A DNA stretch of 64,000 bases from Dolomedes plantarius (Eukaryota; Arthropoda; Arachnida; Araneae; Dolomedidae). Below are positions 1 to 64,000 of the stretch, in pieces. Both the position numbers and the translations under genes were made by a program. The stretch is from NCBI GenBank assembly GCA_907164885.2, contig OU015503.1:123789056-123853055 (forward strand). Reading direction: 5' to 3'. The notes under the pieces were generated by a model that worked only from the letters and a program-made list of their open reading frames with translations, had not been told where the DNA came from and ran no database searches. Position 1 is the first letter of the stretch, and every line of letters starts with the position of its first letter.

Positions 1-22
1 GATTGTAAAACATGCCAAAACT

Positions 23-2879
23 CAGGGACGGATTTCCCATAAGGCCAACCTAGGCCATGGCCTAGGACGCAGCCATTAAGAGGGCGTAAATTTAGAAGAA
101 GTAACAGCCAAATTATAAAATTTTTATCAATATAAAATGAGAAAGTTCAAATTTTTTTTTCTTTTTCATTTTTATTTATATTTACTCAGTATCGCTAAAA
201 ATTTTATTTGTAATATACGCATTTTGAAATAACTTTTTAGTCAACTGACTAATTATTTTTTCCTTCTTTTTCTTTCATTCTTTGCCCAAACATCCATTAT
301 GAGTTAACGAGAAGCAGGTTAAGAATTCTTGCAATTTGAAGGGATAATGATTGCAGAAAGCAGTCGGACTTGAACCTCACAAAAGAATACGTATCTCTAT
401 ATGGTCTTAAAATCAGAATCAAAATGTAGATTTCTCAAAGTCGAAGAGACAATACGGTGATAGAAGCTGGTCATTTAATGGTAGTTACTTTAGCCGCAAA
501 CTAGTAAACGGTGATACGCAAGACTGAGTTTGGTTAGTATATTCAGAAAGTAAAGGAAGTGTCTTCTGCGGACCTTGTCTTTTCTTCCATTCTGGTACAA
601 ATTCTGGTGAATCATCTTTTGTAAGATATGGATTTAATGACTGGAAAATCGTATCATCTAGACTGAAGGAACACGAAAATTCGTTTTGTCACAGAAATAA
701 CATCCTAATTTTAAAACATAGAGGAGCTAAACTTGGAAGAATCGATATGCAACTAACTAAAATGGTTGATCAAGAAACTGAGTACTGGAGAAATGTGTTA
801 CACAGAGTGGTTGTAGTAATTAAAGCTCTTGATTCGCGTGGCTTGCCATTTAGAGGTCGAAATGAAATATTTGGTTCTAATAATAATGGCAACTACATGC
901 TGATGTTGGAGGTAATTTCTGTGTTTGATCCATTTTTGGCTGATCACATCAGGAAATTCGGGAATCCAGGTAGTGGACAGACATCCTATCTCTCATCTAC
1001 TATTTGCGATGAGTTCATCGAGCTCCAAGCTAAAAAAGTACTTACGCATATTACTAATGAAGCTAAAACGTCAAAGTACTATTCCCTTGTTGTAGATTCA
1101 ACTCCTGATATCTCGCATGTGGACCAGCTGTCGTTTGTTTTGCGATATGTGAAAGAAAATGGGAAACCTGTTGGGAGATTTATAAAATTTTTACCTAACG
1201 TTGGCCACAAAGCCCATGAAATGTTTGAAGCTGTTATTAAGACTGTCACTGATCTCCACATTGATATCTTGAAATATCGTGGACAATCATATGACAATGC
1301 ATCTAATATGGCTGGTGTTTACTCAGGTCTTCAGGCTAGGATACTTGAAGTTTCTCCTCTTGCATCCTTCATACCTTGTATAGGACACTCTTTAAATTTT
1401 GTGAGCACACATGCTGCAGATTGCTGCATTAGGCCACATCATTTTTTAATTTGCTTCAAGAATTTTATAAATTTTTCTCGTCGTCTACAGCGAGGTGGGA
1501 AGCATTGAAGAAAAATAGCACCCTTACCGCAAAAAGCCTCTCCACGACACGATGGTCGGCAAGATATGATGCTTGTAGAGCATTAAAAGAAGACTGGTTT
1601 GCAGTCATAAAAGCTCTAAAATACTTTGAAAGTGACGAAAGTCAAAAAACAGGAACAAGAGCAGAAGCTAGAGGTTTATTAACGAAGTTGCAAAGGCTCA
1701 AAACAATATTCATGGCACAGTTTTGGGGAACGGTGCTGATTAGACTTCACCAAGTCAATAAGTATGTACAAAACGTAGAACTTGATATTTCAGAAGTTGC
1801 CACAGTTCTTCAGTCACTCGTAAACTTCTTGTTAGAACTGCGAGAACAATTTGATATATCGCTCACTCCTTTCAACAACGTCATATCTCAAAAATCGGCA
1901 ATTTTTAGTTATGCTTGTTTTCAGAATGCCCTGAAAGAGTAGTATATCCCTGCAAGATCATCATATATCACCGCTCAATATTTAGCCACTAGAGAGCAAA
2001 ATTAAAATTTATTTTCAATACATTTCAATGTACTTTTAAACTTTCAAATCACTCTCCTGAAAAATCTTGTTTTTTGAGATATATGAAAACAAAGCTCTGG
2101 ATATTTCTGAAAAGAAGGTTTATGAGCGTGATGAAAAGCGTCAGGTTTTCAGAAAACTAAAAGCTGACAAAAAACATGAAGGTGAAGTTAATTTAAACGG
2201 GCGTCTTTAGAGTTAATCTTTAGAGTTAATACCTATTTCACGATTGTGGACAAACTCAAAGAAGAGCTTGAGAAGAGGTCACAAACTTAGAGAGAGCTCA
2301 GTGAAAAATTTAAAGGAATTACGAAAATTTGGTCACTAACTTCTCCTGAGCCTAAAGAAGAGGGAATAAAATTACAGGCAATTTTTAAAGATGATTTGGA
2401 GCCTGCATTATGTGATGAACTGCAGCATCTAAAATCTCACATAACTGAGTGCAGCATTGGTTCAAAAAATCCCTTAGCAATTTGCAAGTGGCTACGTGAA
2501 AGTGGATTACAAACAGTGTATCCAAATGTTGATATCGCATTGAGAATGTTTGTGTGAACACCTGCCACAAATGCCTCTGCAGAAAGATTTTTTTCTGCAC
2601 TTAACAAGATCTGTTGACTTCAATGAAACTATTGAATAATTTTCATAGGCGAAAGCACGAAGGAAAAAATTTTAATTGCAATTTTTAGATAAATTAGAAG
2701 AAATTATGTAGAAAATTTTTATTAAAAATATGTTATTCAATTGTGTATTAAGTATATATGTTTCAAAAACTCTTACTGTATATTAAATCTAATGTTATAA
2801 GTCAAAAATTTAAATGGAAGAAAGGGGGCGCAAAATGGTGCTTTGGCCTAGGGCATAAAAATATGTAAATCCGTCCCTG
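23..2879 (+). mobile_element. Complete hAT DNA transposon (ZMYM1/TTF-type), inactive
   Basis: The ends are terminal inverted repeats sharing CAGGGACGGATTT, followed by imperfectly matched AGGCC/CCTAGG-rich sequence. The 8-bp target duplication CCAAAACT is present exactly at 15-22 and 2880-2887, the length typical of hAT elements. The interior encodes a TTF zinc finger, a DUF4371-like central region and a C-terminal hAT dimerisation motif. Both ends and all domain types are present, so this is a full-length copy that decayed in place. Identity as an hAT is secure; the subfamily name is from protein resemblance. Confidence 0.93.
531..2615 (+). pseudogene. hAT transposase pseudogene, TTF zinc finger plus hAT dimerisation domain
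   Basis: Reading starts upstream of the ATG at 747, in the same frame: codons from 531 give a TTF-type finger (FCGPCLFFH), then FVRYGFNDWK and the ZMYM1-like central region through 1508. The frame then shifts near 1440-1500, and the protein continues at 1451-1942 (WEALKK, TRWSARYDA). After a gap with several stops, 2554-2607 reads PATNASAERFFSALNK, the conserved hAT C-terminal dimerisation motif. At least one frameshift and several nonsense codons make it non-functional. In life such proteins bind the element ends and catalyse cut-and-paste transposition in the nucleus. Confidence 0.9.
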
Positions 2880-2986
2880 CCAAAACTAGCGTCTGATTTA
2901 AAAAAAAAATATCTATTATCTATTATAGAAGTTTCTTTAAGCTTGAGGACTATGATAGCATGTATTCGAAGAATACGGGCCCGAGA

Positions 2987-3227
<241 letters not shown>

Positions 3228-4803
3228 CAGTGGAACCTCCCGTAACGGACACTCCCGAATAGCGGACACCTCTAATTAAAGGACATTTTTACGAGTCCCA
3301 GTCCTTTTATATAGGACAATCCATGTTATTCCCTCTGAATAGCGGACACTCCGAATAGCGGACAAGTATTTTGAAAAACTTTCAATTATTTTGGCAAACA
3401 TTTCAAAATTAGAAACTTTTAACGCCTCAAATGGATGGATGGAAAAATTCCGGACACGTCACAACATATTTTTTAAACAGATTTGTGTTGAAGAAATATC
3501 TGTAAATTCAAATGAAGTAACAGATTGGATTGGAAGGCTTAAATATTTGTGCAAAGGATATGGTGACAGAGACATTTTCGATGCCGATGAGTCTGGCCTC
3601 TTTTGCCGCGTCCTTCCAGACAAGACCTTATGTTTTAAGGGTGGACATTGTAGTGGCGGGAAATTTCAAAAGAGCGGCTCACTCTTTTGCTGCGTTGCAA
3701 CATGCTGGGAGACTTCGGAACTCCAATTGTTATTGGAAAAGCTAAGAAGCCTAGATGTTTCAAGAACATTGATGTGCGAAAATTTAGTGTTCCGTGGAAG
3801 TCAAATAAGAAAGCGTGGATAACCACTGAGATAATGAGCGATTGATTGGTGGAGTTAGACAAAAAAATGAAAAACAAAAGAGAAAAATCATTCTGTTCAT
3901 GGACAATGCTACAACCAATTTCAGGGAATTATCCGCAGCTTTAAAGTACGATACAGAAATCTGCTTCTGACACAGATTATCTCCTGCAAATCCAGCGAAG
4001 AGTTGGCAAAATCGGTGTCTGTTTTGGATTCAATGTCCTGGACTACGTCAGCCCTTAAAAAGGTGGAACCTGGGTGCGTTCTAAAATGTTTTAAGAAGAC
4101 GGGATTTTTGAGTACAAGCGAAGTGGCAACTGACAGCACTACCGAAAAAAACAAAAATGAATTTGCGGATCTAGTAGCGAATTTGGATTCAAATGTCAGC
4201 GTTGAAGAGGAAGTCAAGATAGACGACGATTTATTCATTGGGGAAGAAAACCTGCGTGTTTCCAATTTCATTGATCGGGCCACCACTGAAGCACCGGCCC
4301 TTTCTGAGGATGATGATGATGAGGAATCGCCAATGGAAGACTGCAAAATCAAAGATAATTCGGAAGCACTGAAATACAGCGAACAATTCAAACATTTCTT
4401 TCTGAACAGCGAAGATTCGGAGGGAATAGCAAAGCTAAATCCTATGAAGATTCATCTTGAAAAACAGGTTTGTTGTGTAAAAGAGAGAAATCAAACTTTG
4501 TTAAGATATTTTTTCAGCAGTAATTAAAATAATTTAGCTACTATACATTGTATTTTGGGATGATTTAATGCAAGATAAAATATTAGCACACAATTAAAAG
4601 GAAAAGTAGTAAATAGTTATTCTTTTCTTGCCTAATTAATTTTTCCTTTTGAATTAAAATTGAAGCCGTAATTTTCAATCAAATGTCAAACAAAAGAGCA
4701 AAAACTTTTTTAAAAAAACGTTGTCCTCCCCTATAGCGGAGACCTCCTAATAACGGACAAAACTGTTGGTCCCGTGACTGTCCACTTTTCGGAGGTACCA
4801 CTG
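3228..4803 (+). mobile_element. Tigger/pogo-type element, copy 1
   Basis: Bounded by TA at 3226-3227 and 4804-4805. The left end is CAGTGGAACCTCCCG; the right end, reversed, is CAGTGGTACCTCCG. The interior contains CENP-B-type helix-turn-helix and DDE fragments. Compared with copy 2, about 100 bp are missing near 3915 (after FMDNAT) and a few more near 3975. Those deletions remove the region around the second catalytic Asp. Confidence 0.9.
3391..4527 (+). pseudogene. Tigger transposase pseudogene
   Basis: The first part (3391 to about 3670) carries the end of a CENP-B DNA-binding domain (FNASNGWMEKFRTRHNI) and the first catalytic motif FDADESGLF. A frame change near 3670 interrupts the protein. 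The remaining DDE sequence is internally deleted, and the acidic C-terminal tail resumes at 4003-4527 (repeated Asp/Glu codons near 4305). With two frame disruptions and internal deletions it cannot encode a working transposase. Confidence 0.85.
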
Positions 4804-4841
4804 TATATATATGTATGTAAATGTATGTATATATATATATA

Positions 4842-6271
4842 CAGTGAAACCTCCCTTAACGGACACTCCCGAATAGCTAACACCTCTAATTAACGGACAT
4901 TTTTACTAGTCCCAGTCCTTTTATATAAGACAATCCATGTTTTTCCCTCTGAATAGCGGACAGGTATTTTTTGAAAAACTTTCAATTATTTTGGCAAATA
5001 TTTCAAAATTAGAAACTTTTAACGCATCAAATGGATGGATGGAAAAATTCCGGACACGTCACAACATATTTTTTAAGCAGATTTGAGGTGAAGAAAAATT
5101 TGTAAATTCAAGTGAAGTAACAGATTGGATTGGAAAGCTTAAATCTTTGTGCAAAGGATATGATGACAGAGACATTTTCGATGCCGATGATTCTGGCCTC
5201 TTTTGCCGCGTCCTTTCGGACAAGACCTTATGTTTTAAGGGTGAAAAATGTAGTGGCGGGAAAATTTCAAAAGAGCGGCTCACTCTTTTGCTGCGTTGCA
5301 ACATGCTGGGAGACTTCGAAACTCCAATTGTTATTGGAAAAGCTAAGAAGCCTAGATGTTTCAGGAACATTAATGTGCGAAAATTTAGTGTTTCGTGGAA
5401 GTCAAATAAGAAAGCGTGGATAACCCCGGAGATAATGAGCGATTAGTTGGTGGAGTTAGACAACAAAATAAAAAATAAAAAGAGAAAAATCAATCTGTTC
5501 ATGGACAATGCTACTTCCCATCCTGATGATTTAAAGCTAAAAAGTGTTAATTTAATTTTCTTGACTCCTAACACCACTTCGATGCTACAGTCACTTGATC
5601 AGGGAATTATCCTCAGCTTTAAAGTACGATACAGAAAGCTGCTTCTGAGACATGTGCTTTCACGGATTATCTCCTGCAAATCCAGCGAAGAGTTGGTAAA
5701 ATCGATGTCTGTTTTGGATGCAATTTCCTGGACTACGTCAGCCCTTAAAAAGGTGGAACCTGGGTGCGTTCTAAATATGTTTTAAGAAGACGGGATTTTT
5801 GAGTACAAGCGAAGTGGCAACTGACAGTGCTACCGAAAAAAGCAAAAAAGAACTTGCGGATGTAATAGTCAATTTGGATTCAAATGTCAGCGTTGAAGAG
5901 GAAGTGAAGATCGACGACGATTTATCCATTGAGGAAAAAAACCTGCGTGTTTCCGATTTCATTCATCGGGCCACCACTGAAGCACTGGCCTTTTCGGAGG
6001 ATGATGATGATGAGGAATCGCCAATGGAAGACTGCAAAGACAAAAAGACTTACCAGTTCTTTGTTAAGAAATGATGCGAAAAGTTATTTTTATATCTTTC
6101 CATGTCTTGTAAACAATACTATGTCAATTTGTTACAAAACATAGTTTTCGATCGTAATAAACGGTCTGCTTGGTCAAGGATTTTGTTTTGCTTGTTACCC
6201 ATATTACCCGGATTTTCGACTGTCCGGATTGTCTATGGTCCCAGTGAGTCCGGATAAACGAGGTTTTACTA
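4842..6271 (+). mobile_element. Tigger/pogo-type element, copy 2, with mismatched ends
   Basis: The left end CAGTGAAACCTCCC follows TA at 4840-4841 and matches copy 1 through the coding region. The right end (GGATAAACGAGGTTTTACTA, then TA) does not match copy 1. Instead, 6040-6271 reversed aligns closely with the left part of the MITE at 16113-16567. Similarity to copy 1 stops at about 6038. The element is therefore a hybrid of two Tigger families, or an end replacement. Confidence 0.88.
5101..6073 (+). pseudogene. Tigger transposase pseudogene (copy 2)
   Basis: The DDE domain is better preserved than in copy 1: FDADDSGLF at the first Asp, FMDNATSHPDD at the second, then NTTSMLQSLDQGI. Reading shifts at about 5140-5150, a stop follows NKKAWITPEIMSD at 5444, and another shift lies near 5785. 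The CENP-B HTH region upstream (about 5000-5100) is also recognisable but interrupted. The last dozen residues (KDKKTYQFFVKK) come from the foreign right end. Confidence 0.85.
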
Positions 6272-6292
6272 TACTTGTGATAAAGCACTTTA

Positions 6293-6705
6293 ATAATTAC
6301 AAGATAAAAAGAACTTTTTATTTACCCCGTTTTTAAATTTTCTGTTGAATCCTATAAACTTGACAATTCTATGTATTACTAATTACTTTTTTAAACATTA
6401 TTGATGAATTATCCCATCCACTTGAAAGAAAATGAAGTTAATTGGAAGTTAACTCGCGTTTGACTTTTCGTTCCCGTCCCGGCCGATAGAGGGCTGCACC
6501 AGTCTACAACACAAAATGAACTGAAAATGAATTCAAACCTGCTTAAAGATGGCTAAAAGTATAAAAAGAATGCATCTTCATCGTGTTCCGAGCTATTCTG
6601 AAAGTTTCAAATGTCTAGCGAGTCGGGAAGTGAGTTAAAAATCGATCGCAAGATTTGCACTGGACCAAACACACAAACAAGAAAGCGAGTTAATAAAAAC
6701 ACGGT
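6293..6705 (+). repeat. Dispersed repeat family R1, copy 1
   Basis: About 410 bp running from AATAATTACAAGATAAAAAG to GCGAGTTAATAAAAACA. A partial copy is at 10228-10440 (same strand) and a long copy at 40676-41105 (opposite strand). Shared landmarks include GGCTGCACCAGTCTACA, TTAAAGATGGCTAAAAGTAT and AACAAGAAAGCGAGTTAATA. No coding capacity or tRNA-like promoter was recognised; class unknown (SINE or LINE tail possible). Confidence 0.85.
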
Positions 6706-7037
6706 AATAATACACTAAAATAAGAATTTTACATAGCATGTGTGATCGTATAGTCTTAGGAAATGACATCCATAAACTAAACCTTTCCGGGGGGTTGGAT
6801 ATAACGGCTGTTTGTAGCACGTGAACACCCGGGCAGGTGCTGTGCAACGCGTGTGCAGTTCCGCAGGTGCGAACGAGGAAGAAAGACGCCTTGAAAGGTT
6901 ATTTTCCGAACTGGACCGATTTAAAAATGTGTTTTCCTAGTTAGCAAAATGATCCAAATTCATAAGGCAGACGACTTGAGAATGCTCTCGGAACAAGAGA
7001 CACCGCCTAGGGGTGCCGACATAGTGAAAATAATTTA

Positions 7038-7596
7038 TCTACATATATAAAACAGTTCCGTAACTGACACAATGACTGACTGACATACAACGCACAGACC
7101 AAACCGCTGGACCTAAAGGGCTGAAATGTTGCATGGCGATTCTTCTTACAGTGTAGGGGTGCACTAAGAGAGATTTTTGAAAAATTCTTCTTAGATTTTT
7201 TTAAATTAAATTCTTAAGCTGTTTTTGTAACTTTTTTTAAGTTTGCATTTTAAATAATAATTTGAGGGTTATAAAATTTACATCACGAGAAAGATCCTAA
7301 AAATACCTCTAAAATGAAATCTTTTTCGAATCTTTACCTCTATTTTCTGATTTTTGGTGAATGTTTAAAGATTCATTTTTAGAATTTAATGTATTAAATG
7401 CCGATCACGTGATTTCTTTTTCTTTAAATAAATTTATCGTCACGTGCATAACAACTAAATAGACAAAAAAATATTTTTTTCTTGCTAATGCGGCAGACGA
7501 TTGGACATTATTTTGTCTATAAAAATATTCCTTACGATTTTTTTATAAATATATATCTTTTTTTCTACATCAATTGTATATATTGATCGTCGTATT

Positions 7597-7641
<45 letters not shown>

Positions 7642-7713
7642 CATTAATTGCATACATTGACCGTTGTATTTAATTTGAATGTACTCCGTAGCGAAGTACA
7701 GGTTTTCAGCTAG
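7038..7713 (+). mobile_element. Non-autonomous Helitron
   Basis: Starts with TC after an A (7037) and ends with CTAG before a T (7714), the A/T insertion preference of Helitrons. Just before the 3' terminus, TGTACT and AGTACA form a 6-bp stem around a 9-nt loop (7680-7700), as expected for the Helitron 3' hairpin. No terminal inverted repeats or target duplication. A related copy is at 24790-25591. No Rep/helicase coding is present. Confidence 0.88.
7599..7639. repeat. (AT)n microsatellite inside the Helitron
   Basis: About 40 bp of uninterrupted AT dinucleotides in the 3' third of the Helitron. The copy at 24790 lacks it at this place. Confidence 0.95.
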
Positions 7714-8995
7714 TAGTTAATAAAGTATTAACTGGTTTTTTTTGTTTTTTGTTTTTTGTTTTTTTTTGGGGGGGGGGGGGACTGCTACGGTTTTCAGTAA
7801 TTATTATTCTTACCAGATAGGCCGTGCGAAAATTTCGTATGCAAATAAAATACGATTCGTTTTATAGCGTGTGCAGTCGGATGAAAGAAGGACCGGTTCA
7901 GTTGTAGCCATTGTTGATTTGTCGAACAATGGTGTTGGCTGAACCCACTCACATAGATGGCGCTGCTAGCGCAGTTTTGAATCTTTTGATCAGAGAGCTT
8001 CCGGACAGCTAACGAGAGACACCTACTACTATGTACTAGTGATTTGAATACTAAATTCGCCGTTTTATTTGATCGTCGTCGATAAGTGAGACACTACAGA
8101 ATTGTAAAATAATATAAACAAATCAACACAAGCAAAAAAATTAAAAAGCGGGCATAGACTGCCAAACAAATTAACTTAAAACCTACCCTAGCATTGAAAA
8201 CTTATATAACTTTTCAATAAAAGATTGCGCAGTTGCATCATATCTTCATATTGAAAAAGGGCAAATATAGCTAAATATAAATAACAGAGCTAGATAATTA
8301 TAAGAAGAATATAGACAAAAAACAAACAGAAATCAAGCACTCGGGGCTCCAGGTACCAGAGGCAAGATTCTGTAGTAGTGCCGGAACTAAACCAGAAATC
8401 GAGGTAACCGACTGAGCTCGTCATCAGGGAGCCTAACCAAATCGGTTACCTCAAGGGGAACTTTCTGAATAGGATGCAGGTCTAACCAAAAGACATCCCA
8501 AGGCCCCGAGATCCCCATGGAAACAGACAGTCAAGAGAAAATGAAAAGACATGGACAACTTGCAGTAAGGGCTCAACGCACCATACATGCAAGTACACAT
8601 ATAATCCAAATGAAAAGACAAAGATGCATGCATACCCTAATTCAATGAGTGACGGTTATGGCGAAATGGCGAAACACTACAGAATTATACTACATTGGAC
8701 CACTGAACCACAACACAGATCTGAACTTCCGATGCTGAAACCAGGTGTGTAAGGATCATGCAAAACCGATTACAAAACACTTTTGGACACACTGTCGGAG
8801 GTGAAGAACCACGCAAAACAGGGGAACGTGAGGTGTGGACACGTCAAAACACATCGCCAGACGATATTGAAAGCCAAGCATGACACAAACTCGTGGAAAA
8901 TGGGATATTGACATTACCAGACCTCTTTGTACACACTATTGGACCGTGCCGTATCGACGCATCCTGGAAAGAAGTCGAGGGCCAAAAGGCAATGT
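7714..8995. other. No gene recognised
   Basis: After a T-rich and 12-G tract (about 7738-7782) the sequence has short open frames on both strands but none with a recognisable domain. It is less AT-rich between 8330 and 9000, so it could be a transposon body or retroelement remnant, but no protein motif supports that. Confidence 0.5.
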
Positions 8996-8997
8996 TT

Positions 8998-9520
8998 AGC
9001 TTCGATTTTTAAACAAGCGATACAATGTGTGATTCTGGATTAACAATTCGTCAGAAGCGGAGAACTTAGTCTTTAAAATGGTACGTCATTTATCGATTTT
9101 GTTTGAGTATGAAAGGAGAAAAAGGGATGAAATAAAAAAAAACACCTTTTAGAAATAATATATATGTTTTTTCCCATGCAAAAAGAATAATGTACACCTG
9201 CGCGGATGTTGCCAATAAAGAAACTCATTAATGAAATCACAGAATGATAATAAAAGCAAACGATTTTTAAATTTAAAAGTTCAGTGGGATTGATAATGGT
9301 AAAATAAAAAAAGCTAGCGTGCGTGCCATCTAGGGGATGAAAAATTGTTTATAATGTTTATACTTCGATTTTGAAACAGACAATAAGATATGAAATTCTA
9401 AATGAACATTTCGTCAGAAGCGACGAACTTAATCTTTCAAATGGTACCTCATGGATCGATTTTGGTTGAGTACGAAGGGATCGTCACCAAAAATCAATTT
9501 CTAGAAATAATATATAGATG
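8998..9520 (+). repeat. Pair of diverged direct repeats
   Basis: A unit of about 160 bp at 8998-9165 recurs at 9358-9520. Shared blocks include TTCGTCAGAAGCG and TAGAAATAATATATA, with roughly one difference every six to eight bases. Spacing is about 360 bp. No coding function seen. Confidence 0.75.
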
Positions 9521-10227
9521 ATACTTTATAGACGCAGCTTATATACTTTATCTGAGAATATTTATTTTGTTTTTTTCAAAATGATTACATTTATTGTTAT
9601 TATTATAACACCTGCTTTTGTCTAGTTTTCGAATCACTTGTTGTTGTTATACAACTAGCGTAAATAAAAGTTTGTAAATTTAATTTTATATAAGATTTTT
9701 TTAAATGTCTTCTTCTACGACATGTCCCGTTTGTAAACCTTTTAAAGCTTAAAAATTTAAATTTTAAAAGAAAAATAGTGATCGGGTGCCGAAAACAAAA
9801 TTGGCCGAGGAACGTCACATACCCTCGAACTGACCCCGAATGCTATCAAGGTCTTCAAAAAACAAACTTCATCTTACTTCATGACGCCATGTTGTCCGAA
9901 GAAAGCATATTTTTCATTCTCGTAACTAAAGTGTGTGTGTGGGAGGGGAGGGGGCAGCTGAACACCATTGTGATTATCAAGTGTCCAAATAAGATTTTTT
10001 TAAATTTCATTTCTACTCACTTTTGTTAGCAGGCAAGCTTTCACAGTTAAATTTTTTTTTCTTAAAAGCATCGTAATCATTTGCGAATTTAAAACTGTTT
10101 ATTCTTAAAAAGCTTTTAAGGCGACAATGGATCATGAAAATTTTTTTAATGTATTAACCAATTGCTATGAAATTTTGTATACTTAGACAGTGTTGTTTAG
10201 TGATGGAAATTCTAAATTTAAAAAAAA
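9521..10227. other. No gene recognised
   Basis: AT-rich sequence with short open frames only, and a small GT/G-rich patch near 9930-9955. Nothing identifiable. Confidence 0.5.
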
Positions 10228-10440
10228 AGGCTGCACCAGTCTACAAAACAAAATTAACTGAAAATGAATTCAATCCTGCTTAAAGATGGCTAAAAGTATT
10301 AAAATAATGCATTGTCATCATGTTCTGAGCTATTCTAAAATTTTCAAATGTCTAGCTAGTCGGGAAGTTAGTTAAAATTCGATTGCAAGACAAACACACA
10401 CAAACAAGAAAGCGAGTTAATAAAAACATGGTAAAAATAA
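10228..10440 (+). repeat. Dispersed repeat family R1, copy 2 (5'-truncated)
   Basis: Begins at GGCTGCACCAGTCTACA and ends at GAGTTAATAAAAACATGG, matching the second half of copy 1 with scattered substitutions. The first 190 bp of the longer copies are missing. Confidence 0.85.
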
Positions 10441-11202
10441 TAGAAAGTTAACACAGCATACTGATTATGCTTATTTTTCATGCAGCATTCATGTATTTTA
10501 TATATTGTGCGACACAAACTCAGAATTTACTAACTGAAACAGTCTTACCTAATATTTAAAAAATTCTGAATGTAGTTTCTCGGCCCTGGTGTATCACATG
10601 TGATATTTTTAAAGAAAAATTTAAATGCCCCATTTCTACTTCATAATGACCTAAACAACTATTTAAGTACCTTTTGCAAAATATCTAGCTTTTATTTTTG
10701 TCTCGGGTGTGAGGAAGATATGAGAGGTATAGATGTCAGGATACGTGATATGAGGCAACTGTCTTGTATCATAACTCCAGACTTCCTCTGTCAATAAATA
10801 TGGGTTACTCGCTGAATAAACTTTTTTAGACTTTACTTGTTTAAAAATGTATTAGTTATGTTTGTAAGAATGGCTGGGTGTCTAGGGGTTGTCATCAACT
10901 TCTAAATCATTACACGACTCAAAAATTACGATGCACATGAGACGAACACTTGTATTTGGGCAATACGGTCATAAAACAATTAGAACTAAACACAGTTATA
11001 TCTTCATAAGAGAAATCACTTCTTCGTACTACACCGTTAGAAAACAAAAGTCACACCACAGCCGCCAGCCGGGAAGACATGTCTTAATAGTATCAAAGTC
11101 AATTCTCTTCTGAGTGGTTCACGGAGAGTGTACAGATGGCGCTGGCTGGAAGGCAGAAGCGGATGCCAGAAGTGGATGACAGAGGGCGTTCCCACATATA
11201 TA
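10441..11202. other. No gene recognised
   Basis: Short open frames of 60-75 codons without recognisable domains. Nothing else could be supported. Confidence 0.5.
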
Positions 11203-11293
11203 CGAGGTGGGACAATTAAATAACCGGGCTGAAAATGCTTTATGACCTTGATGCTTCCGGTGCAGGTGGACCCTTATTTCGTCTCGCTATCTA

Positions 11294-12789
11294 CACTCAT
11301 GTCCATAAATTAAGGATAAAGCCAGCTCCGCCAAATACAGGTTAAGAAACAAAGCAAACGTGACTTATTCATAAAAACCATTTATTAAACAAAAGATAAA
11401 GAACAAAGGAGATGGTGTATGTATGATACCATTCATAAAAACTACGATTTTTGCTCCCTGGAGCAATTGTAAAATATATCTCCTTTACAAAAACTTAATA
11501 TTACATGATTGGTATGATGGTTAATACATTGTATGTCTCCCATGCGATGAAATACAGTTCGTACAACGCCTAGGCATGCTGAGTATCAAATTTTAGAGCT
11601 GATCTTGGGGAAGATTACTCCCCTCAGCAAGCAATGCTCTCCCAAGTTCCGGTACACATGTAGGAGGTGGTTGGCGGGCTGCAACTCGTCGGCCAAGCCT
11701 GTCCCACACGTGCTCTATCGTATTCAAGTCAGGTGAGAATGCTGGCCATTCCATACGGATGATATCCTCAGATTGAAGGCATTCTTTTACGATGTTTACA
11801 CGGTGAGGACGGGCGTTGTCAACCATAAACACAAATTCTGCGCCCATGGCACCCTAAACAAACGTACATGTTGTTCCAGAATGATGACCCGATAAATGTG
11901 GCCGTTCATGGTTCTGATTAGAACATGAAGATCTGTTCTGGAGCCCAGTATAATTCCACCCCAAACGAGCAATCCTGCACCATCGTAACGGTGTAGTTCA
12001 ATGATGCTGTCTGGCTGGTGACGGGTACCTGGCGTTCTCCATATGAAAGTCCGACGTGAATCAGATTGCAAGCTAAACCTGGACTCGTCGAAATACATCG
12101 CAAAAGCCCACTGTGACGATGTCCACATTGCATGTTCTCTACTCCAGGCTAATCGTTGCCGACAGTGAGTTGCCGTGAGCGGAACACATCTGACAGGCCA
12201 GCGAGCATATAGACCAATATTTCCCAAACGTCTGTACACGGTTTGCCTTGAAACTGTGGTACCCGTGGATGCAGATAGCTGAATAGACAGGTCGGATGCT
12301 GTGTTCCGTCTGCTTCTTTTGGCAGTTACTGCCAAATATCGGTCTTCATTCGGCGTTGTAACTCGGGGGCGACCTGTACTGTAACGTCTACTGACATTTC
12401 CATCCTCTTGGAATCGTTGTCAGAGCCTAGAGATGACACTTTGGGCAATTCCAAGTTCCTCGGATACTTCCATCTGAGTACGCCCACATTCCAGGCTGCT
12501 ACCACGTAAAAAATCATCCACATGCGTCCTCTATGTCATAACTATTCGGTTATGGCACTGAGCGGCTTACAGAACATTTGTGAACAATTTTACTTCTTTG
12601 CCACCATTCCTTATATATCCCTCTCTTACACTCCCGTTATTGTGACGTACTATCGGCGTCATCTGGGGGCTTCCTGTAATTTGTACATTATTCTTGAAGA
12701 TGTTTGTGATAATTCTACAGGTGAAATTTTTACTTTAGAGTTCGATTTCCGAGTGATTCTGAATTATCCTTAATTTATGGACATGAGTG
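11294..12789 (-). mobile_element. Tc1-like element nested in the mariner
   Basis: Perfectly matched inverted ends CACTCATGTCCATAAATTAA at both sides, with TA duplications at 11292-11293 and 12790-12791. Length 1496 bp. It interrupts the mariner shortly inside the latter's left end, so it is the younger insertion. Confidence 0.95.
11593..12523 (-). pseudogene. Tc1 transposase pseudogene (DD34E)
   Basis: On the reverse strand, an N-terminal HTH part (12523-12326, frame-disrupted) leads into 12335-11796 with TASDLSIQLSASTGTTVSRQ and the first catalytic motif YFDESRFSLQ. It continues after a frameshift near 11830 as 11847-11593 with FMVDNARPHR and SPDLNTIEHVWDRLGRR. I count 34 residues between the second Asp and the Glu, the canonical Tc1 spacing. 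Two frameshifts are the main lesions, so decay is moderate. Confidence 0.92.
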
Positions 12790-12848
12790 TAGTTTAGTTT
12801 TTTTATCGTTGCGTGAGTACGATATTGTCACGTCGGAGTGCCGCGATC

Positions 12849-13583
<735 letters not shown>

Positions 13584-13655
13584 AAGCTATTTGTGATAAG
13601 TTTTCAATAAAGCATATTTTTCTGACTAGTCCGGTTATTAAATTGCCACACCTCG

Positions 13656-15121
13656 TATATGTTTAGATACAGTATTCAGAGATTTTGCGTGGCCAGATAA
13701 CATTTTATTCGAGAAGCTCGTAGAACGCCATGTTCAGTTATGTAATGTTTTACCTTTCCGAAAGAAGTGAAATCTGCAAGAGTTGAGATGTGACATGCTG
13801 CGAGAAACTGCCCTATGGGAATTCAGATATAAATGTGAGATGTAAATCTAGCCAAAATTACACTTACGTTAATAAATTTTATTGGGGAAAATGGACAACC
13901 GACTGAGTGAAATAATATTGAGGTAGAGTCTCGTAACAATAAATAACCCATGAAAATTATGGCTTGCACCCGTCACATTGCCATAGCGAGATATTGATCG
14001 CTAAAGCAGAGATAAAATTGAGATGTTCAAAAGCATTTGCATTTGGCGACTAATATTCCGTTTCAAAAATTTAAACATCGTTTTAGCAGATAGTGGAAGA
14101 ACAATAGCCCTTTAAAAGAATTTTAACATTCAGCTTTTACTTAAAACAAAAGGTCTATTAAAAATCCTTCAAGAAACTTAAAAACATAAAAGCATACTAG
14201 TACAAACGAAACATCAAGTACGCGAGAGCCGTCAACATACGGTCAAACCGCCTTTATATATACTTCAAACAGATTTGCATAAAACTACTCAGTAACTGCA
14301 GCTCAGTTTACCTTACGATTAATCGCCTAAAAATTACACTGCCGTCTGGCGGGGGAAAAGCTGAGCGGTCAGGCGAGAGAATAACCAAGGAGGAAATGCG
14401 TGTTTCCCTATCAGCGACAATTTCCAAAGAAACATTTCAATTTTCTTTGAATATTACGATTGGAACAAGGTTAATAGTATTTTTAAAATTAAGTTTACGT
14501 TCTTCGGTATAAATTTCAAACTATTTCATGAGTTAAAAAATATTAGCTTTGACGTAAAAATTCATCGAAATTTTCCTGTATGGACGTTAACATGGGAACA
14601 TTTAGTTCTGTCTCCAAACAGAAAAAGGACGTCATACTCCAATGGAGCAAAAAGTTGATCGTAGCGCTCGAAACCAAATCGAAGGAAAAGAGAAGAAATT
14701 GTGTTTGGAATGCTTACAAGCGCACAAAATTTACCGTCATCAAATATATTCTTTTTTAAAGTACTGACAAATGTTATGTTTAAAATAATGAAGACTAATG
14801 GTTCTTGAATTATGTATCATGTGAATATAAAAATTCACTTCTTGAATATGCTAATTAGAAATAAATTTCAATTTTTCCGAACTTTTTTTTTTCCTCTTTA
14901 AAATTCATAAGATTAGCATCTTTATCGCGAAATATTCTTGAAACTTTGCCTCATATTTTTATCGTCGACGTAATTTTATCCTTTATTTACATATTTAGAA
15001 TGACGTGGAGATTTTTTGCGAATGGCAATAGCTTTTCCTCTCATCGCTCATGCCGGTTTGTACAAGAAGTAGGATGTGTGTATGTACTTGTCGAAGTTTT
15101 CGTGACCCTTTATAATTAATT
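13656..15121. other. NUS1 upstream region; no gene recognised
   Basis: About 1.47 kb without a recognisable coding region. It should hold the NUS1 promoter and 5' UTR, but no TATA box or initiator can be assigned with confidence. The reading frame of NUS1 has a TAA nine bases upstream of its ATG. Confidence 0.5.
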
Positions 15122-15407
15122 ATGTTTTATAGTTTCATTTTATATTTCATCCACAAATGTATAGACTTTTTCTTTTTCTTTCGATTACTGTACAAAGACT
15201 TACAACGTTGTATCAGGTGTGTGTTCAGCATTTCTGACCGTTTCGTACCTTTAAACAAACTTGACAGACAAGTTCGGTTAAAAAAATTGCCTTTTCATTT
15301 GGGAATTATAATAAACGAAGATTGCATCTCCTTTAGTGATATTTCTAATATAATAAACTGGAGTTTATGTCAAGGAATACAGCATGTGAGCATTTATGAT
15401 GATAGAG
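15122..15407 (+). CDS. NUS1: NUS1 exon 1
   Basis: Codes residues 1-95 plus one base. Contains the hydrophobic N-terminus ([12 protein letters not shown]...) and the start of the prenyltransferase-like domain. Donor is GAG|GTCAG at 15408. Confidence 0.9.
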
Positions 15408-18400
15408 GTCAGTTTTTATATTTCTTCTTGAATTCTTTCCAATCAATCTATAAGTGTGGATTTTTAATCATTTTTCTTCTGTGCAGTAACTATTCTCTTT
15501 GACTTTCATAATTTTGCCGTATTTAGCCACGGGTTTACGTGTGTAATAAAAATCATTCGTAATTTTGTAAACAAAATATCTTGATCTTAAAAGTTGTGGT
15601 GCAGAGAGAAAAAATATGAAACAACCTGTTATGTAGTATGCATAATTATTTTAAAATACATACGAAAGAGCTTTTTAGTTCCATTTTGCTTAATTTTATT
15701 ATTTGTTTTGGAGCAGTCGAGGCAATGACGAATATTGTAAGTTAATTTTTTTTTTTTTTTTTTTTTTAATGAATGAGAACTGTGCAATACATTACTAAAC
15801 TACCCTGTACAGATGTTTTAATTGTGACGTCTTAGAGATTTCGTCTTAAGACGAATATTTTAAGTTATTAAATATTTTAATCATGCTTTGAACAAAAATA
15901 ATTTTATAATAATACAGGGCTCAGTAGGGTGATCAATAAGTCATAGTTTCTAAAAGGTGCGTCTATTCAGACCTTATTTTAAGCTTTCCAGTATGTTTAT
16001 CCTTTTTTTTTAGCAGGTTGTAAAGTACTGGATACTTTCCAACTTGCCAAAAAGAGAAAGAAAATTATGTTTATATTAACATGCCAATGAAGTTCATGTT
16101 GAAAACTATATACAGTAAAACCTTGTTTATCTGGACTAACTGGGACCATAGGCATTCTGGACAGTTGAAAATCCAGGTAATATGGGTAATAAGCAAAACA
16201 AAATCCTTAACTAAGCAGACTTAGCGTTTATTACAATAAAAAACTATGTTTTGTAACGAAATTTCATAGTATTGTTTACAAGACATTAAAAATATAAAAA
16301 TAACTTTTCTGAGTCAATCCATGTCAACACCCTGTGACACTCTAGTAAAGCTTTCTTAAACTCATCAAAAAGCATTTTATTACTATAATGTATTACACAA
16401 TCTATGCGGGAACTGTACATTGAATCAAACAAAAGAGTGAATATTTGACATACTTATAGTTGCGTCTTGCTATCTTGGTTAAAAGTTATTATCTAATGTG
16501 AACATTAAATAAAAAATCTACAAATATGATCCGGATCAACGAGGGTCGAATAAGCAAGGTTTTACTGTATATTTACATATTTTATAAATATGGCTGCGTA
16601 TTTAATAAATATGAATAAATCAGAAACTTAACTTGGCATATATTAGGGATATCTAGATAAAGAGAACAAATGTATAAAAATACATTTGTATTAAAATAGC
16701 ATTATGCATTTTTAATGTACAGTAAAAGCATATGTAAATTTATTTTTTAAAGTTCATATAATTTTATAATTTAGTTTGTTTTGACCTTAAAAAATTAAAA
16801 TTATTTAAACACAAATAATTATTTCTCTCATTTTTATCCCTTAGCTAACGAATATTCATTATAAACAACTTTAATTAGATATAATCTACCCAATATTAGT
16901 TTAATCCTAAAACATAAATGTATTAACTTAAATGTCTAGAACAACCAGTCATAGATATCTCAACTTTTGTAAGTTTAAATTACATACTCATTGTTACTGA
17001 TTATTCAACATTGAATTGGTAATTAAAAGCTAGGGGAAATGTGTTTGACTTTTTTAAGCAGTTATCTAGTAGATTCTTTGAAATATCATCACCTGTACAA
17101 TCTTAAAAATTAATAAGTATACCATAAAAGACCTTAATTTTTAGTTGATGTCAAAAGGAATACTTATTATGGGAAGTACCCTATAAGAGGCTTATATGCT
17201 GTCTATATTGAGCTTTAGAAGAATAATAAGGCCCTTGGTAAAGCATTTAAATGTTTAAATTTTTGAAAAGTTGTAGAAGTAGATTTGTTGATTAGGGTGA
17301 AGTGGAGTAAGTGAAAATGCAGGCTTAAAACTCTAAAAAAATTAACTTATTTTAAAAAAAATTCAAGTTACTTTGTAGGAAAATTCTTGCTCTACTGCTA
17401 TGTTTAGTTTTTATTTACAGAAAAATTGTAAAAGGGAAATTTTTTACACTTACCAAACTCTTGCATTTTAAGTAAGGTACCCAAGTTAGATTACTAGCAA
17501 AAAAAAAAAAAAAAAAATCATAACTAATTAACCACAACACAGTTATTTTGAAAATACCTACTTAATCTTTAAGAAATGAAGAATACAGATAATATATATA
17601 AAAACCTTTTTTTTTTTTTCAATATTTCTTCAGTACTGCAGGGTTTTCACTTGTCCATTTAAAAGAAAAATTTCTTTTGTTGGGGCAAGTGAGAACACGA
17701 AGGTTGCCCCTTATACTGAAAATACCTACCGTGTTATAACAGCCATATAGGTTTTACTTCCCAATATGTTTTCTAGCTGGAGAAACTTCATAATCAACCA
17801 CCTTTTGCCATGTTTCTTTAACAGCTGATGATTATTTTTAATTCCTTAACATTCAAAAGTAGTAAATTATGCAACTGAAACTAGTTTTTTTGTTGTTGTA
17901 GGCTTGAAGAAGTAAATTGTAATAAACTAACTTGTTTAGACTAACTGTAAGTGAATATGAGTGAAGTGGACATTACAAACTATGTGTGAAGATATTGAAT
18001 TTTTAATTCTGATGTCACTATTTCTGAGTTGCCTTTTGTACCAGATGATGACTTATTAGTGTTCTTGGAAGGCGCGGTGAACTAGTTTTTTCCATGTCAT
18101 TTTGGTCGTACAATATTCAATAAGGCCTAGGCAAAGGATAAAAAACTTTTGAACTTTTAATATACATTTGTTGCTCAAAACAAATAATACAAATATACTT
18201 ATTTTGATAATATTCAGACGTTGCTGAAACTGCAAACTTGAACAACAAATACCTCCACAACGAAAGAATTAAAAATAGCCTTTTGTTTAGCTTGAAATAT
18301 CTATTCTCTCCCTTGCCCCACTTATTTTGCTATAAGCAATTATAATTTATTTGGACCCGCATTCTCACTTGCCCCTCCCTGCACATGGGGCAAGTGAGAA

Positions 18401-21400
18401 TGCAAAACATAAAAACTTCAAATATTTACAGCAAAAGATGTTGTGAATATTTAAAAAAAATAAAACTATAAATGTAGAACATAACCAAAAGTATGTATGC
18501 AAATTTTCATACAAATACAACTTGTTAACACTTATTTAGATTCAAAGTGGAACTATATATGATTTTGCGTCTCACTTATCCCACTTCACCCTATAACCAA
18601 AATTATTTAGTATATATGTATAAGCATTTTTTCTTTATAACAGGAGGCACTGAAAGCAGAAATAACTAATATCTCCTGACATGTTTATCTTTCTTGAACC
18701 TACGCTATACTGTTATGACCTTATCAGGACAAAACAAAGCATTTTTGTAACAATCAGTTTCAAATTAAACATTTGTGATTAACTCGTGTAGACAACAGTT
18801 AAATTTGAAATATGATCTATTTTTCAACAAAGTCTTATGCATGAATTTCTTGTTGATTTTCAAAAACAAAAGGATTGATTTTAAATAGTATTTATAAAAC
18901 TGCGATCCTTTAATCAATATAGATAGTTGAGCTGATATTTAAATGTGTGATATAATTTTCAGTTATAACATAGATAAATGTAGTGCTTTATTATGCCTTG
19001 AAAATAAAACAAATAATTTTTTTTAATACCAAAAAGATATTTTAAGACAATTATACTGGTATTGAAGAAATAGGCAATAGTTTTGGTTTTTCATGAACAA
19101 AAATATACATATGGCAGCAGCTCATAATTCAAATCAGTTAATTCTATCCTCATTATTCCTCTAATCAATTAAGCACCATTTTCCTCTTTTTTTTAAATCC
19201 TTAATCCTTTAGTGATATAGTAACCTTTTATCTAACTTGGATTGTTAGCTCTCATCGTAAGTAAGTAAACTGACTTTTTGTTTTACTGTTATCCTTTTCT
19301 CAATATTTGTATCTATTTATGATTTAAGTATTTAACTATTTAAATATTAGAAACATCAGGAGAAGGAGAAATAGTCAGTTGCTTTTAAAAAGACTCAGAA
19401 CCGCTGCTTTAATATTTATTACAGATAATGTTTAAATAATTTCTTGATTAAATGGTTCTGTTTATTTCAAAATTATTAAATATATTTCATCTTTTTCCAA
19501 TATGTGCATGAAACTGTTACTCTCTCTTTATAATGTCGTATCTTAATATGAAAACAAAAACACATTAAAATTCAATGTGCATTAACTCTGAAATACAAAT
19601 ATCACATTGCAATGTATACCTTCTGGATTTAAACATATTAGAAGAATAGGTATACTTATTCTGCGAAAATCATGCATTTTAGCCTACTTTAAACAATTGG
19701 GTAAATTGGATTTAAACTATTATATAAATTTTTTCAGCTGTAGCAGAGGGTATTTTTCTGCTGGCAGAATATTTTAATTGTTATTAAATTTTTATTTAAG
19801 AATTTTATCATTTCTAAAAAGTGTTGATAAAATTATGATGCTAAGTTTTGAACTTTTAATGTCATTGTATCGTGCATCCTGTTTGTTACTATTTTTCAGT
19901 TTTCAAAACATTTCATTGAACAGCTTTTGTTTTCTATTTAATTTAGGCTATGTTAAATCAAATGGTAAGCAGCTGTATGAAGAAGCTACCCATCAAAAAG
20001 ATATATATTTAAAAAAGAGGTCACAAAACTTCAATCTAATTTTTACTGATGGAAAAGTTCCATATTCATATAATACTATCAGTAAGTATTTTAAAATATT
20101 CTAAAAATGAACTAAATGTTAAGTTTAGACAATAGCTTTTTTAATAAAATCAATCTCATAGTTACAATATATTAATATAAGAGCAATTTTTTTTTCATTA
20201 TTAAAAGCTGAGTTTTCAATAAAATTTGTTTAGGTTTGATAGTTAATTTTTATAGAATACTTATTTACATACTTGTGCTTGAAGTGATAAATACTTTGTT
20301 TTATATATGATGTTATATATGTAAATGTATTATATACATTGCTGGCCATTAAAATTGCATCACCATGAAGGAGGGGTGATACAAACGTCAAATTTGCATG
20401 AAAGGGAGAAGATGCTGGGATATGCATATGATTAGCATTTAAGCACAATTAAAAGATGCAGGAAGGAGAAATAGCATCTCAAACTCTGTGTAAAAGTAAA
20501 GTTAAGCAGCTGGTTTCTCATTCGAAAAGAGCATTTGAATGTTGGTGGTTTGTGAGATGATCGTGTTATGCCTCATATAAGAAGTAGAAATGGCTACCAG
20601 TACATATAGGAATTCGATAGCAGCAGGATTGTAGCCTATCAAGAGCGTGGTTTATTGTTTCATGATATTGCTACTCCAATTGGTCAGAATCCAACAACTG
20701 TCATGCAAATATGGAATCGATGCATTCAGGATGTTCATACTGAATGCCATGCAGGATCTCAACGGTCTCCCGCCACTAACACCCGAGAGGACAGACATAT
20801 TGTGAAATTAGCCTTACAAGATCATACAGCCACATCATGGAACTTAAGTAAGGACACAAACACTCTTGATTGCGTCATCAGTAATCTGAACAGCCAGCAT
20901 TACATTTCTCAGATCTTAAGGCCGGTGGCTGTGTGCTATCTTTGAAGCCTCGGAGATGTCATCTTTCAAAGAGATAATGCAAGACCGCATGTTGCCCGTC
21001 GTTTCATGACCTCCCTCGACAGAGGGGGTATTCGACGGTTACCTTGACCTGCGTGTTCTCCAGATCTCTCGCCCATTGAAAACATCTGGTCATGGGTTAC
21101 TGTGAGACTGGGCAGCCATTGCTTTCCAGCCACTACTATTGATGAAGTGTAGCATAGACTTGAAGCAGTGTGGAATGACTTGCCCAGATCTGTCATCCAA
21201 GCCCAGTTTGACTCGATGCCTAGCCGGCTTTGAGCCGTTTTAGCTGCCAGAGGCGGCAGCTGTGTGTACTAATTTCGGACCCTGTATATCCCCAAATTGC
21301 CCACAAATTTAATCATGTTTTCTTGCTACCATGCTGTATACATACAAAAAGTAAACTTTTGTTATTTGCTTTCCTTCCTGGTTTTGCAATTTTAATGGCC

Positions 21401-24400
21401 AGCAGTGTATGTGATTATATATTTGATTGTCTGATGAAGATAGCATCTAAAATGAATTTGATTATTGCAGTTAAAAATGGTCATACAACTGCTGATCTGC
21501 ATGTTTATTTGCTTGCTTATGATAATGGAAAGCAATGTATTGTAAATGCTGCCAAAAATTTCTGTAAGGATGTCTTTCATAATCCTTCCTCTCTACAAAA
21601 CTTTCATGCAAAAGAGTTTGGGAGTTACATCAAAGGTAATTTTATTTCACTTTTGTCATGGTTTTTTAATGTTCTAGAGTAACTTTGTAAGGATTTTCAA
21701 AGTACAGAATAAATTGGTTGTCTTTCAGTCTGTTTGGTTGTAAGGTGTAAATTGTTATATTATGCTATTATCTATCATAATAATAGATTCAATATTAAAT
21801 ATTAAATCTATTATTAAATAAGTGACATAGAATTTTTGAGTCATTGAATGTGTTTGTTATATAAGATAATCATTGTGGAGCACTTTAGGTATATTGTATA
21901 GAGAAGCAATAAGTATTGAGGACATTTCAATCTAATATATGCCATGAATGATTGACATGTATATATTTATATTTCCTGGTTTTTGTTTCTATGAAATAGA
22001 AACAGGAAAACTGCATTTTAGCTGTCAAACTCTCTTCCTTCTTAGATTTGTTTTAGTCATTTTGAACCATTATTATTATTTATTTGTTTTTTTAAAGGAA
22101 GGTGTAAGGATGCTAAAAATGAATGCTAAATATATGTATTATGAATTTGTTTTATGTTAAATAAGACTATTTTTATGTTATGCAATAGCATTTTTAAGCA
22201 TTTTAATATTTTAAGTGTGTGTGTGTGCACCCGCGTACTGATCACATTCCCATTAAAGTTATAAAATTGGGAAACTGATTATGAAATTTAGAGATGGTTA
22301 TGCCTGGAAAAGGCCTTTGAATTTTCCCTTTCTCGGTGCTTTTTCCTCTTATACATGTTAGTTGCATATTTTCAAAAATTCAAGCAGGGAGCTATATACT
22401 ATTGTATGTACTTTTTTTTTTTTTTTGATTTGTTAAATCTAGAACAGCAAATACAAATATGTATCCCTTTTCTTCTGTCTGATAACTCAGTAGGTATCAT
22501 TAAATATTTACCAAATATTTTTTGTTGTTGATGTATGGTTTTTCAGCAGGGTATTCCGAAACTGAACAGGGCTGCCCAGAGGGGGGGGGGGGGGGCAACT
22601 GGGGCACTTTGCCCCAGGCCCCCAACTGCCAGAGGGGCCCCAAAAAAATTTTTTTTTAATATTTATTAGATTTTCTCCAAAAGAAAATTCTGAAACTTGT
22701 ACCATACTTCAAAATTTAAAATAATCTCCTGAAAAAAGGGGCCCCCCAAAAAAACATAAAAAAAAAATTATTCGATTAATCAGATTTCTTGGGGCCCCTA
22801 ACAGAAGTTTACCCGAGGCCCCGTAAAGTCTCTGGGCGGCCCTGAAACTGAACTGCACTTTTACCTGCACTTTAACATTTTTAGAAGTAATTTTTAGGAT
22901 ACACTTTTAGAGATAAGATATTTCAAAGCAAAATACTACAGTGTCTTGGTAATTCTCTTTAGAGAGTCCCCTGAAAGAGTAATAAGAGTCAAAATTAACA
23001 TCTAGAATCTTTGACATCCTACCTTATCATTAATATGACAACTGCCTTTTTGTATGCTTCTGAGTATAAATCTTGTGTTGATGAAAATTTTCTTTAAATT
23101 ATCTTGGAGAATTTATGTGTTAATAATCTTAATCATATTAATGTTAAAAAAGTGTAATCTTTAAATACTTTGTTCTAACATCATTGATTTTGTACAGAGG
23201 TATTTATATTAATTTATATAGAGCTAATTGTGGGCTTAAGGGAAAAAAAATTATTTTTGGACTCTTAGGAGTTATGTTTTTGTGGATGAATAGTTTATTT
23301 CTTGGATGTGTATTTTTGTAACAAAGTGGAGCATATAAAATTGTTATGATATAATGCTGTCATCTATCATAAATTATCTTTTACATTACACCCTGAAAAA
23401 AATTACTATTTTGCATGAAATTAATATTAGCAAATTAAATGGAAATGTGAAGTTAAAAGATTTGTTATGGTGAAACTTAATGATTTTAACCAGTTTCTGA
23501 CACCTTTTTATAGATGATTTAAATGTTGCAGATTTACTGTTGATCATTTAAAATTCTAGAAAATAATTTCGTGCAACAAGTTTTTATGTTTTAAAAACTG
23601 TAAATTTTTAAATGAAATGTTAATTTTATATACAGTTGGCTCTCCGTTTAACGACGCTCTACTTAACGACGATCTCTATTTAAAGACGATATTTCCCAGT
23701 CCCGGCTCATCCGAATTTATGGGGAAATGTTACTTTTTCACAAATTCTGTTTAAGGACGATTTTTCACGGTCCCTTGAAAGTCGTTAAACAGGGAGCCAA
23801 CTGTAAAATATATATATATATATTAGATTCGATTTTTGTGATTATTAAACCAGTTAAGCCTACTTAGCTTTTCAAAACATCTGAATTCTTTATTTTTTTA
23901 TAAACACTGCCTTCATTTAGATAGAAACTAAACCCTAACCTATTATAAATTTGTCCGTTTCTTTCCCCCAGAAAACAGCTGTTAATGTGAAATATATGTA
24001 GCCATGTTCCATTCATAACTCAATTTGTGATTATCTTTTCAATTTTGTATTTATGGCTGAAACACTTATTCTTGAGAAAAGTGTCACCCTTGAAGTTAAA
24101 ATACTTAGTTATTTAATGGGAAGAAATTGGCAGAGTGGATTCATGTGTTCTTCATCTTTTGTTGCTTTAAAATATACTGTTGTCTTTTTATTTTCAGATG
24201 TCATTGACATTCCTGATCCTCAATTAATAATTAAGTTTGGAAAAGTTAATGGGTTGATAGGATACTTACCCTGGCACATTAGACTCTCTGAAATTTTGTA
24301 AGTATTTTTTTTTTTAAATCTGAAATGTTAATGTTCTCATTCATTATCTACTCAATTAAGTACTTTATTTGAAATATTTAATCTTTTCTCTTAACATTTT

Positions 24401-27400
24401 AAGTTTTTGTGCACGTTTTATTATTAAATTTTTACTGTCTAATGACATTTTGTTTTTTTGTCATTAGGATTATAATCAGATTTGATGATACTAGTCTAGA
24501 TGGTAAGGGAAGTGGCTTTAAAAAAAAATGAAATAAAAACTTGTTTGTGCTCATTGTGTGCATTAAAAATAAGTGAATTAGTACTACCCAATGTACTTTT
24601 GTGTGTTGTAGTCAAGTAGATAACCTGTAGCTGAGTGGTTATTCAACAAACCAAATATTTAGTTGATAAGGTTTCTGCTCCTAACCTCAATGCATGTACC
24701 TTTTAGCATTGCATATGTAGTTTTCTTGGCATGTGTCATAGATACATTACTCTTTGAAAGGTCTCCTTTTTTATAGAATGTTGTATCCCTCATATATATA
24801 TATATATAAATATAAATAAATTGACTGACTGACAGGTAACGCACAGACCAAACTGCTGGACCTAAAGTGCTGAAATTTTGCATAGCAATTCTTCTTATAG
24901 TGTAGGGATGCACTAAGAAAGATTTTTGAAATATTCTTAGATTTTTTAAAATTAAATTTTTAAGCTGTTTTTGTAACATTCTTTAAAGTTTGCATAATAA
25001 TCTGAGGGTTATAAAATTTATATCCCGAGAAAGATCATAAAAATTCCTTTAAAATGAAATCTTTTTTGAATCTTTACCTCCATTTTTCTAATTTTCGGTG
25101 AATTTTTAAAGATTAATTTTTAGAATTTAATTTATTAAATGCTGATCACGCGGTTTCTTTTCTTTTTGTGATACTTCAGATACTTTTTGTGATACTTATT
25201 TGAAATATTTAATCTTTTCTCTTAACATTTTAAGTTTTTGTGCACGTTTAGCATTGCATATGTAGCATTTTACACCACGTGCATAACAATGAAATTAATT
25301 GACAAAAAAAATTAAAATACGGTAAAAGTTAAAATTGAACCACTAGACTGAGGTGGAAGTTTTTTTAAGAATTTAATTCAAATGAGTATGTTTTATGGAT
25401 ATTAAACATAGAATTAATTTCATACATTGACCATTGTATTTAATTTGAATATTTTCTTTTACATTTATTTTGTCTATAAAAATATCCATTATGATTTTTT
25501 AATAAATATATTTTTTTGGCATTAACTGCATACATTAACAGTTGTATTTAATTTGAATGTACTCTCTAGTGTAGCACGGGTATTCAGCTAGTCTTTTCAT
25601 ATCAAACGTCAGCAATCTAATGTATCTAAAGTGATTTCAAAAACTGGTAGTTTACTCATTCACATGTGTTTGAGATATTTGTGGGTGTGGTACAGATGTG
25701 TCAGACGCCCCCCCCCCCCCTGCCCCCTGCCAAGTTTGGCGATTTTATGCATGGTGTGGTAACCATGCGATTTTGGCGAGATTTTGTTTCTTGTGGCATC
25801 CCAGTTTGAATGGTTATTTAGTTGTGTGGGCTTGTGGCCATTGCGTGTTTATTACGTGGTTTATTATGGTGGCCATGTTTTTGTGAAATATCAATGACGT
25901 ATTTTAGATAGTATTAGATGTAGATTTTCGAGATTCTGTTAGGTGATAGGCATAGTGTTAGGGTTGTTAGGGATATAAAGTGGGAGGAATTTAAAATTTC
26001 TGTTAAAAGCATTGAACAATGGTTTGTATTTTTTCGGGCTATGTCTGCTGTGCTTTTTTCTCACGCATGTGTCATTGCTATGTTGTAATCCAGCAAATTT
26101 ATTGACTAAATGAGGTTTTTAGCAGTTTATTTGAAATTAACTGTTAATTTAGATGTGGTTTGATGGACTTACATATTGGTTGTTTTATGTTTCTACATTT
26201 GAGTTTTTGAAAACGTTGTGATTGATTTGAAATTTGGCAGTTTGGAATACATTTGTAATATGTCTGAGTAAGTTGATATTTTCATTTCACGAAATTAGAT
26301 TCATCCATTTCTTCCCTTCTAAGATAAATGTTGTTTTGTGTCTTGTAGAGTGTAGTTTGTGGCAAAATGAGTGACATAATTGAATTGAGGTTGTTTAGGA
26401 TTTATTTTATGGGAAACAGGTGTGTAATAGGTTTTTGTATGGAGAATTGTCATTTATACCTACAAATCAACCGCTGGGGATTTCTGTAATTTTTTTGGAA
26501 GTTTAATACAGCCAGCAGTAAGTTTGTTTTCAACATATTTTTTATTTCTTGGTTGCTATTGATGTTTTTGTTTACATTTCACACTTTAAGCCTAACATGT
26601 CTGTGGAAATGTGGAAAAGTTGGCGCCAAAAATTTTTGACGCCAACTTATCGCCAAGGGGGATGCATCTGACACATCTGTTCCGTGGATGTGAATTTTTG
26701 GCATTTTTCCAGTATTTGTTCCTACTCACAGTTAGTCTGACAGTTCAAGAGTAAAAATGCATTAATTTATCATCTTCATAATGGTACAGTGATATAATCT
26801 TAGATTCATACTCGTATCTGGAAATACTTAATTATAGCAATGACTTCAAACAACTCGCACAAAACAAACTCCTTTGAGACTTATAAAAGTTTGTCAAGTA
26901 GTAGATGGTGATGTCTAATATAGTTAAGGTTACACTCACCAAGAATTCACAAAATAGATAGCTAAATCATGTATAGTTTATTAGTTAAGACTGAAAATCT
27001 TTGATATCGGGAGTAGACTAAGATTTTTGAAATTGTGTGGACAGTTTATTTTGAATTCCTCATTTGCATTTCCTTATAAATTGAAATAGCATGTCAAAAT
27101 CAGGTCACTGACTACAGAATGAAATAACTGTGTATGTAGCACTACCTGCTTCTCACAATGAAGTATGATAAATTTAATCTACAAATAAATATATATTATA
27201 TATATATTTTTGTCAAATCTTCTGTTCCTCCTAAAAGGGCCAATAAAATGTGTTTTAAAAAATCAAGGGTAAGATGTAAATTTAAAAATGTTCTTAAATT
27301 CTATAGATTTTTATTACAAATGGAAAACCCTAATATTCCTCTTAAAAAATCTCAGTACCTAATTTACCAATTCTCTTAAGAATTTTTCTTGTCTTCTGCC

Positions 27401-29808
27401 TGACACCCCTTTTTTTTTTGGGGGGGGGGGTGAAGCTTTCAATCCATTGTATTATTTAGTAGAATAATTAATTCAAATACTTTATGTTTAAATATTTAAT
27501 AAAGTAGGATGAACATTTTTTTTTTATGGGAAGAGGATAGATTTCATGTATTCTCAGAGACCTTTTCAAGTCTTGTGAATTTTGATGGCATGAATTTTCG
27601 GAAATTGATTCCTCTTTGTAACTTAGAGTTTTTCTTTTTCTTAGTAAGCGTTTTCCATTTGGGTCTCAAATTTTCCTATTCTAACAACATTTGAATGTGA
27701 GACTGACCCATTGTGAATGGTAGAGGAAACAAATTCTTTCTCCCGAATCAATTTTTAGAGTGAGATTTTGAAACTGGCAATAATCAGCCAAATTCATAAC
27801 ATCTAAACATCTAGGTTAACCTCTGGATTGGGCTTCATTCTGCCAAACACCCTCCACTCCCCACTAAAGTAGATGTGTCATTCTTTGATGCAGTAAATAA
27901 GCTTAATATATGATTAGCTATCATTATCAAATGGTTTACTTTTGTAAAAAACTTGGGAGTTTTATGTACTTTTAAGGTTCTTAAATAGATGGCAGTGGTA
28001 ATAGCTAAGAATTTAGCATAAATTTTAATGAAATATGTATTGGTTTAATCATGGCAGATTCAAAAAGTTTTTTTTTCTTTTAGAGAAATGATTGTCACTT
28101 GACTCATAGTTTTGACTATGAGTACTTGATATTCCGTATCAGTAGTCAAGTATGACTACTGATACGGAATTTTAAAAAAATTTCAAAGTTCTTTGTGTGG
28201 AAATGAGGCTTGGAAATATTCCCATTTATAGTGAATTTAAAAAAGGTATTTTCAAATATTCTTTAGAAGAATTATGTTCTTTAGATAATCATTGAAATTG
28301 TTGCATTGGATATGTAATGACACATTATCCAGTATCTATTAGCGTTCAAAGCAGAGTTCTGTTCAGCTTAATATGAAGATGAAATAAGACATCTTCGATA
28401 TAGAAAGTTTATTTACTTTAAACTAACCATTACTGATAAATAAAAGATTTAACATCATGTCTAATATAGGAAGACCACACACCATACATATAAGGTATGT
28501 ATTATATATATAAGAAAAGAACATAATGGGAACAGCCACTTCCCTAACTGATCATGATGGGTTACATCATATGGCAGTTTGCCATTAATAGATACAAGCC
28601 CATAAAGTAACCAAATTTTTTTTAAATAAGAAAAATATTACTAACCTTCACATAAATTTATCTCCTTTAAAATAATAGCCAAAGGAGTCTATACAATTTT
28701 TCCAACATTCCTTAAAGTCATCGAAACACTATTTAAAGGTGTTGGAACTAACCGTTTGCAAAATACGCGCAACATTTGATTTAACATCCGAGACATTTTC
28801 AAATTTATGCCTTTTCGTGGCCATCTTAAGCTTCTGAAAAAGGAAAAAATCAGCTGGCGATATGTCAGGAAAATAGGGTGGGTGATTTATCACTATAATT
28901 GAATGCTTAACAAGATATTGTTGTACAGAAATTTCTGTATGGGGCCTAGCATTATCAGGTAAAGAAACCATTGCTCAGAATCAAACAGTTCCTTCCTAAC
29001 TCACCTTATCCTGTTTCTTAATCGAAAAAGCCCCTCATTGTAAAAATACTGATTGTTTGATTTTCAGGAACAAATTCGTGGTAAATAAGTCCTTTGTAAT
29101 CAAAACATGAAAAATCCATGAAAGGACAGAAATTTGAAAACGTCTCGGATATTAAATCAAACGTTACGCGTATTTTGCGAATGGTTAGTTCCATTGCCTA
29201 TAAACAGTGTTTCGATGACTTGAAGAAACATTGGAAAAATTGTATAGACTCCTTTGGCTGTTGTTTTGAAGGAGGTAAATTTATATGAATGCGAGTAATA
29301 TTTTTCTTATTTATAAAAAATTGTCCGGTTACTTTATGGGCGCACCTTGTAATTAGCATATAATTTACATTTGAATGAATCAGGATTAAAAAAACGCACA
29401 AAATAAAACAATTCCAGATTAATATTTTGAACTGAAAGGAAGTTGTATTTAAATATTTGAGTATGTGAGGTATGTTGGTTTCCATGACTATTAGGTGGAT
29501 GGTTTTTGTAATTTTGGAATGTGTAATAGATTAAGCCATATTTCCAACAGAAATAAGCTTTTGATATTACAAATATACTGGTAAGATTATTGTGGTGCCA
29601 AATTAATATGAACTAAAGCAGTCCTTGAAGGTCATTCAGAATCTACTGAACTTGTGTGAGTTTATTAAAAGTCTATATGGATGACAAATCATTTATGCAT
29701 ATGTTTTTATTTTCTAGATCCTATCCAACACATCATAAACTGCAATTCAGAGAATTTCAAGACTTTCTATTCCAGTATAGTCGATGTGAGCAGAGGTTTG
29801 GCACATGA
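15122..29808 (+). CDS. NUS1: NUS1 (Nogo-B receptor), dehydrodolichyl diphosphate synthase subunit, five exons
   Basis: Exons 15122-15407, 19947-20081, 21471-21635, 24198-24297 and 29718-29808 join to 777 nt (258 codons plus stop). All introns begin GT and end AG, and the phases agree. NUS1 is the non-catalytic subunit that pairs with DHDDS to form cis-prenyltransferase, making the dolichol backbone at the ER. Residues 1-24 are strongly hydrophobic, fitting its membrane anchor. Landmarks: LPFHLGIII from residue 56, [31 protein letters not shown] (217-229), and C-terminal CEQRFGT, which keeps the RxG motif (255-257) needed for activity in human NUS1. The C-terminus aligns residue for residue with my recollection of the vertebrate ending. 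The ATG is chosen because an in-frame TAA lies nine bases upstream. An additional upstream exon is possible but not required. Introns are packed with transposons. Confidence 0.95.
15546..16112. other. NUS1 intron 1, first part; nothing recognised
   Basis: AT-rich intronic sequence with a run of about 22 T near 15747-15768. No element ends found. Confidence 0.5.
16113..16567. mobile_element. Tigger-derived MITE in NUS1 intron 1
   Basis: Ends CAGTAAAACCTTGTTTAT and, reversed, CAGTAAAACCTTGCTTAT, flanked by TA at 16111-16112 and 16568-16569. Length 455 bp, no transposase. Its left part matches the reversed right end of the hybrid Tigger at 4842-6271 (shared TGGGACCATAG, TAATATGGGTAA, AAGCAAAACAAAATCCTT). 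Confidence 0.9.
17295..18591. mobile_element. 1.3-kb TIR element in NUS1 intron 1
   Basis: Left end GGGTGAAGTGGAGTAAGTGA and right end, reversed, GGGTGAAGTGGGATAAGTGA, with TA at 17293-17294 and 18592-18593. The motif GGGGCAAGTGAGAA recurs internally (about 17679 and 18387) and inverted near 18361. No transposase is recognisable. A pogo-like origin is inference from the TA target and motif style. Confidence 0.82.
18359..18403. repeat. Perfect 17-bp inverted repeat (hairpin)
   Basis: Arms 18359-18375 and 18387-18403 (GCATTCTCACTTGCCCC and its complement) flank an 11-nt loop. The arm contains the same GGGGCAAGTGAGAA motif found elsewhere in the element. Confidence 0.95.
18594..19946. other. 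NUS1 intron 1, last part; nothing recognised
   Basis: AT-rich sequence, no element ends or coding similarity seen. Confidence 0.5.
19947..20081 (+). CDS. NUS1: NUS1 exon 2
   Basis: Acceptor ATTTAG|G and donor A|GTAAGT; 135 nt, phase preserved. Codes [15 protein letters not shown] through [10 protein letters not shown], the variable middle region of the family. Confidence 0.92.
20337..21407 (+). mobile_element. Tc1-like element in NUS1 intron 2
   Basis: Ends CATTGCTGGCCATTAAAATT and, reversed, CACTGCTGGCCATTAAAATT, with TA at 20335-20336 and 21408-21409. At 1071 bp it makes up most of the 1389-bp intron, so the intron was about 316 bp before insertion. The coding sequence is internally deleted. 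Confidence 0.93.
20628..21235 (+). pseudogene. Tc1 transposase pseudogene (DD34E), central part deleted
   Basis: N-terminal [24 protein letters not shown] sequence, then a basic linker and [17 protein letters not shown]. Similarity stops near 20850. The catalytic C-terminal part reads [15 protein letters not shown] and [14 protein letters not shown] (about 20970-21110), with 34 residues between Asp and Glu. The first Asp region is gone, and several frame changes are present. Confidence 0.88.
21471..21635 (+). CDS. NUS1: NUS1 exon 3
   Basis: Acceptor ATTGCAG|TT and donor AAAG|GTAAT; 165 nt. Codes [20 protein letters not shown] and the following helix region. Its acceptor lies only 63 bp after the end of a Tc1 element. 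Confidence 0.94.
22567..22844. mobile_element. hAT-type MITE in NUS1 intron 3
   Basis: Ends CAGGGCTGCCCAGAG and, reversed, CAGGGCCGCCCAGAG. An exact 8-bp duplication AAACTGAA lies at 22559-22566 and 22845-22852. The 278-bp body is unusual for its GGGGCCCC-rich ends around an AT-rich core; no coding. Confidence 0.95.
22853..23632. other. NUS1 intron 3, middle; nothing recognised
   Basis: AT-rich intronic sequence with no identifiable element. Confidence 0.5.
23633..23803. mobile_element. Tigger-derived MITE in NUS1 intron 3
   Basis: 171 bp with ends CAGTTGGCTCTCCGTTTAAC and, reversed, CAGTTGGCTCCCTGTTTAAC, flanked by TA. The right half matches the right end of the 5'-truncated Tigger that terminates at 43942 (ACGGTCCCTTGAAAGTCGTT), so it is an internal-deletion derivative of that family. 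Confidence 0.93.
24198..24297 (+). CDS. NUS1: NUS1 exon 4
   Basis: Acceptor TTTTCAG|AT and donor TTTT|GTAAGT; 100 nt. Codes the most conserved block, [10 protein letters not shown] and [12 protein letters not shown]. Confidence 0.95.
24790..25591 (+). mobile_element. Helitron copy 2 in NUS1 intron 4, with a copied insertion
   Basis: Homologous to the Helitron at 7038-7713 from CGCACAGACCAAAC onward, and ends at CTAG (25588-25591) before T. The 5' start is blurred by a TA repeat. Between GATCACGCGGTTTC and CACGTGCATAACAA it carries about 100 bp absent from copy 1, whose sequence was copied from two nearby intron sites (see findings). Confidence 0.85.
25692..26680. mobile_element. Unclassified TIR element in NUS1 intron 4
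   Basis: Ends ACAGATGTGTCAGA at 25692 and its complement TCTGACACATCTGT ending at 26680. Subterminal TTGGCGAT-type motifs are also inverted between the ends. No coding similarity and no clear target duplication, so the superfamily is unknown. Confidence 0.7.
26681..28101. other. NUS1 intron 4, middle; nothing recognised
   Basis: AT-rich sequence with a T/G tract near 27411-27430 and short open frames without domains. Confidence 0.5.
28102..28170. repeat. Two adjacent perfect hairpins in NUS1 intron 4
   Basis: A 9-bp stem (28102-28110 with 28115-28123, loop TTTG) is followed seven bases later by an 18-bp stem (28131-28148 with 28153-28170, loop AGTA). Both are perfect on the sequence given. 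Confidence 0.96.
28729..29130 (-). pseudogene. mariner transposase pseudogene (DD34D), partial
   Basis: On the reverse strand from about 29130: [18 protein letters not shown], then after stops [19 protein letters not shown] and [17 protein letters not shown] count 34 residues between the second and third Asp. N-terminal HTH and first Asp are missing or beyond the fold-back junction. Confidence 0.85.
29100..29280 (+). pseudogene. mariner transposase 3' fragment
   Basis: Reads [18 protein letters not shown] and [20 protein letters not shown] on the plus strand, the C-terminal end of the same mariner family as the neighbouring minus-strand copy. Confidence 0.8.
29718..29808 (+). CDS. NUS1: NUS1 exon 5 with stop codon
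   Basis: Acceptor TTTCTAG|AT. The first base completes a Leu codon, then [20 protein letters not shown] and SRCEQRFGT before TGA at 29806. The ending, including RxG, defines the family. Confidence 0.93.
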
Positions 29809-30009
29809 ATTCTTATGTGATCTCTCGGTGTACTTGTTCCAAGCTTCCAAGGTCTGTGATGTGTAAAAGGGAAAAAAAATTACTTAATCATAAAAATGTT
29901 AAAACATTTTTCTGCTCCCCAGAAAATGTATTTTTACATTTGTTTAAAAAGGAATTAATTTCATTAATATGACGTATGATTGCGACATTGACTGTACATA
30001 GACATTTGA

Positions 30010-30015
30010 AATAAA
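30010..30015 (+). terminator. Candidate NUS1 polyadenylation signal
   Basis: AATAAA about 200 bp after the NUS1 stop codon. No transcript evidence, so the site is a prediction. Confidence 0.45.
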
Positions 30016-30199
30016 CATGAAATTTATAGTTGTGTTTGTAGATGTTGCTTGTATTAGTTTTTTCTCGATATGCACTGTCCATTGGTTGTTGTATTCGTCA
30101 AATATTTCCTGGTCAGGAATATAATTGAAATTATTAAAGATAGCAATGAAAAGTTTATTAAGTGTGTTAACACGTTTGCTGCCATGATAGGGGCATTAA

Positions 30200-30615
30200 G
30201 GCTGCTGTGTACTCGCCCTATTGGATTTGCTCACCTCAACGTTAACCTATAGATAAAATGTGTCTATTCACAGCTCCATCAATGCCGATCATCCGAATAA
30301 AAATGGTGAGATAGCCTCAACTTTTCTGCACCTTGCAACAGGGTTCATTTTATAAATTGCATCCAAGACAGGAATTGAGGTGCATTTCACACACTTTCTT
30401 CCACATCCCCCCCCCCCTCTGGGAATCATTTAAATTCTAAAATATTTTTTGCAGTTTTTTAAAACTAAAAATGCCCTAAGTTGTCAAATTTCTTCCTCTA
30501 TGACAGTACAATTAGAAATAAAAAAATTCAATCCAAGTTGGCAATCTGTGTACCCATTTTCTCCATAGGATAACATTGAGGTTGGTGAATCCTATAGGAT
30601 TAGTACACAGCAGCC
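30200..30615. mobile_element. TTAA-flanked MITE
   Basis: Inverted ends GGCTGCTGTGTACT at both sides, with TTAA at 30196-30199 and 30616-30619. TTAA is the target of piggyBac and Kolobok elements. Inner matching continues (CTATTGGATTTGC / CTATAGGATTCAC). An isolated end of the same family is at about 32168. Confidence 0.88.
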
Positions 30616-30746
30616 TTAAGTGCTCATTTTTTAGTCAAAATTTGGGAAAAGTCAACTTGAATGGAGAGCCATTGCCCACATTGTATTTTAAATTTTCGTG
30701 GGTAAAGAAAACTTGCACATTTCTTGAATACCTTTCTTGAAAAGCC

Positions 30747-31414
30747 TTAACCTTTTACACACCATTGTTCCATAAAGGGAACATCAACTTCAAAATTATG
30801 TGAAAAATACAATTTTATTTGTATTGCTGTATAAAAATTATTACTTATTGATTTTTTTGGCACCGAGGTTACGTTAATAAAATAGTGTCTGGAGGGGGGG
30901 GGGGGAGGAATCATAATTTTAGCTTTTTTTTCTAAATTTTCATCGAACAAAATTCAAATATTCATATAAAATTGAAAATTCAACAAATGAGGCCGCCATT
31001 TTTATTCCCCAGGGCCGCCATTTTTATTCCTCATCGCAACACTTTTCTAAATGTTACGGGTATTTTAAGAAATCCCTCATTTTTCGCGGTTTCTATAATT
31101 CAACTTATGTGTTTCGATTTTTTAAAATTAAAAAATCTCCCCGATTGACAGGTCAGTATCGATCGACCTGTTGGATAAATACCTTTTGCAAACTTTCCCG
31201 TGGAATGAGGGCATTCCCTCTCGTTCTTTTCAAAGATCCCTTTTACCCAGAATATTAATGAAAATATCTCCTTTTTCCACCATCTGTTCAATCTGCTACT
31301 CATAGGTCGCGAGAAATGACCCGTAAAGTTAATTATTTTTCTACTTAAGTAATGCTTTCACTTAAAAAAAGCTTTATTTGTATGTAGTTCAGAAAGAATA
31401 CCTTCTATGAGTTT
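30747..31414. other. No gene recognised
   Basis: Contains a run of about 13 G at 30893-30905 and a short tandem duplication GGCCGCCATTTTTATTCC near 30991-31029. No coding similarity. Confidence 0.5.
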
Positions 31415-31832
31415 TGTTAGGCAAATGAAACCTAAAAGGACTATCTAAACTTCCGTTTATTTGTTTTAATTACTTTCCGACATTCATGCTATCGTTTCAG
31501 ACTGACGTAGCACTTATTACCTAACAGCTAATGGCGTCACGGCAACTTTGACGTCATGCATCTGAGAATTGGGCTTTTTATTTATTTTCTCCGTGGTTTA
31601 TTAATTTTCCTTTCCAGTGTATTTTATGCAAATATATGTTAATGTTGTCTTGCTTGCTTGCTTGCATAAATACCGCTCGAGTTAGAGCAAAGGCAGCACA
31701 CACAGTCGGACTCGCGAGCTAGTGAGATTATTTTAGTTATACAAATGTTCGAAGTTCATTGCTTTTAATATTTTTAACGTTTATTGAGGTTCTGAATAAA
31801 CTTTTAACTTAAGTCTTGCTTATTCATGAACA
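31415..31832 (+). other. Possible solo-LTR-like promoter region
   Basis: Begins TGTTAG and ends TGAACA, with a TATA-like CATAAATA near 31663 and AATAAA near 31795, the layout of an LTR. No target duplication, primer-binding site or internal coding was found, so it could equally be unrelated. Confidence 0.25.
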
Positions 31833-32167
31833 CACCCCATGCCACTCTCCGTGACAAGTTTTATAGCGAGGCACGACATTCGGAAAAGCAAAGGTCCATT
31901 TTATCACAATCCAGCCTGATTTGCGTCCTCCTACAATATCGTCATTTTATGATCCGTGAATTTATGATCTTTTGTCGCACGTTTGGAAGCTTGCGGAGTC
32001 CCACCTGTGTCACCATTTTTATCGTTAGCGCGTGTCGTTTGTTGCGTCACAATCGTCTGCTTCGCGTTCAAGTCAATCATCTTGACTCGTCTTTTCTGAA
32101 TTATGCCAGGAGCAACAACAGAACCGGGGCAAATTTATAAAGCGGCGAAATTTTTGGACACACTTCC

Positions 32168-32215
32168 AAGGCTGATGTGTACTAATCCTATTGGATTCGC
32201 TCGCCTCAATTTTTT
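32168..32215 (+). repeat. Isolated end of the TTAA MITE family
   Basis: AAGGCTGATGTGTACTAATC and CTATTGGATTCGCTCGCCTC match the left end of the MITE at 30200-30615. No matching right end nearby. Confidence 0.7.
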
Positions 32216-32264
32216 ATTTTGCAAGCCTTGTTCCTTTAAACATGCTCCTGTTATCACCGCGGTT

Positions 32265-32335
32265 TTGCTGGCCTCTTTATTATGGGTACACTATATAGAT
32301 GGACCTCCCTATGAACCGGTCCCGTAATTGTGAAC
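32265..32335 (-). repeat. SINE body fragment
   Basis: TTATTATGGGTACACTATAT and flanking bases resemble the SINE body near 53505-53540 (TCATTATGGGTGCACCATCT). No tRNA-like head recognised in this copy. Confidence 0.55.
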
Positions 32336-32564
32336 GAGACCGGAAACACTCGCGGTATTTTGGAAACTTGGAGGACATTGCAGCTACGATAGATTTTTTC
32401 CCGTGTGTCAGCCGCCTTTAGTGTACACGTCGGGGGATTTGTCAGCGAACTAGCAACTTACAGGTTACTGGCTCGATGCCTTTGACAACTGGGCCCATCA
32501 CCTCCATGTGAACCCTGCTGTTCTGTTCGGATCTATTTGACCCGAAATAAATTTGATCAGTGTA

Positions 32565-33289
32565 CAGAGTCTGTTCACACATTTTTTAGACGATGTATAT
32601 TGTATTCACAAAACTAAATTACATAAAATTCTTGTGTTTTAAATGTTCTATTTGACATCCCTTATTCTGAACTATCTTTCCACACCGCAATTTCCAGGAT
32701 AATAATGCCTTTTGAAGCGTCAGAAGAGGTATTCTATCCCATTCCTCCTGAACAGCTTTCCAGAGTCCTGTAAGGGTTTTGGGACGACGTTTGGATAATG
32801 CAGATTTTAAAAGCACAAAAATCCATAGGTCATACATCGGGAGATTTAGTAGGGATATCAGTGAAGGGTATGGCCTTGATACCAGTTTTTTTGTTCCATT
32901 TCTTTTAGGAAATTTACAGTGGATTTTGATGTGTGACTGCTAGCTCTGTCCCGATGGAGTCTCACAGATTGATGGCACTGTGGGTAAAGCGATGGTATTT
33001 CATTCAGAAAAATTGGCGATAAAATATGTTCCTGATAGTATTTGGAGTTAATCTTGACATTTCTTTCCACTCTCTTTATTTTTAACTTGCCATTATAAGA
33101 AACACCAGCAACAATCATGAATCCCTTAGAAAAACTTTCTTTCAACCATGTACTTAAATTTTTTTCTCCCCTTTTATGATAATAAATGGCTCTTTTTTTT
33201 GTTGCAATCATTTAAATACACCCATGATTCATCTATTGCGACAATTGTTTTCCATTTTTCTTTGGATAAGTGTTTCTCATATAGAATAT
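32565..33289 (-). mobile_element. DD41D (rosa-like) Tc1/mariner element, 5'-truncated
   Basis: The end CAGAGTCTGTTCACACATTT at 32565, next to TA at 32563-32564, is the 3' end of an element identical in type to the complete copy at 33591-34889 but reversed. Similarity ends at 33289 inside the coding region (ILYEKHLSKEKWKT). Reverse-strand pieces at 33374-33174, 33211-32858 and 32837-32619 give IDESWV, HRDRASSHTSKSTVNFL and RPKTLTGLWKAVQEEWDR. Confidence 0.88.
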
Positions 33290-33590
33290 TAGGCGATGGT
33301 ATAAACCAGTGCTCCGCAACCATCGTGCGCGAGGTGATTTTATCGATTATAATAATAAAAAAATTAACTATCACTATTAGTTAGAAATTTTTCTAAGTAA
33401 AATATTCCTCTAACTTACTCCTAAATATTCCTCCTTAATTTCTCTGGGTCGAAACTATACAAAAAAAAAAGAAAAAAAAATTGTTACCGTACATTGTATG
33501 TATGCTCGAGCGTTATATTTCTGGATTTCAGTTAAGAAAGAATATCCACAAATTGCTGACAAGGCCATTGCTCCCTTTTTCTACCACATA

Positions 33591-34889
33591 CAGAGGCTGT
33601 TCGCACATTTTTTAGACGATTTTGGTAAGCGGTAATAAAAAAGCGTTCGCTGCAAAAGAAATAATTGCAATTGTACTATGTTTTTAAAAGTCAAAATTAT
33701 CGTCTGCGGCTTGAAAGTTTTGTTTTTATTCAAAATGGCATTTTTAACGAAGCAGTGGTTCGAAGGCTACATTTATGCTCTTTCCGAAGAGAAATATGCA
33801 TACTCCGTTATCCAAAATCGATGTGAGAGTCATGATTTTGTGATATCTAAAGCGTCGATAGGTAATGTCGTCAACAAGAAAGGAAAAAACGTCAAATTGG
33901 AGCCTCAAGTGGGACAAAAATTCCAAACAATTATCCGAGGAAAAAACGGACATCTTCGACTATTGCAAAGGTACGTTGTTTAATGTTAAAAGAAAATCCT
34001 CCTAGTCAAAGGACAGTTGCAAAATCATTAAAATGCTCGGTGTCCACTGTAAACAAAATGATAAACGTTTATTTAAATCTTAAGAAAGTGAAAAAACGCA
34101 ATGTGCATCGTCTTCTTCCAAATCATATCGCTGAACGCAGGACACGCTGCAGAATTCTATATGAGAAACACTTATCCAAAGAAAAATGGAAAACAATTGT
34201 CACAATAGATGAATCATGGGTGTGTTTAAATGATTGCAACAAAAAAGATCCATTTATTATCATAAAATGGGAGAAAAAAATTTAAGTACATGGTTCAAAG
34301 AATCGAAAGAAAGTTTTTCTAAGGAATTCATGATTGTTGCTGGTGTTTCTTATAATGGCAAGTTAAAAATAAAGAGAGTGGAAAAAATGTCAAGAATAAC
34401 TCCAAATACTATCAGAAACATATTTTATCGTCAATTTTTCTGAATGAAATACCCTCGCTTTACCCACAGTGCCATCAATCTGCGAGACTCCATCAGGACA
34501 GAGCTAGCAGTCACACATCAAAATCCACTGTAAATTTCCTAAAAGAAATGGAACAAAAAACTGGTATGAAGGCCATACCCTTCACTGATATCCCTACTAA
34601 ATCTCCCGATGTATCACCTATGGATTTTTGTTGTTTCGGACTTTTAAAATCTGCATTATCCAAACGTCGTCCCAAAACCCTTACTGGACTCTGGAAAGCT
34701 GTTGAGGAGGAATGGGATAGAATACCTCTTCTGACACTTCAAAAGGCATTATTATGCTGGAAATTGCGGTGTCGAAAGATAGTTCAGAATAAGGGATGTC
34801 AAATAGAACATTTAAAACACAAGAATTTTATGTAATTTAGTTTTGTGAATACGATATGCATCGTCTAAAAAATGTGTGAACAGCCTCTG
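33591..34889 (+). mobile_element. Full-length DD41D (rosa-like) element
   Basis: Ends CAGAGGCTGTTCGCACATTT and, reversed, CAGAGGCTGTTCACACATTT (match continues to TAGACGAT), flanked by TA. Length 1299 bp, inserted inside the hAT at 33307-35377. Confidence 0.93.
33678..34835 (+). pseudogene. DD41D transposase pseudogene
   Basis: HTH region at 33738-33970 (KQWFEGYIYALSEEK), then NPPSQRTVAKSLKCSVSTVN after a frameshift near 33970. First catalytic Asp in TIDESWVCLND (about 34206). Second Asp in LHQDRASSHTSKS (about 34500), third in SPDVSPMDFC (about 34620). Between the last two I count 41 residues, the spacing of the rosa/Visitor clade of Tc1/mariner elements. Three frame changes make it non-functional, but most of the protein is still legible. 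Confidence 0.9.
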
Positions 34890-35385
34890 TACTTATGCGA
34901 GCAAAGTTTTTCGACGCTGGTTCTAATTAAAATTGACAAACGATCCTGATTAAAGGGTCTTGGCCATGAACTTCGAGTAGCTCTTTCTAATATAGAACCA
35001 AATATAAAACGTGCATGCATATGTTCATCAAAACAAGCTCAAATATCTTATTAATAAATGAGTTACATTTAAATTAACTTTGATTTATTAGGCTTAAGTA
35101 AAGACCAAAAAACAAATTTTAATAAAAAAATTTAAAGAGATTTTTTTTTTTACTTGTAAACTATAACTTTATATTTTTGTTCTTCTGTTGGAGTACGATT
35201 TATATAAAACTTATAATTATCTTGTTACATAGAGCCGTTTTATTGTGTTTTTATCTAATTAAAACATATACGTATTTATTGTAATTATGTGTTTGCAAGC
35301 TTTTTCTTGTGGTGTGCCGCGGAATTATCGAAAAAAATGCTGTTGTGCCGTGGAAGATAAAAGGTTGCCGAGCTCTGGTATAAAC

Positions 35386-35782
35386 CATTCCAAGACACGG
35401 GTTGTCCGTGGAAGCAGTGTATGCAGACATGCTCCCAAAAGTTTGGGACGAAATTGCCCAGTGGCGTAGCGAGAGGGGGGCAAGGGGTCTATCATGCCCC
35501 GCTAAGACCATTGGACCCTTATGTCCCCCAAGACGACAAGGGGCGCCTAAAAGGTATCGTGCCCCGAGCGCCAGTTATGCTCGCTACGCCACTGAAATTG
35601 CCTACCGTATAAACATAATAATTTCGTGCATCCAAAGGTGGGCATATTGAGCACCTTTAATTTGGTTTGTAAAAGAAAACTTTATGATTAGCGATGTAAT
35701 AGAAAATTAATATTAAGTTTTTATGTTTAATATTTTTCATGACACACTCATTTCAAATCGGGTAATTTTTTTAAACACCCTG
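35386..35782 (+). mobile_element. Tc1-type element, 3' remnant
   Basis: Codons near 35410-35460 and 35603-35650 read ADMLPKVWDEIA-YRINIII, a typical Tc1 C-terminus. The right end CGGGTAATTTTTTTAAACAC is followed by CCTG and TA (35783-35784). The left part is absent. A 136-bp MITE interrupts it. Confidence 0.7.
35459..35594. mobile_element. 136-bp hAT-type MITE
   Basis: Ends CAGTGGCGTAGCGAG, perfectly inverted at the right end, with the exact 8-bp duplication AAATTGCC at 35451-35458 and 35595-35602. Short GC-rich body without coding. Confidence 0.96.
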
Positions 35783-35784
35783 TA

Positions 35785-36720
35785 TATTGCTGAAAAAAAT
35801 ACAAATTTTAGAAAATTACATGAAAAACACCTAGGTGCCGAAACATGGAAATTTGTGGAAACACTAGATGAGGCATGGGTGTACGTACTTAAGTGACTGT
35901 AATAAAAAAAGATGAATTTTCTGTTGCTCAACCGACGGGAATGACCGTACGAAATCGCTTCGTCAGTGCACAGAAAAGTTCCCAAAGGGATTCATGATAG
36001 TTGCAGGATTTTGTTACAACGGCCAATTAAAAATAAAAAAAGGTAAAGCCAAAATTAATTCACTCTACTATCAGCAGAATATTTTAAATCCAACCTTTTG
36101 TAATCAATTTTCTATGTCGACAGATGGCAGCATGTGACAGACCGCAAAAATAATGTTAACGCATGTGCACTGCGATACTGTAAGGCAGACAGAGAGAGAG
36201 ATGTGTAATGAATGGCGGCGCACGTTTTCGGCCAGCCGCTAAGTGTTTTAAATATGTTTCAAATAAATCCTTTTGTTTTGTTTAAGAAAGTATAATGCTT
36301 TTCAGCAACCAAAAGCCTTGTTAGCAAATAGAGCTAACACTTTGAAGAAGAAATTCCAGCCTTATGTGGAAAGGACATTGATAAAGTCAAGCTTCATATG
36401 GACAAAGCCTCTAGACATACGTCTAAATCAACTGCCGCTTATTTAGCAAAGAAAGAATCAGAAACAGGAATAAAGTGTATCCCGTTTAATGAAATACCTG
36501 TAAAATCACCCTCCAATGGACTTTTGCGCTTTCGGTTTATTATAACGAGCCTCAGGAAAACGGCTGAACGGACTTAGGAAATACAGTCCAAGAGGAATGG
36601 GATAAAATTGACATGGCAGCACTAAGAAAAAGTTTACTTTCGTGCTGGAGCTATTGTCAAGAACCATGGCTATCACATAGAAGCAAATCGCCGCAAAAAA
36701 TACGGCATTTATACGTAAAA
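35785..36720 (+). pseudogene. Second DD41D-like transposase, fragmentary
   Basis: First half (about 35812-36092): LHEKHLGAETWKFVETLDEA, then PKGFMIVAGFCYNGQLKIKK and LYYQQNILNP. Second half (about 36385-36680): VKLHMDKASRHTSKSTAAYL, KSETGIK-like, then NEIPVKSPS. It is related to but clearly distinct from the 33591 element. Some 220 bp of unrelated sequence (about 36093-36312) separates the halves, and several stops are present. No ends found. Confidence 0.75.
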
Positions 36721-38496
36721 CTGAACTATCAAAATCGTTTCCATAAAGTTCGAACGACCTTCTGTACGTTTCTGCGAAAATTGATTTTGAAGTTTTTCTT
36801 ATTTTTGCGGCCAACATAAATTTAAATCTTGTTCCTTCGACCCATGTCAGCTTTTCAGTTGGACACGCGCTTGCTTTAGATCAGTGGTATTCAATCTGTG
36901 TTCCGCGGAACATTATAAGGGGTTCCGTGACGCTTTTTAATTATTTACCCGTACCAGTGTACCACTGGCCTGACTTTTGCACACAAAGTGGTCTACTGCG
37001 CACGAAGGGGGAAAAAGCATCGTTGTTCAGTTCTGATTTGCCTTGTAGCGCGCATTTCGATTTATTGCCTTGAGGCCGAATACAACTTTTACAGATTAAC
37101 CGCTACTAAAGGTAAAGAACTGAAATTAATAAAAGTTATTTGTGAGGTGAATTACTATCTGATTTTCAAAGAAAAGGTATCTTAATTTTTCAAATTAGAC
37201 ATAATTTTATATCGTTTGTTTGTTGTTTTGTTTTTTCTGTAATACGAAAGGGTAGTAAAAAAAAAAATGTGATTTATCAAAATTCGGAGAAAAACCTGAA
37301 TGAAATGGTTATTTTATTTTAATTCGGAACGAGAACCGTAACTCTGAATGGAAAAAATAACCGTTTGATTTATAATAGAATTTTAACTTTTGTAGAAAAT
37401 TACTATTGCATAAAATTTGGCTCAAGTACAATTTCGCCAAAAGCATTTTCTATAAAGAGAATAATTTTCTTTATAATTTATGGATTATTATTTATTATTT
37501 TATAGGAATTTGTCTCCAAAAAATATAAATGGTTGAAGACCGGAAATTTAAAAGATAATTATAATCAAGAAATTACGGAAACCGGAAATAATTTTTCAAA
37601 TCAAACCATTTCTGAACCTTCGACTTCAGGACTTCACACCGACAAGGAAGTTCTCTCGAAAGAAAATATTCATAAAAAACGCAAATACGATGACTCTTAT
37701 TTAAACTACGGATTTTATTGGACTGGCAATGAATATGAACCAAATGGATTGCTTGTCGAATGTGAAAAAGAAACGACTAATAGTAGTTTAAATCCCGCAA
37801 AATTACAAACACATTTAAAGAGGATGCATCCACAATTAAAAGATAAAAACATTGAATATTTTAAAAGAAAACGGGGCGAGCTTAAGAGAAGAGGGCAGGA
37901 ATTTTCAAAATATATGTTGAATGATAACAAGGCATCATTAGAAGCCTCCTACCGCGTTAGTTATCGAATTGGTAAAGCAGAAGGAGAAAAATTAATCAAA
38001 CCGTGTGCTAAAGATTTAATTATGCGTAAAATTGGGGAAAATTTTTCAAAAGAAATTGATAGTGGGCCACTTTCTGATACAACTGTTGCTAGACGTATTA
38101 AAGATCTATCAGATTTTTGTGAGAAGGAATTAATATGTCGTTTAAGAAAATCTCGACGTAGATTCACATTACAATTAGACGAGTCTACCGATGTTGCTGG
38201 TTTGGAAGTATTAATTGTTTTTTTGTACGTTATGTTTTCGACTCAACTGTTTACGAGGATTTACTCATGTATACATGTAATCCAGATAAGACTACAGGTG
38301 AACAAATTTTTGAAACTATCAACGCTTGTATGAAAAAGCATAAATTATGTTGGGATTCGTGCTTCCATATTTGTAGCGATGGTGTAAAATCGTTGCTCTG
38401 GGTAAATAAAGATGCAATATCTTGAATAAAAGCAATAGCTAGTTACATACAACATTCTCATTATTGCAATTAAACGAATGCCCAACGAAAGATGTA

Positions 38497-39801
38497 CAGG
38501 GTGGCTAATAAATTCTGTAACACTCCAAAAAATAAGAGTTAATTTTAAACGTTTGGAAGAACAATTTATCTATCTATTTGTGTGATTGGCAACTTTTTGT
38601 AAACGCAGACGATTTTTGTTTAAATTAAAACATGTAGAATATTTTTAAAGATGGAAGCCAAAAGGTTAATGGTTAAACAGCTTTTTGATCGCGGATTTTC
38701 TGCAGGTAAAATATTTAAGCAATTAAAATGCCTTGGTTTTATTAGGACGTTTATATATAGGACTATAAATCGATTATTGGATACCAATAGCTGTAAAGAT
38801 CGACCAGGGTCCGGTCGTCCACTCACTGTTCGTACAAAAGAACGTATCAAAAGAATTCGTGAAAAGATACGAAGAAATCCACAACGTTCTGCAAATAAAA
38901 TGGCTGCAGAAGAGAACATCAGTCGCAGAACTCTGCAACTTATCATAAATGAAGACCTGGGTTTTCGCCCTTATTTCAAAAGAAAAGTTCAAGGTTTGAC
39001 TACTGCACAAAAAGTAAAAAGGTTACAAAGATGTAAGAAATTGCTGAACCGGCACGGTAGCAAAAGTGTTGAAAAAATAATTTTCTCTGATGTGAAGCTG
39101 TTTTGTACAGAACAAAGTTATAATGCTAAAAATGATGTTGTATATTCAGCAACCTTCGAGGATATACCTGAAAATCTTCGAACTGTTAAACGCTTTCAGA
39201 ACAAGAATTCTGCTATGGTTTGGGCTGCAGTGTCACACAATGGAAAACTGCCTCTGAAATTCATCGATAAAGGGGTAAAAATCAATGCTGAATATTACAA
39301 ACAGGAAGTATTGGCTACACGTTTATTACCACATGCTAACAGATTGTATCCCAAAAAGAATTGGATGTTTCAGCAAGATTCTGCACCGTCCCACTGATCC
39401 AAAACAACACAGGAATGGCTCCATGCCAATTGCCCGAAGTTTATCAAGCAAGAAGATTGGCCACCTTCTTCACCAGATCTAAATCCTTTAGACTATTGTA
39501 TTTCGGGGATTTTAGAGTCTAAAGTAAATGCTAAGCAGCACAGAAGTTTGGACTCCCTCAAAGCTTCCATACGGAGTGAATGGGACAAATTACCTCATAA
39601 AATGATTCGTGCCGCAATAGGACAGTGGCGTAAGAGATTATCTTTAGTAATCGATAAAGATGGCGGTCGATTCGAGTAAAATTATTTCATGGTAAACTTT
39701 TATGTATAATGTTCATAATATTGTTGTATTTTCCATTTTCTATTTCATCTGTGTGTAATTAAATGATTCGATATTTGTCACAGTATTTATTAGCTACCCT
39801 G
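38497..39801 (+). mobile_element. Tc1/mariner-family element, DD37D type, nested in the hAT
   Basis: Ends CAGGGTGGCTAATAAATTCT and, reversed, CAGGGTAGCTAATAAATACT, flanked by TA at 38495-38496 and 39802-39803. Length 1305 bp. Best preserved transposon in the window apart from a single nonsense codon. Confidence 0.93.
38651..39679 (+). pseudogene. DD37D transposase, full length with one in-frame stop
   Basis: From ATG 38651 to TAA 39677-39679 is 343 codons in one frame, broken only by TGA at 39395-39397. HTH regions lie in the first 110 residues (FSAGKIFKQLKCLGF, PGSGRPLTVRTKERI). First Asp is in IIFSDVKLF, second in MFQQDSAPSH just before the stop, third in SPDLNPLDY. I count 37 residues between the last two, counting the stop as a residue: the DD37D (maT-like) spacing. 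The conserved context suggests a Thr or Ala codon originally stood at the TGA. Recently active, now inactive unless read through. Confidence 0.93.
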
Positions 39802-40669
39802 TAGTAGTTAAGATTGTCAATTACATCAAATCAAGAGATTTTAAATTCCCGGTTATTTAAACTACTTTGTGAGAAATTATCTAGTGAGCACAAGACATTA
39901 CTTTTGCACACACAGGTACGATGGCTATCTCGTGGAAAAGTTCTAAATCGATTCTACGAACTGAAAGATGAAATAAGAATTTTTTTAATTGCACATAAAC
40001 ATGAACTTGCGGATAAATTAAACGACAAAAATTGGATGCAAAGTATGGCATATCTCGCTAACATTTTTTTCCATTTTGAATGAAATGAATATTTCATTGC
40101 AAGGAACAACAACAAATATTTTGAAAGTTAATAACAAAATTGAAGCAATGATTTCGAAGCTCGATCTATGGAAAACATATGTAAATAGAAAAGATTTGCA
40201 ATGTCTTCAAAAGCTGAATGATTTCTTGGCATCAAACGAGCTTTTTCTTAAGAGTGCCGTTCAAAATTTGACTGCAGAACATTTATCCCATTTGCAGAAA
40301 ACTTTTAGAGATTATTTTCCGTCAACTGAATTGTCATTCAAAATCCATTTAAAAATTTAAATTTAGACGAAGATAATGACCTGCCGTTGAAAGAAAAAGA
40401 ACAATTGATTGAAATATCAAAAGATTACACGTTGAAGGCGAATTTTAAGCCAGAAGAATTATTTAATTTTTGGTTGGATGTTTACAAAGAATATCCGGAA
40501 GTGTCTGATCGGGCTGTGAAAATGCCTATACCATTTGTTACTTTGCGAATGAGCTTTTTCGACATATGTTATTACAAAAACTAAATATAGAAACGCCTTA
40601 GATGCGGAACCTCAAATTCGTTTGCAGATTACTACCATTTCTCCAGACAGAAACAGGCACAACCAAGCC

Positions 40670-41110
40670 ATTAATTTTTACCATGTATTTATTAACTCGC
40701 TTTCTTGTTTGTGTGCGTGTTTGTCTAGTACAAATCTTGCAATCGATTTTTAACTAACTTCCCGACTAGCTAGACATTTGAAACTTTTAGAATAGCTCGG
40801 AACACGATGACAATGCATTCTTTTAATACTTTTAGCCATCTTTAAGCAGGATTGAATTCATTTTCAGTTAATTTTATTTTGTAGACTGGTGCAGCCATCT
40901 ATGGGCCGGGACGGGACCGAAAAGTTAAACGCAAGTTAACTTCCAATTACCTTCATTTTCTTTCAAGTTGATGGGATAATTCATCAAGAAATTTTAAAAA
41001 AGTATTTATTAATACATCGAATTGTAAAGTTTATATAATTCAACAGAAAATTAAAAAAACATGGTATATAAAAAATACTTTTTATCTTGTAATTATTTAT
41101 TAAATTCAGT
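40670..41110 (-). repeat. Dispersed repeat family R1, copy 3
   Basis: Reverse complement of copy 1 over its full length: ACTCGCTTTCTTGTTTGTGT at one end, TTTATCTTGTAATTATT at the other. Sits inside the hAT 3' region, so it inserted after that element. Confidence 0.87.
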
Positions 41111-41469
41111 TTGTTCAGTTTTGTTTGTTTAAACTTAGGACCATGGTCCTAAAAAAATTTGTTTCATTTTTCCCATGTAGACAATAAAAACATGAATCAA
41201 ATTGGTTGTATAATCATTTTGTTAAATTTATTAAATTGAATAAAGCACTTTGTATATCGGAGCGAATCTTTACTGTTTTCAGTAAAACAGCTTTAACATT
41301 AAGCATAGATACCACTATTGCAACTTTTTGCTTTGGGGTTCCAAGAAAATTTCATTTAAACTGTAGGGTTCCGCAAATGTAAAAAGGTCGAAGACCACTG
41401 TGTTAGAATAACAAAAGTCCAACTCACAAGACAATTTCAGCTACCCGAGTTTACTCTCAAAGGCATTTA

Positions 41470-43660
41470 TTTTAGAAAGCAAAGAGAAAATTCTTGAAGC
41501 AGCACAAAAATTTGGTTTGGGATCCAAATCCAAACGGCAGAAAATTTAATGTGGCCGATCAGAAGAGTTTGATAAGGCAGTGTTGCAACTGTTTCATGAA
41601 TCCAATTTCCGGAAGAAAATGTTATTGTTCTGGCAGAAGACTTTGGAATGCAAAATTTTCAGGCTTCTGCTGGTTGGCTATCAAAGTTCAAAGAAAGATA
41701 TGGGCTTGCATTTAAAAGCATATCTGGCGAAAGTGGCTCCATAGATGAAAAAATAGTGTTGAAGAGGATATTAGATGGATATGATGAGAAGAACATATTC
41801 ATTGCATATGAGACGGGCCTATTCTACAATACGGTGCCTAATAAAACTTTATTAAACGTACACGGGCGAAAAGTGCTTTGGTGGAAAACACAGTAAGGGA
41901 CGATTGACTGTTTTACTGTGCACTAATTCGGATGGATCTGAGAAATTTCCACATCTAGTTATAGGCAAATCAAAGCAACCAAGGTGTTTTAAGAATATCA
42001 CCAGGAAACTTTGTGAGTACCGGAATAACAATCAAGCGTAGATGACATGACAAATTTTTATTGACTGGATTAGAAAGTATGATGCAAAAATACATCGAGA
42101 AAAGATAAAGTTTTACTTTTAATCGACCGTTGCACTGCACATACTCCAAATATCCCTGGACTTACAAATTTGACTATTCATTTCTTACCAGCTAATTGCA
42201 CTTAGGGATGCGACATCGATGTCGATGTTTTCAAAACATCGATGTTTAGATAAAAACATCGATGTTTTAAACATCGATTTATTGAAGCCGATGTTTTTTT
42301 AACATCGATGTTTTGCACTCGATGTTTTACGTTGTCTCGATGTTTTTTTTTTTTTTAATGAAAAAGTACCGTAATAAAAAAAAATTACCACGTAGCATAA
42401 TTTTCAAACTCAGTAAATGTAAGTCTGAATTCTGGAAAGGACGAATACAAAAGGAGGAATGATTCCTTAGCAAACAAACGAATGACAATTAACAACCAAT
42501 GAACCAATCAGAGCGCTTGGAATGTTCCTGACACTCCAGAACTTTCCATGGCGTTTTATTTTACAAATAGTATATACACGAGTGCATCCATTTAAGTTTT
42601 TGTTTTGTTCTGGTTTTTTAAATGTTGACGTTAATATTATTAGTAAGATGCCTCTCAAAAGTGGAAATATTTTTGCAAAACCTCTGGCAAATTGGCGAAA
42701 GGCAATATTTGCCTTAAGTCCTTCAAAACTTCTGGCAATACCACGAATTTATCTGGACATTTGAAGGCAAAACATGGAGGTATTTACAACGAGAATTTTG
42801 AGTCATCAATGTAGCCCAAAGCAACCAAGTTTGTCATTTGTGTCTGCCCAATCAGAGAGTAAAATTAAATCACCCCCTCCCCCCACGACTAACGGAAGTA
42901 ACATTAATGTTAGAGATTACTAAAACAGTTTTAAAAAATGGATGTTCTAAAACATCGATGTTTAAAACCATCGATGTTTAAAAACATCGATGGTTTTTGG
43001 GCGATGTTTTATTAGCATCGATGTTTTAATATTGAATATCGATGTTTCAAAACATCGATGTTTTGTTATCGATGTCGCATCACTAATTGCACTAGCAAGT
43101 TGCAGACATTAGTTCTGGGTGTCATTCGCAGTGTGAAAGCATATTACAGAAAGTCTTTTATTAGGAAATTAATAGACAAATCGGCTGAGAGTATGAAAAT
43201 TAGAAAAATTATGATCTTGGAAGCAATGCACGTGTTAACGTCAGCATGGAAAGAAGTTTCTTCATCCACAATAAAAAACCGCTTTCGCGTTGCTGGAATT
43301 CACAAAGAACTTGTATTGGAACTGCAAAGTACTGATTTAGAAATCAACGAAGATGACATTACCCCTGAAGAATGTAGAAGTCTTGTTGAAGATGAGGATG
43401 TTTCAATTCAAGATTTCTACAATTGTGATGAATCTGTTTTAACGACAGATTACAGAAATGTAGAACAAATTTATGAAGATATAGTAAACGAAAACACAGT
43501 GTCAGACGAAGAAGGGGAAGTTGAAGACACTGCCACCGTCTTACACAAATGCAACTTCTGCTCTAGATGTTCTCCGACGCTATATTACAACGAATATGGA
43601 AGATGACACATTCAACATTTTAGAAAATCTGGAAAAGAGAATAACGGAAACAAGGCGATA
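41470..43660 (+). pseudogene. Tigger transposase pseudogene
   Basis: CENP-B HTH: MQNFQASAGWLSKFKERYGL (about 41648). The first catalytic motif reads FIAYETGLFY, where relatives have A-D-E, so the catalytic Asp is replaced by Tyr. Conserved GKSKQPRCFKNI follows near 41970. After the hAT insertion the protein resumes at about 43094 (SKLQTLVLGVIRSVKAYYRK) and continues through 43606 with a long acidic tail. Stops and frameshifts are present before the insertion. Confidence 0.88.
42203..43085 (+). mobile_element. hAT derivative with BED-finger remnant and ACATCGATGT subterminal repeats
   Basis: Ends TAGGGATGCGACATCGAT and, reversed, TAGTGATGCGACATCGAT. Exact 8-bp duplication ATTGCACT at 42195-42202 and 43086-43093. 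Many copies of the palindrome ACATCGATGT crowd both ends (about 42231-42345 and 42950-43070). Inside, codons near 42700-42775 read ICLKSFKTSGNTTNLSGHLK then AKHG, a BED zinc finger whose first Cys appears changed to Gly. Confidence 0.93.
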
Positions 43661-43942
43661 AATGAAGCAATCGACACTTTTTGAATTTTTAAAAACCTAA
43701 TTTATTAAATTGTTTGTACTTCTTTTTCAATGTAATTTAAAATAACTTTGTGAATAAAATAATAATGATAATAAAAATAACAGTTTTAAACACGACAATA
43801 CATTAAGAAATATATTGAGAGTCCTAAGCCTGTAAATTGAGAAGATAAATGTTGTTTTTTCACAAATTCTGTTTAAGGGCGAGCTCTACTTAAGGACGAT
43901 TTTTCACGGTCCCTTGAAAGTCGTTAAACAGAGAGCCAACTG

Positions 43943-44590
43943 TATTTACATCATCTGGAAGCTGAAAGCTTTCTTATTCATATAAACCTCATTTCAAGGC
44001 TCTATCTTAAATTTTCGATGTTTAATGCTGATAATTCAACAGTGATGAAAAGCCCTTCGCATAAGGGTGACAACAGTAAATGGATGGAAGCTGTTACATT
44101 GCCCGAGAATCACCCCTATGTATCTCGCTATTAGCCCTAACGGAGGAGCGAAGCCCCTAGTATTTAAAATAATATAAACCACTTACCATATCAAATTTTA
44201 ATTGGCTTACAATTATTATTTGCTTTTCATGAAAAATGGGCCAAAGTTACCCCAGTTGACGGTATTTATGTCCCGTTGATACATTCAAAAGAAATAATGT
44301 CATAAAACACTAAATTAACTCCAAAACATAAATTACATGCGATATCACTTTTTAAAACAATAAACCACGTGAAACCCGATTTTGAATTCGATTTTCAAGG
44401 ACATTTTCCTTACGGTGGAACCAATATATTTCTTTGCGCCAAAAACACATACAATAGTAGAGTTGGGTATATTCCTGAATGGCTAGAGATGCCTTTCTCG
44501 CCTGCTTTTTAGACATAAACCATACTCTCGTACGCTACATAGGACGAGTTTTACTTTTTAAATTACCATCTCTGGAATACAGATACAGTG
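43943..44590. other. No gene recognised; possible Helitron 3' end near 44160
   Basis: GGAGGAGCGAAGCCCCTAGT at 44142-44161 resembles a Helitron terminus (CTAG before T), but no hairpin of good quality and no 5' end are seen. The rest is AT-rich with no coding similarity. Confidence 0.35.
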
Positions 44591-44737
44591 CAGACAAAAG
44601 GTTTCTACCCTGTTTGGGTAGAGATGGTTAATTAAAAAAACATTGTTCAGGAAGATACTTTCTTACACACAGTGCGGACGAAAGATTTCTCTCCTCAATG
44701 GGTACGAACGTTTTTTCAAAGGTTCAGTTCAGAAAAT
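44590..44737 (-). pseudogene. Decayed zinc fingers beyond the stop codon
   Basis: Downstream of the stop, reverse-strand sequence still reads VRTH-stop-GEKSFVRTVC and then TFVCTV with NLKK-like remnants, in changing frames. These are at least two former fingers now outside the reading frame. Confidence 0.75.
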
Positions 44738-46123
44738 CTACTCACATGCAGTGTAGACGAAATGATTCTCTCCTGTGTGGGTTCGGAGATGTTTCTTTAA
44801 ATTACCCTGATCAGAAAATCTTTTCGCGCATACAGTGCAGGCGAAAGGTTTTTCTCTTGTGTGGATGCGGAGATGTCTCTTTAAAGAACCATGTTCAGAA
44901 AATCTTTTCTCACACACAGTGCACGCGAAAGGTTTCTCTCCTGTGTGGGTGCGGAGATGTGTCTTTAAATGACCCCGTTCAGTAAATCTTTTCGCGCATA
45001 CAGTGCAGGCGAAAGGTTTCTCTCCTGTGTGGGTGAAGAGATGGGTTCTTAAAGTGGACGGCATAGAAAATCTATTTCCACATACAGTGCACGCGAAAGG
45101 TTTCTCTCCTGTATGGGTGCTGAGATGGTTTCTTAAAATGGACGGCATAGAAAATCTTTTCTCGCATATAGTGCATGCGAAAGGTTTCTCTCCTGTGTGG
45201 GTGCGGAGATGTGCCTTTAAATGACCCGGTTGAGAATATCTTTTGTCACATACAGTGCAGGCGAAATGTTTCTCTCCTGTGTGGGTAAAGAGATGGTTTC
45301 TTAAAGTGGACGACCTAGAAAATCTTTTTCCACATACAGTGCAGGCAAAAGGCTTTTCTCCTGTATGGGTGCTGAGATGGTTTCTTAAAATGGACGGCAT
45401 AGAAAATCTTTTCTCGCATACAGTGCAAGCGAAAGGTTTCTCACCTGTATGAGTGCGGAGATGTCTCTTTAAATTGACCCGATCAGAATATCTTATCGCA
45501 CATACAGTGCAGGCGAAAGGTTTCTCTCCTGTGTGGATGTGGAGATGTCTTTTTAATTCCTGATGTCGAGAAAATCTTTTCTCGCATTCAGTACAGGCGA
45601 AAGGTTTCTCTCCTGTGTGAGTGCGGAGATGCATCTTTAAAAGACACTGATCAGAAAATCCTTTCTTGCATACAGTGCAGGCGAAAGGTTTCTCTCCTGT
45701 GTGGGTGCGGAGATGTCTCTTTAAATTACCCCGATCAGAAAATCTTTTCGCACATACAGTGCAGGCGAAAGGTTTCTCTCCTGTGTGCGTGCGGAGATGT
45801 TTATTTAAGGAACCCTGTTCAGAAAATCTTTTCTCACATACAGTGCAGGTGAAAGGTTTTTCTGTACGGGTACAGAGAGTATTATCAGCAATGTGGTACG
45901 AATGATGCGTGTTTAAGGCGGCCAACTGTGAAAATGTTCCTTCACATAATTTACATTTGAAAATTTCTTCGGTGGGAGGGGTAATCTGTGCACTGGGACT
46001 TTTTACATTTAGGCTTATTCTACATGCGTCACATGGAGTGCATTCATCTTCGGCTCCAGTAGGGTTCTGTTCGCAGGTATGGCTTTTCACACTGGAAATT
46101 CCCGACGTTTGCTCGTCTGGCAT
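44738..46123 (-). CDS. C2H2 zinc-finger protein with 14 complete fingers
   Basis: 461 codons from ATG 46123 to TGA near 44738, in a single open exon. Residues 1-55 lack a recognisable KRAB, SCAN or ZAD domain. A first atypical finger ([20 protein letters not shown]) is followed by 13 fingers of the form FACTVC-x-KRFS-x5-L-x2-HLRTH, joined by TGEKPF linkers, so it probably binds DNA in the nucleus. Fingers 7-9 and 10-12 are near-duplicates ([12 protein letters not shown] shared), and fingers 2-3 resemble 13-14. A good 3' splice site (CTCCTCTGTTTGCAG) ends at 46243 upstream, suggesting a 5' UTR intron. The protein stops part-way into finger 15 (FVYTACE). Target and biological role are unknown. 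Confidence 0.85.
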
Positions 46124-46228
46124 GCTGACGTTTATTTACACGATGATCACAAAACTGAAACCGCCAGCAATACGCCGAACTTCTAAATTTGTGGAGACCA
46201 CAAAGATTTTAGTTCCGCAAGTAACAAT

Positions 46229-46243
46229 CTGTACCTAGCACCT
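46229..46243 (-). promoter_or_regulatory. Candidate 3' splice site upstream of the zinc-finger ATG
   Basis: On the reverse strand a pyrimidine-rich stretch ending CAG precedes about 120 bases of probable 5' UTR. The upstream exon was not identified. Confidence 0.45.
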
Positions 46244-46479
46244 GCAAACAGAGGAGAAAGAAATTGAATGATATATATGAACACTATACTATAAACCACT
46301 CTCAAGTCTAAATTTTTAATGCATACAATGTTTTCCAAAACCTCGGTGAAGCTTGTTCCGTATTTTTCACGTTAAACAAACAGTAAAATATAAAAGATTG
46401 TTTGTGCTACGAAATGAGATATACAATTTTTTCCTGGCGTGACTGTACGTCGGAGCGCGCTCGTACCGTGCATGCTCGG

Positions 46480-47288
46480 TGGGGGGGGGGATGTGACCTA
46501 CAAGACGCACAAAGCGCCAGTCGCCTGCGAGCGACCGTCCAGGCTAGATTGTGATTTTAGTGGACCCCTGTCGAGTGATTCGGTGCAAGCGAACGATTGA
46601 ACAGCGGTACGCCACCAAATTTTGTGTTGGACTGGGGAAATCGGGTACGGAGTCGTTGGGCATGATTCGCCAAGTGTTCGAGGATGAAAGCATGTCACAA
46701 ACTGCAGTTTTTAAGTGGCACAAGCTCTTCAAAGATGGCCGAGAGTGTGGAGGACGAGCCCCGCGCTGGACGGCCGTCGACAACGTGCAACGAGTGCGTG
46801 AAGTGCTGAATTCAGACCGTCGGTTAAGTGTGCGCATGGCCACAGATAAAATTGGCATTGATAAAATGACAGTGCACAGCATTATCACTGAAAATTTGGC
46901 GATGCGAAAGATCTGCAGTAAACTCGTCCCAGTGCACCCAGCCACACCTGCTCCAAGGTCACCGAGTAACTGACGCTAAACGGCATCGCGACGATTCCCC
47001 AACCCTTTTACAGTCCTGACTTGGCACCAGCAGACTATTTTCTATTCCCAAGAGTGAAATCCTCCCTCAACGGAAACCACCATGGGACCCTAAGTGCCGT
47101 CAAAGAAGCTTGCACGCGTACCCTTAAGGACGTTCCGAAATTCGTCTACCAGGGAGCGTTGGAGTCGTGGAAAAGCCGCTGGCAAAAGTTTGTCGACGCT
47201 CAAGGGATGTATTTTGAAGACTTTTGAGGAATTGTAGCAATATCTCAAATAAATTTATTTTTCCGAAACTTTTTATACAAACCCTGTA
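46480..47288 (+). mobile_element. mariner element, internally deleted
   Basis: The right end is TTTATACAAACCCTGTA at about 47272-47288. No matching left end was found. The 5' region is GC-rich with a run of ten G, unlike its surroundings. Confidence 0.75.
46560..47227 (+). pseudogene. mariner transposase pseudogene, catalytic centre deleted
   Basis: 46578-46930: RTIEQRYATKFCVGLGKSGT, SQTAVFKWHKLFKDGRE, SVRMATDKIGIDKMTVHSII, the N-terminal HTH half. Then about 450 bp of a normal mariner are missing, and 46997-47227 resumes with YSPDLAPADYFLFPRVKSSL to the C-terminus and stop. First and second catalytic Asp are gone. Confidence 0.88.
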
Positions 47289-47289
47289 T

Positions 47290-47740
47290 ACAAAGTGTTA
47301 CAAATTATGTTCTCGATTAATTACATTACTGAGCATTTTAAATTTATTGCAATTAGAGCACGAGGTTCCTTAGCCATCCTCATTCTTTTGTCCTGGAAAA
47401 TTAAAAGGACGTGCAGCGATTTCATATATTTCGGTTTCTAGGGATGTCCACAAAACTACTGATATCGGCCCTATCGATAATGGATTATCCATATTGATAT
47501 ATTTTTTTGGCCCTGATATTCATTTTAGTTATCCGTTATTCAAAAAATTTCATCGTTATTTATTAAGTTTAATACCCCGAGAAATTCCGAGATTAAAGCC
47601 GGGTTCACAGGGAGTCGTGAAACGGGCGAGAGCACTAGCTCGTGTGAACCATCGGTAGTGGGAATCGACCTTGAATAGCCAGGTCGGGGAATCTCCGATT
47701 GGTTGGAGTGGGCACGACCGCTTCAGTCGTATTCATACCG
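47290..47740. other. No gene recognised
   Basis: Contains GGGTTCACAGGGAGTCGTGA near 47602, similar in style to Harbinger terminal sequence, just upstream of the MADF pseudogene. No other feature. Confidence 0.4.
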
Positions 47741-47752
47741 AAAAGGAGACAA

Positions 47753-48745
47753 CATGTCGGTGTATAAAATGAGTAATGCGCAGGTGATGACGTCTGTCGA
47801 GTTGTATCGCGAAAAGGAATGTTTGCGGGAAAGTAATTCCGAAGCGTACAAGAACCGAGATGCAAGAGACGAAGCACTGCGAGAAATATTTAGTAAAATG
47901 AACATGGATGGCTTTGGAATCCGTGAAGTGGCACAGAAGATAAAAAACATTGGATCTTCCTATTATCAGAAAAAAAAATTTCGGAGCTTCTGCTGATGAG
48001 TTATATAAACCTAGGGTTCCATGGTTTTCAATAGTGCATTCGTTTTTAAAAAAGAACCCGGAAAGGAAGGTAACCGAATCAAATCTGGATTCAAAAGTTC
48101 AAAGTGGCTAGATCAGGGGTTTCCAACTTACAAGTGTCCAAGGGCCGCAATCGAAAACACCTGTCTAGTGGCGGGCCGCAATTTAATCAGGACCATACCC
48201 AGCACTTTTTTTCTTGAGAGAGGGTTTTTTGGAGGATTTGTGTATAGTATGTACTATGAAATTTTTAAAAATTCGAGGATGAACCTCCAACAACGACCTT
48301 GATTATAACTGGCCAACTTTCGTTAAATTACACAGACATGCACAAAAAAAGTCAAATAAGAAGTGGATATTTAAATAAGTGGGGGGGGGGGGTATGAAAT
48401 AGAACATGAGTGGACACCCTACTTTTCATGGAATTCGAGGAAAATCAATCTTTTTTGTAAATGAACAGCATTTGAAAACAATATAGATTTTTACAAAAAC
48501 ATTTTTCGTTAACTAAAAATATCTAAATTGATGCTGCAAATTATTTTCCCTGAAGTCTTCGCGGGCCGCAAAAAAAGTCACCGCGGGCCGCATGCGGCCC
48601 GCGGACCGCCAGTTGGAAACCCCTGGGCTAGATGAAACAAATTCTGAAATGGATGACCCTCCAGGCGATAGCTCGTCGAATGAAAGGGGGATGGGTGAAA
48701 CGTTTAAAGTTCCTACTTTGCATCAGGCCACTTCATAAAAAAAAA
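47753..48745 (+). pseudogene. MADF-domain protein pseudogene, split by an hAT
   Basis: ATG 47753 opens a MADF (Myb/SANT-like) domain: VELYREKECL, SEAYKNRDARDEALREIF, GFGIREVAQKIKNI. A frameshift in the A-run near 47973 ends the frame; the next frame continues GASADELYKPRVPWFSIVHS and KVTESNLDSK. An hAT element at 48114-48625 follows. Beyond it the remnant continues with DETNSEMDDPPG-like sequence. MADF proteins serve as host regulators and as the second protein of PIF/Harbinger transposons; Harbinger-like sequence nearby favours the latter, by inference. Confidence 0.75.
48114..48625. mobile_element. Non-autonomous hAT inserted in the MADF pseudogene
   Basis: Ends CAGGGGTTTCCAACT, perfectly inverted, with exact 8-bp duplications GGCTAGAT at 48106-48113 and 48626-48633. 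Subterminal GGGCCGC/GCGGCCC motifs. 512 bp, no coding. Confidence 0.95.
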
Positions 48746-48956
48746 GGCGCCTTCAAGATGTGCTCCGCCTTCGCACACTATAGTTACCTCTCACGCAATT
48801 CAATTTTGTAACTTTTTTAGACTCTTCGGGTTGTAAATAAAACATGCCAAATGAATGCGGTGTACAACTTGAGACTCAACCAGTCATATACTGATTTGAA
48901 ACAGCTTCGTATTATAATAATGAAAATGAATTTGAAACCCTCAAAAGGAAAAAAAA

Positions 48957-48957
<1 letters not shown>

Positions 48958-49026
<69 letters not shown>
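48958..49026. repeat. (AT)n microsatellite
   Basis: About 68 bp of uninterrupted AT dinucleotides. Confidence 0.98.
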
Positions 49027-49030
<4 letters not shown>

Positions 49031-50076
49031 GTAGAAAAATAATTACATAACATCTTTGTAATTAAAATTTTGGCTGAAGTACGATATTCATAAAAATTTC
49101 ACCGCGGCGACCAACCGTACTCGCTCCTTTCATGACGCGCAGGAGGGTGTATATAAAAAGTTATTTTATACACAAAGCAGAATTACCAGAATATGGTGAA
49201 GAAATAACAATACAGTTCAGCCCACTTTTTCTTTACAGTAAAACATTCAATGAGAAATGGAAAAATTAGTAGATGTGCTTGAAATTCTGATGACGACAGT
49301 CAACAGCAAAACAAGGCTTATTACATTATATAATATAATTGAATATTGATGGATAATTATATAAATATAATTATCACATATATATAATTTTTGTAATGAA
49401 CGAGATTTTTTCGAAATGAAACGTTTTCTTTTTCGCTTCGTAATAAATGATAAATGAATTCATAATTTTCACGCTTTGTTTGTACATTTAAAAGATCTTT
49501 TCCTATTGTAAAATCTTTGTTTTCAGAATAAAAAAAGTTTAAAAGTGGGAGTGGTGGGTGATTGCTGTTAATCAGTGTAATATAATTTAAAATTTATTTG
49601 AAAAATTTTGTATTTTTTGATATCTCTATCATTAAAAAATATATATTCTAATTTTCTTACATTTTCAATTTTTTACTATCCATTTTTTAAGATTGATAAT
49701 AAAAAATTTAATTTATTTGTGGGGGGGGGGGGGGGGTTGCTCAAATTTAAGTACTTTCATTAAAGTTCGAAATTTTTTTAAATGACGTTTCTGCATTTCA
49801 ACAAAACTTTGCAAACAATTTTATATATCCCGACTTCGGCACGTGTTTCTCATTAATTTTTAGAATTTTGTATATTTTGCGGAAGTGAATATTCAAGGCT
49901 TCTAAATTAAAGTTTATTCTTAAAAATGCTCCATGGACTTGTATTATATTCACAGTGCCAAAGAGCCCTTAACAAATGTGCATGACTAAAGAGAAATGCT
50001 GGCAGTTTATGACTTTCTTTAAAATTGACTGATTGGAACTGTAAACATTTTTACAGTTCCGATTTGCATACACTAA
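49027..50076. other. No gene recognised
   Basis: AT-rich, with a run of about 15 G near 49722-49736. No coding similarity or element ends seen. Confidence 0.5.
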
Positions 50077-51049
50077 GGCTTCGTTCACACGATACGGTTG
50101 CGGTGTCAACCGAAAGCTGTGTTCACACGATTCGGTTTTCCCGTCCTTTGCAATCATTGCAGTGTAGTCTACTTTGCAGGATGCACGTAAATATCTCTCT
50201 ATCGTTGTCGTCGAAGCAACATTAAAAAAATTTATAGAATGTATTGGGTACGTCCTATTTTGAGGGACAGATATTGTCTGGGATCTTTTCACACGCTTAT
50301 GAATGAATTAAGAACAGATTAATCGGAAAATTTTCAACTACTTCCGAATGACGATACATACATTTATTAAGTTAAAACTACATTTATTGAGCTTAAAAAA
50401 AAGTGGGGTAGTTTAAAATCGTTATAACTCGAAATATCTGTCGAATTTCAATTTTTTTCATTTAATTAAACAGAAATATGTTTTAATTTCGATTCAGCGT
50501 TTTTTAAAATATTAATTTTTGAAAAAATTAAAAATATTTAGAGAATAAAAAAAAATATATATGTAACTTTTTTAAAAAAAACTATATTTTCAAAAGTAAA
50601 TATATTTTTCAAATTTGTTGAATCAAAATTAAAGTAAAATAAAAGACGTGTTCCAAGTTTGAACCATTTATCTTTAACGGTTCTTGACTTATAACAATTT
50701 AAAGATGAGAAATGGTGAAAAAACCCATCATGCAGAAAACGTATTTACAGGTTTAAACAAAGATATAACAAATAATAATAATAATAATATCTCCTGTTCT
50801 AATTAAGATATAAACATGATTTAAACGTCGTTTATAGCGTCATTTAAAGTAAAACATCCTTATGTTTTGTCCCAAATGGCCGGTCTTTCTTCAACCAAAG
50901 AAATTAAAATTTCTGTGTCGATTTTCCCCATTTGTAAAAATGAAAATTCACTGCAAAAAAACAACTAAAAAAATCACTTCAAACAATCACTTCAGTAGCT
51001 AGATCGGCACTAGTGTACGTTTCCTTCAAAATAACACAAGCGTCTACAG

Positions 51050-53020
51050 ACAGCAATCTAAATCCGGCATAAGTTTCGTTTTGCTCCTACTGCCATCTGT
51101 TGACTTATATAAGAATCTTTTTATTTTATGATTTTATTAAATACAAATGTAATATGATTTTATTAAATACAAAAAGTGGATCTTGGAGAAAACTAATTCT
51201 TGCAAGGGTGTTACAAAAGTAGCGACAAAATCTGTAAATAAGAGGATGCAAACTGCATTAAATTTAGTTACTACATTAAAAGAGAATATAAACCGTTATT
51301 TGGTTCATCTTGGCAACATTAAACATCAATATACACAGGCGTAGCAGATTTAAAGAAAAATCTACAACCTAATTCAGTACTAATACATACAGACTTCGGT
51401 GAAAATTACTGTTGTAAGTATAGTGAAGAAATCCAATCAGTATACTTTGATGTAGTTCTCAAACAAATTTCATTGCACAAAGATGCGCAACGAAACTGTG
51501 TTCTTTACCAGACACAAAAGGATTCGTTAACATTGATTCCTTTTGCCACTGCAAGCAAATGACACATCGGCCACCTGGGCTCATCTACAGACCATTTCAA
51601 AATATTTTTTAAAGAACCAGCATTCAATTAATACTGTTCATATGTTAGGTGATGGACATTGTACACAATACAGAAACAAAATGTTTCATTTGTTAAGGTA
51701 ACGCACACAAGATTGGTTTCCCAGCATCCATAACGTGACATGGAATTATACAGAGGCAGGCCATGGGAAAGGTGCACCTGACAGCATAGGAGAAACTTTT
51801 AAAACGCACAACAGATATAATTAATTATAGCTGAAAGTAAAGATGTCAACACATTTGAAACTTTAATCAAAAATTTAAGGTAAGAATGTACAGGAAGCAA
51901 GATATTTCCAATTGATGATGACATGATATGTAAAGCTGATAATATGTTAGCAAAAGATTTAGAACCATGTTTGAGCAAGATTCATCTGATTGTATATACT
52001 TCAGCACATACAGTACTGGACTTTCATTCACTTTCTTGCTTTCAGTGCAAGATTTTCAAATGCACTTATTTTCGATTAAATTCTGAAAATAAAAGTAAAA
52101 AAATCTACAAAGAAAGATCAAAAGGTCAAAAACGCTAAATACAAAGTTGGTGAGTAGGTGATGATAAATTATGATAAAACACTATATCATGGAGATATCC
52201 TATTAGTAGACGTCGAAAACTTCACTATAAATGTCATGGTTTCAACGGGAAACTACAGATATGCATGACCCTCAACAAAGGACATTCATGTTTACAGCTT
52301 GATAGGTATAAAATATGAACTGCCCCAGCCTACACCTTGTAATAGCAAAGAAAGCCAATATAAATTTCTTGATAAATAATTTTACATGTGCCTATTTATG
52401 GATAAAATTTTTACTATAATTAAATAAACCATTATGAAAATAATGTAATATTCTTGCCTACTAATAATTACATCAAAAAAAGCTTGTTATATGAAAATAG
52501 TCAACTTTGATAGTGATCTGTCATTCCTTCATACTTCAGCACCATTCCCTTATTTATTCAATAATTTAGCATAAAAATGTAACCACATTAAAATAAATTT
52601 TTACATTTTAAAAGTTTGATAAATTTAAAATTTGATTTTTAAAAATTATATGTTAAAGCAAATTTAAATTATTGCAATTTAAAACTTTAAATTTTTTAAT
52701 TTATGCAACTTAATTTTTTTAATTAAAGCTTATTAGATACATTTATTTTCTAATTAATAAATTAAAATTTTAAAAATTAAAATTACTGTGGATATTTGAA
52801 GAACGTAAATTTAAAATTCAATAATATACTTATTTCAATTTATTCATTTATTTATTTTGTTAAAATATCTTTAAATCCTGTGTTATATATGTAATTCAGA
52901 TTTTAAAACATACTACATTACGTAGAAGTAGAAAACAAACTTTTAATAAAAAGATTCCTATATAAGTCAACAGATGGCAGCAGGAGCAAAACGAAACTGA
53001 TGCTGGATTTAGATTGCTGT
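51050..53020 (+). mobile_element. Inner element with about 75-bp inverted repeats and a DFSENY/GHGKG-type protein
   Basis: Left arm from 51050 (ACAGCAATCTAAATCCGGCA) and right arm to 53020 are inverted copies over about 70-75 bp, including ATCTGTTGACTTATATA. It lies wholly inside the Harbinger-like element. No convincing target duplication at the junctions, so exact ends are uncertain. Confidence 0.7.
51171..52140 (+). pseudogene. DFSENY/GHGKG-family protein, copy 1 (N-terminus missing)
   Basis: Begins mid-protein: KYKKWILEKTNSCKGVTKVA, then after frame changes HTDFGENYCCKYSEEIQSV (about 51390), GDGHCTQYRNKMFHLLR (about 51650) and NYTEAGHGKGAPDSIG (about 51747). This is a multi-copy, unnamed family I know from arthropod and other animal genomes, usually annotated as uncharacterised. 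The conserved D, H and E residues suggest a nuclease or transposase fold, but I cannot assign the superfamily. Several stops and frameshifts. Confidence 0.75.
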
Positions 53021-53399
53021 AAAATAACCGAATCGTGTGTACTCCCCCTCTCAATTCTATATGCCAATGGCATCCGAAACGGCGGCGCGGCATCCGGTTT
53101 CGGTAGACAAAATCGAACGACATGTGCTTCCGATTCGGTTGTCCTCCCGTTTGCGTTTTTCGACCGCAACGTGTGAACAGAGAAAACAAAACAAGACGAT
53201 CAAAAAACCGAAACCGTAACGTGTGAACGAAGCCTAATCCAGCGAGCTGTGTAAGCACTCACAAAGGGTACTACAACATAATAAATGCACTAGAAATAAT
53301 TATGCACGCCTGTAAAAATGAATACTAGTACCAAAACGATTACAAAGTGCCACAAATATTTCGCTTGTGTCCTTGTTTAATCAATTGAACACTTTATTT

Positions 53400-53632
53400 T
53401 ATATAAATAGGGTGGATTACGAGGAGTGGTTCAACACTTAAATTTCTAAAGTTTGTCTTCTAATGCGGAGGCACATTCGCCTTTTGTTATTCACAGTGAT
53501 TTACTGGCTACTTCATTATGGGTGCACCATCTAGGTGGCCAACATTGCTCTCTACAACCAAGCCTTATTCGGGATTTGAACCGAAGCCCACTGTGTGGCA
53601 GCTCAGAACGCTAGCCACTACCCTATTATAAA
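53400..53632 (-). repeat. tRNA-derived SINE
   Basis: On the reverse strand the head reads TAGTGGCTAGCGTTCTGAGC (A-box-like, about 53607-53620) and GGTTCAAATCC (B box, 53572-53582; one mismatch to the tRNA consensus). A non-tRNA body and an AT-rich tail near 53400 follow. A body fragment recurs at 32265-32335. Confidence 0.7.
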
Positions 53633-53939
53633 GCATTGAAAATATTTAAAACAAAAACATGAACTTAGATGTCAGACCTTTCTAATAGAAAGTAATTAAC
53701 TCTTATACTTTGTTACTTTAATATATAAAGTTCATATAGAAGTTTCCAAATTTTTAAAACTTAAAATATAGAATTCACTTAAAATCTTTTTTTAAAAATT
53801 AGATTCATGGGTCATTCTCTGAAAAGTGCCAATTTCTTGTCCCAGTGGTCTCGAGGACGTATTTTTTAAATTACAAAAAGAAGAAGTGATTTAATATATC
53901 AATATTAATCAGGGATACATATATAAATTGTGATTATTT

Positions 53940-55315
53940 GCTTTCAAAATGGAAATATAATATCAGATACACAACAGCCAACCTGTAGCAAGAATTCCAG
54001 ACACATCCCTAGCTAAAGTTGGACGTCAAAGATCAAAGACTGTTCGAGAATTAAATGAAACTAAATGTCAACTTTCAATTCAAAAGGCTCGAGCTGATAG
54101 GTATAAGAAAAGATATCTATGACTGGTAAGTAAAAGCAACGAAAGCAGCATTTCTCCCTGTGGAAAGACAGAGAAGTTCCTAAAAAAAAAAAGTATCACT
54201 AGTTGTTCGAAAAAGATTAATATTTGGCGAAGCTTTGCATTCACAATTAAAAGCAAATTTTAAAACATTTGGGAAAAGCTACAAATTAAGATGATTTTAT
54301 AGTGCTTTAAGTGGGAAAAATTTTTAAAAATATAAAAGGTTGTTCTACGACAAATCTTTTTTAAGGTACAAAGGATTCTTTCGACCATATGAAACCTTAA
54401 GTAAATTTCATGATAAACAGTTACACTACGGTAAAATTCCAAAAAAAAAAAAAAAAAAATTATAAATGACATACGGGAATTTTTTGAAAGAGATGATGTT
54501 TCAAGAATGTGTCCTGGAAAAAAGATTGTAAGTAAAGAAACAAAAGTGAGTTCTAAATAACCCAATTTAAAATCTGCATATAAAATTAGTAAGTTCTGTC
54601 AGCTACAAGATCAGTTAGGCAACATTTTGTGGATTACAACTATTCTGGGCCACAGGACCAAAGGTTACTGATAGAGAAACATACAAATGTATGTTGCATT
54701 CAAACATGGAAATGCTTATATCAAAGATGCATAAAGAAAATATTATGTATAACACACAAAAGAAGTTGCTAAAGATATCTGTTGTAATGAAAGTGATGAA
54801 TGTAAATGTCTATTAAGGAAATGTGTCATTTGTAAAGATAATTAAGAAAAATTTAATAGTTTTGAGCCAGAAAAAGATGTGAAATACAAAAAGTGGATCT
54901 TGGAGAAAAGTAATTATTCTTGCAAAGGTGTAAAAAAAGTCACAACAAAACCTGTAAAGATGGAGATACAAACAACAGCATTAAATTTAGTAACTGAATT
55001 AAATTATAATATAAACCATTTTTTTGGTTCACCTTGGCAACATTAAACATCAATATACAGCCATAGCAAATTTAAAGCAGAATCTACAACCTAATGCAGT
55101 ACTTATATATATAGACTTCAGTGAAAAATTACAGTTGTAAGTATAGTGGAGAAATCCAGTCAGTACACTTCGGTGGAGCTCGTGAACAAATTTCATTGCA
55201 CACAGGTGTTCTTTGCCAGAAAGAAAATGATTTGTTAACGTCGATTCCTTTTACCACTGCAAATAAATCCCTCAGGCATGCCATGTCGGCCATAACAGGT
55301 ACAATTTAGATATTA
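53940..55315 (+). pseudogene. DFSENY/GHGKG-family protein, copy 2 (N-terminal two thirds)
   Basis: Starts with a basic coiled region (RQRSKTVRELNETKCQLS, ADRYKKRYL), then fragments corresponding to ERDDVSRMCPGKK-like sequence, GPKVTDRETYKCMLHSNMEM (about 54660), KYKKWILEK-like (54882), GNIKHQY (about 55035) and CKYSGEIQSVHFGGAREQIS (about 55140). It overlaps copy 1 over about 54882-55300 and supplies the missing N-terminal half. It ends before the GHGKG part. Many stops. Confidence 0.75.
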
Positions 55316-57017
55316 AATTTTGATAAATATAGCAAAAATCCAATAATACATTCAGCCAATAAATAAAAAAAAATTGAATTTTTTTCATATTTCATTTTCT
55401 TCCTTTTCAACGAATAGAATCAGGAAGAGAGCTTACCTCTAATTATTCATATCTAGATTATGGGTCTTATGCCAGGCCTGAGTGCATCTGGTACATCAGT
55501 TTACCTTGACCAGTATTTTTTAATTCTAATTTTTTCAAATCAATATTTAAAATTTATGTTTTTAGTTAATTTTGTACTTTCTCCTAAAATATTTAAATTT
55601 TGATCTTAGTTTTAAAAACTGATTTATATATTTAAGAAATATTTTAAACATTAATTTTTGCTCTAAAATTTCATTGGTAATACTTTTATCATCTATTTTC
55701 TCATTTTTCTATAAACTTTGAAATAATCTTGCTACAAGCTTTTTCATTTATGTACTTTTATTTATTTTTTTTTACTAATTTTGTACTTTTATGTGTCTTT
55801 ATATTGAAGTATTTACATGTTTATTTTATAATTGTATTTACTTATTTTTTAAAATAAAATTCTAACATTTTGAATACACTGTTTCTCTGCAACAGTTTCT
55901 ACACGATATTCCACAATGTGTTTTTGCACTGTTCAAATTTTTATACCTATTAATACATTTTGGTGACTACAAATATTTAGGATATTTTAATTATTTATTT
56001 TACATTAATGCTGTATTCAATATATTTCTTTCTGAAGTATTCTAATTTTGTTTATTATCTACTTACTGTTGAATTGTCATACAACGTGTTGATTGTCAGG
56101 CTAAAGTTTTAAAATAGTAAGAAATAGTATTTGCCTAAATTTCTCATTAGGAGAACTCCACTTGGCAGAGTTTGACAACTTTTCGCCGGATGACTTAGGA
56201 TATAGAACTCCTCCTCGAATATTTTATCTTTCACAGTAATAATTAACTGCATTGATTATTGTAGTAATTATGCAGTAATTAACTAAATTGTATTCCAGAT
56301 TGGTACAGATGTAGTATAACTTTTAGCAATCTCTTGAAATCGTAAAGGGTATAATTTTAATAGCATCGACCTGAAGGTAATAATGATAATATGATTTACT
56401 GAAAACTACAAACCATATCTGAACGTGCCTCCATTTAACAGTTTATTGGTTTATGTATTGTGTTAGCATTTTGCTTCACAAGAAAAATAGCGTAAAATGT
56501 AGAAATCAAACATGATATTTTCATCATCTTAAACAGTTCAGTCATACAATACAGAGAAAAATACCATTAAATAAAACTTACTCTAATAGTTATTTATTTT
56601 TCTAGCATCAAACTCAATATTATATCAGTCCGTGACCAATTTTTAAAGGGTGCGGAAGTTTATCGCTAAGGGTACCACTTTTTTTAAATTTTATTATTAA
56701 TCAACACAGAATACAGAATTCAAAACAAGAAAGAACTAAGAGCTTGGGCTGAGACTGTTGCCACCAGGAAGCTATAAGAAGTACCAGATTAATTAAGGGA
56801 ATTCAAAGAGGAGGAGCGTCACAGTCACTGGGTACGTCACTTTTCAAATCTGCTGTAGATCACGTGATAATTGAAAGGCAGAAAGCAGAAGCCGTTCCTA
56901 CGCGTTTGCACGTGTTTTTGGACGATACCTTCATTTTGAGTTAAATAATTTAAGTTTATTTATAAAATTTCTCATAAAAACTGTATGTAACAGATATTTT
57001 AACTCTTTTTATCAATA
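55316..57017. other. No gene recognised
   Basis: Very AT-rich 55.3-56.6 kb, somewhat less so near 56.7-56.9 kb. No coding similarity or element ends found. Confidence 0.5.
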
Positions 57018-58216
57018 CAGTCGAAACCGCTTAATGGAATATCGGTTAAAAGAATATCCCGTTTAATGTAATAAATTTTCAATGTACCAAACCGTAGTAA
57101 TTTGTTTCTGTGTTAAATTTCGCGGTTAATGGAATATCATGTTTTGAAGCTATCCCGCTTAAAGGAATAATTTTTAGCCATTCCGACATCGATCTTTTTT
57201 CTATTTCCCATACTTTTCAGAATTTTACTATCGATAATAATTGTCAAGCCCATAAAGTCGACGTAAATCTGGAAAATGTAGCACTTCATTTTTTGCCTAC
57301 GAATACTACAGCTATTTCACAGTCAATGGACCAGGGAATTAGTATATCACTTTTTAAGAGGAATTATAGAAAAGAAGTCGTTAAAAAGATCATAGCCTGC
57401 ATAGATGATACTAGTGGATTTTCTATCAATAGATCAACTAGTAAAATTATTAGAAACATTTCAATTCTTACAACTGTTCATGATGAATCATGGAATAATA
57501 TTTCCTCTGAAGCAATTAAAAATTGTTTCGTAAATTGTAAATTTTCAACAGACGTAACAAATGATGAATTAAATGATGAAAGAATAACAAACGCAAATGA
57601 TTTACCACCAGAAGGAATGACAGAAGAAAATGTTTCCAATTTTGTAAACTTCGACAATGACTTGGAAGAAATGTGGTGAAACTTCAGACCCTCAACTAGA
57701 TCAAAGCGAAGTCGATGAAGATGAATTTGACGAAAAATATAAGAAACCTTTAAAAAAGTTCCTTCACATGTTGAAGTTAATAACGCTTATGATATTATAA
57801 AACATTTCTTGGAAATGAAGGCAAATGCAGACTTTACTAGAAAATCAAATAACAGATTTACTGCATTCACAGAACAGTAAACAGTCTAAAATATTCGACT
57901 TCTTTAGCGACAAATAAGTAACATTGTAATTATTTTCCGAAAATTAAGGGAAATATTTATATTCTACAACAAAATAGCTCATTTTTCATTAAATTTCTAA
58001 ATTTTAATGTGTTTAAAGTGTTTCCTTTAATTAATAGATTGTAAATTATAATAGTTTAAATATGCCTTTGGTTTAGGTAATTTTTAATGCTTTCTTGGTT
58101 TAATTGTTCTTTTAAACATTGTGGGCGTGTCAATGTGATCCCTGATAATGGAATATCCCGCTTATTAGAATAATTTTTCGTGGCAAATTGGCTATTCCAT
58201 TAAGCAGGCTCGTATG
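57018..58216 (+). mobile_element. Tigger/pogo-type element, internally deleted
   Basis: Left end CAGTCGAAACCGCTTAATGG after TA at 57016-57017. The right end, reversed, is CATACGAGCCTGCTTAATGG, diverged but alignable over 18 bp, followed by TA. TTAATGGAATATC-type motifs recur at both ends. Only the C-terminal transposase half remains. Confidence 0.85.
57195..57700 (+). pseudogene. Tigger transposase C-terminal half
   Basis: Reads IDNNCQAHKVDVNLENVALH (second catalytic Asp context), FLPTNTTAISQSMDQGI, then FKRNYRKEVVKKIIACIDD and an acidic tail to the stop at 57677-57679. DNA-binding domain and first catalytic Asp are absent. A continuation in other frames to about 57880 is visible. Confidence 0.87.
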
Positions 58217-58774
58217 TACATCGTAAGGTTTAAGAGAATATAATCACTCTTTCGTTGAGAGTTCTGTCATTCGAAGTGAGTACATCTTTTTTTGACAGAG
58301 TGTTCAAGCATGTATTTTCGCATGAATATTTGAAATAAACTCGTTTTGTCACAGATGTTCAAGGTTTTTTTCCTTAAATTATTTTTATTGATCAATATCA
58401 TGTCATCCTTTTTACTTATTTTGCGTCTGTATAAATGGTACGATGCGTTAAAGTACTGTATGGACCAGTAGCGTACGTAGAAATTTTCAAAGGGGGGTGT
58501 TATAGTCCAGTCAAATTAGGTTTTCATTTCGCATTAAATGAACGGATTGAGATTTTTTCAGGAATGTGTAGGGGTTGGTCCCCTGAACAACGCCTAATAA
58601 AGTCCCCTCGATTTCAGGCGCCGCGGGGGGTGGGGTTGTCCAAAGGTCACTTTTTTCAGTTTTTGGCGTTTATCTCGAAAACGGTGCATCGCACAGAAAA
58701 TTGTCAAATGCAAAAATTAAAGCTTATAAAATTCCCTTCCAAATGGTATATCCATGTTTGTACCCAAGTGTTAC

Positions 58775-60077
58775 CGTAGACATAGACATGGTACATTAAC
58801 GAGGCACCAGAGAGCAGGGCTCCATATCCCCGGTATGGATAATTTTTTGTGGCTATATTTCCGTTCTCAGGATTAAAAGAAAAGTGTTGACTTGAAAGTT
58901 AGAATAATAATAAAAATATTAATAATAATAATAAATAAATAAAAATAAATAATACTAATACTAGCAAAAAATAAATAAGTAAATAATGTGGCAGGTTTTA
59001 TTTAAAAAAAATTACGGTGGCAGACGATTAAGCAAAAATTAGTAAGGATAGTCTTGAGGTCGATCCATCAAAAAAAACGCAGCTCAGAACCAGAAGCAAC
59101 GGCAAATGTAAATTAAAATTTAGAAGAGGTTGGAGGGAGAGTTAAGAAAGGGGAAGGAGACCAGGGCGAATAATCAAAGTTGCCTTAGGATGCCTATAGC
59201 ATTCCCTTGGGTCGTAGTCGGGAGGTTAGCTATTTCTTCGTTGTCTATTGAATATAATCTATTGTAGAACTTAGATGCGAGATCTTTAATGTGTTACCGA
59301 ATGGGTTCGATTCTCAGATCTCTGTGAATAAGTACGTTTTTAAGGTACCAGGGCGCCTTCCTAATACCGCGGAGTGTTTATTTTGAATTGTCTGCAATCG
59401 CTGGATATGGGTGTCAGCCGCTGAGCCCCAAACAGGAACGGCGTACAACAGGATGGGACGCAGTACGGTTTTATACAAGAGTAGTTTGTTATCTAAACCC
59501 TTTTGATTCTGGTACAGGAGGTGGGCGATATCCTTACGGGCTTAAAAAAATTTCTAATGTTATGTTCAATATTTTTCTTCCACGTCAGTCGACTATCGAG
59601 GTAAATTCCTAGGTCCACCAGAAGACTTTGTCCACAAGAAGACTTGTAGTACAAAGGAGGAAGTAAGAAAGCAAACAAAAATGTATAAAAGTGTCACTTT
59701 AGCTCAGATCATTTTGGAAAACTTATATATCACACCATATGAAAAAGAATAAGTAGTTCAGTTACTTCAGACCTCAGTAGAAATGGCCCTCTCTCTCAAA
59801 GTGAACCAGTTGATTGCATACTGTGACCGGAGGAGGTGGAATTCTATTGTAACTGAAAAAAATAGCTTTAGATTTTGAAGGACTTAACTTGAGCCTCCAC
59901 TGTTTGAACCATCTTTCAAGAATTCCAATATGTCTCTGTAGGAACTTGTGCATATATTTAACATTTTGATGCTTAGGTAGTATTGCCGCGTCATCCGCAA
60001 ACATGGCTAGTGTAGTGAATGGAGAGTTAGGAATGTCATTCATAAAAATATCAAAAAGGATAGGTGCTAACTTAGAG
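58775..60077 (-). mobile_element. Jockey-like LINE, 5'-truncated, inserted in the left inverted repeat
   Basis: Flanked by CCCAAGTGTTAC at 58763-58774 and 60078-60089, a 12-bp target duplication of the kind LINEs make. Coding is on the reverse strand. 5' truncated within the reverse transcriptase. No poly-A tail is seen at the 3' side. Confidence 0.9.
59150..60077 (-). pseudogene. LINE reverse transcriptase fragment
   Basis: Reverse strand from 60077: GSKLAPILFDIFMNDIP, TTLAMFADDAAILPKHQ (the catalytic xADD box), then LVHFEREG. After a 153-bp foreign segment (59631-59783) it continues LGIYLDSRLTWKKNIEH, YAVPVWGSAADTHIQRLQTI, and, in shifted frames, a C-terminal region to about 59150. The fingers and 5' palm of the reverse transcriptase, the endonuclease and ORF1 are missing. 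Confidence 0.9.
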
Positions 60078-60542
60078 CCCAAGTGTTACTGTTTTCGAGA
60101 TATGAGCCGTTGAATATGAAATTTTTTCAAAAAAAGTGGTAGCGGTTCTGGTATCTCGTCAAACTTCCCCTTCTAACTCTTTCCCCTTACATTTCTCAGA
60201 AAACTCGTGATAGAGAAAGTTGTAGAGCGAAAGATTTCCTTCAAAAATGTATAAAATTACGCTAATTTATCTTCACCAGGTAAATAGTTAGAGCGTTTTG
60301 AAGTTTTGGGGTACTTTTCAACATTTTGTTAGTAAAATGCTCGTCACTCAAGTTCCGTTTCCAAGGTCTGTAACTCTCTTAATCACTTTGCATTCTGTTT
60401 AATTACATACGCACAGTATTCACAACCCATATAAATAATAAATTATGTATACCTGTACGTATAATGTATATCTTATAATATACACAAGAAGACTTGTAGT
60501 ACAAAGGAGGAAGTAAGAAAACAAACAAAAATGTATAAAAGT

Positions 60543-62495
60543 GTCACTTTAGCTCAGATCATTTTGGAAAACTTATATATCACACCATATGAAAAAGAAT
60601 AAGTAGTTCAGTTACTTCAGACCTCAGTAGAAATTACTCCACAACACATTTCCACAAATACCTTCCTTGCCAGCATTCAGTGGAATTTGAGCAATGAATT
60701 GTCACGTCTCAAAGGTAAAGGGCCAACAGCAGCTTTGTGGGTCCAGTACTTTGAAATGGTGGTGTTGATGAAAAAATTCATTGCAGCACAGCACACTGGT
60801 AACTGGGAAGATCATATGACATGTGCCCAACTGATGACACCTTACTTCCATGCCAGCGGGCATTTTCATTATGCAAAGTGTACTCACGTATATGTACAAC
60901 ACATGCTGGGACTAACAACTCGCCACCTTCAACTTAAACAGGATTTTATAAATCGTGGACACTTCACTGTCAACAGAACTGGAACACCAATGGCTGGTGT
61001 GCGGTCTGACATGGCAATTGAGGTGACACTCATGTGTGACATGAAGAGTGAAGGAGAATTAACACGTGGGCGAGGCTTTAGCGATTCGGTGTTGGCGAAA
61101 TGGGTTGGGGGAGCACGCACAGCTACAGCAATATGTGGTTCACTTGAGATGTTTTGTGGCGTCCATACTGCAAGAGGAGAACAACATGTTGAGTTTCGAG
61201 CATCACGCATAACCAGAGATGATCTAGACAGAAGGAAGCTTGCTCAATGGTTGGCTGATCACCCGCCTTTTGCTGAACGTAATTGTTTGATGTCACTTTC
61301 AACGGGAGTAATTGGAACAAGTAACGTCAACTGCTACCAGGCCTTGAAAATTGGAACCCGCACAATGAGCACTTTTGTTGGAATGAATTTCTCAGAAGTG
61401 AAACAATCCAAGAAGGACTCAGTCGTTACTTTAGCTGCGATAAGCAATATGATCAAAGTTAATGATGAGGTAGTGGTGGTAGAGCCTCTGATGATATTTC
61501 AAAGAACTCTGATCACCAAGAAGAAAGAAGGGGATGTATAGGAGTTGCTAACGTATGAGTTAGCCCCATACCCTATGTCTCTATTCGCCGAGGGGATAAT
61601 GAGATAAATCAAAAAGTCAGCACTGTATAATGCTTTCCCAAAATGTAATCAAATGATCAATGTGAAGAACAGTTTCACGGTAATCGATGGCTTCCTGCTT
61701 CATAGAGTAAAGTGGAACACCAACACCACCTTCGCCTCCATCTGCGATCAATATGTATCGCACATAATCAACCATTACGGCAGCAGTTCAGCTGTGGTTT
61801 TTGATGGTTATGAAGACATGGACTCCACGGAAAGAGACGAACAACATCGGAGAGCATCAAGTAAAACATCAGTGGATATTGACTTCAATAAGAACATGGT
61901 GGCTACTGTTCACCAGGAAAACTTCCTTTCTAATGAAAGGAACAAAACCAAGCTCATTACTATGTTAGTTCAGGCCTTAGGTGCAAGAGATATACAGTCT
62001 ACTATAGCCAAAGGAGATGCTGACTGCAGTATTGTCAGGGGTGGGTGGCAAAACACCTCTCATTCAACTGTGGTGATAGTAGATGGGTAAGACCTGCTCG
62101 TCTTACTTGTGGCTCTCACCCCACGAGACACGAATGTGTTTTTTATGAAGACCGGACGGGGCAACACAGAAGACAGGCTCTACTCTTCACAACATCTTCA
62201 GGTCTTATCATTCAGTCAGTACATTCTCTTCATCCATAGTTTCTCAGGATGTGACACTACGTCAGCGATTTATGGTAAAAGCAAAGCAGCAATAGTACAA
62301 TGTTTCCAGCGGTATGCCAATGAAACAACAAACATCGCCAAAGTGTTTTATAACTCCAAATCTTCACCAGGAGACATTGCTGGAGCTGAGGAACGAATGT
62401 TCCTGCTCACGTACCAGGTCCCGCCAAATGAACATGATCTCAATCACCACAGGTACCTTTCATTTTTCTTTTCTCGTACTGACCCCATTAAGTAA
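60543..62495 (+). pseudogene. FEN/XPG-like nuclease-family protein of the long-TIR element
   Basis: A single frame of about 650 codons is interrupted only by stops at 60600, 61539, 61605 and 62088, with no frameshift. First half: GPTAALWVQYFEMVVLMKKF, TPYFHASGHFHYAKCTHVYV, GVHTARGEQHVEF. Second half, in the order seen in FEN1/XPG nucleases: AVVFDGYEDMDS (about 61795), GDADCSIV (about 62018), DLLVLLVAL (after the 62088 stop), then FSGCDTTSAIYGKSK (about 62241). The family is common, multi-copy and unnamed in animals. Nuclease activity is inferred from motifs. The C-terminus beyond HHRYLSFFF appears lost at about 62470. Confidence 0.8.
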
Positions 62496-62540
62496 ATTTA
62501 ATAATTTATATAATTCATTAATATTCAATAATACGTTATA

Positions 62541-62871
62541 CATTATCTGGCCAAAAGTATCCGGACACCCCCCCCCCCCCTAAGGAAGTGGATCTAGCAG
62601 GTGACGTAATTTGATGCGTAACCGAAAGCTATAAAAGTATTGGTAGTGGTTTGTCAGGTCATATTATTGGAGATAAAGTCCTACAGACCTTGGAGCTCCG
62701 ACAAGTTGAAATACCTGAACCTGAACCTGTCAGGTCATATTTATGCGTTTGTGAGACGATGAGTAAGTCAAAGGAGCTTAGTGACTTTGATCGTAGCATT
62801 ATAGTGGGATGCCACCTTTGTGGGAAATCAGTTCGTGAAAATTCGGACATTCTACAGAAGCTAAAATGATA
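62541..62871 (+). mobile_element. Tc1-like element 5' fragment
   Basis: Starts CATTATCTGGCCAAAAGTAT after TA at 62539-62540. Codes SKELSDFDRSIIVGCHLCGK and SVRENSDIL, a Tc1 N-terminal HTH, from ATG 62759. Similarity ends near 62871. A 76-bp stretch between copies of GTCAGGTCATATT (62653, 62729) interrupts the leader. The 3' end is missing. Confidence 0.82.
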
Positions 62872-63049
62872 GTGAAGACTGACTTGTTTGAAACATTTTC
62901 CGAAGTATCAGATTGACGGCTTTTAATATATAGCAGTTGATGAAAACAGTTGATGAAATCAGTTGATGAAATAAATTGTATATAATATATTTAATGTAAG
63001 TAACTGTTGTTTGAACCTACTTTTGATAACCATTTTTTGATTATATGAA

Positions 63050-63915
63050 CAACTTTTATACATTTTGGTTTGTTTCCTTACTTCCTCCTTTGTACTGCAA
63101 GTGTTCTTCTGTATATTAAGAGATACATTATGCGTACAGGTATACATAATTTATTATTTATATGGGTTATAAATATTATACGTATCTAATTAAACACCAT
63201 ACAAAGTGATTAAGGGAGTTACAGACCATGGAAACGAAATTTGAGTGACGAGCATTTCACAAGCAAAATGTTGAAAAGTACCCCTAAACTTCAAAACGCT
63301 CTAAGTATTTACCTGGTGAAAATAAATTAGCATAACTATATACATTTTTGAAGAAAATCTTTCGCTCTACAACTTTCTCTAACACGAGTTTTCTGAGAAA
63401 CGGAAGGGGAAAGAGTTAGAAGAGGAAGTTTGACGACATACCTGAATCTCTACCACTTTTTTTTAAAAATTTTCATATTCAATGGTTCATATCTTGAAAA
63501 CGGTAACACTTGGATAGAAATATAGACATACCATTTGGAAGGGAATTTTATAAGCTTTAGTTTTTGCATTTGACAATTTTCTGTGCGATGCTCCATTTCC
63601 GATATAAACGCCAAAAACTGAAAAAAGTGACCTTTGGACCCCCCCCCCCCCCCCCCCGGCGCCTGAAATCGAGGGGACTTTATTAGGCGTTGTTCAGGGG
63701 ACCAACTCCTACACATTCCTGAAAAAATCTCAACCCCTTCATTTAATGCATGATTCGCCGCCATTTTGAGCTAATTTGGCTGGACTATTATTATGAAAGA
63801 GTAGTTTTGAGCAATCAGTGCAAAGTGTAAACCTAATTAAATAATATATGTAATCAAAACCAATGGGGGGGGGGGGTTATAACCCCCATCAACCCCCCCC
63901 TTGCGTACGCCACTG
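63050..63915 (-). repeat. Right long terminal inverted repeat
   Basis: Inverse of the left repeat over about 770 shared bases. Carries long C/G runs at about 63640-63657 and 63866-63876 not present at the same length on the left. Confidence 0.88.
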
Positions 63916-63923
63916 GTATGGAC

Positions 63924-64000
63924 TGTAGTATTGAATTACTAAAACTTAGCATCTAAAACATCTTATGTACTTATTCAAATGTTTTAAATTTCTGCTATAT
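63924..64000. other. Flank of the long-TIR element; nothing recognised
   Basis: AT-rich sequence running to the window end. Confidence 0.5.

Follow-up and report, generated by a model that had tools for sequence, protein, structure and literature searches.

Why would a transposon that encodes a nuclease of Academ type be framed by an 8-bp target duplication, when AcademX elements duplicate 3–4 bp (PMC10045372)? The question is raised by positions 58466–63915 of a 64,000-nucleotide stretch of the Dolomedes plantarius genome (contig OU015503.1, positions 123,789,056 to 123,853,055 of the forward strand, assembly GCA_907164885.2; hereafter the window), which has CAGT(A/G)GCGTACG termini, GTATGGAC on both sides and exact boundaries. 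An earlier note on this DNA took the segment for a single element with long terminal inverted repeats and an 8-bp duplication, and saw in it an unusual relative of Academ or else a separate superfamily. Our analysis points instead to two nested transposons: very probably, an AcademX-type deletion derivative lies within a hAT/Pegasus-like MITE of about 162 bp, and the two were then mobilized together. The features of this composite, read accordingly, are as follows.

58458..58465: left 8-bp duplication GTATGGAC of the outer MITE and composite
58466..58502, plus strand: left piece (37 bp) of the probable outer hAT/Pegasus-like MITE, end CAGTAGCGTACG
58500..58502: left TTA, 3-bp duplication of the nested element
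58503..63787, plus strand: nested element, a probable AcademX-type deletion derivative, ends TAGTCCAGTCAAATT / TAGTCCAGCCAAATT
58503..58774, plus strand: left inverted arm, outer part
58775..60077, minus strand: LINE-type insert splitting the left arm, flanked by a 12-bp duplication (58763–58774 / 60078–60089)
59633..59784, plus strand: 152-bp copy of 60483–60634, inside the LINE insert
60078..60542, plus strand: left inverted arm, inner part, up to the start of protein homology
60543..62480, plus strand: broken fragment of a predicted DDE transposase / FEN-XPG nuclease fusion
61680..62264, plus strand: FEN/XPG blocks DG, VFDGY, DAD, a damaged DxDLL and SGCDTTS
62615..62869, plus strand: Tc1-like relic, profile match below the curated cut-off
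63052..63787, minus strand: right inverted arm of the nested element
63788..63790: right TTA, 3-bp duplication of the nested element
63788..63915, minus strand: right piece (128 bp including TTA) of the outer MITE, end CAGTGGCGTACG
63916..63923: right 8-bp duplication GTATGGAC

The termini and duplication described in the earlier note were confirmed by a scan of the window for CAGTGGCGTA-like ends (up to two mismatches, spacing of 50–12,000 bp, flanks with at most one mismatch), in which nine left and ten right sites yielded two pairs, the composite and a 136-bp MITE, both with perfect flanks. Identity of all eight flank letters has a chance probability of 3.3e-5, and this value, together with recurrence in genomic copies, led us to rule out a fortuitous pairing of the outer ends. 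These ends have 12 bp in common, with one mismatch, and lie outside the start of the arm match; the outer pieces of 37 bp and 128 bp, joined with one TTA, form a 162-bp MITE-like sequence. As in hAT elements, the outer MITE has an 8-bp duplication and short inverted ends of CAG type, and it is this combination of end sequence and duplication length that suggests a hAT assignment and, by extension, a hAT mover. Pegasus is itself hAT-like. The ends of hAT Tip100 (CAGGGGCGGAG; PMC12511174) and of the insect 8-bp MITE BmMITE-15 (CAGTGGCGTACCTA; PMC2997013) indicate that Tip100 and Pegasus-like insect MITEs have similar outer ends and 8-bp duplications, while the window's MITE differs from them by its 5.3-kb nested transposon. 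The 136-bp MITE at 35459–35594 belongs to the same end class and has a perfect 8-bp duplication without any insert. It is near-palindromic, with ends CAGTGGCGTAGCGAG and duplication AAATTGCC (35451–35602 including the duplications), and only one of four comparisons with the arms (first 56 bp, right end) scored above 100 shuffles.

A second pair of ends lies within the first. The inner left end reads TAGTCCAGTCAAATTAG from 58503 and the inner right end CTGGACTA up to 63787, with TTA outside both, and the inner end motif TAGTCCAG begins where the arm match begins. The long inverted repeats of the earlier note are real, with 657 identities in 721 ungapped columns, but they start at 58502/63788 and not at the outer ends. 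With a DDE transposase (from the predicted fold of relative P0021), a nuclease and a 3-bp duplication within the 3–4 bp range of the published description, the nested element is in all likelihood of AcademX type, an assignment set by domain content and duplication length. The Academ lead of the earlier note is upheld, while its proposal of an unusual relative or other superfamily with 8-bp duplications finds no support, the protein's transposon having its own ends and 3-bp scar. The puzzling 8-bp scar around a nuclease transposon arises because the latter is nested in an 8-bp MITE, and we are confident that the duplication is a property of the surrounding MITE of about 162 bp.

The protein in the window is interrupted by four premature stops and corresponds to approximately residues 680–1330 of about 1460. 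Structure models were made for relatives, neither of them for the window fragment, and revealed a predicted FEN/XPG nuclease fold and, in relative P0021, a predicted RNase-H-like DDE transposase fold with a helical insertion; both the FEN/XPG-like protein and the hidden RNase-H-like domain that the earlier note had suspected in its first half are borne out in this way. On these models, proteins of the cargo family join a DDE transposase to a FEN/XPG nuclease. The seven metal-binding FEN/XPG acids, located by comparison with FEN1 residues that we take as reference, are present in 106–108 of 108 sequences in alignment A2, which leaves out 35 rows; exceptions occur among these, such as P0004 and P0009 with Y in place of D775. 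As third catalytic acid of the transposase, E433 was dropped for E511; the window copy, P0001 and P0027 have Q there. The predicted nuclease would share fold and acid positions with FEN1, Exo1 and XPG, at about 16% identity and differing by its fusion to a transposase; the predicted DDE fold with helical insertion would be shared with the P element, Transib, Hermes and RAG1, with undetectable sequence match. Solved structures searched by sequence gave chance-level matches only, and Foldseek with the transposase model gave no match at E 0.001. FEN-type nucleases came out on top in a viral structure library, with no fusion among the 50 matches listed, and a DNA search of viral and prokaryote contigs, collections that contain few eukaryotes, returned no relatives. 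No helicase was detected at E 0.01 in the 34 members scanned of 143 listed in the family, and Pfam matches of the arm and antisense ORFs were at chance level in a scan of all 12 ORFs of at least 80 aa overlapping the element. In relative P0159 the first ~40 residues look hAT-like (precomputed PF14291, which a repeat scan did not return) and are followed in frame by family sequence, possibly a nested insertion; the source given for relative P0115 is a rust fungus and that for P0219 a pepper plant, which may reflect transfer or contamination.

Copies of the composite were sought in the genome (2.78 Gb, 390 contigs) with the outer left arm as query, giving 1890 first-look candidates, of which 40 were scored, including the window; the others have 95–97% identity to the query. 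Twenty of these 39, those nearest the window's own arm, were read. Both outer ends were found in 18 of them, and the 8-bp duplication was perfect in 15, with one mismatch in two and four mismatches in one, the right outer end having been picked, among the end motifs near its expected position, as the one whose flank agreed best; in L025 the duplication falls in a TG repeat. All 20 retain the protein fragment at least in part, in most cases about residues 692–1344 of P0055 (L012, L014 and L024 being shortest), and all have the inner left end, 37–38 bp inside the outer one. Both inner ends could be read in 14 copies, and their flanking 3 bp are equal in 13, the exception being L012 (TTG/TTA). 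Interiors are 93–98% identical to that of the window. The same-genome search proposed in the earlier note thus recovered the boundaries, with both ends and the protein together, upholding a mobile-element context for this protein family, and there is little doubt that MITE and insert have spread as one unit. The cargo is dead in the spreading lineage, because the stop at 62088 is kept in 15 of 16 readable copies.

Relatives with long open frames were retrieved by a genome search with P0027 (6408 candidates, 87 scored), several loci having open frames of 1046–1641 aa. Two of them, C1:140204533 and C10:81925940 (L037, L039–L042), have frames of 1641 aa and unlike flanks, and the limits of their homology are TAGTCCAGTCAATTTG and, inverted, TAGTCCAGTCAAATTG. 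The target duplications, as judged by eye from the flanking sequence, are 3 bp long (CTA/CTA and GAT/GAT), each with a chance probability of about 0.02 at the per-base rate of the window end scan. Their inverted arms measure ~260–370 bp, so that long arms are nothing unusual for such elements. The proteins are distant from the window's subfamily (39% to P0027), and 15 bp of the end are identical. The end stretches compared, left and right, are 98–99% alike between the two loci, and recent mobility of these relatives appears likely from sequence. A third long frame, on C13 (1545 aa), had no TAGTCC-type ends within the 7 kb read.

These observations bear on how the composite arose. That both outer ends surround the same fragment in 18 of 20 copies is what one would expect of a single element whose transposase–nuclease lineage itself yields 8-bp duplications at CAGTGGCG ends; however, the inner ends with their TTA repeats, the long-frame relatives with inner-type ends and 3-bp duplications, and a cargo that already has the stop at 62088 in 15 of the 16 copies readable there make such an element very improbable. 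The truncation of the protein fragment at both sides could point to a hAT element that captured transposon DNA, yet the piece in question ends in AcademX-type termini and is bordered on either side by a target duplication, as left by insertion, and we give this origin hardly any credence. An outer 162 bp belonging to a non-hAT superfamily with 8-bp duplications, e.g. P-like, overlaps with nesting as proposed here and differs in the outer mover only. The hAT label is drawn from the sequence of the ends and the length of the duplication; the match of these ends to hAT Tip100 and Pegasus-like MITEs renders a non-hAT mover unlikely.

Under the preferred reading, an AcademX-type transposon would have inserted into the ~162-bp MITE and duplicated TTA, its reduction to the arms and the middle of the gene having occurred before insertion or later. 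A hAT-type transposase acting in trans at the CAGT(A/G)GCGTACG ends could then have moved MITE and insert together, creating 8-bp duplications and many copies, and a LINE would have landed in the left arm of one lineage, which kept spreading. In the intact family protein, the DDE domain may cut and join the 3' ends, with the nuclease presumably cutting or trimming the other strand. A comparable division of labour between transposase and nuclease is that of Tn7 TnsA/TnsB. It is conceivable, if rather doubtful, that nesting made a fitter mobile unit, in that a MITE with an AcademX relic gained long fold-back arms and became widespread, and that the inner ends are still used, two unrelated transposases moving the same composite and leaving 8-bp or 3-bp scars.

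The LINE insert also occurs in six of the 20 other copies (L018, L019, L021, L025, L026 and L027), and its interpretation as a late private event of the window copy was rejected on these grounds. The 152-bp copy was not seen at that site in any of the 20, including the six with the LINE. Matches to the Tc1-like relic occur in 19 of 20 copies, in one over 59 bp only; being common to most copies, the relic predates the spread of the composite. The window carries the LINE, yet its interior is closest to LINE-less copies (97.9% to L017 and L023 vs ~94% to LINE carriers), and the window copy of the composite thus looks like a mosaic at the sequence level.

The nuclease of published AcademX is of XPG type. 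Like AcademX, the family combines a predicted DDE transposase and a nuclease with 3-bp duplications, in the nested element and the two long-frame relatives, while the window copy differs in being truncated and broken. AcademH shares the superfamily label but has a helicase and 9–10 bp duplications (PMC10045372), whereas the window family is without helicase in 34 members. In KolobokP, too, a DDE transposon carries a second nuclease (PMC9587614), and the defective long-armed copies of Galileo (PMC2775673) are a precedent made superfluous here by nesting. Nesting also reconciles the 8-bp scar with the duplication length published for AcademX and calls for caution, as a protein between transposon ends is not necessarily their mover. 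For a protein family that is large in animals and for the most part without a name, there is now a predicted structural identity, DDE transposase plus FEN/XPG nuclease, along with long-open-frame copies that have readable ends.

Elsewhere in the window, an uninterrupted 465-aa frame (44738–46135, minus strand) has 84-bp repeats that encode a dozen C2H2 zinc fingers and is possibly a host exon. At 528–1942, a DUF4371 remnant, which we take to be hAT-related, precedes a frame that overlaps it and has no match in Pfam, and a Tc5/pogo-like remnant at 3343–6051 is present in two copies ~1.6–1.7 kb apart with 91–96% identity. Inverted segments of 93–259 nt, 86–98% complementary, lie at 32562–34892, and those on the right overlap a 159-aa frame (34356–34835) that has no Pfam match and is mariner-like by eye.
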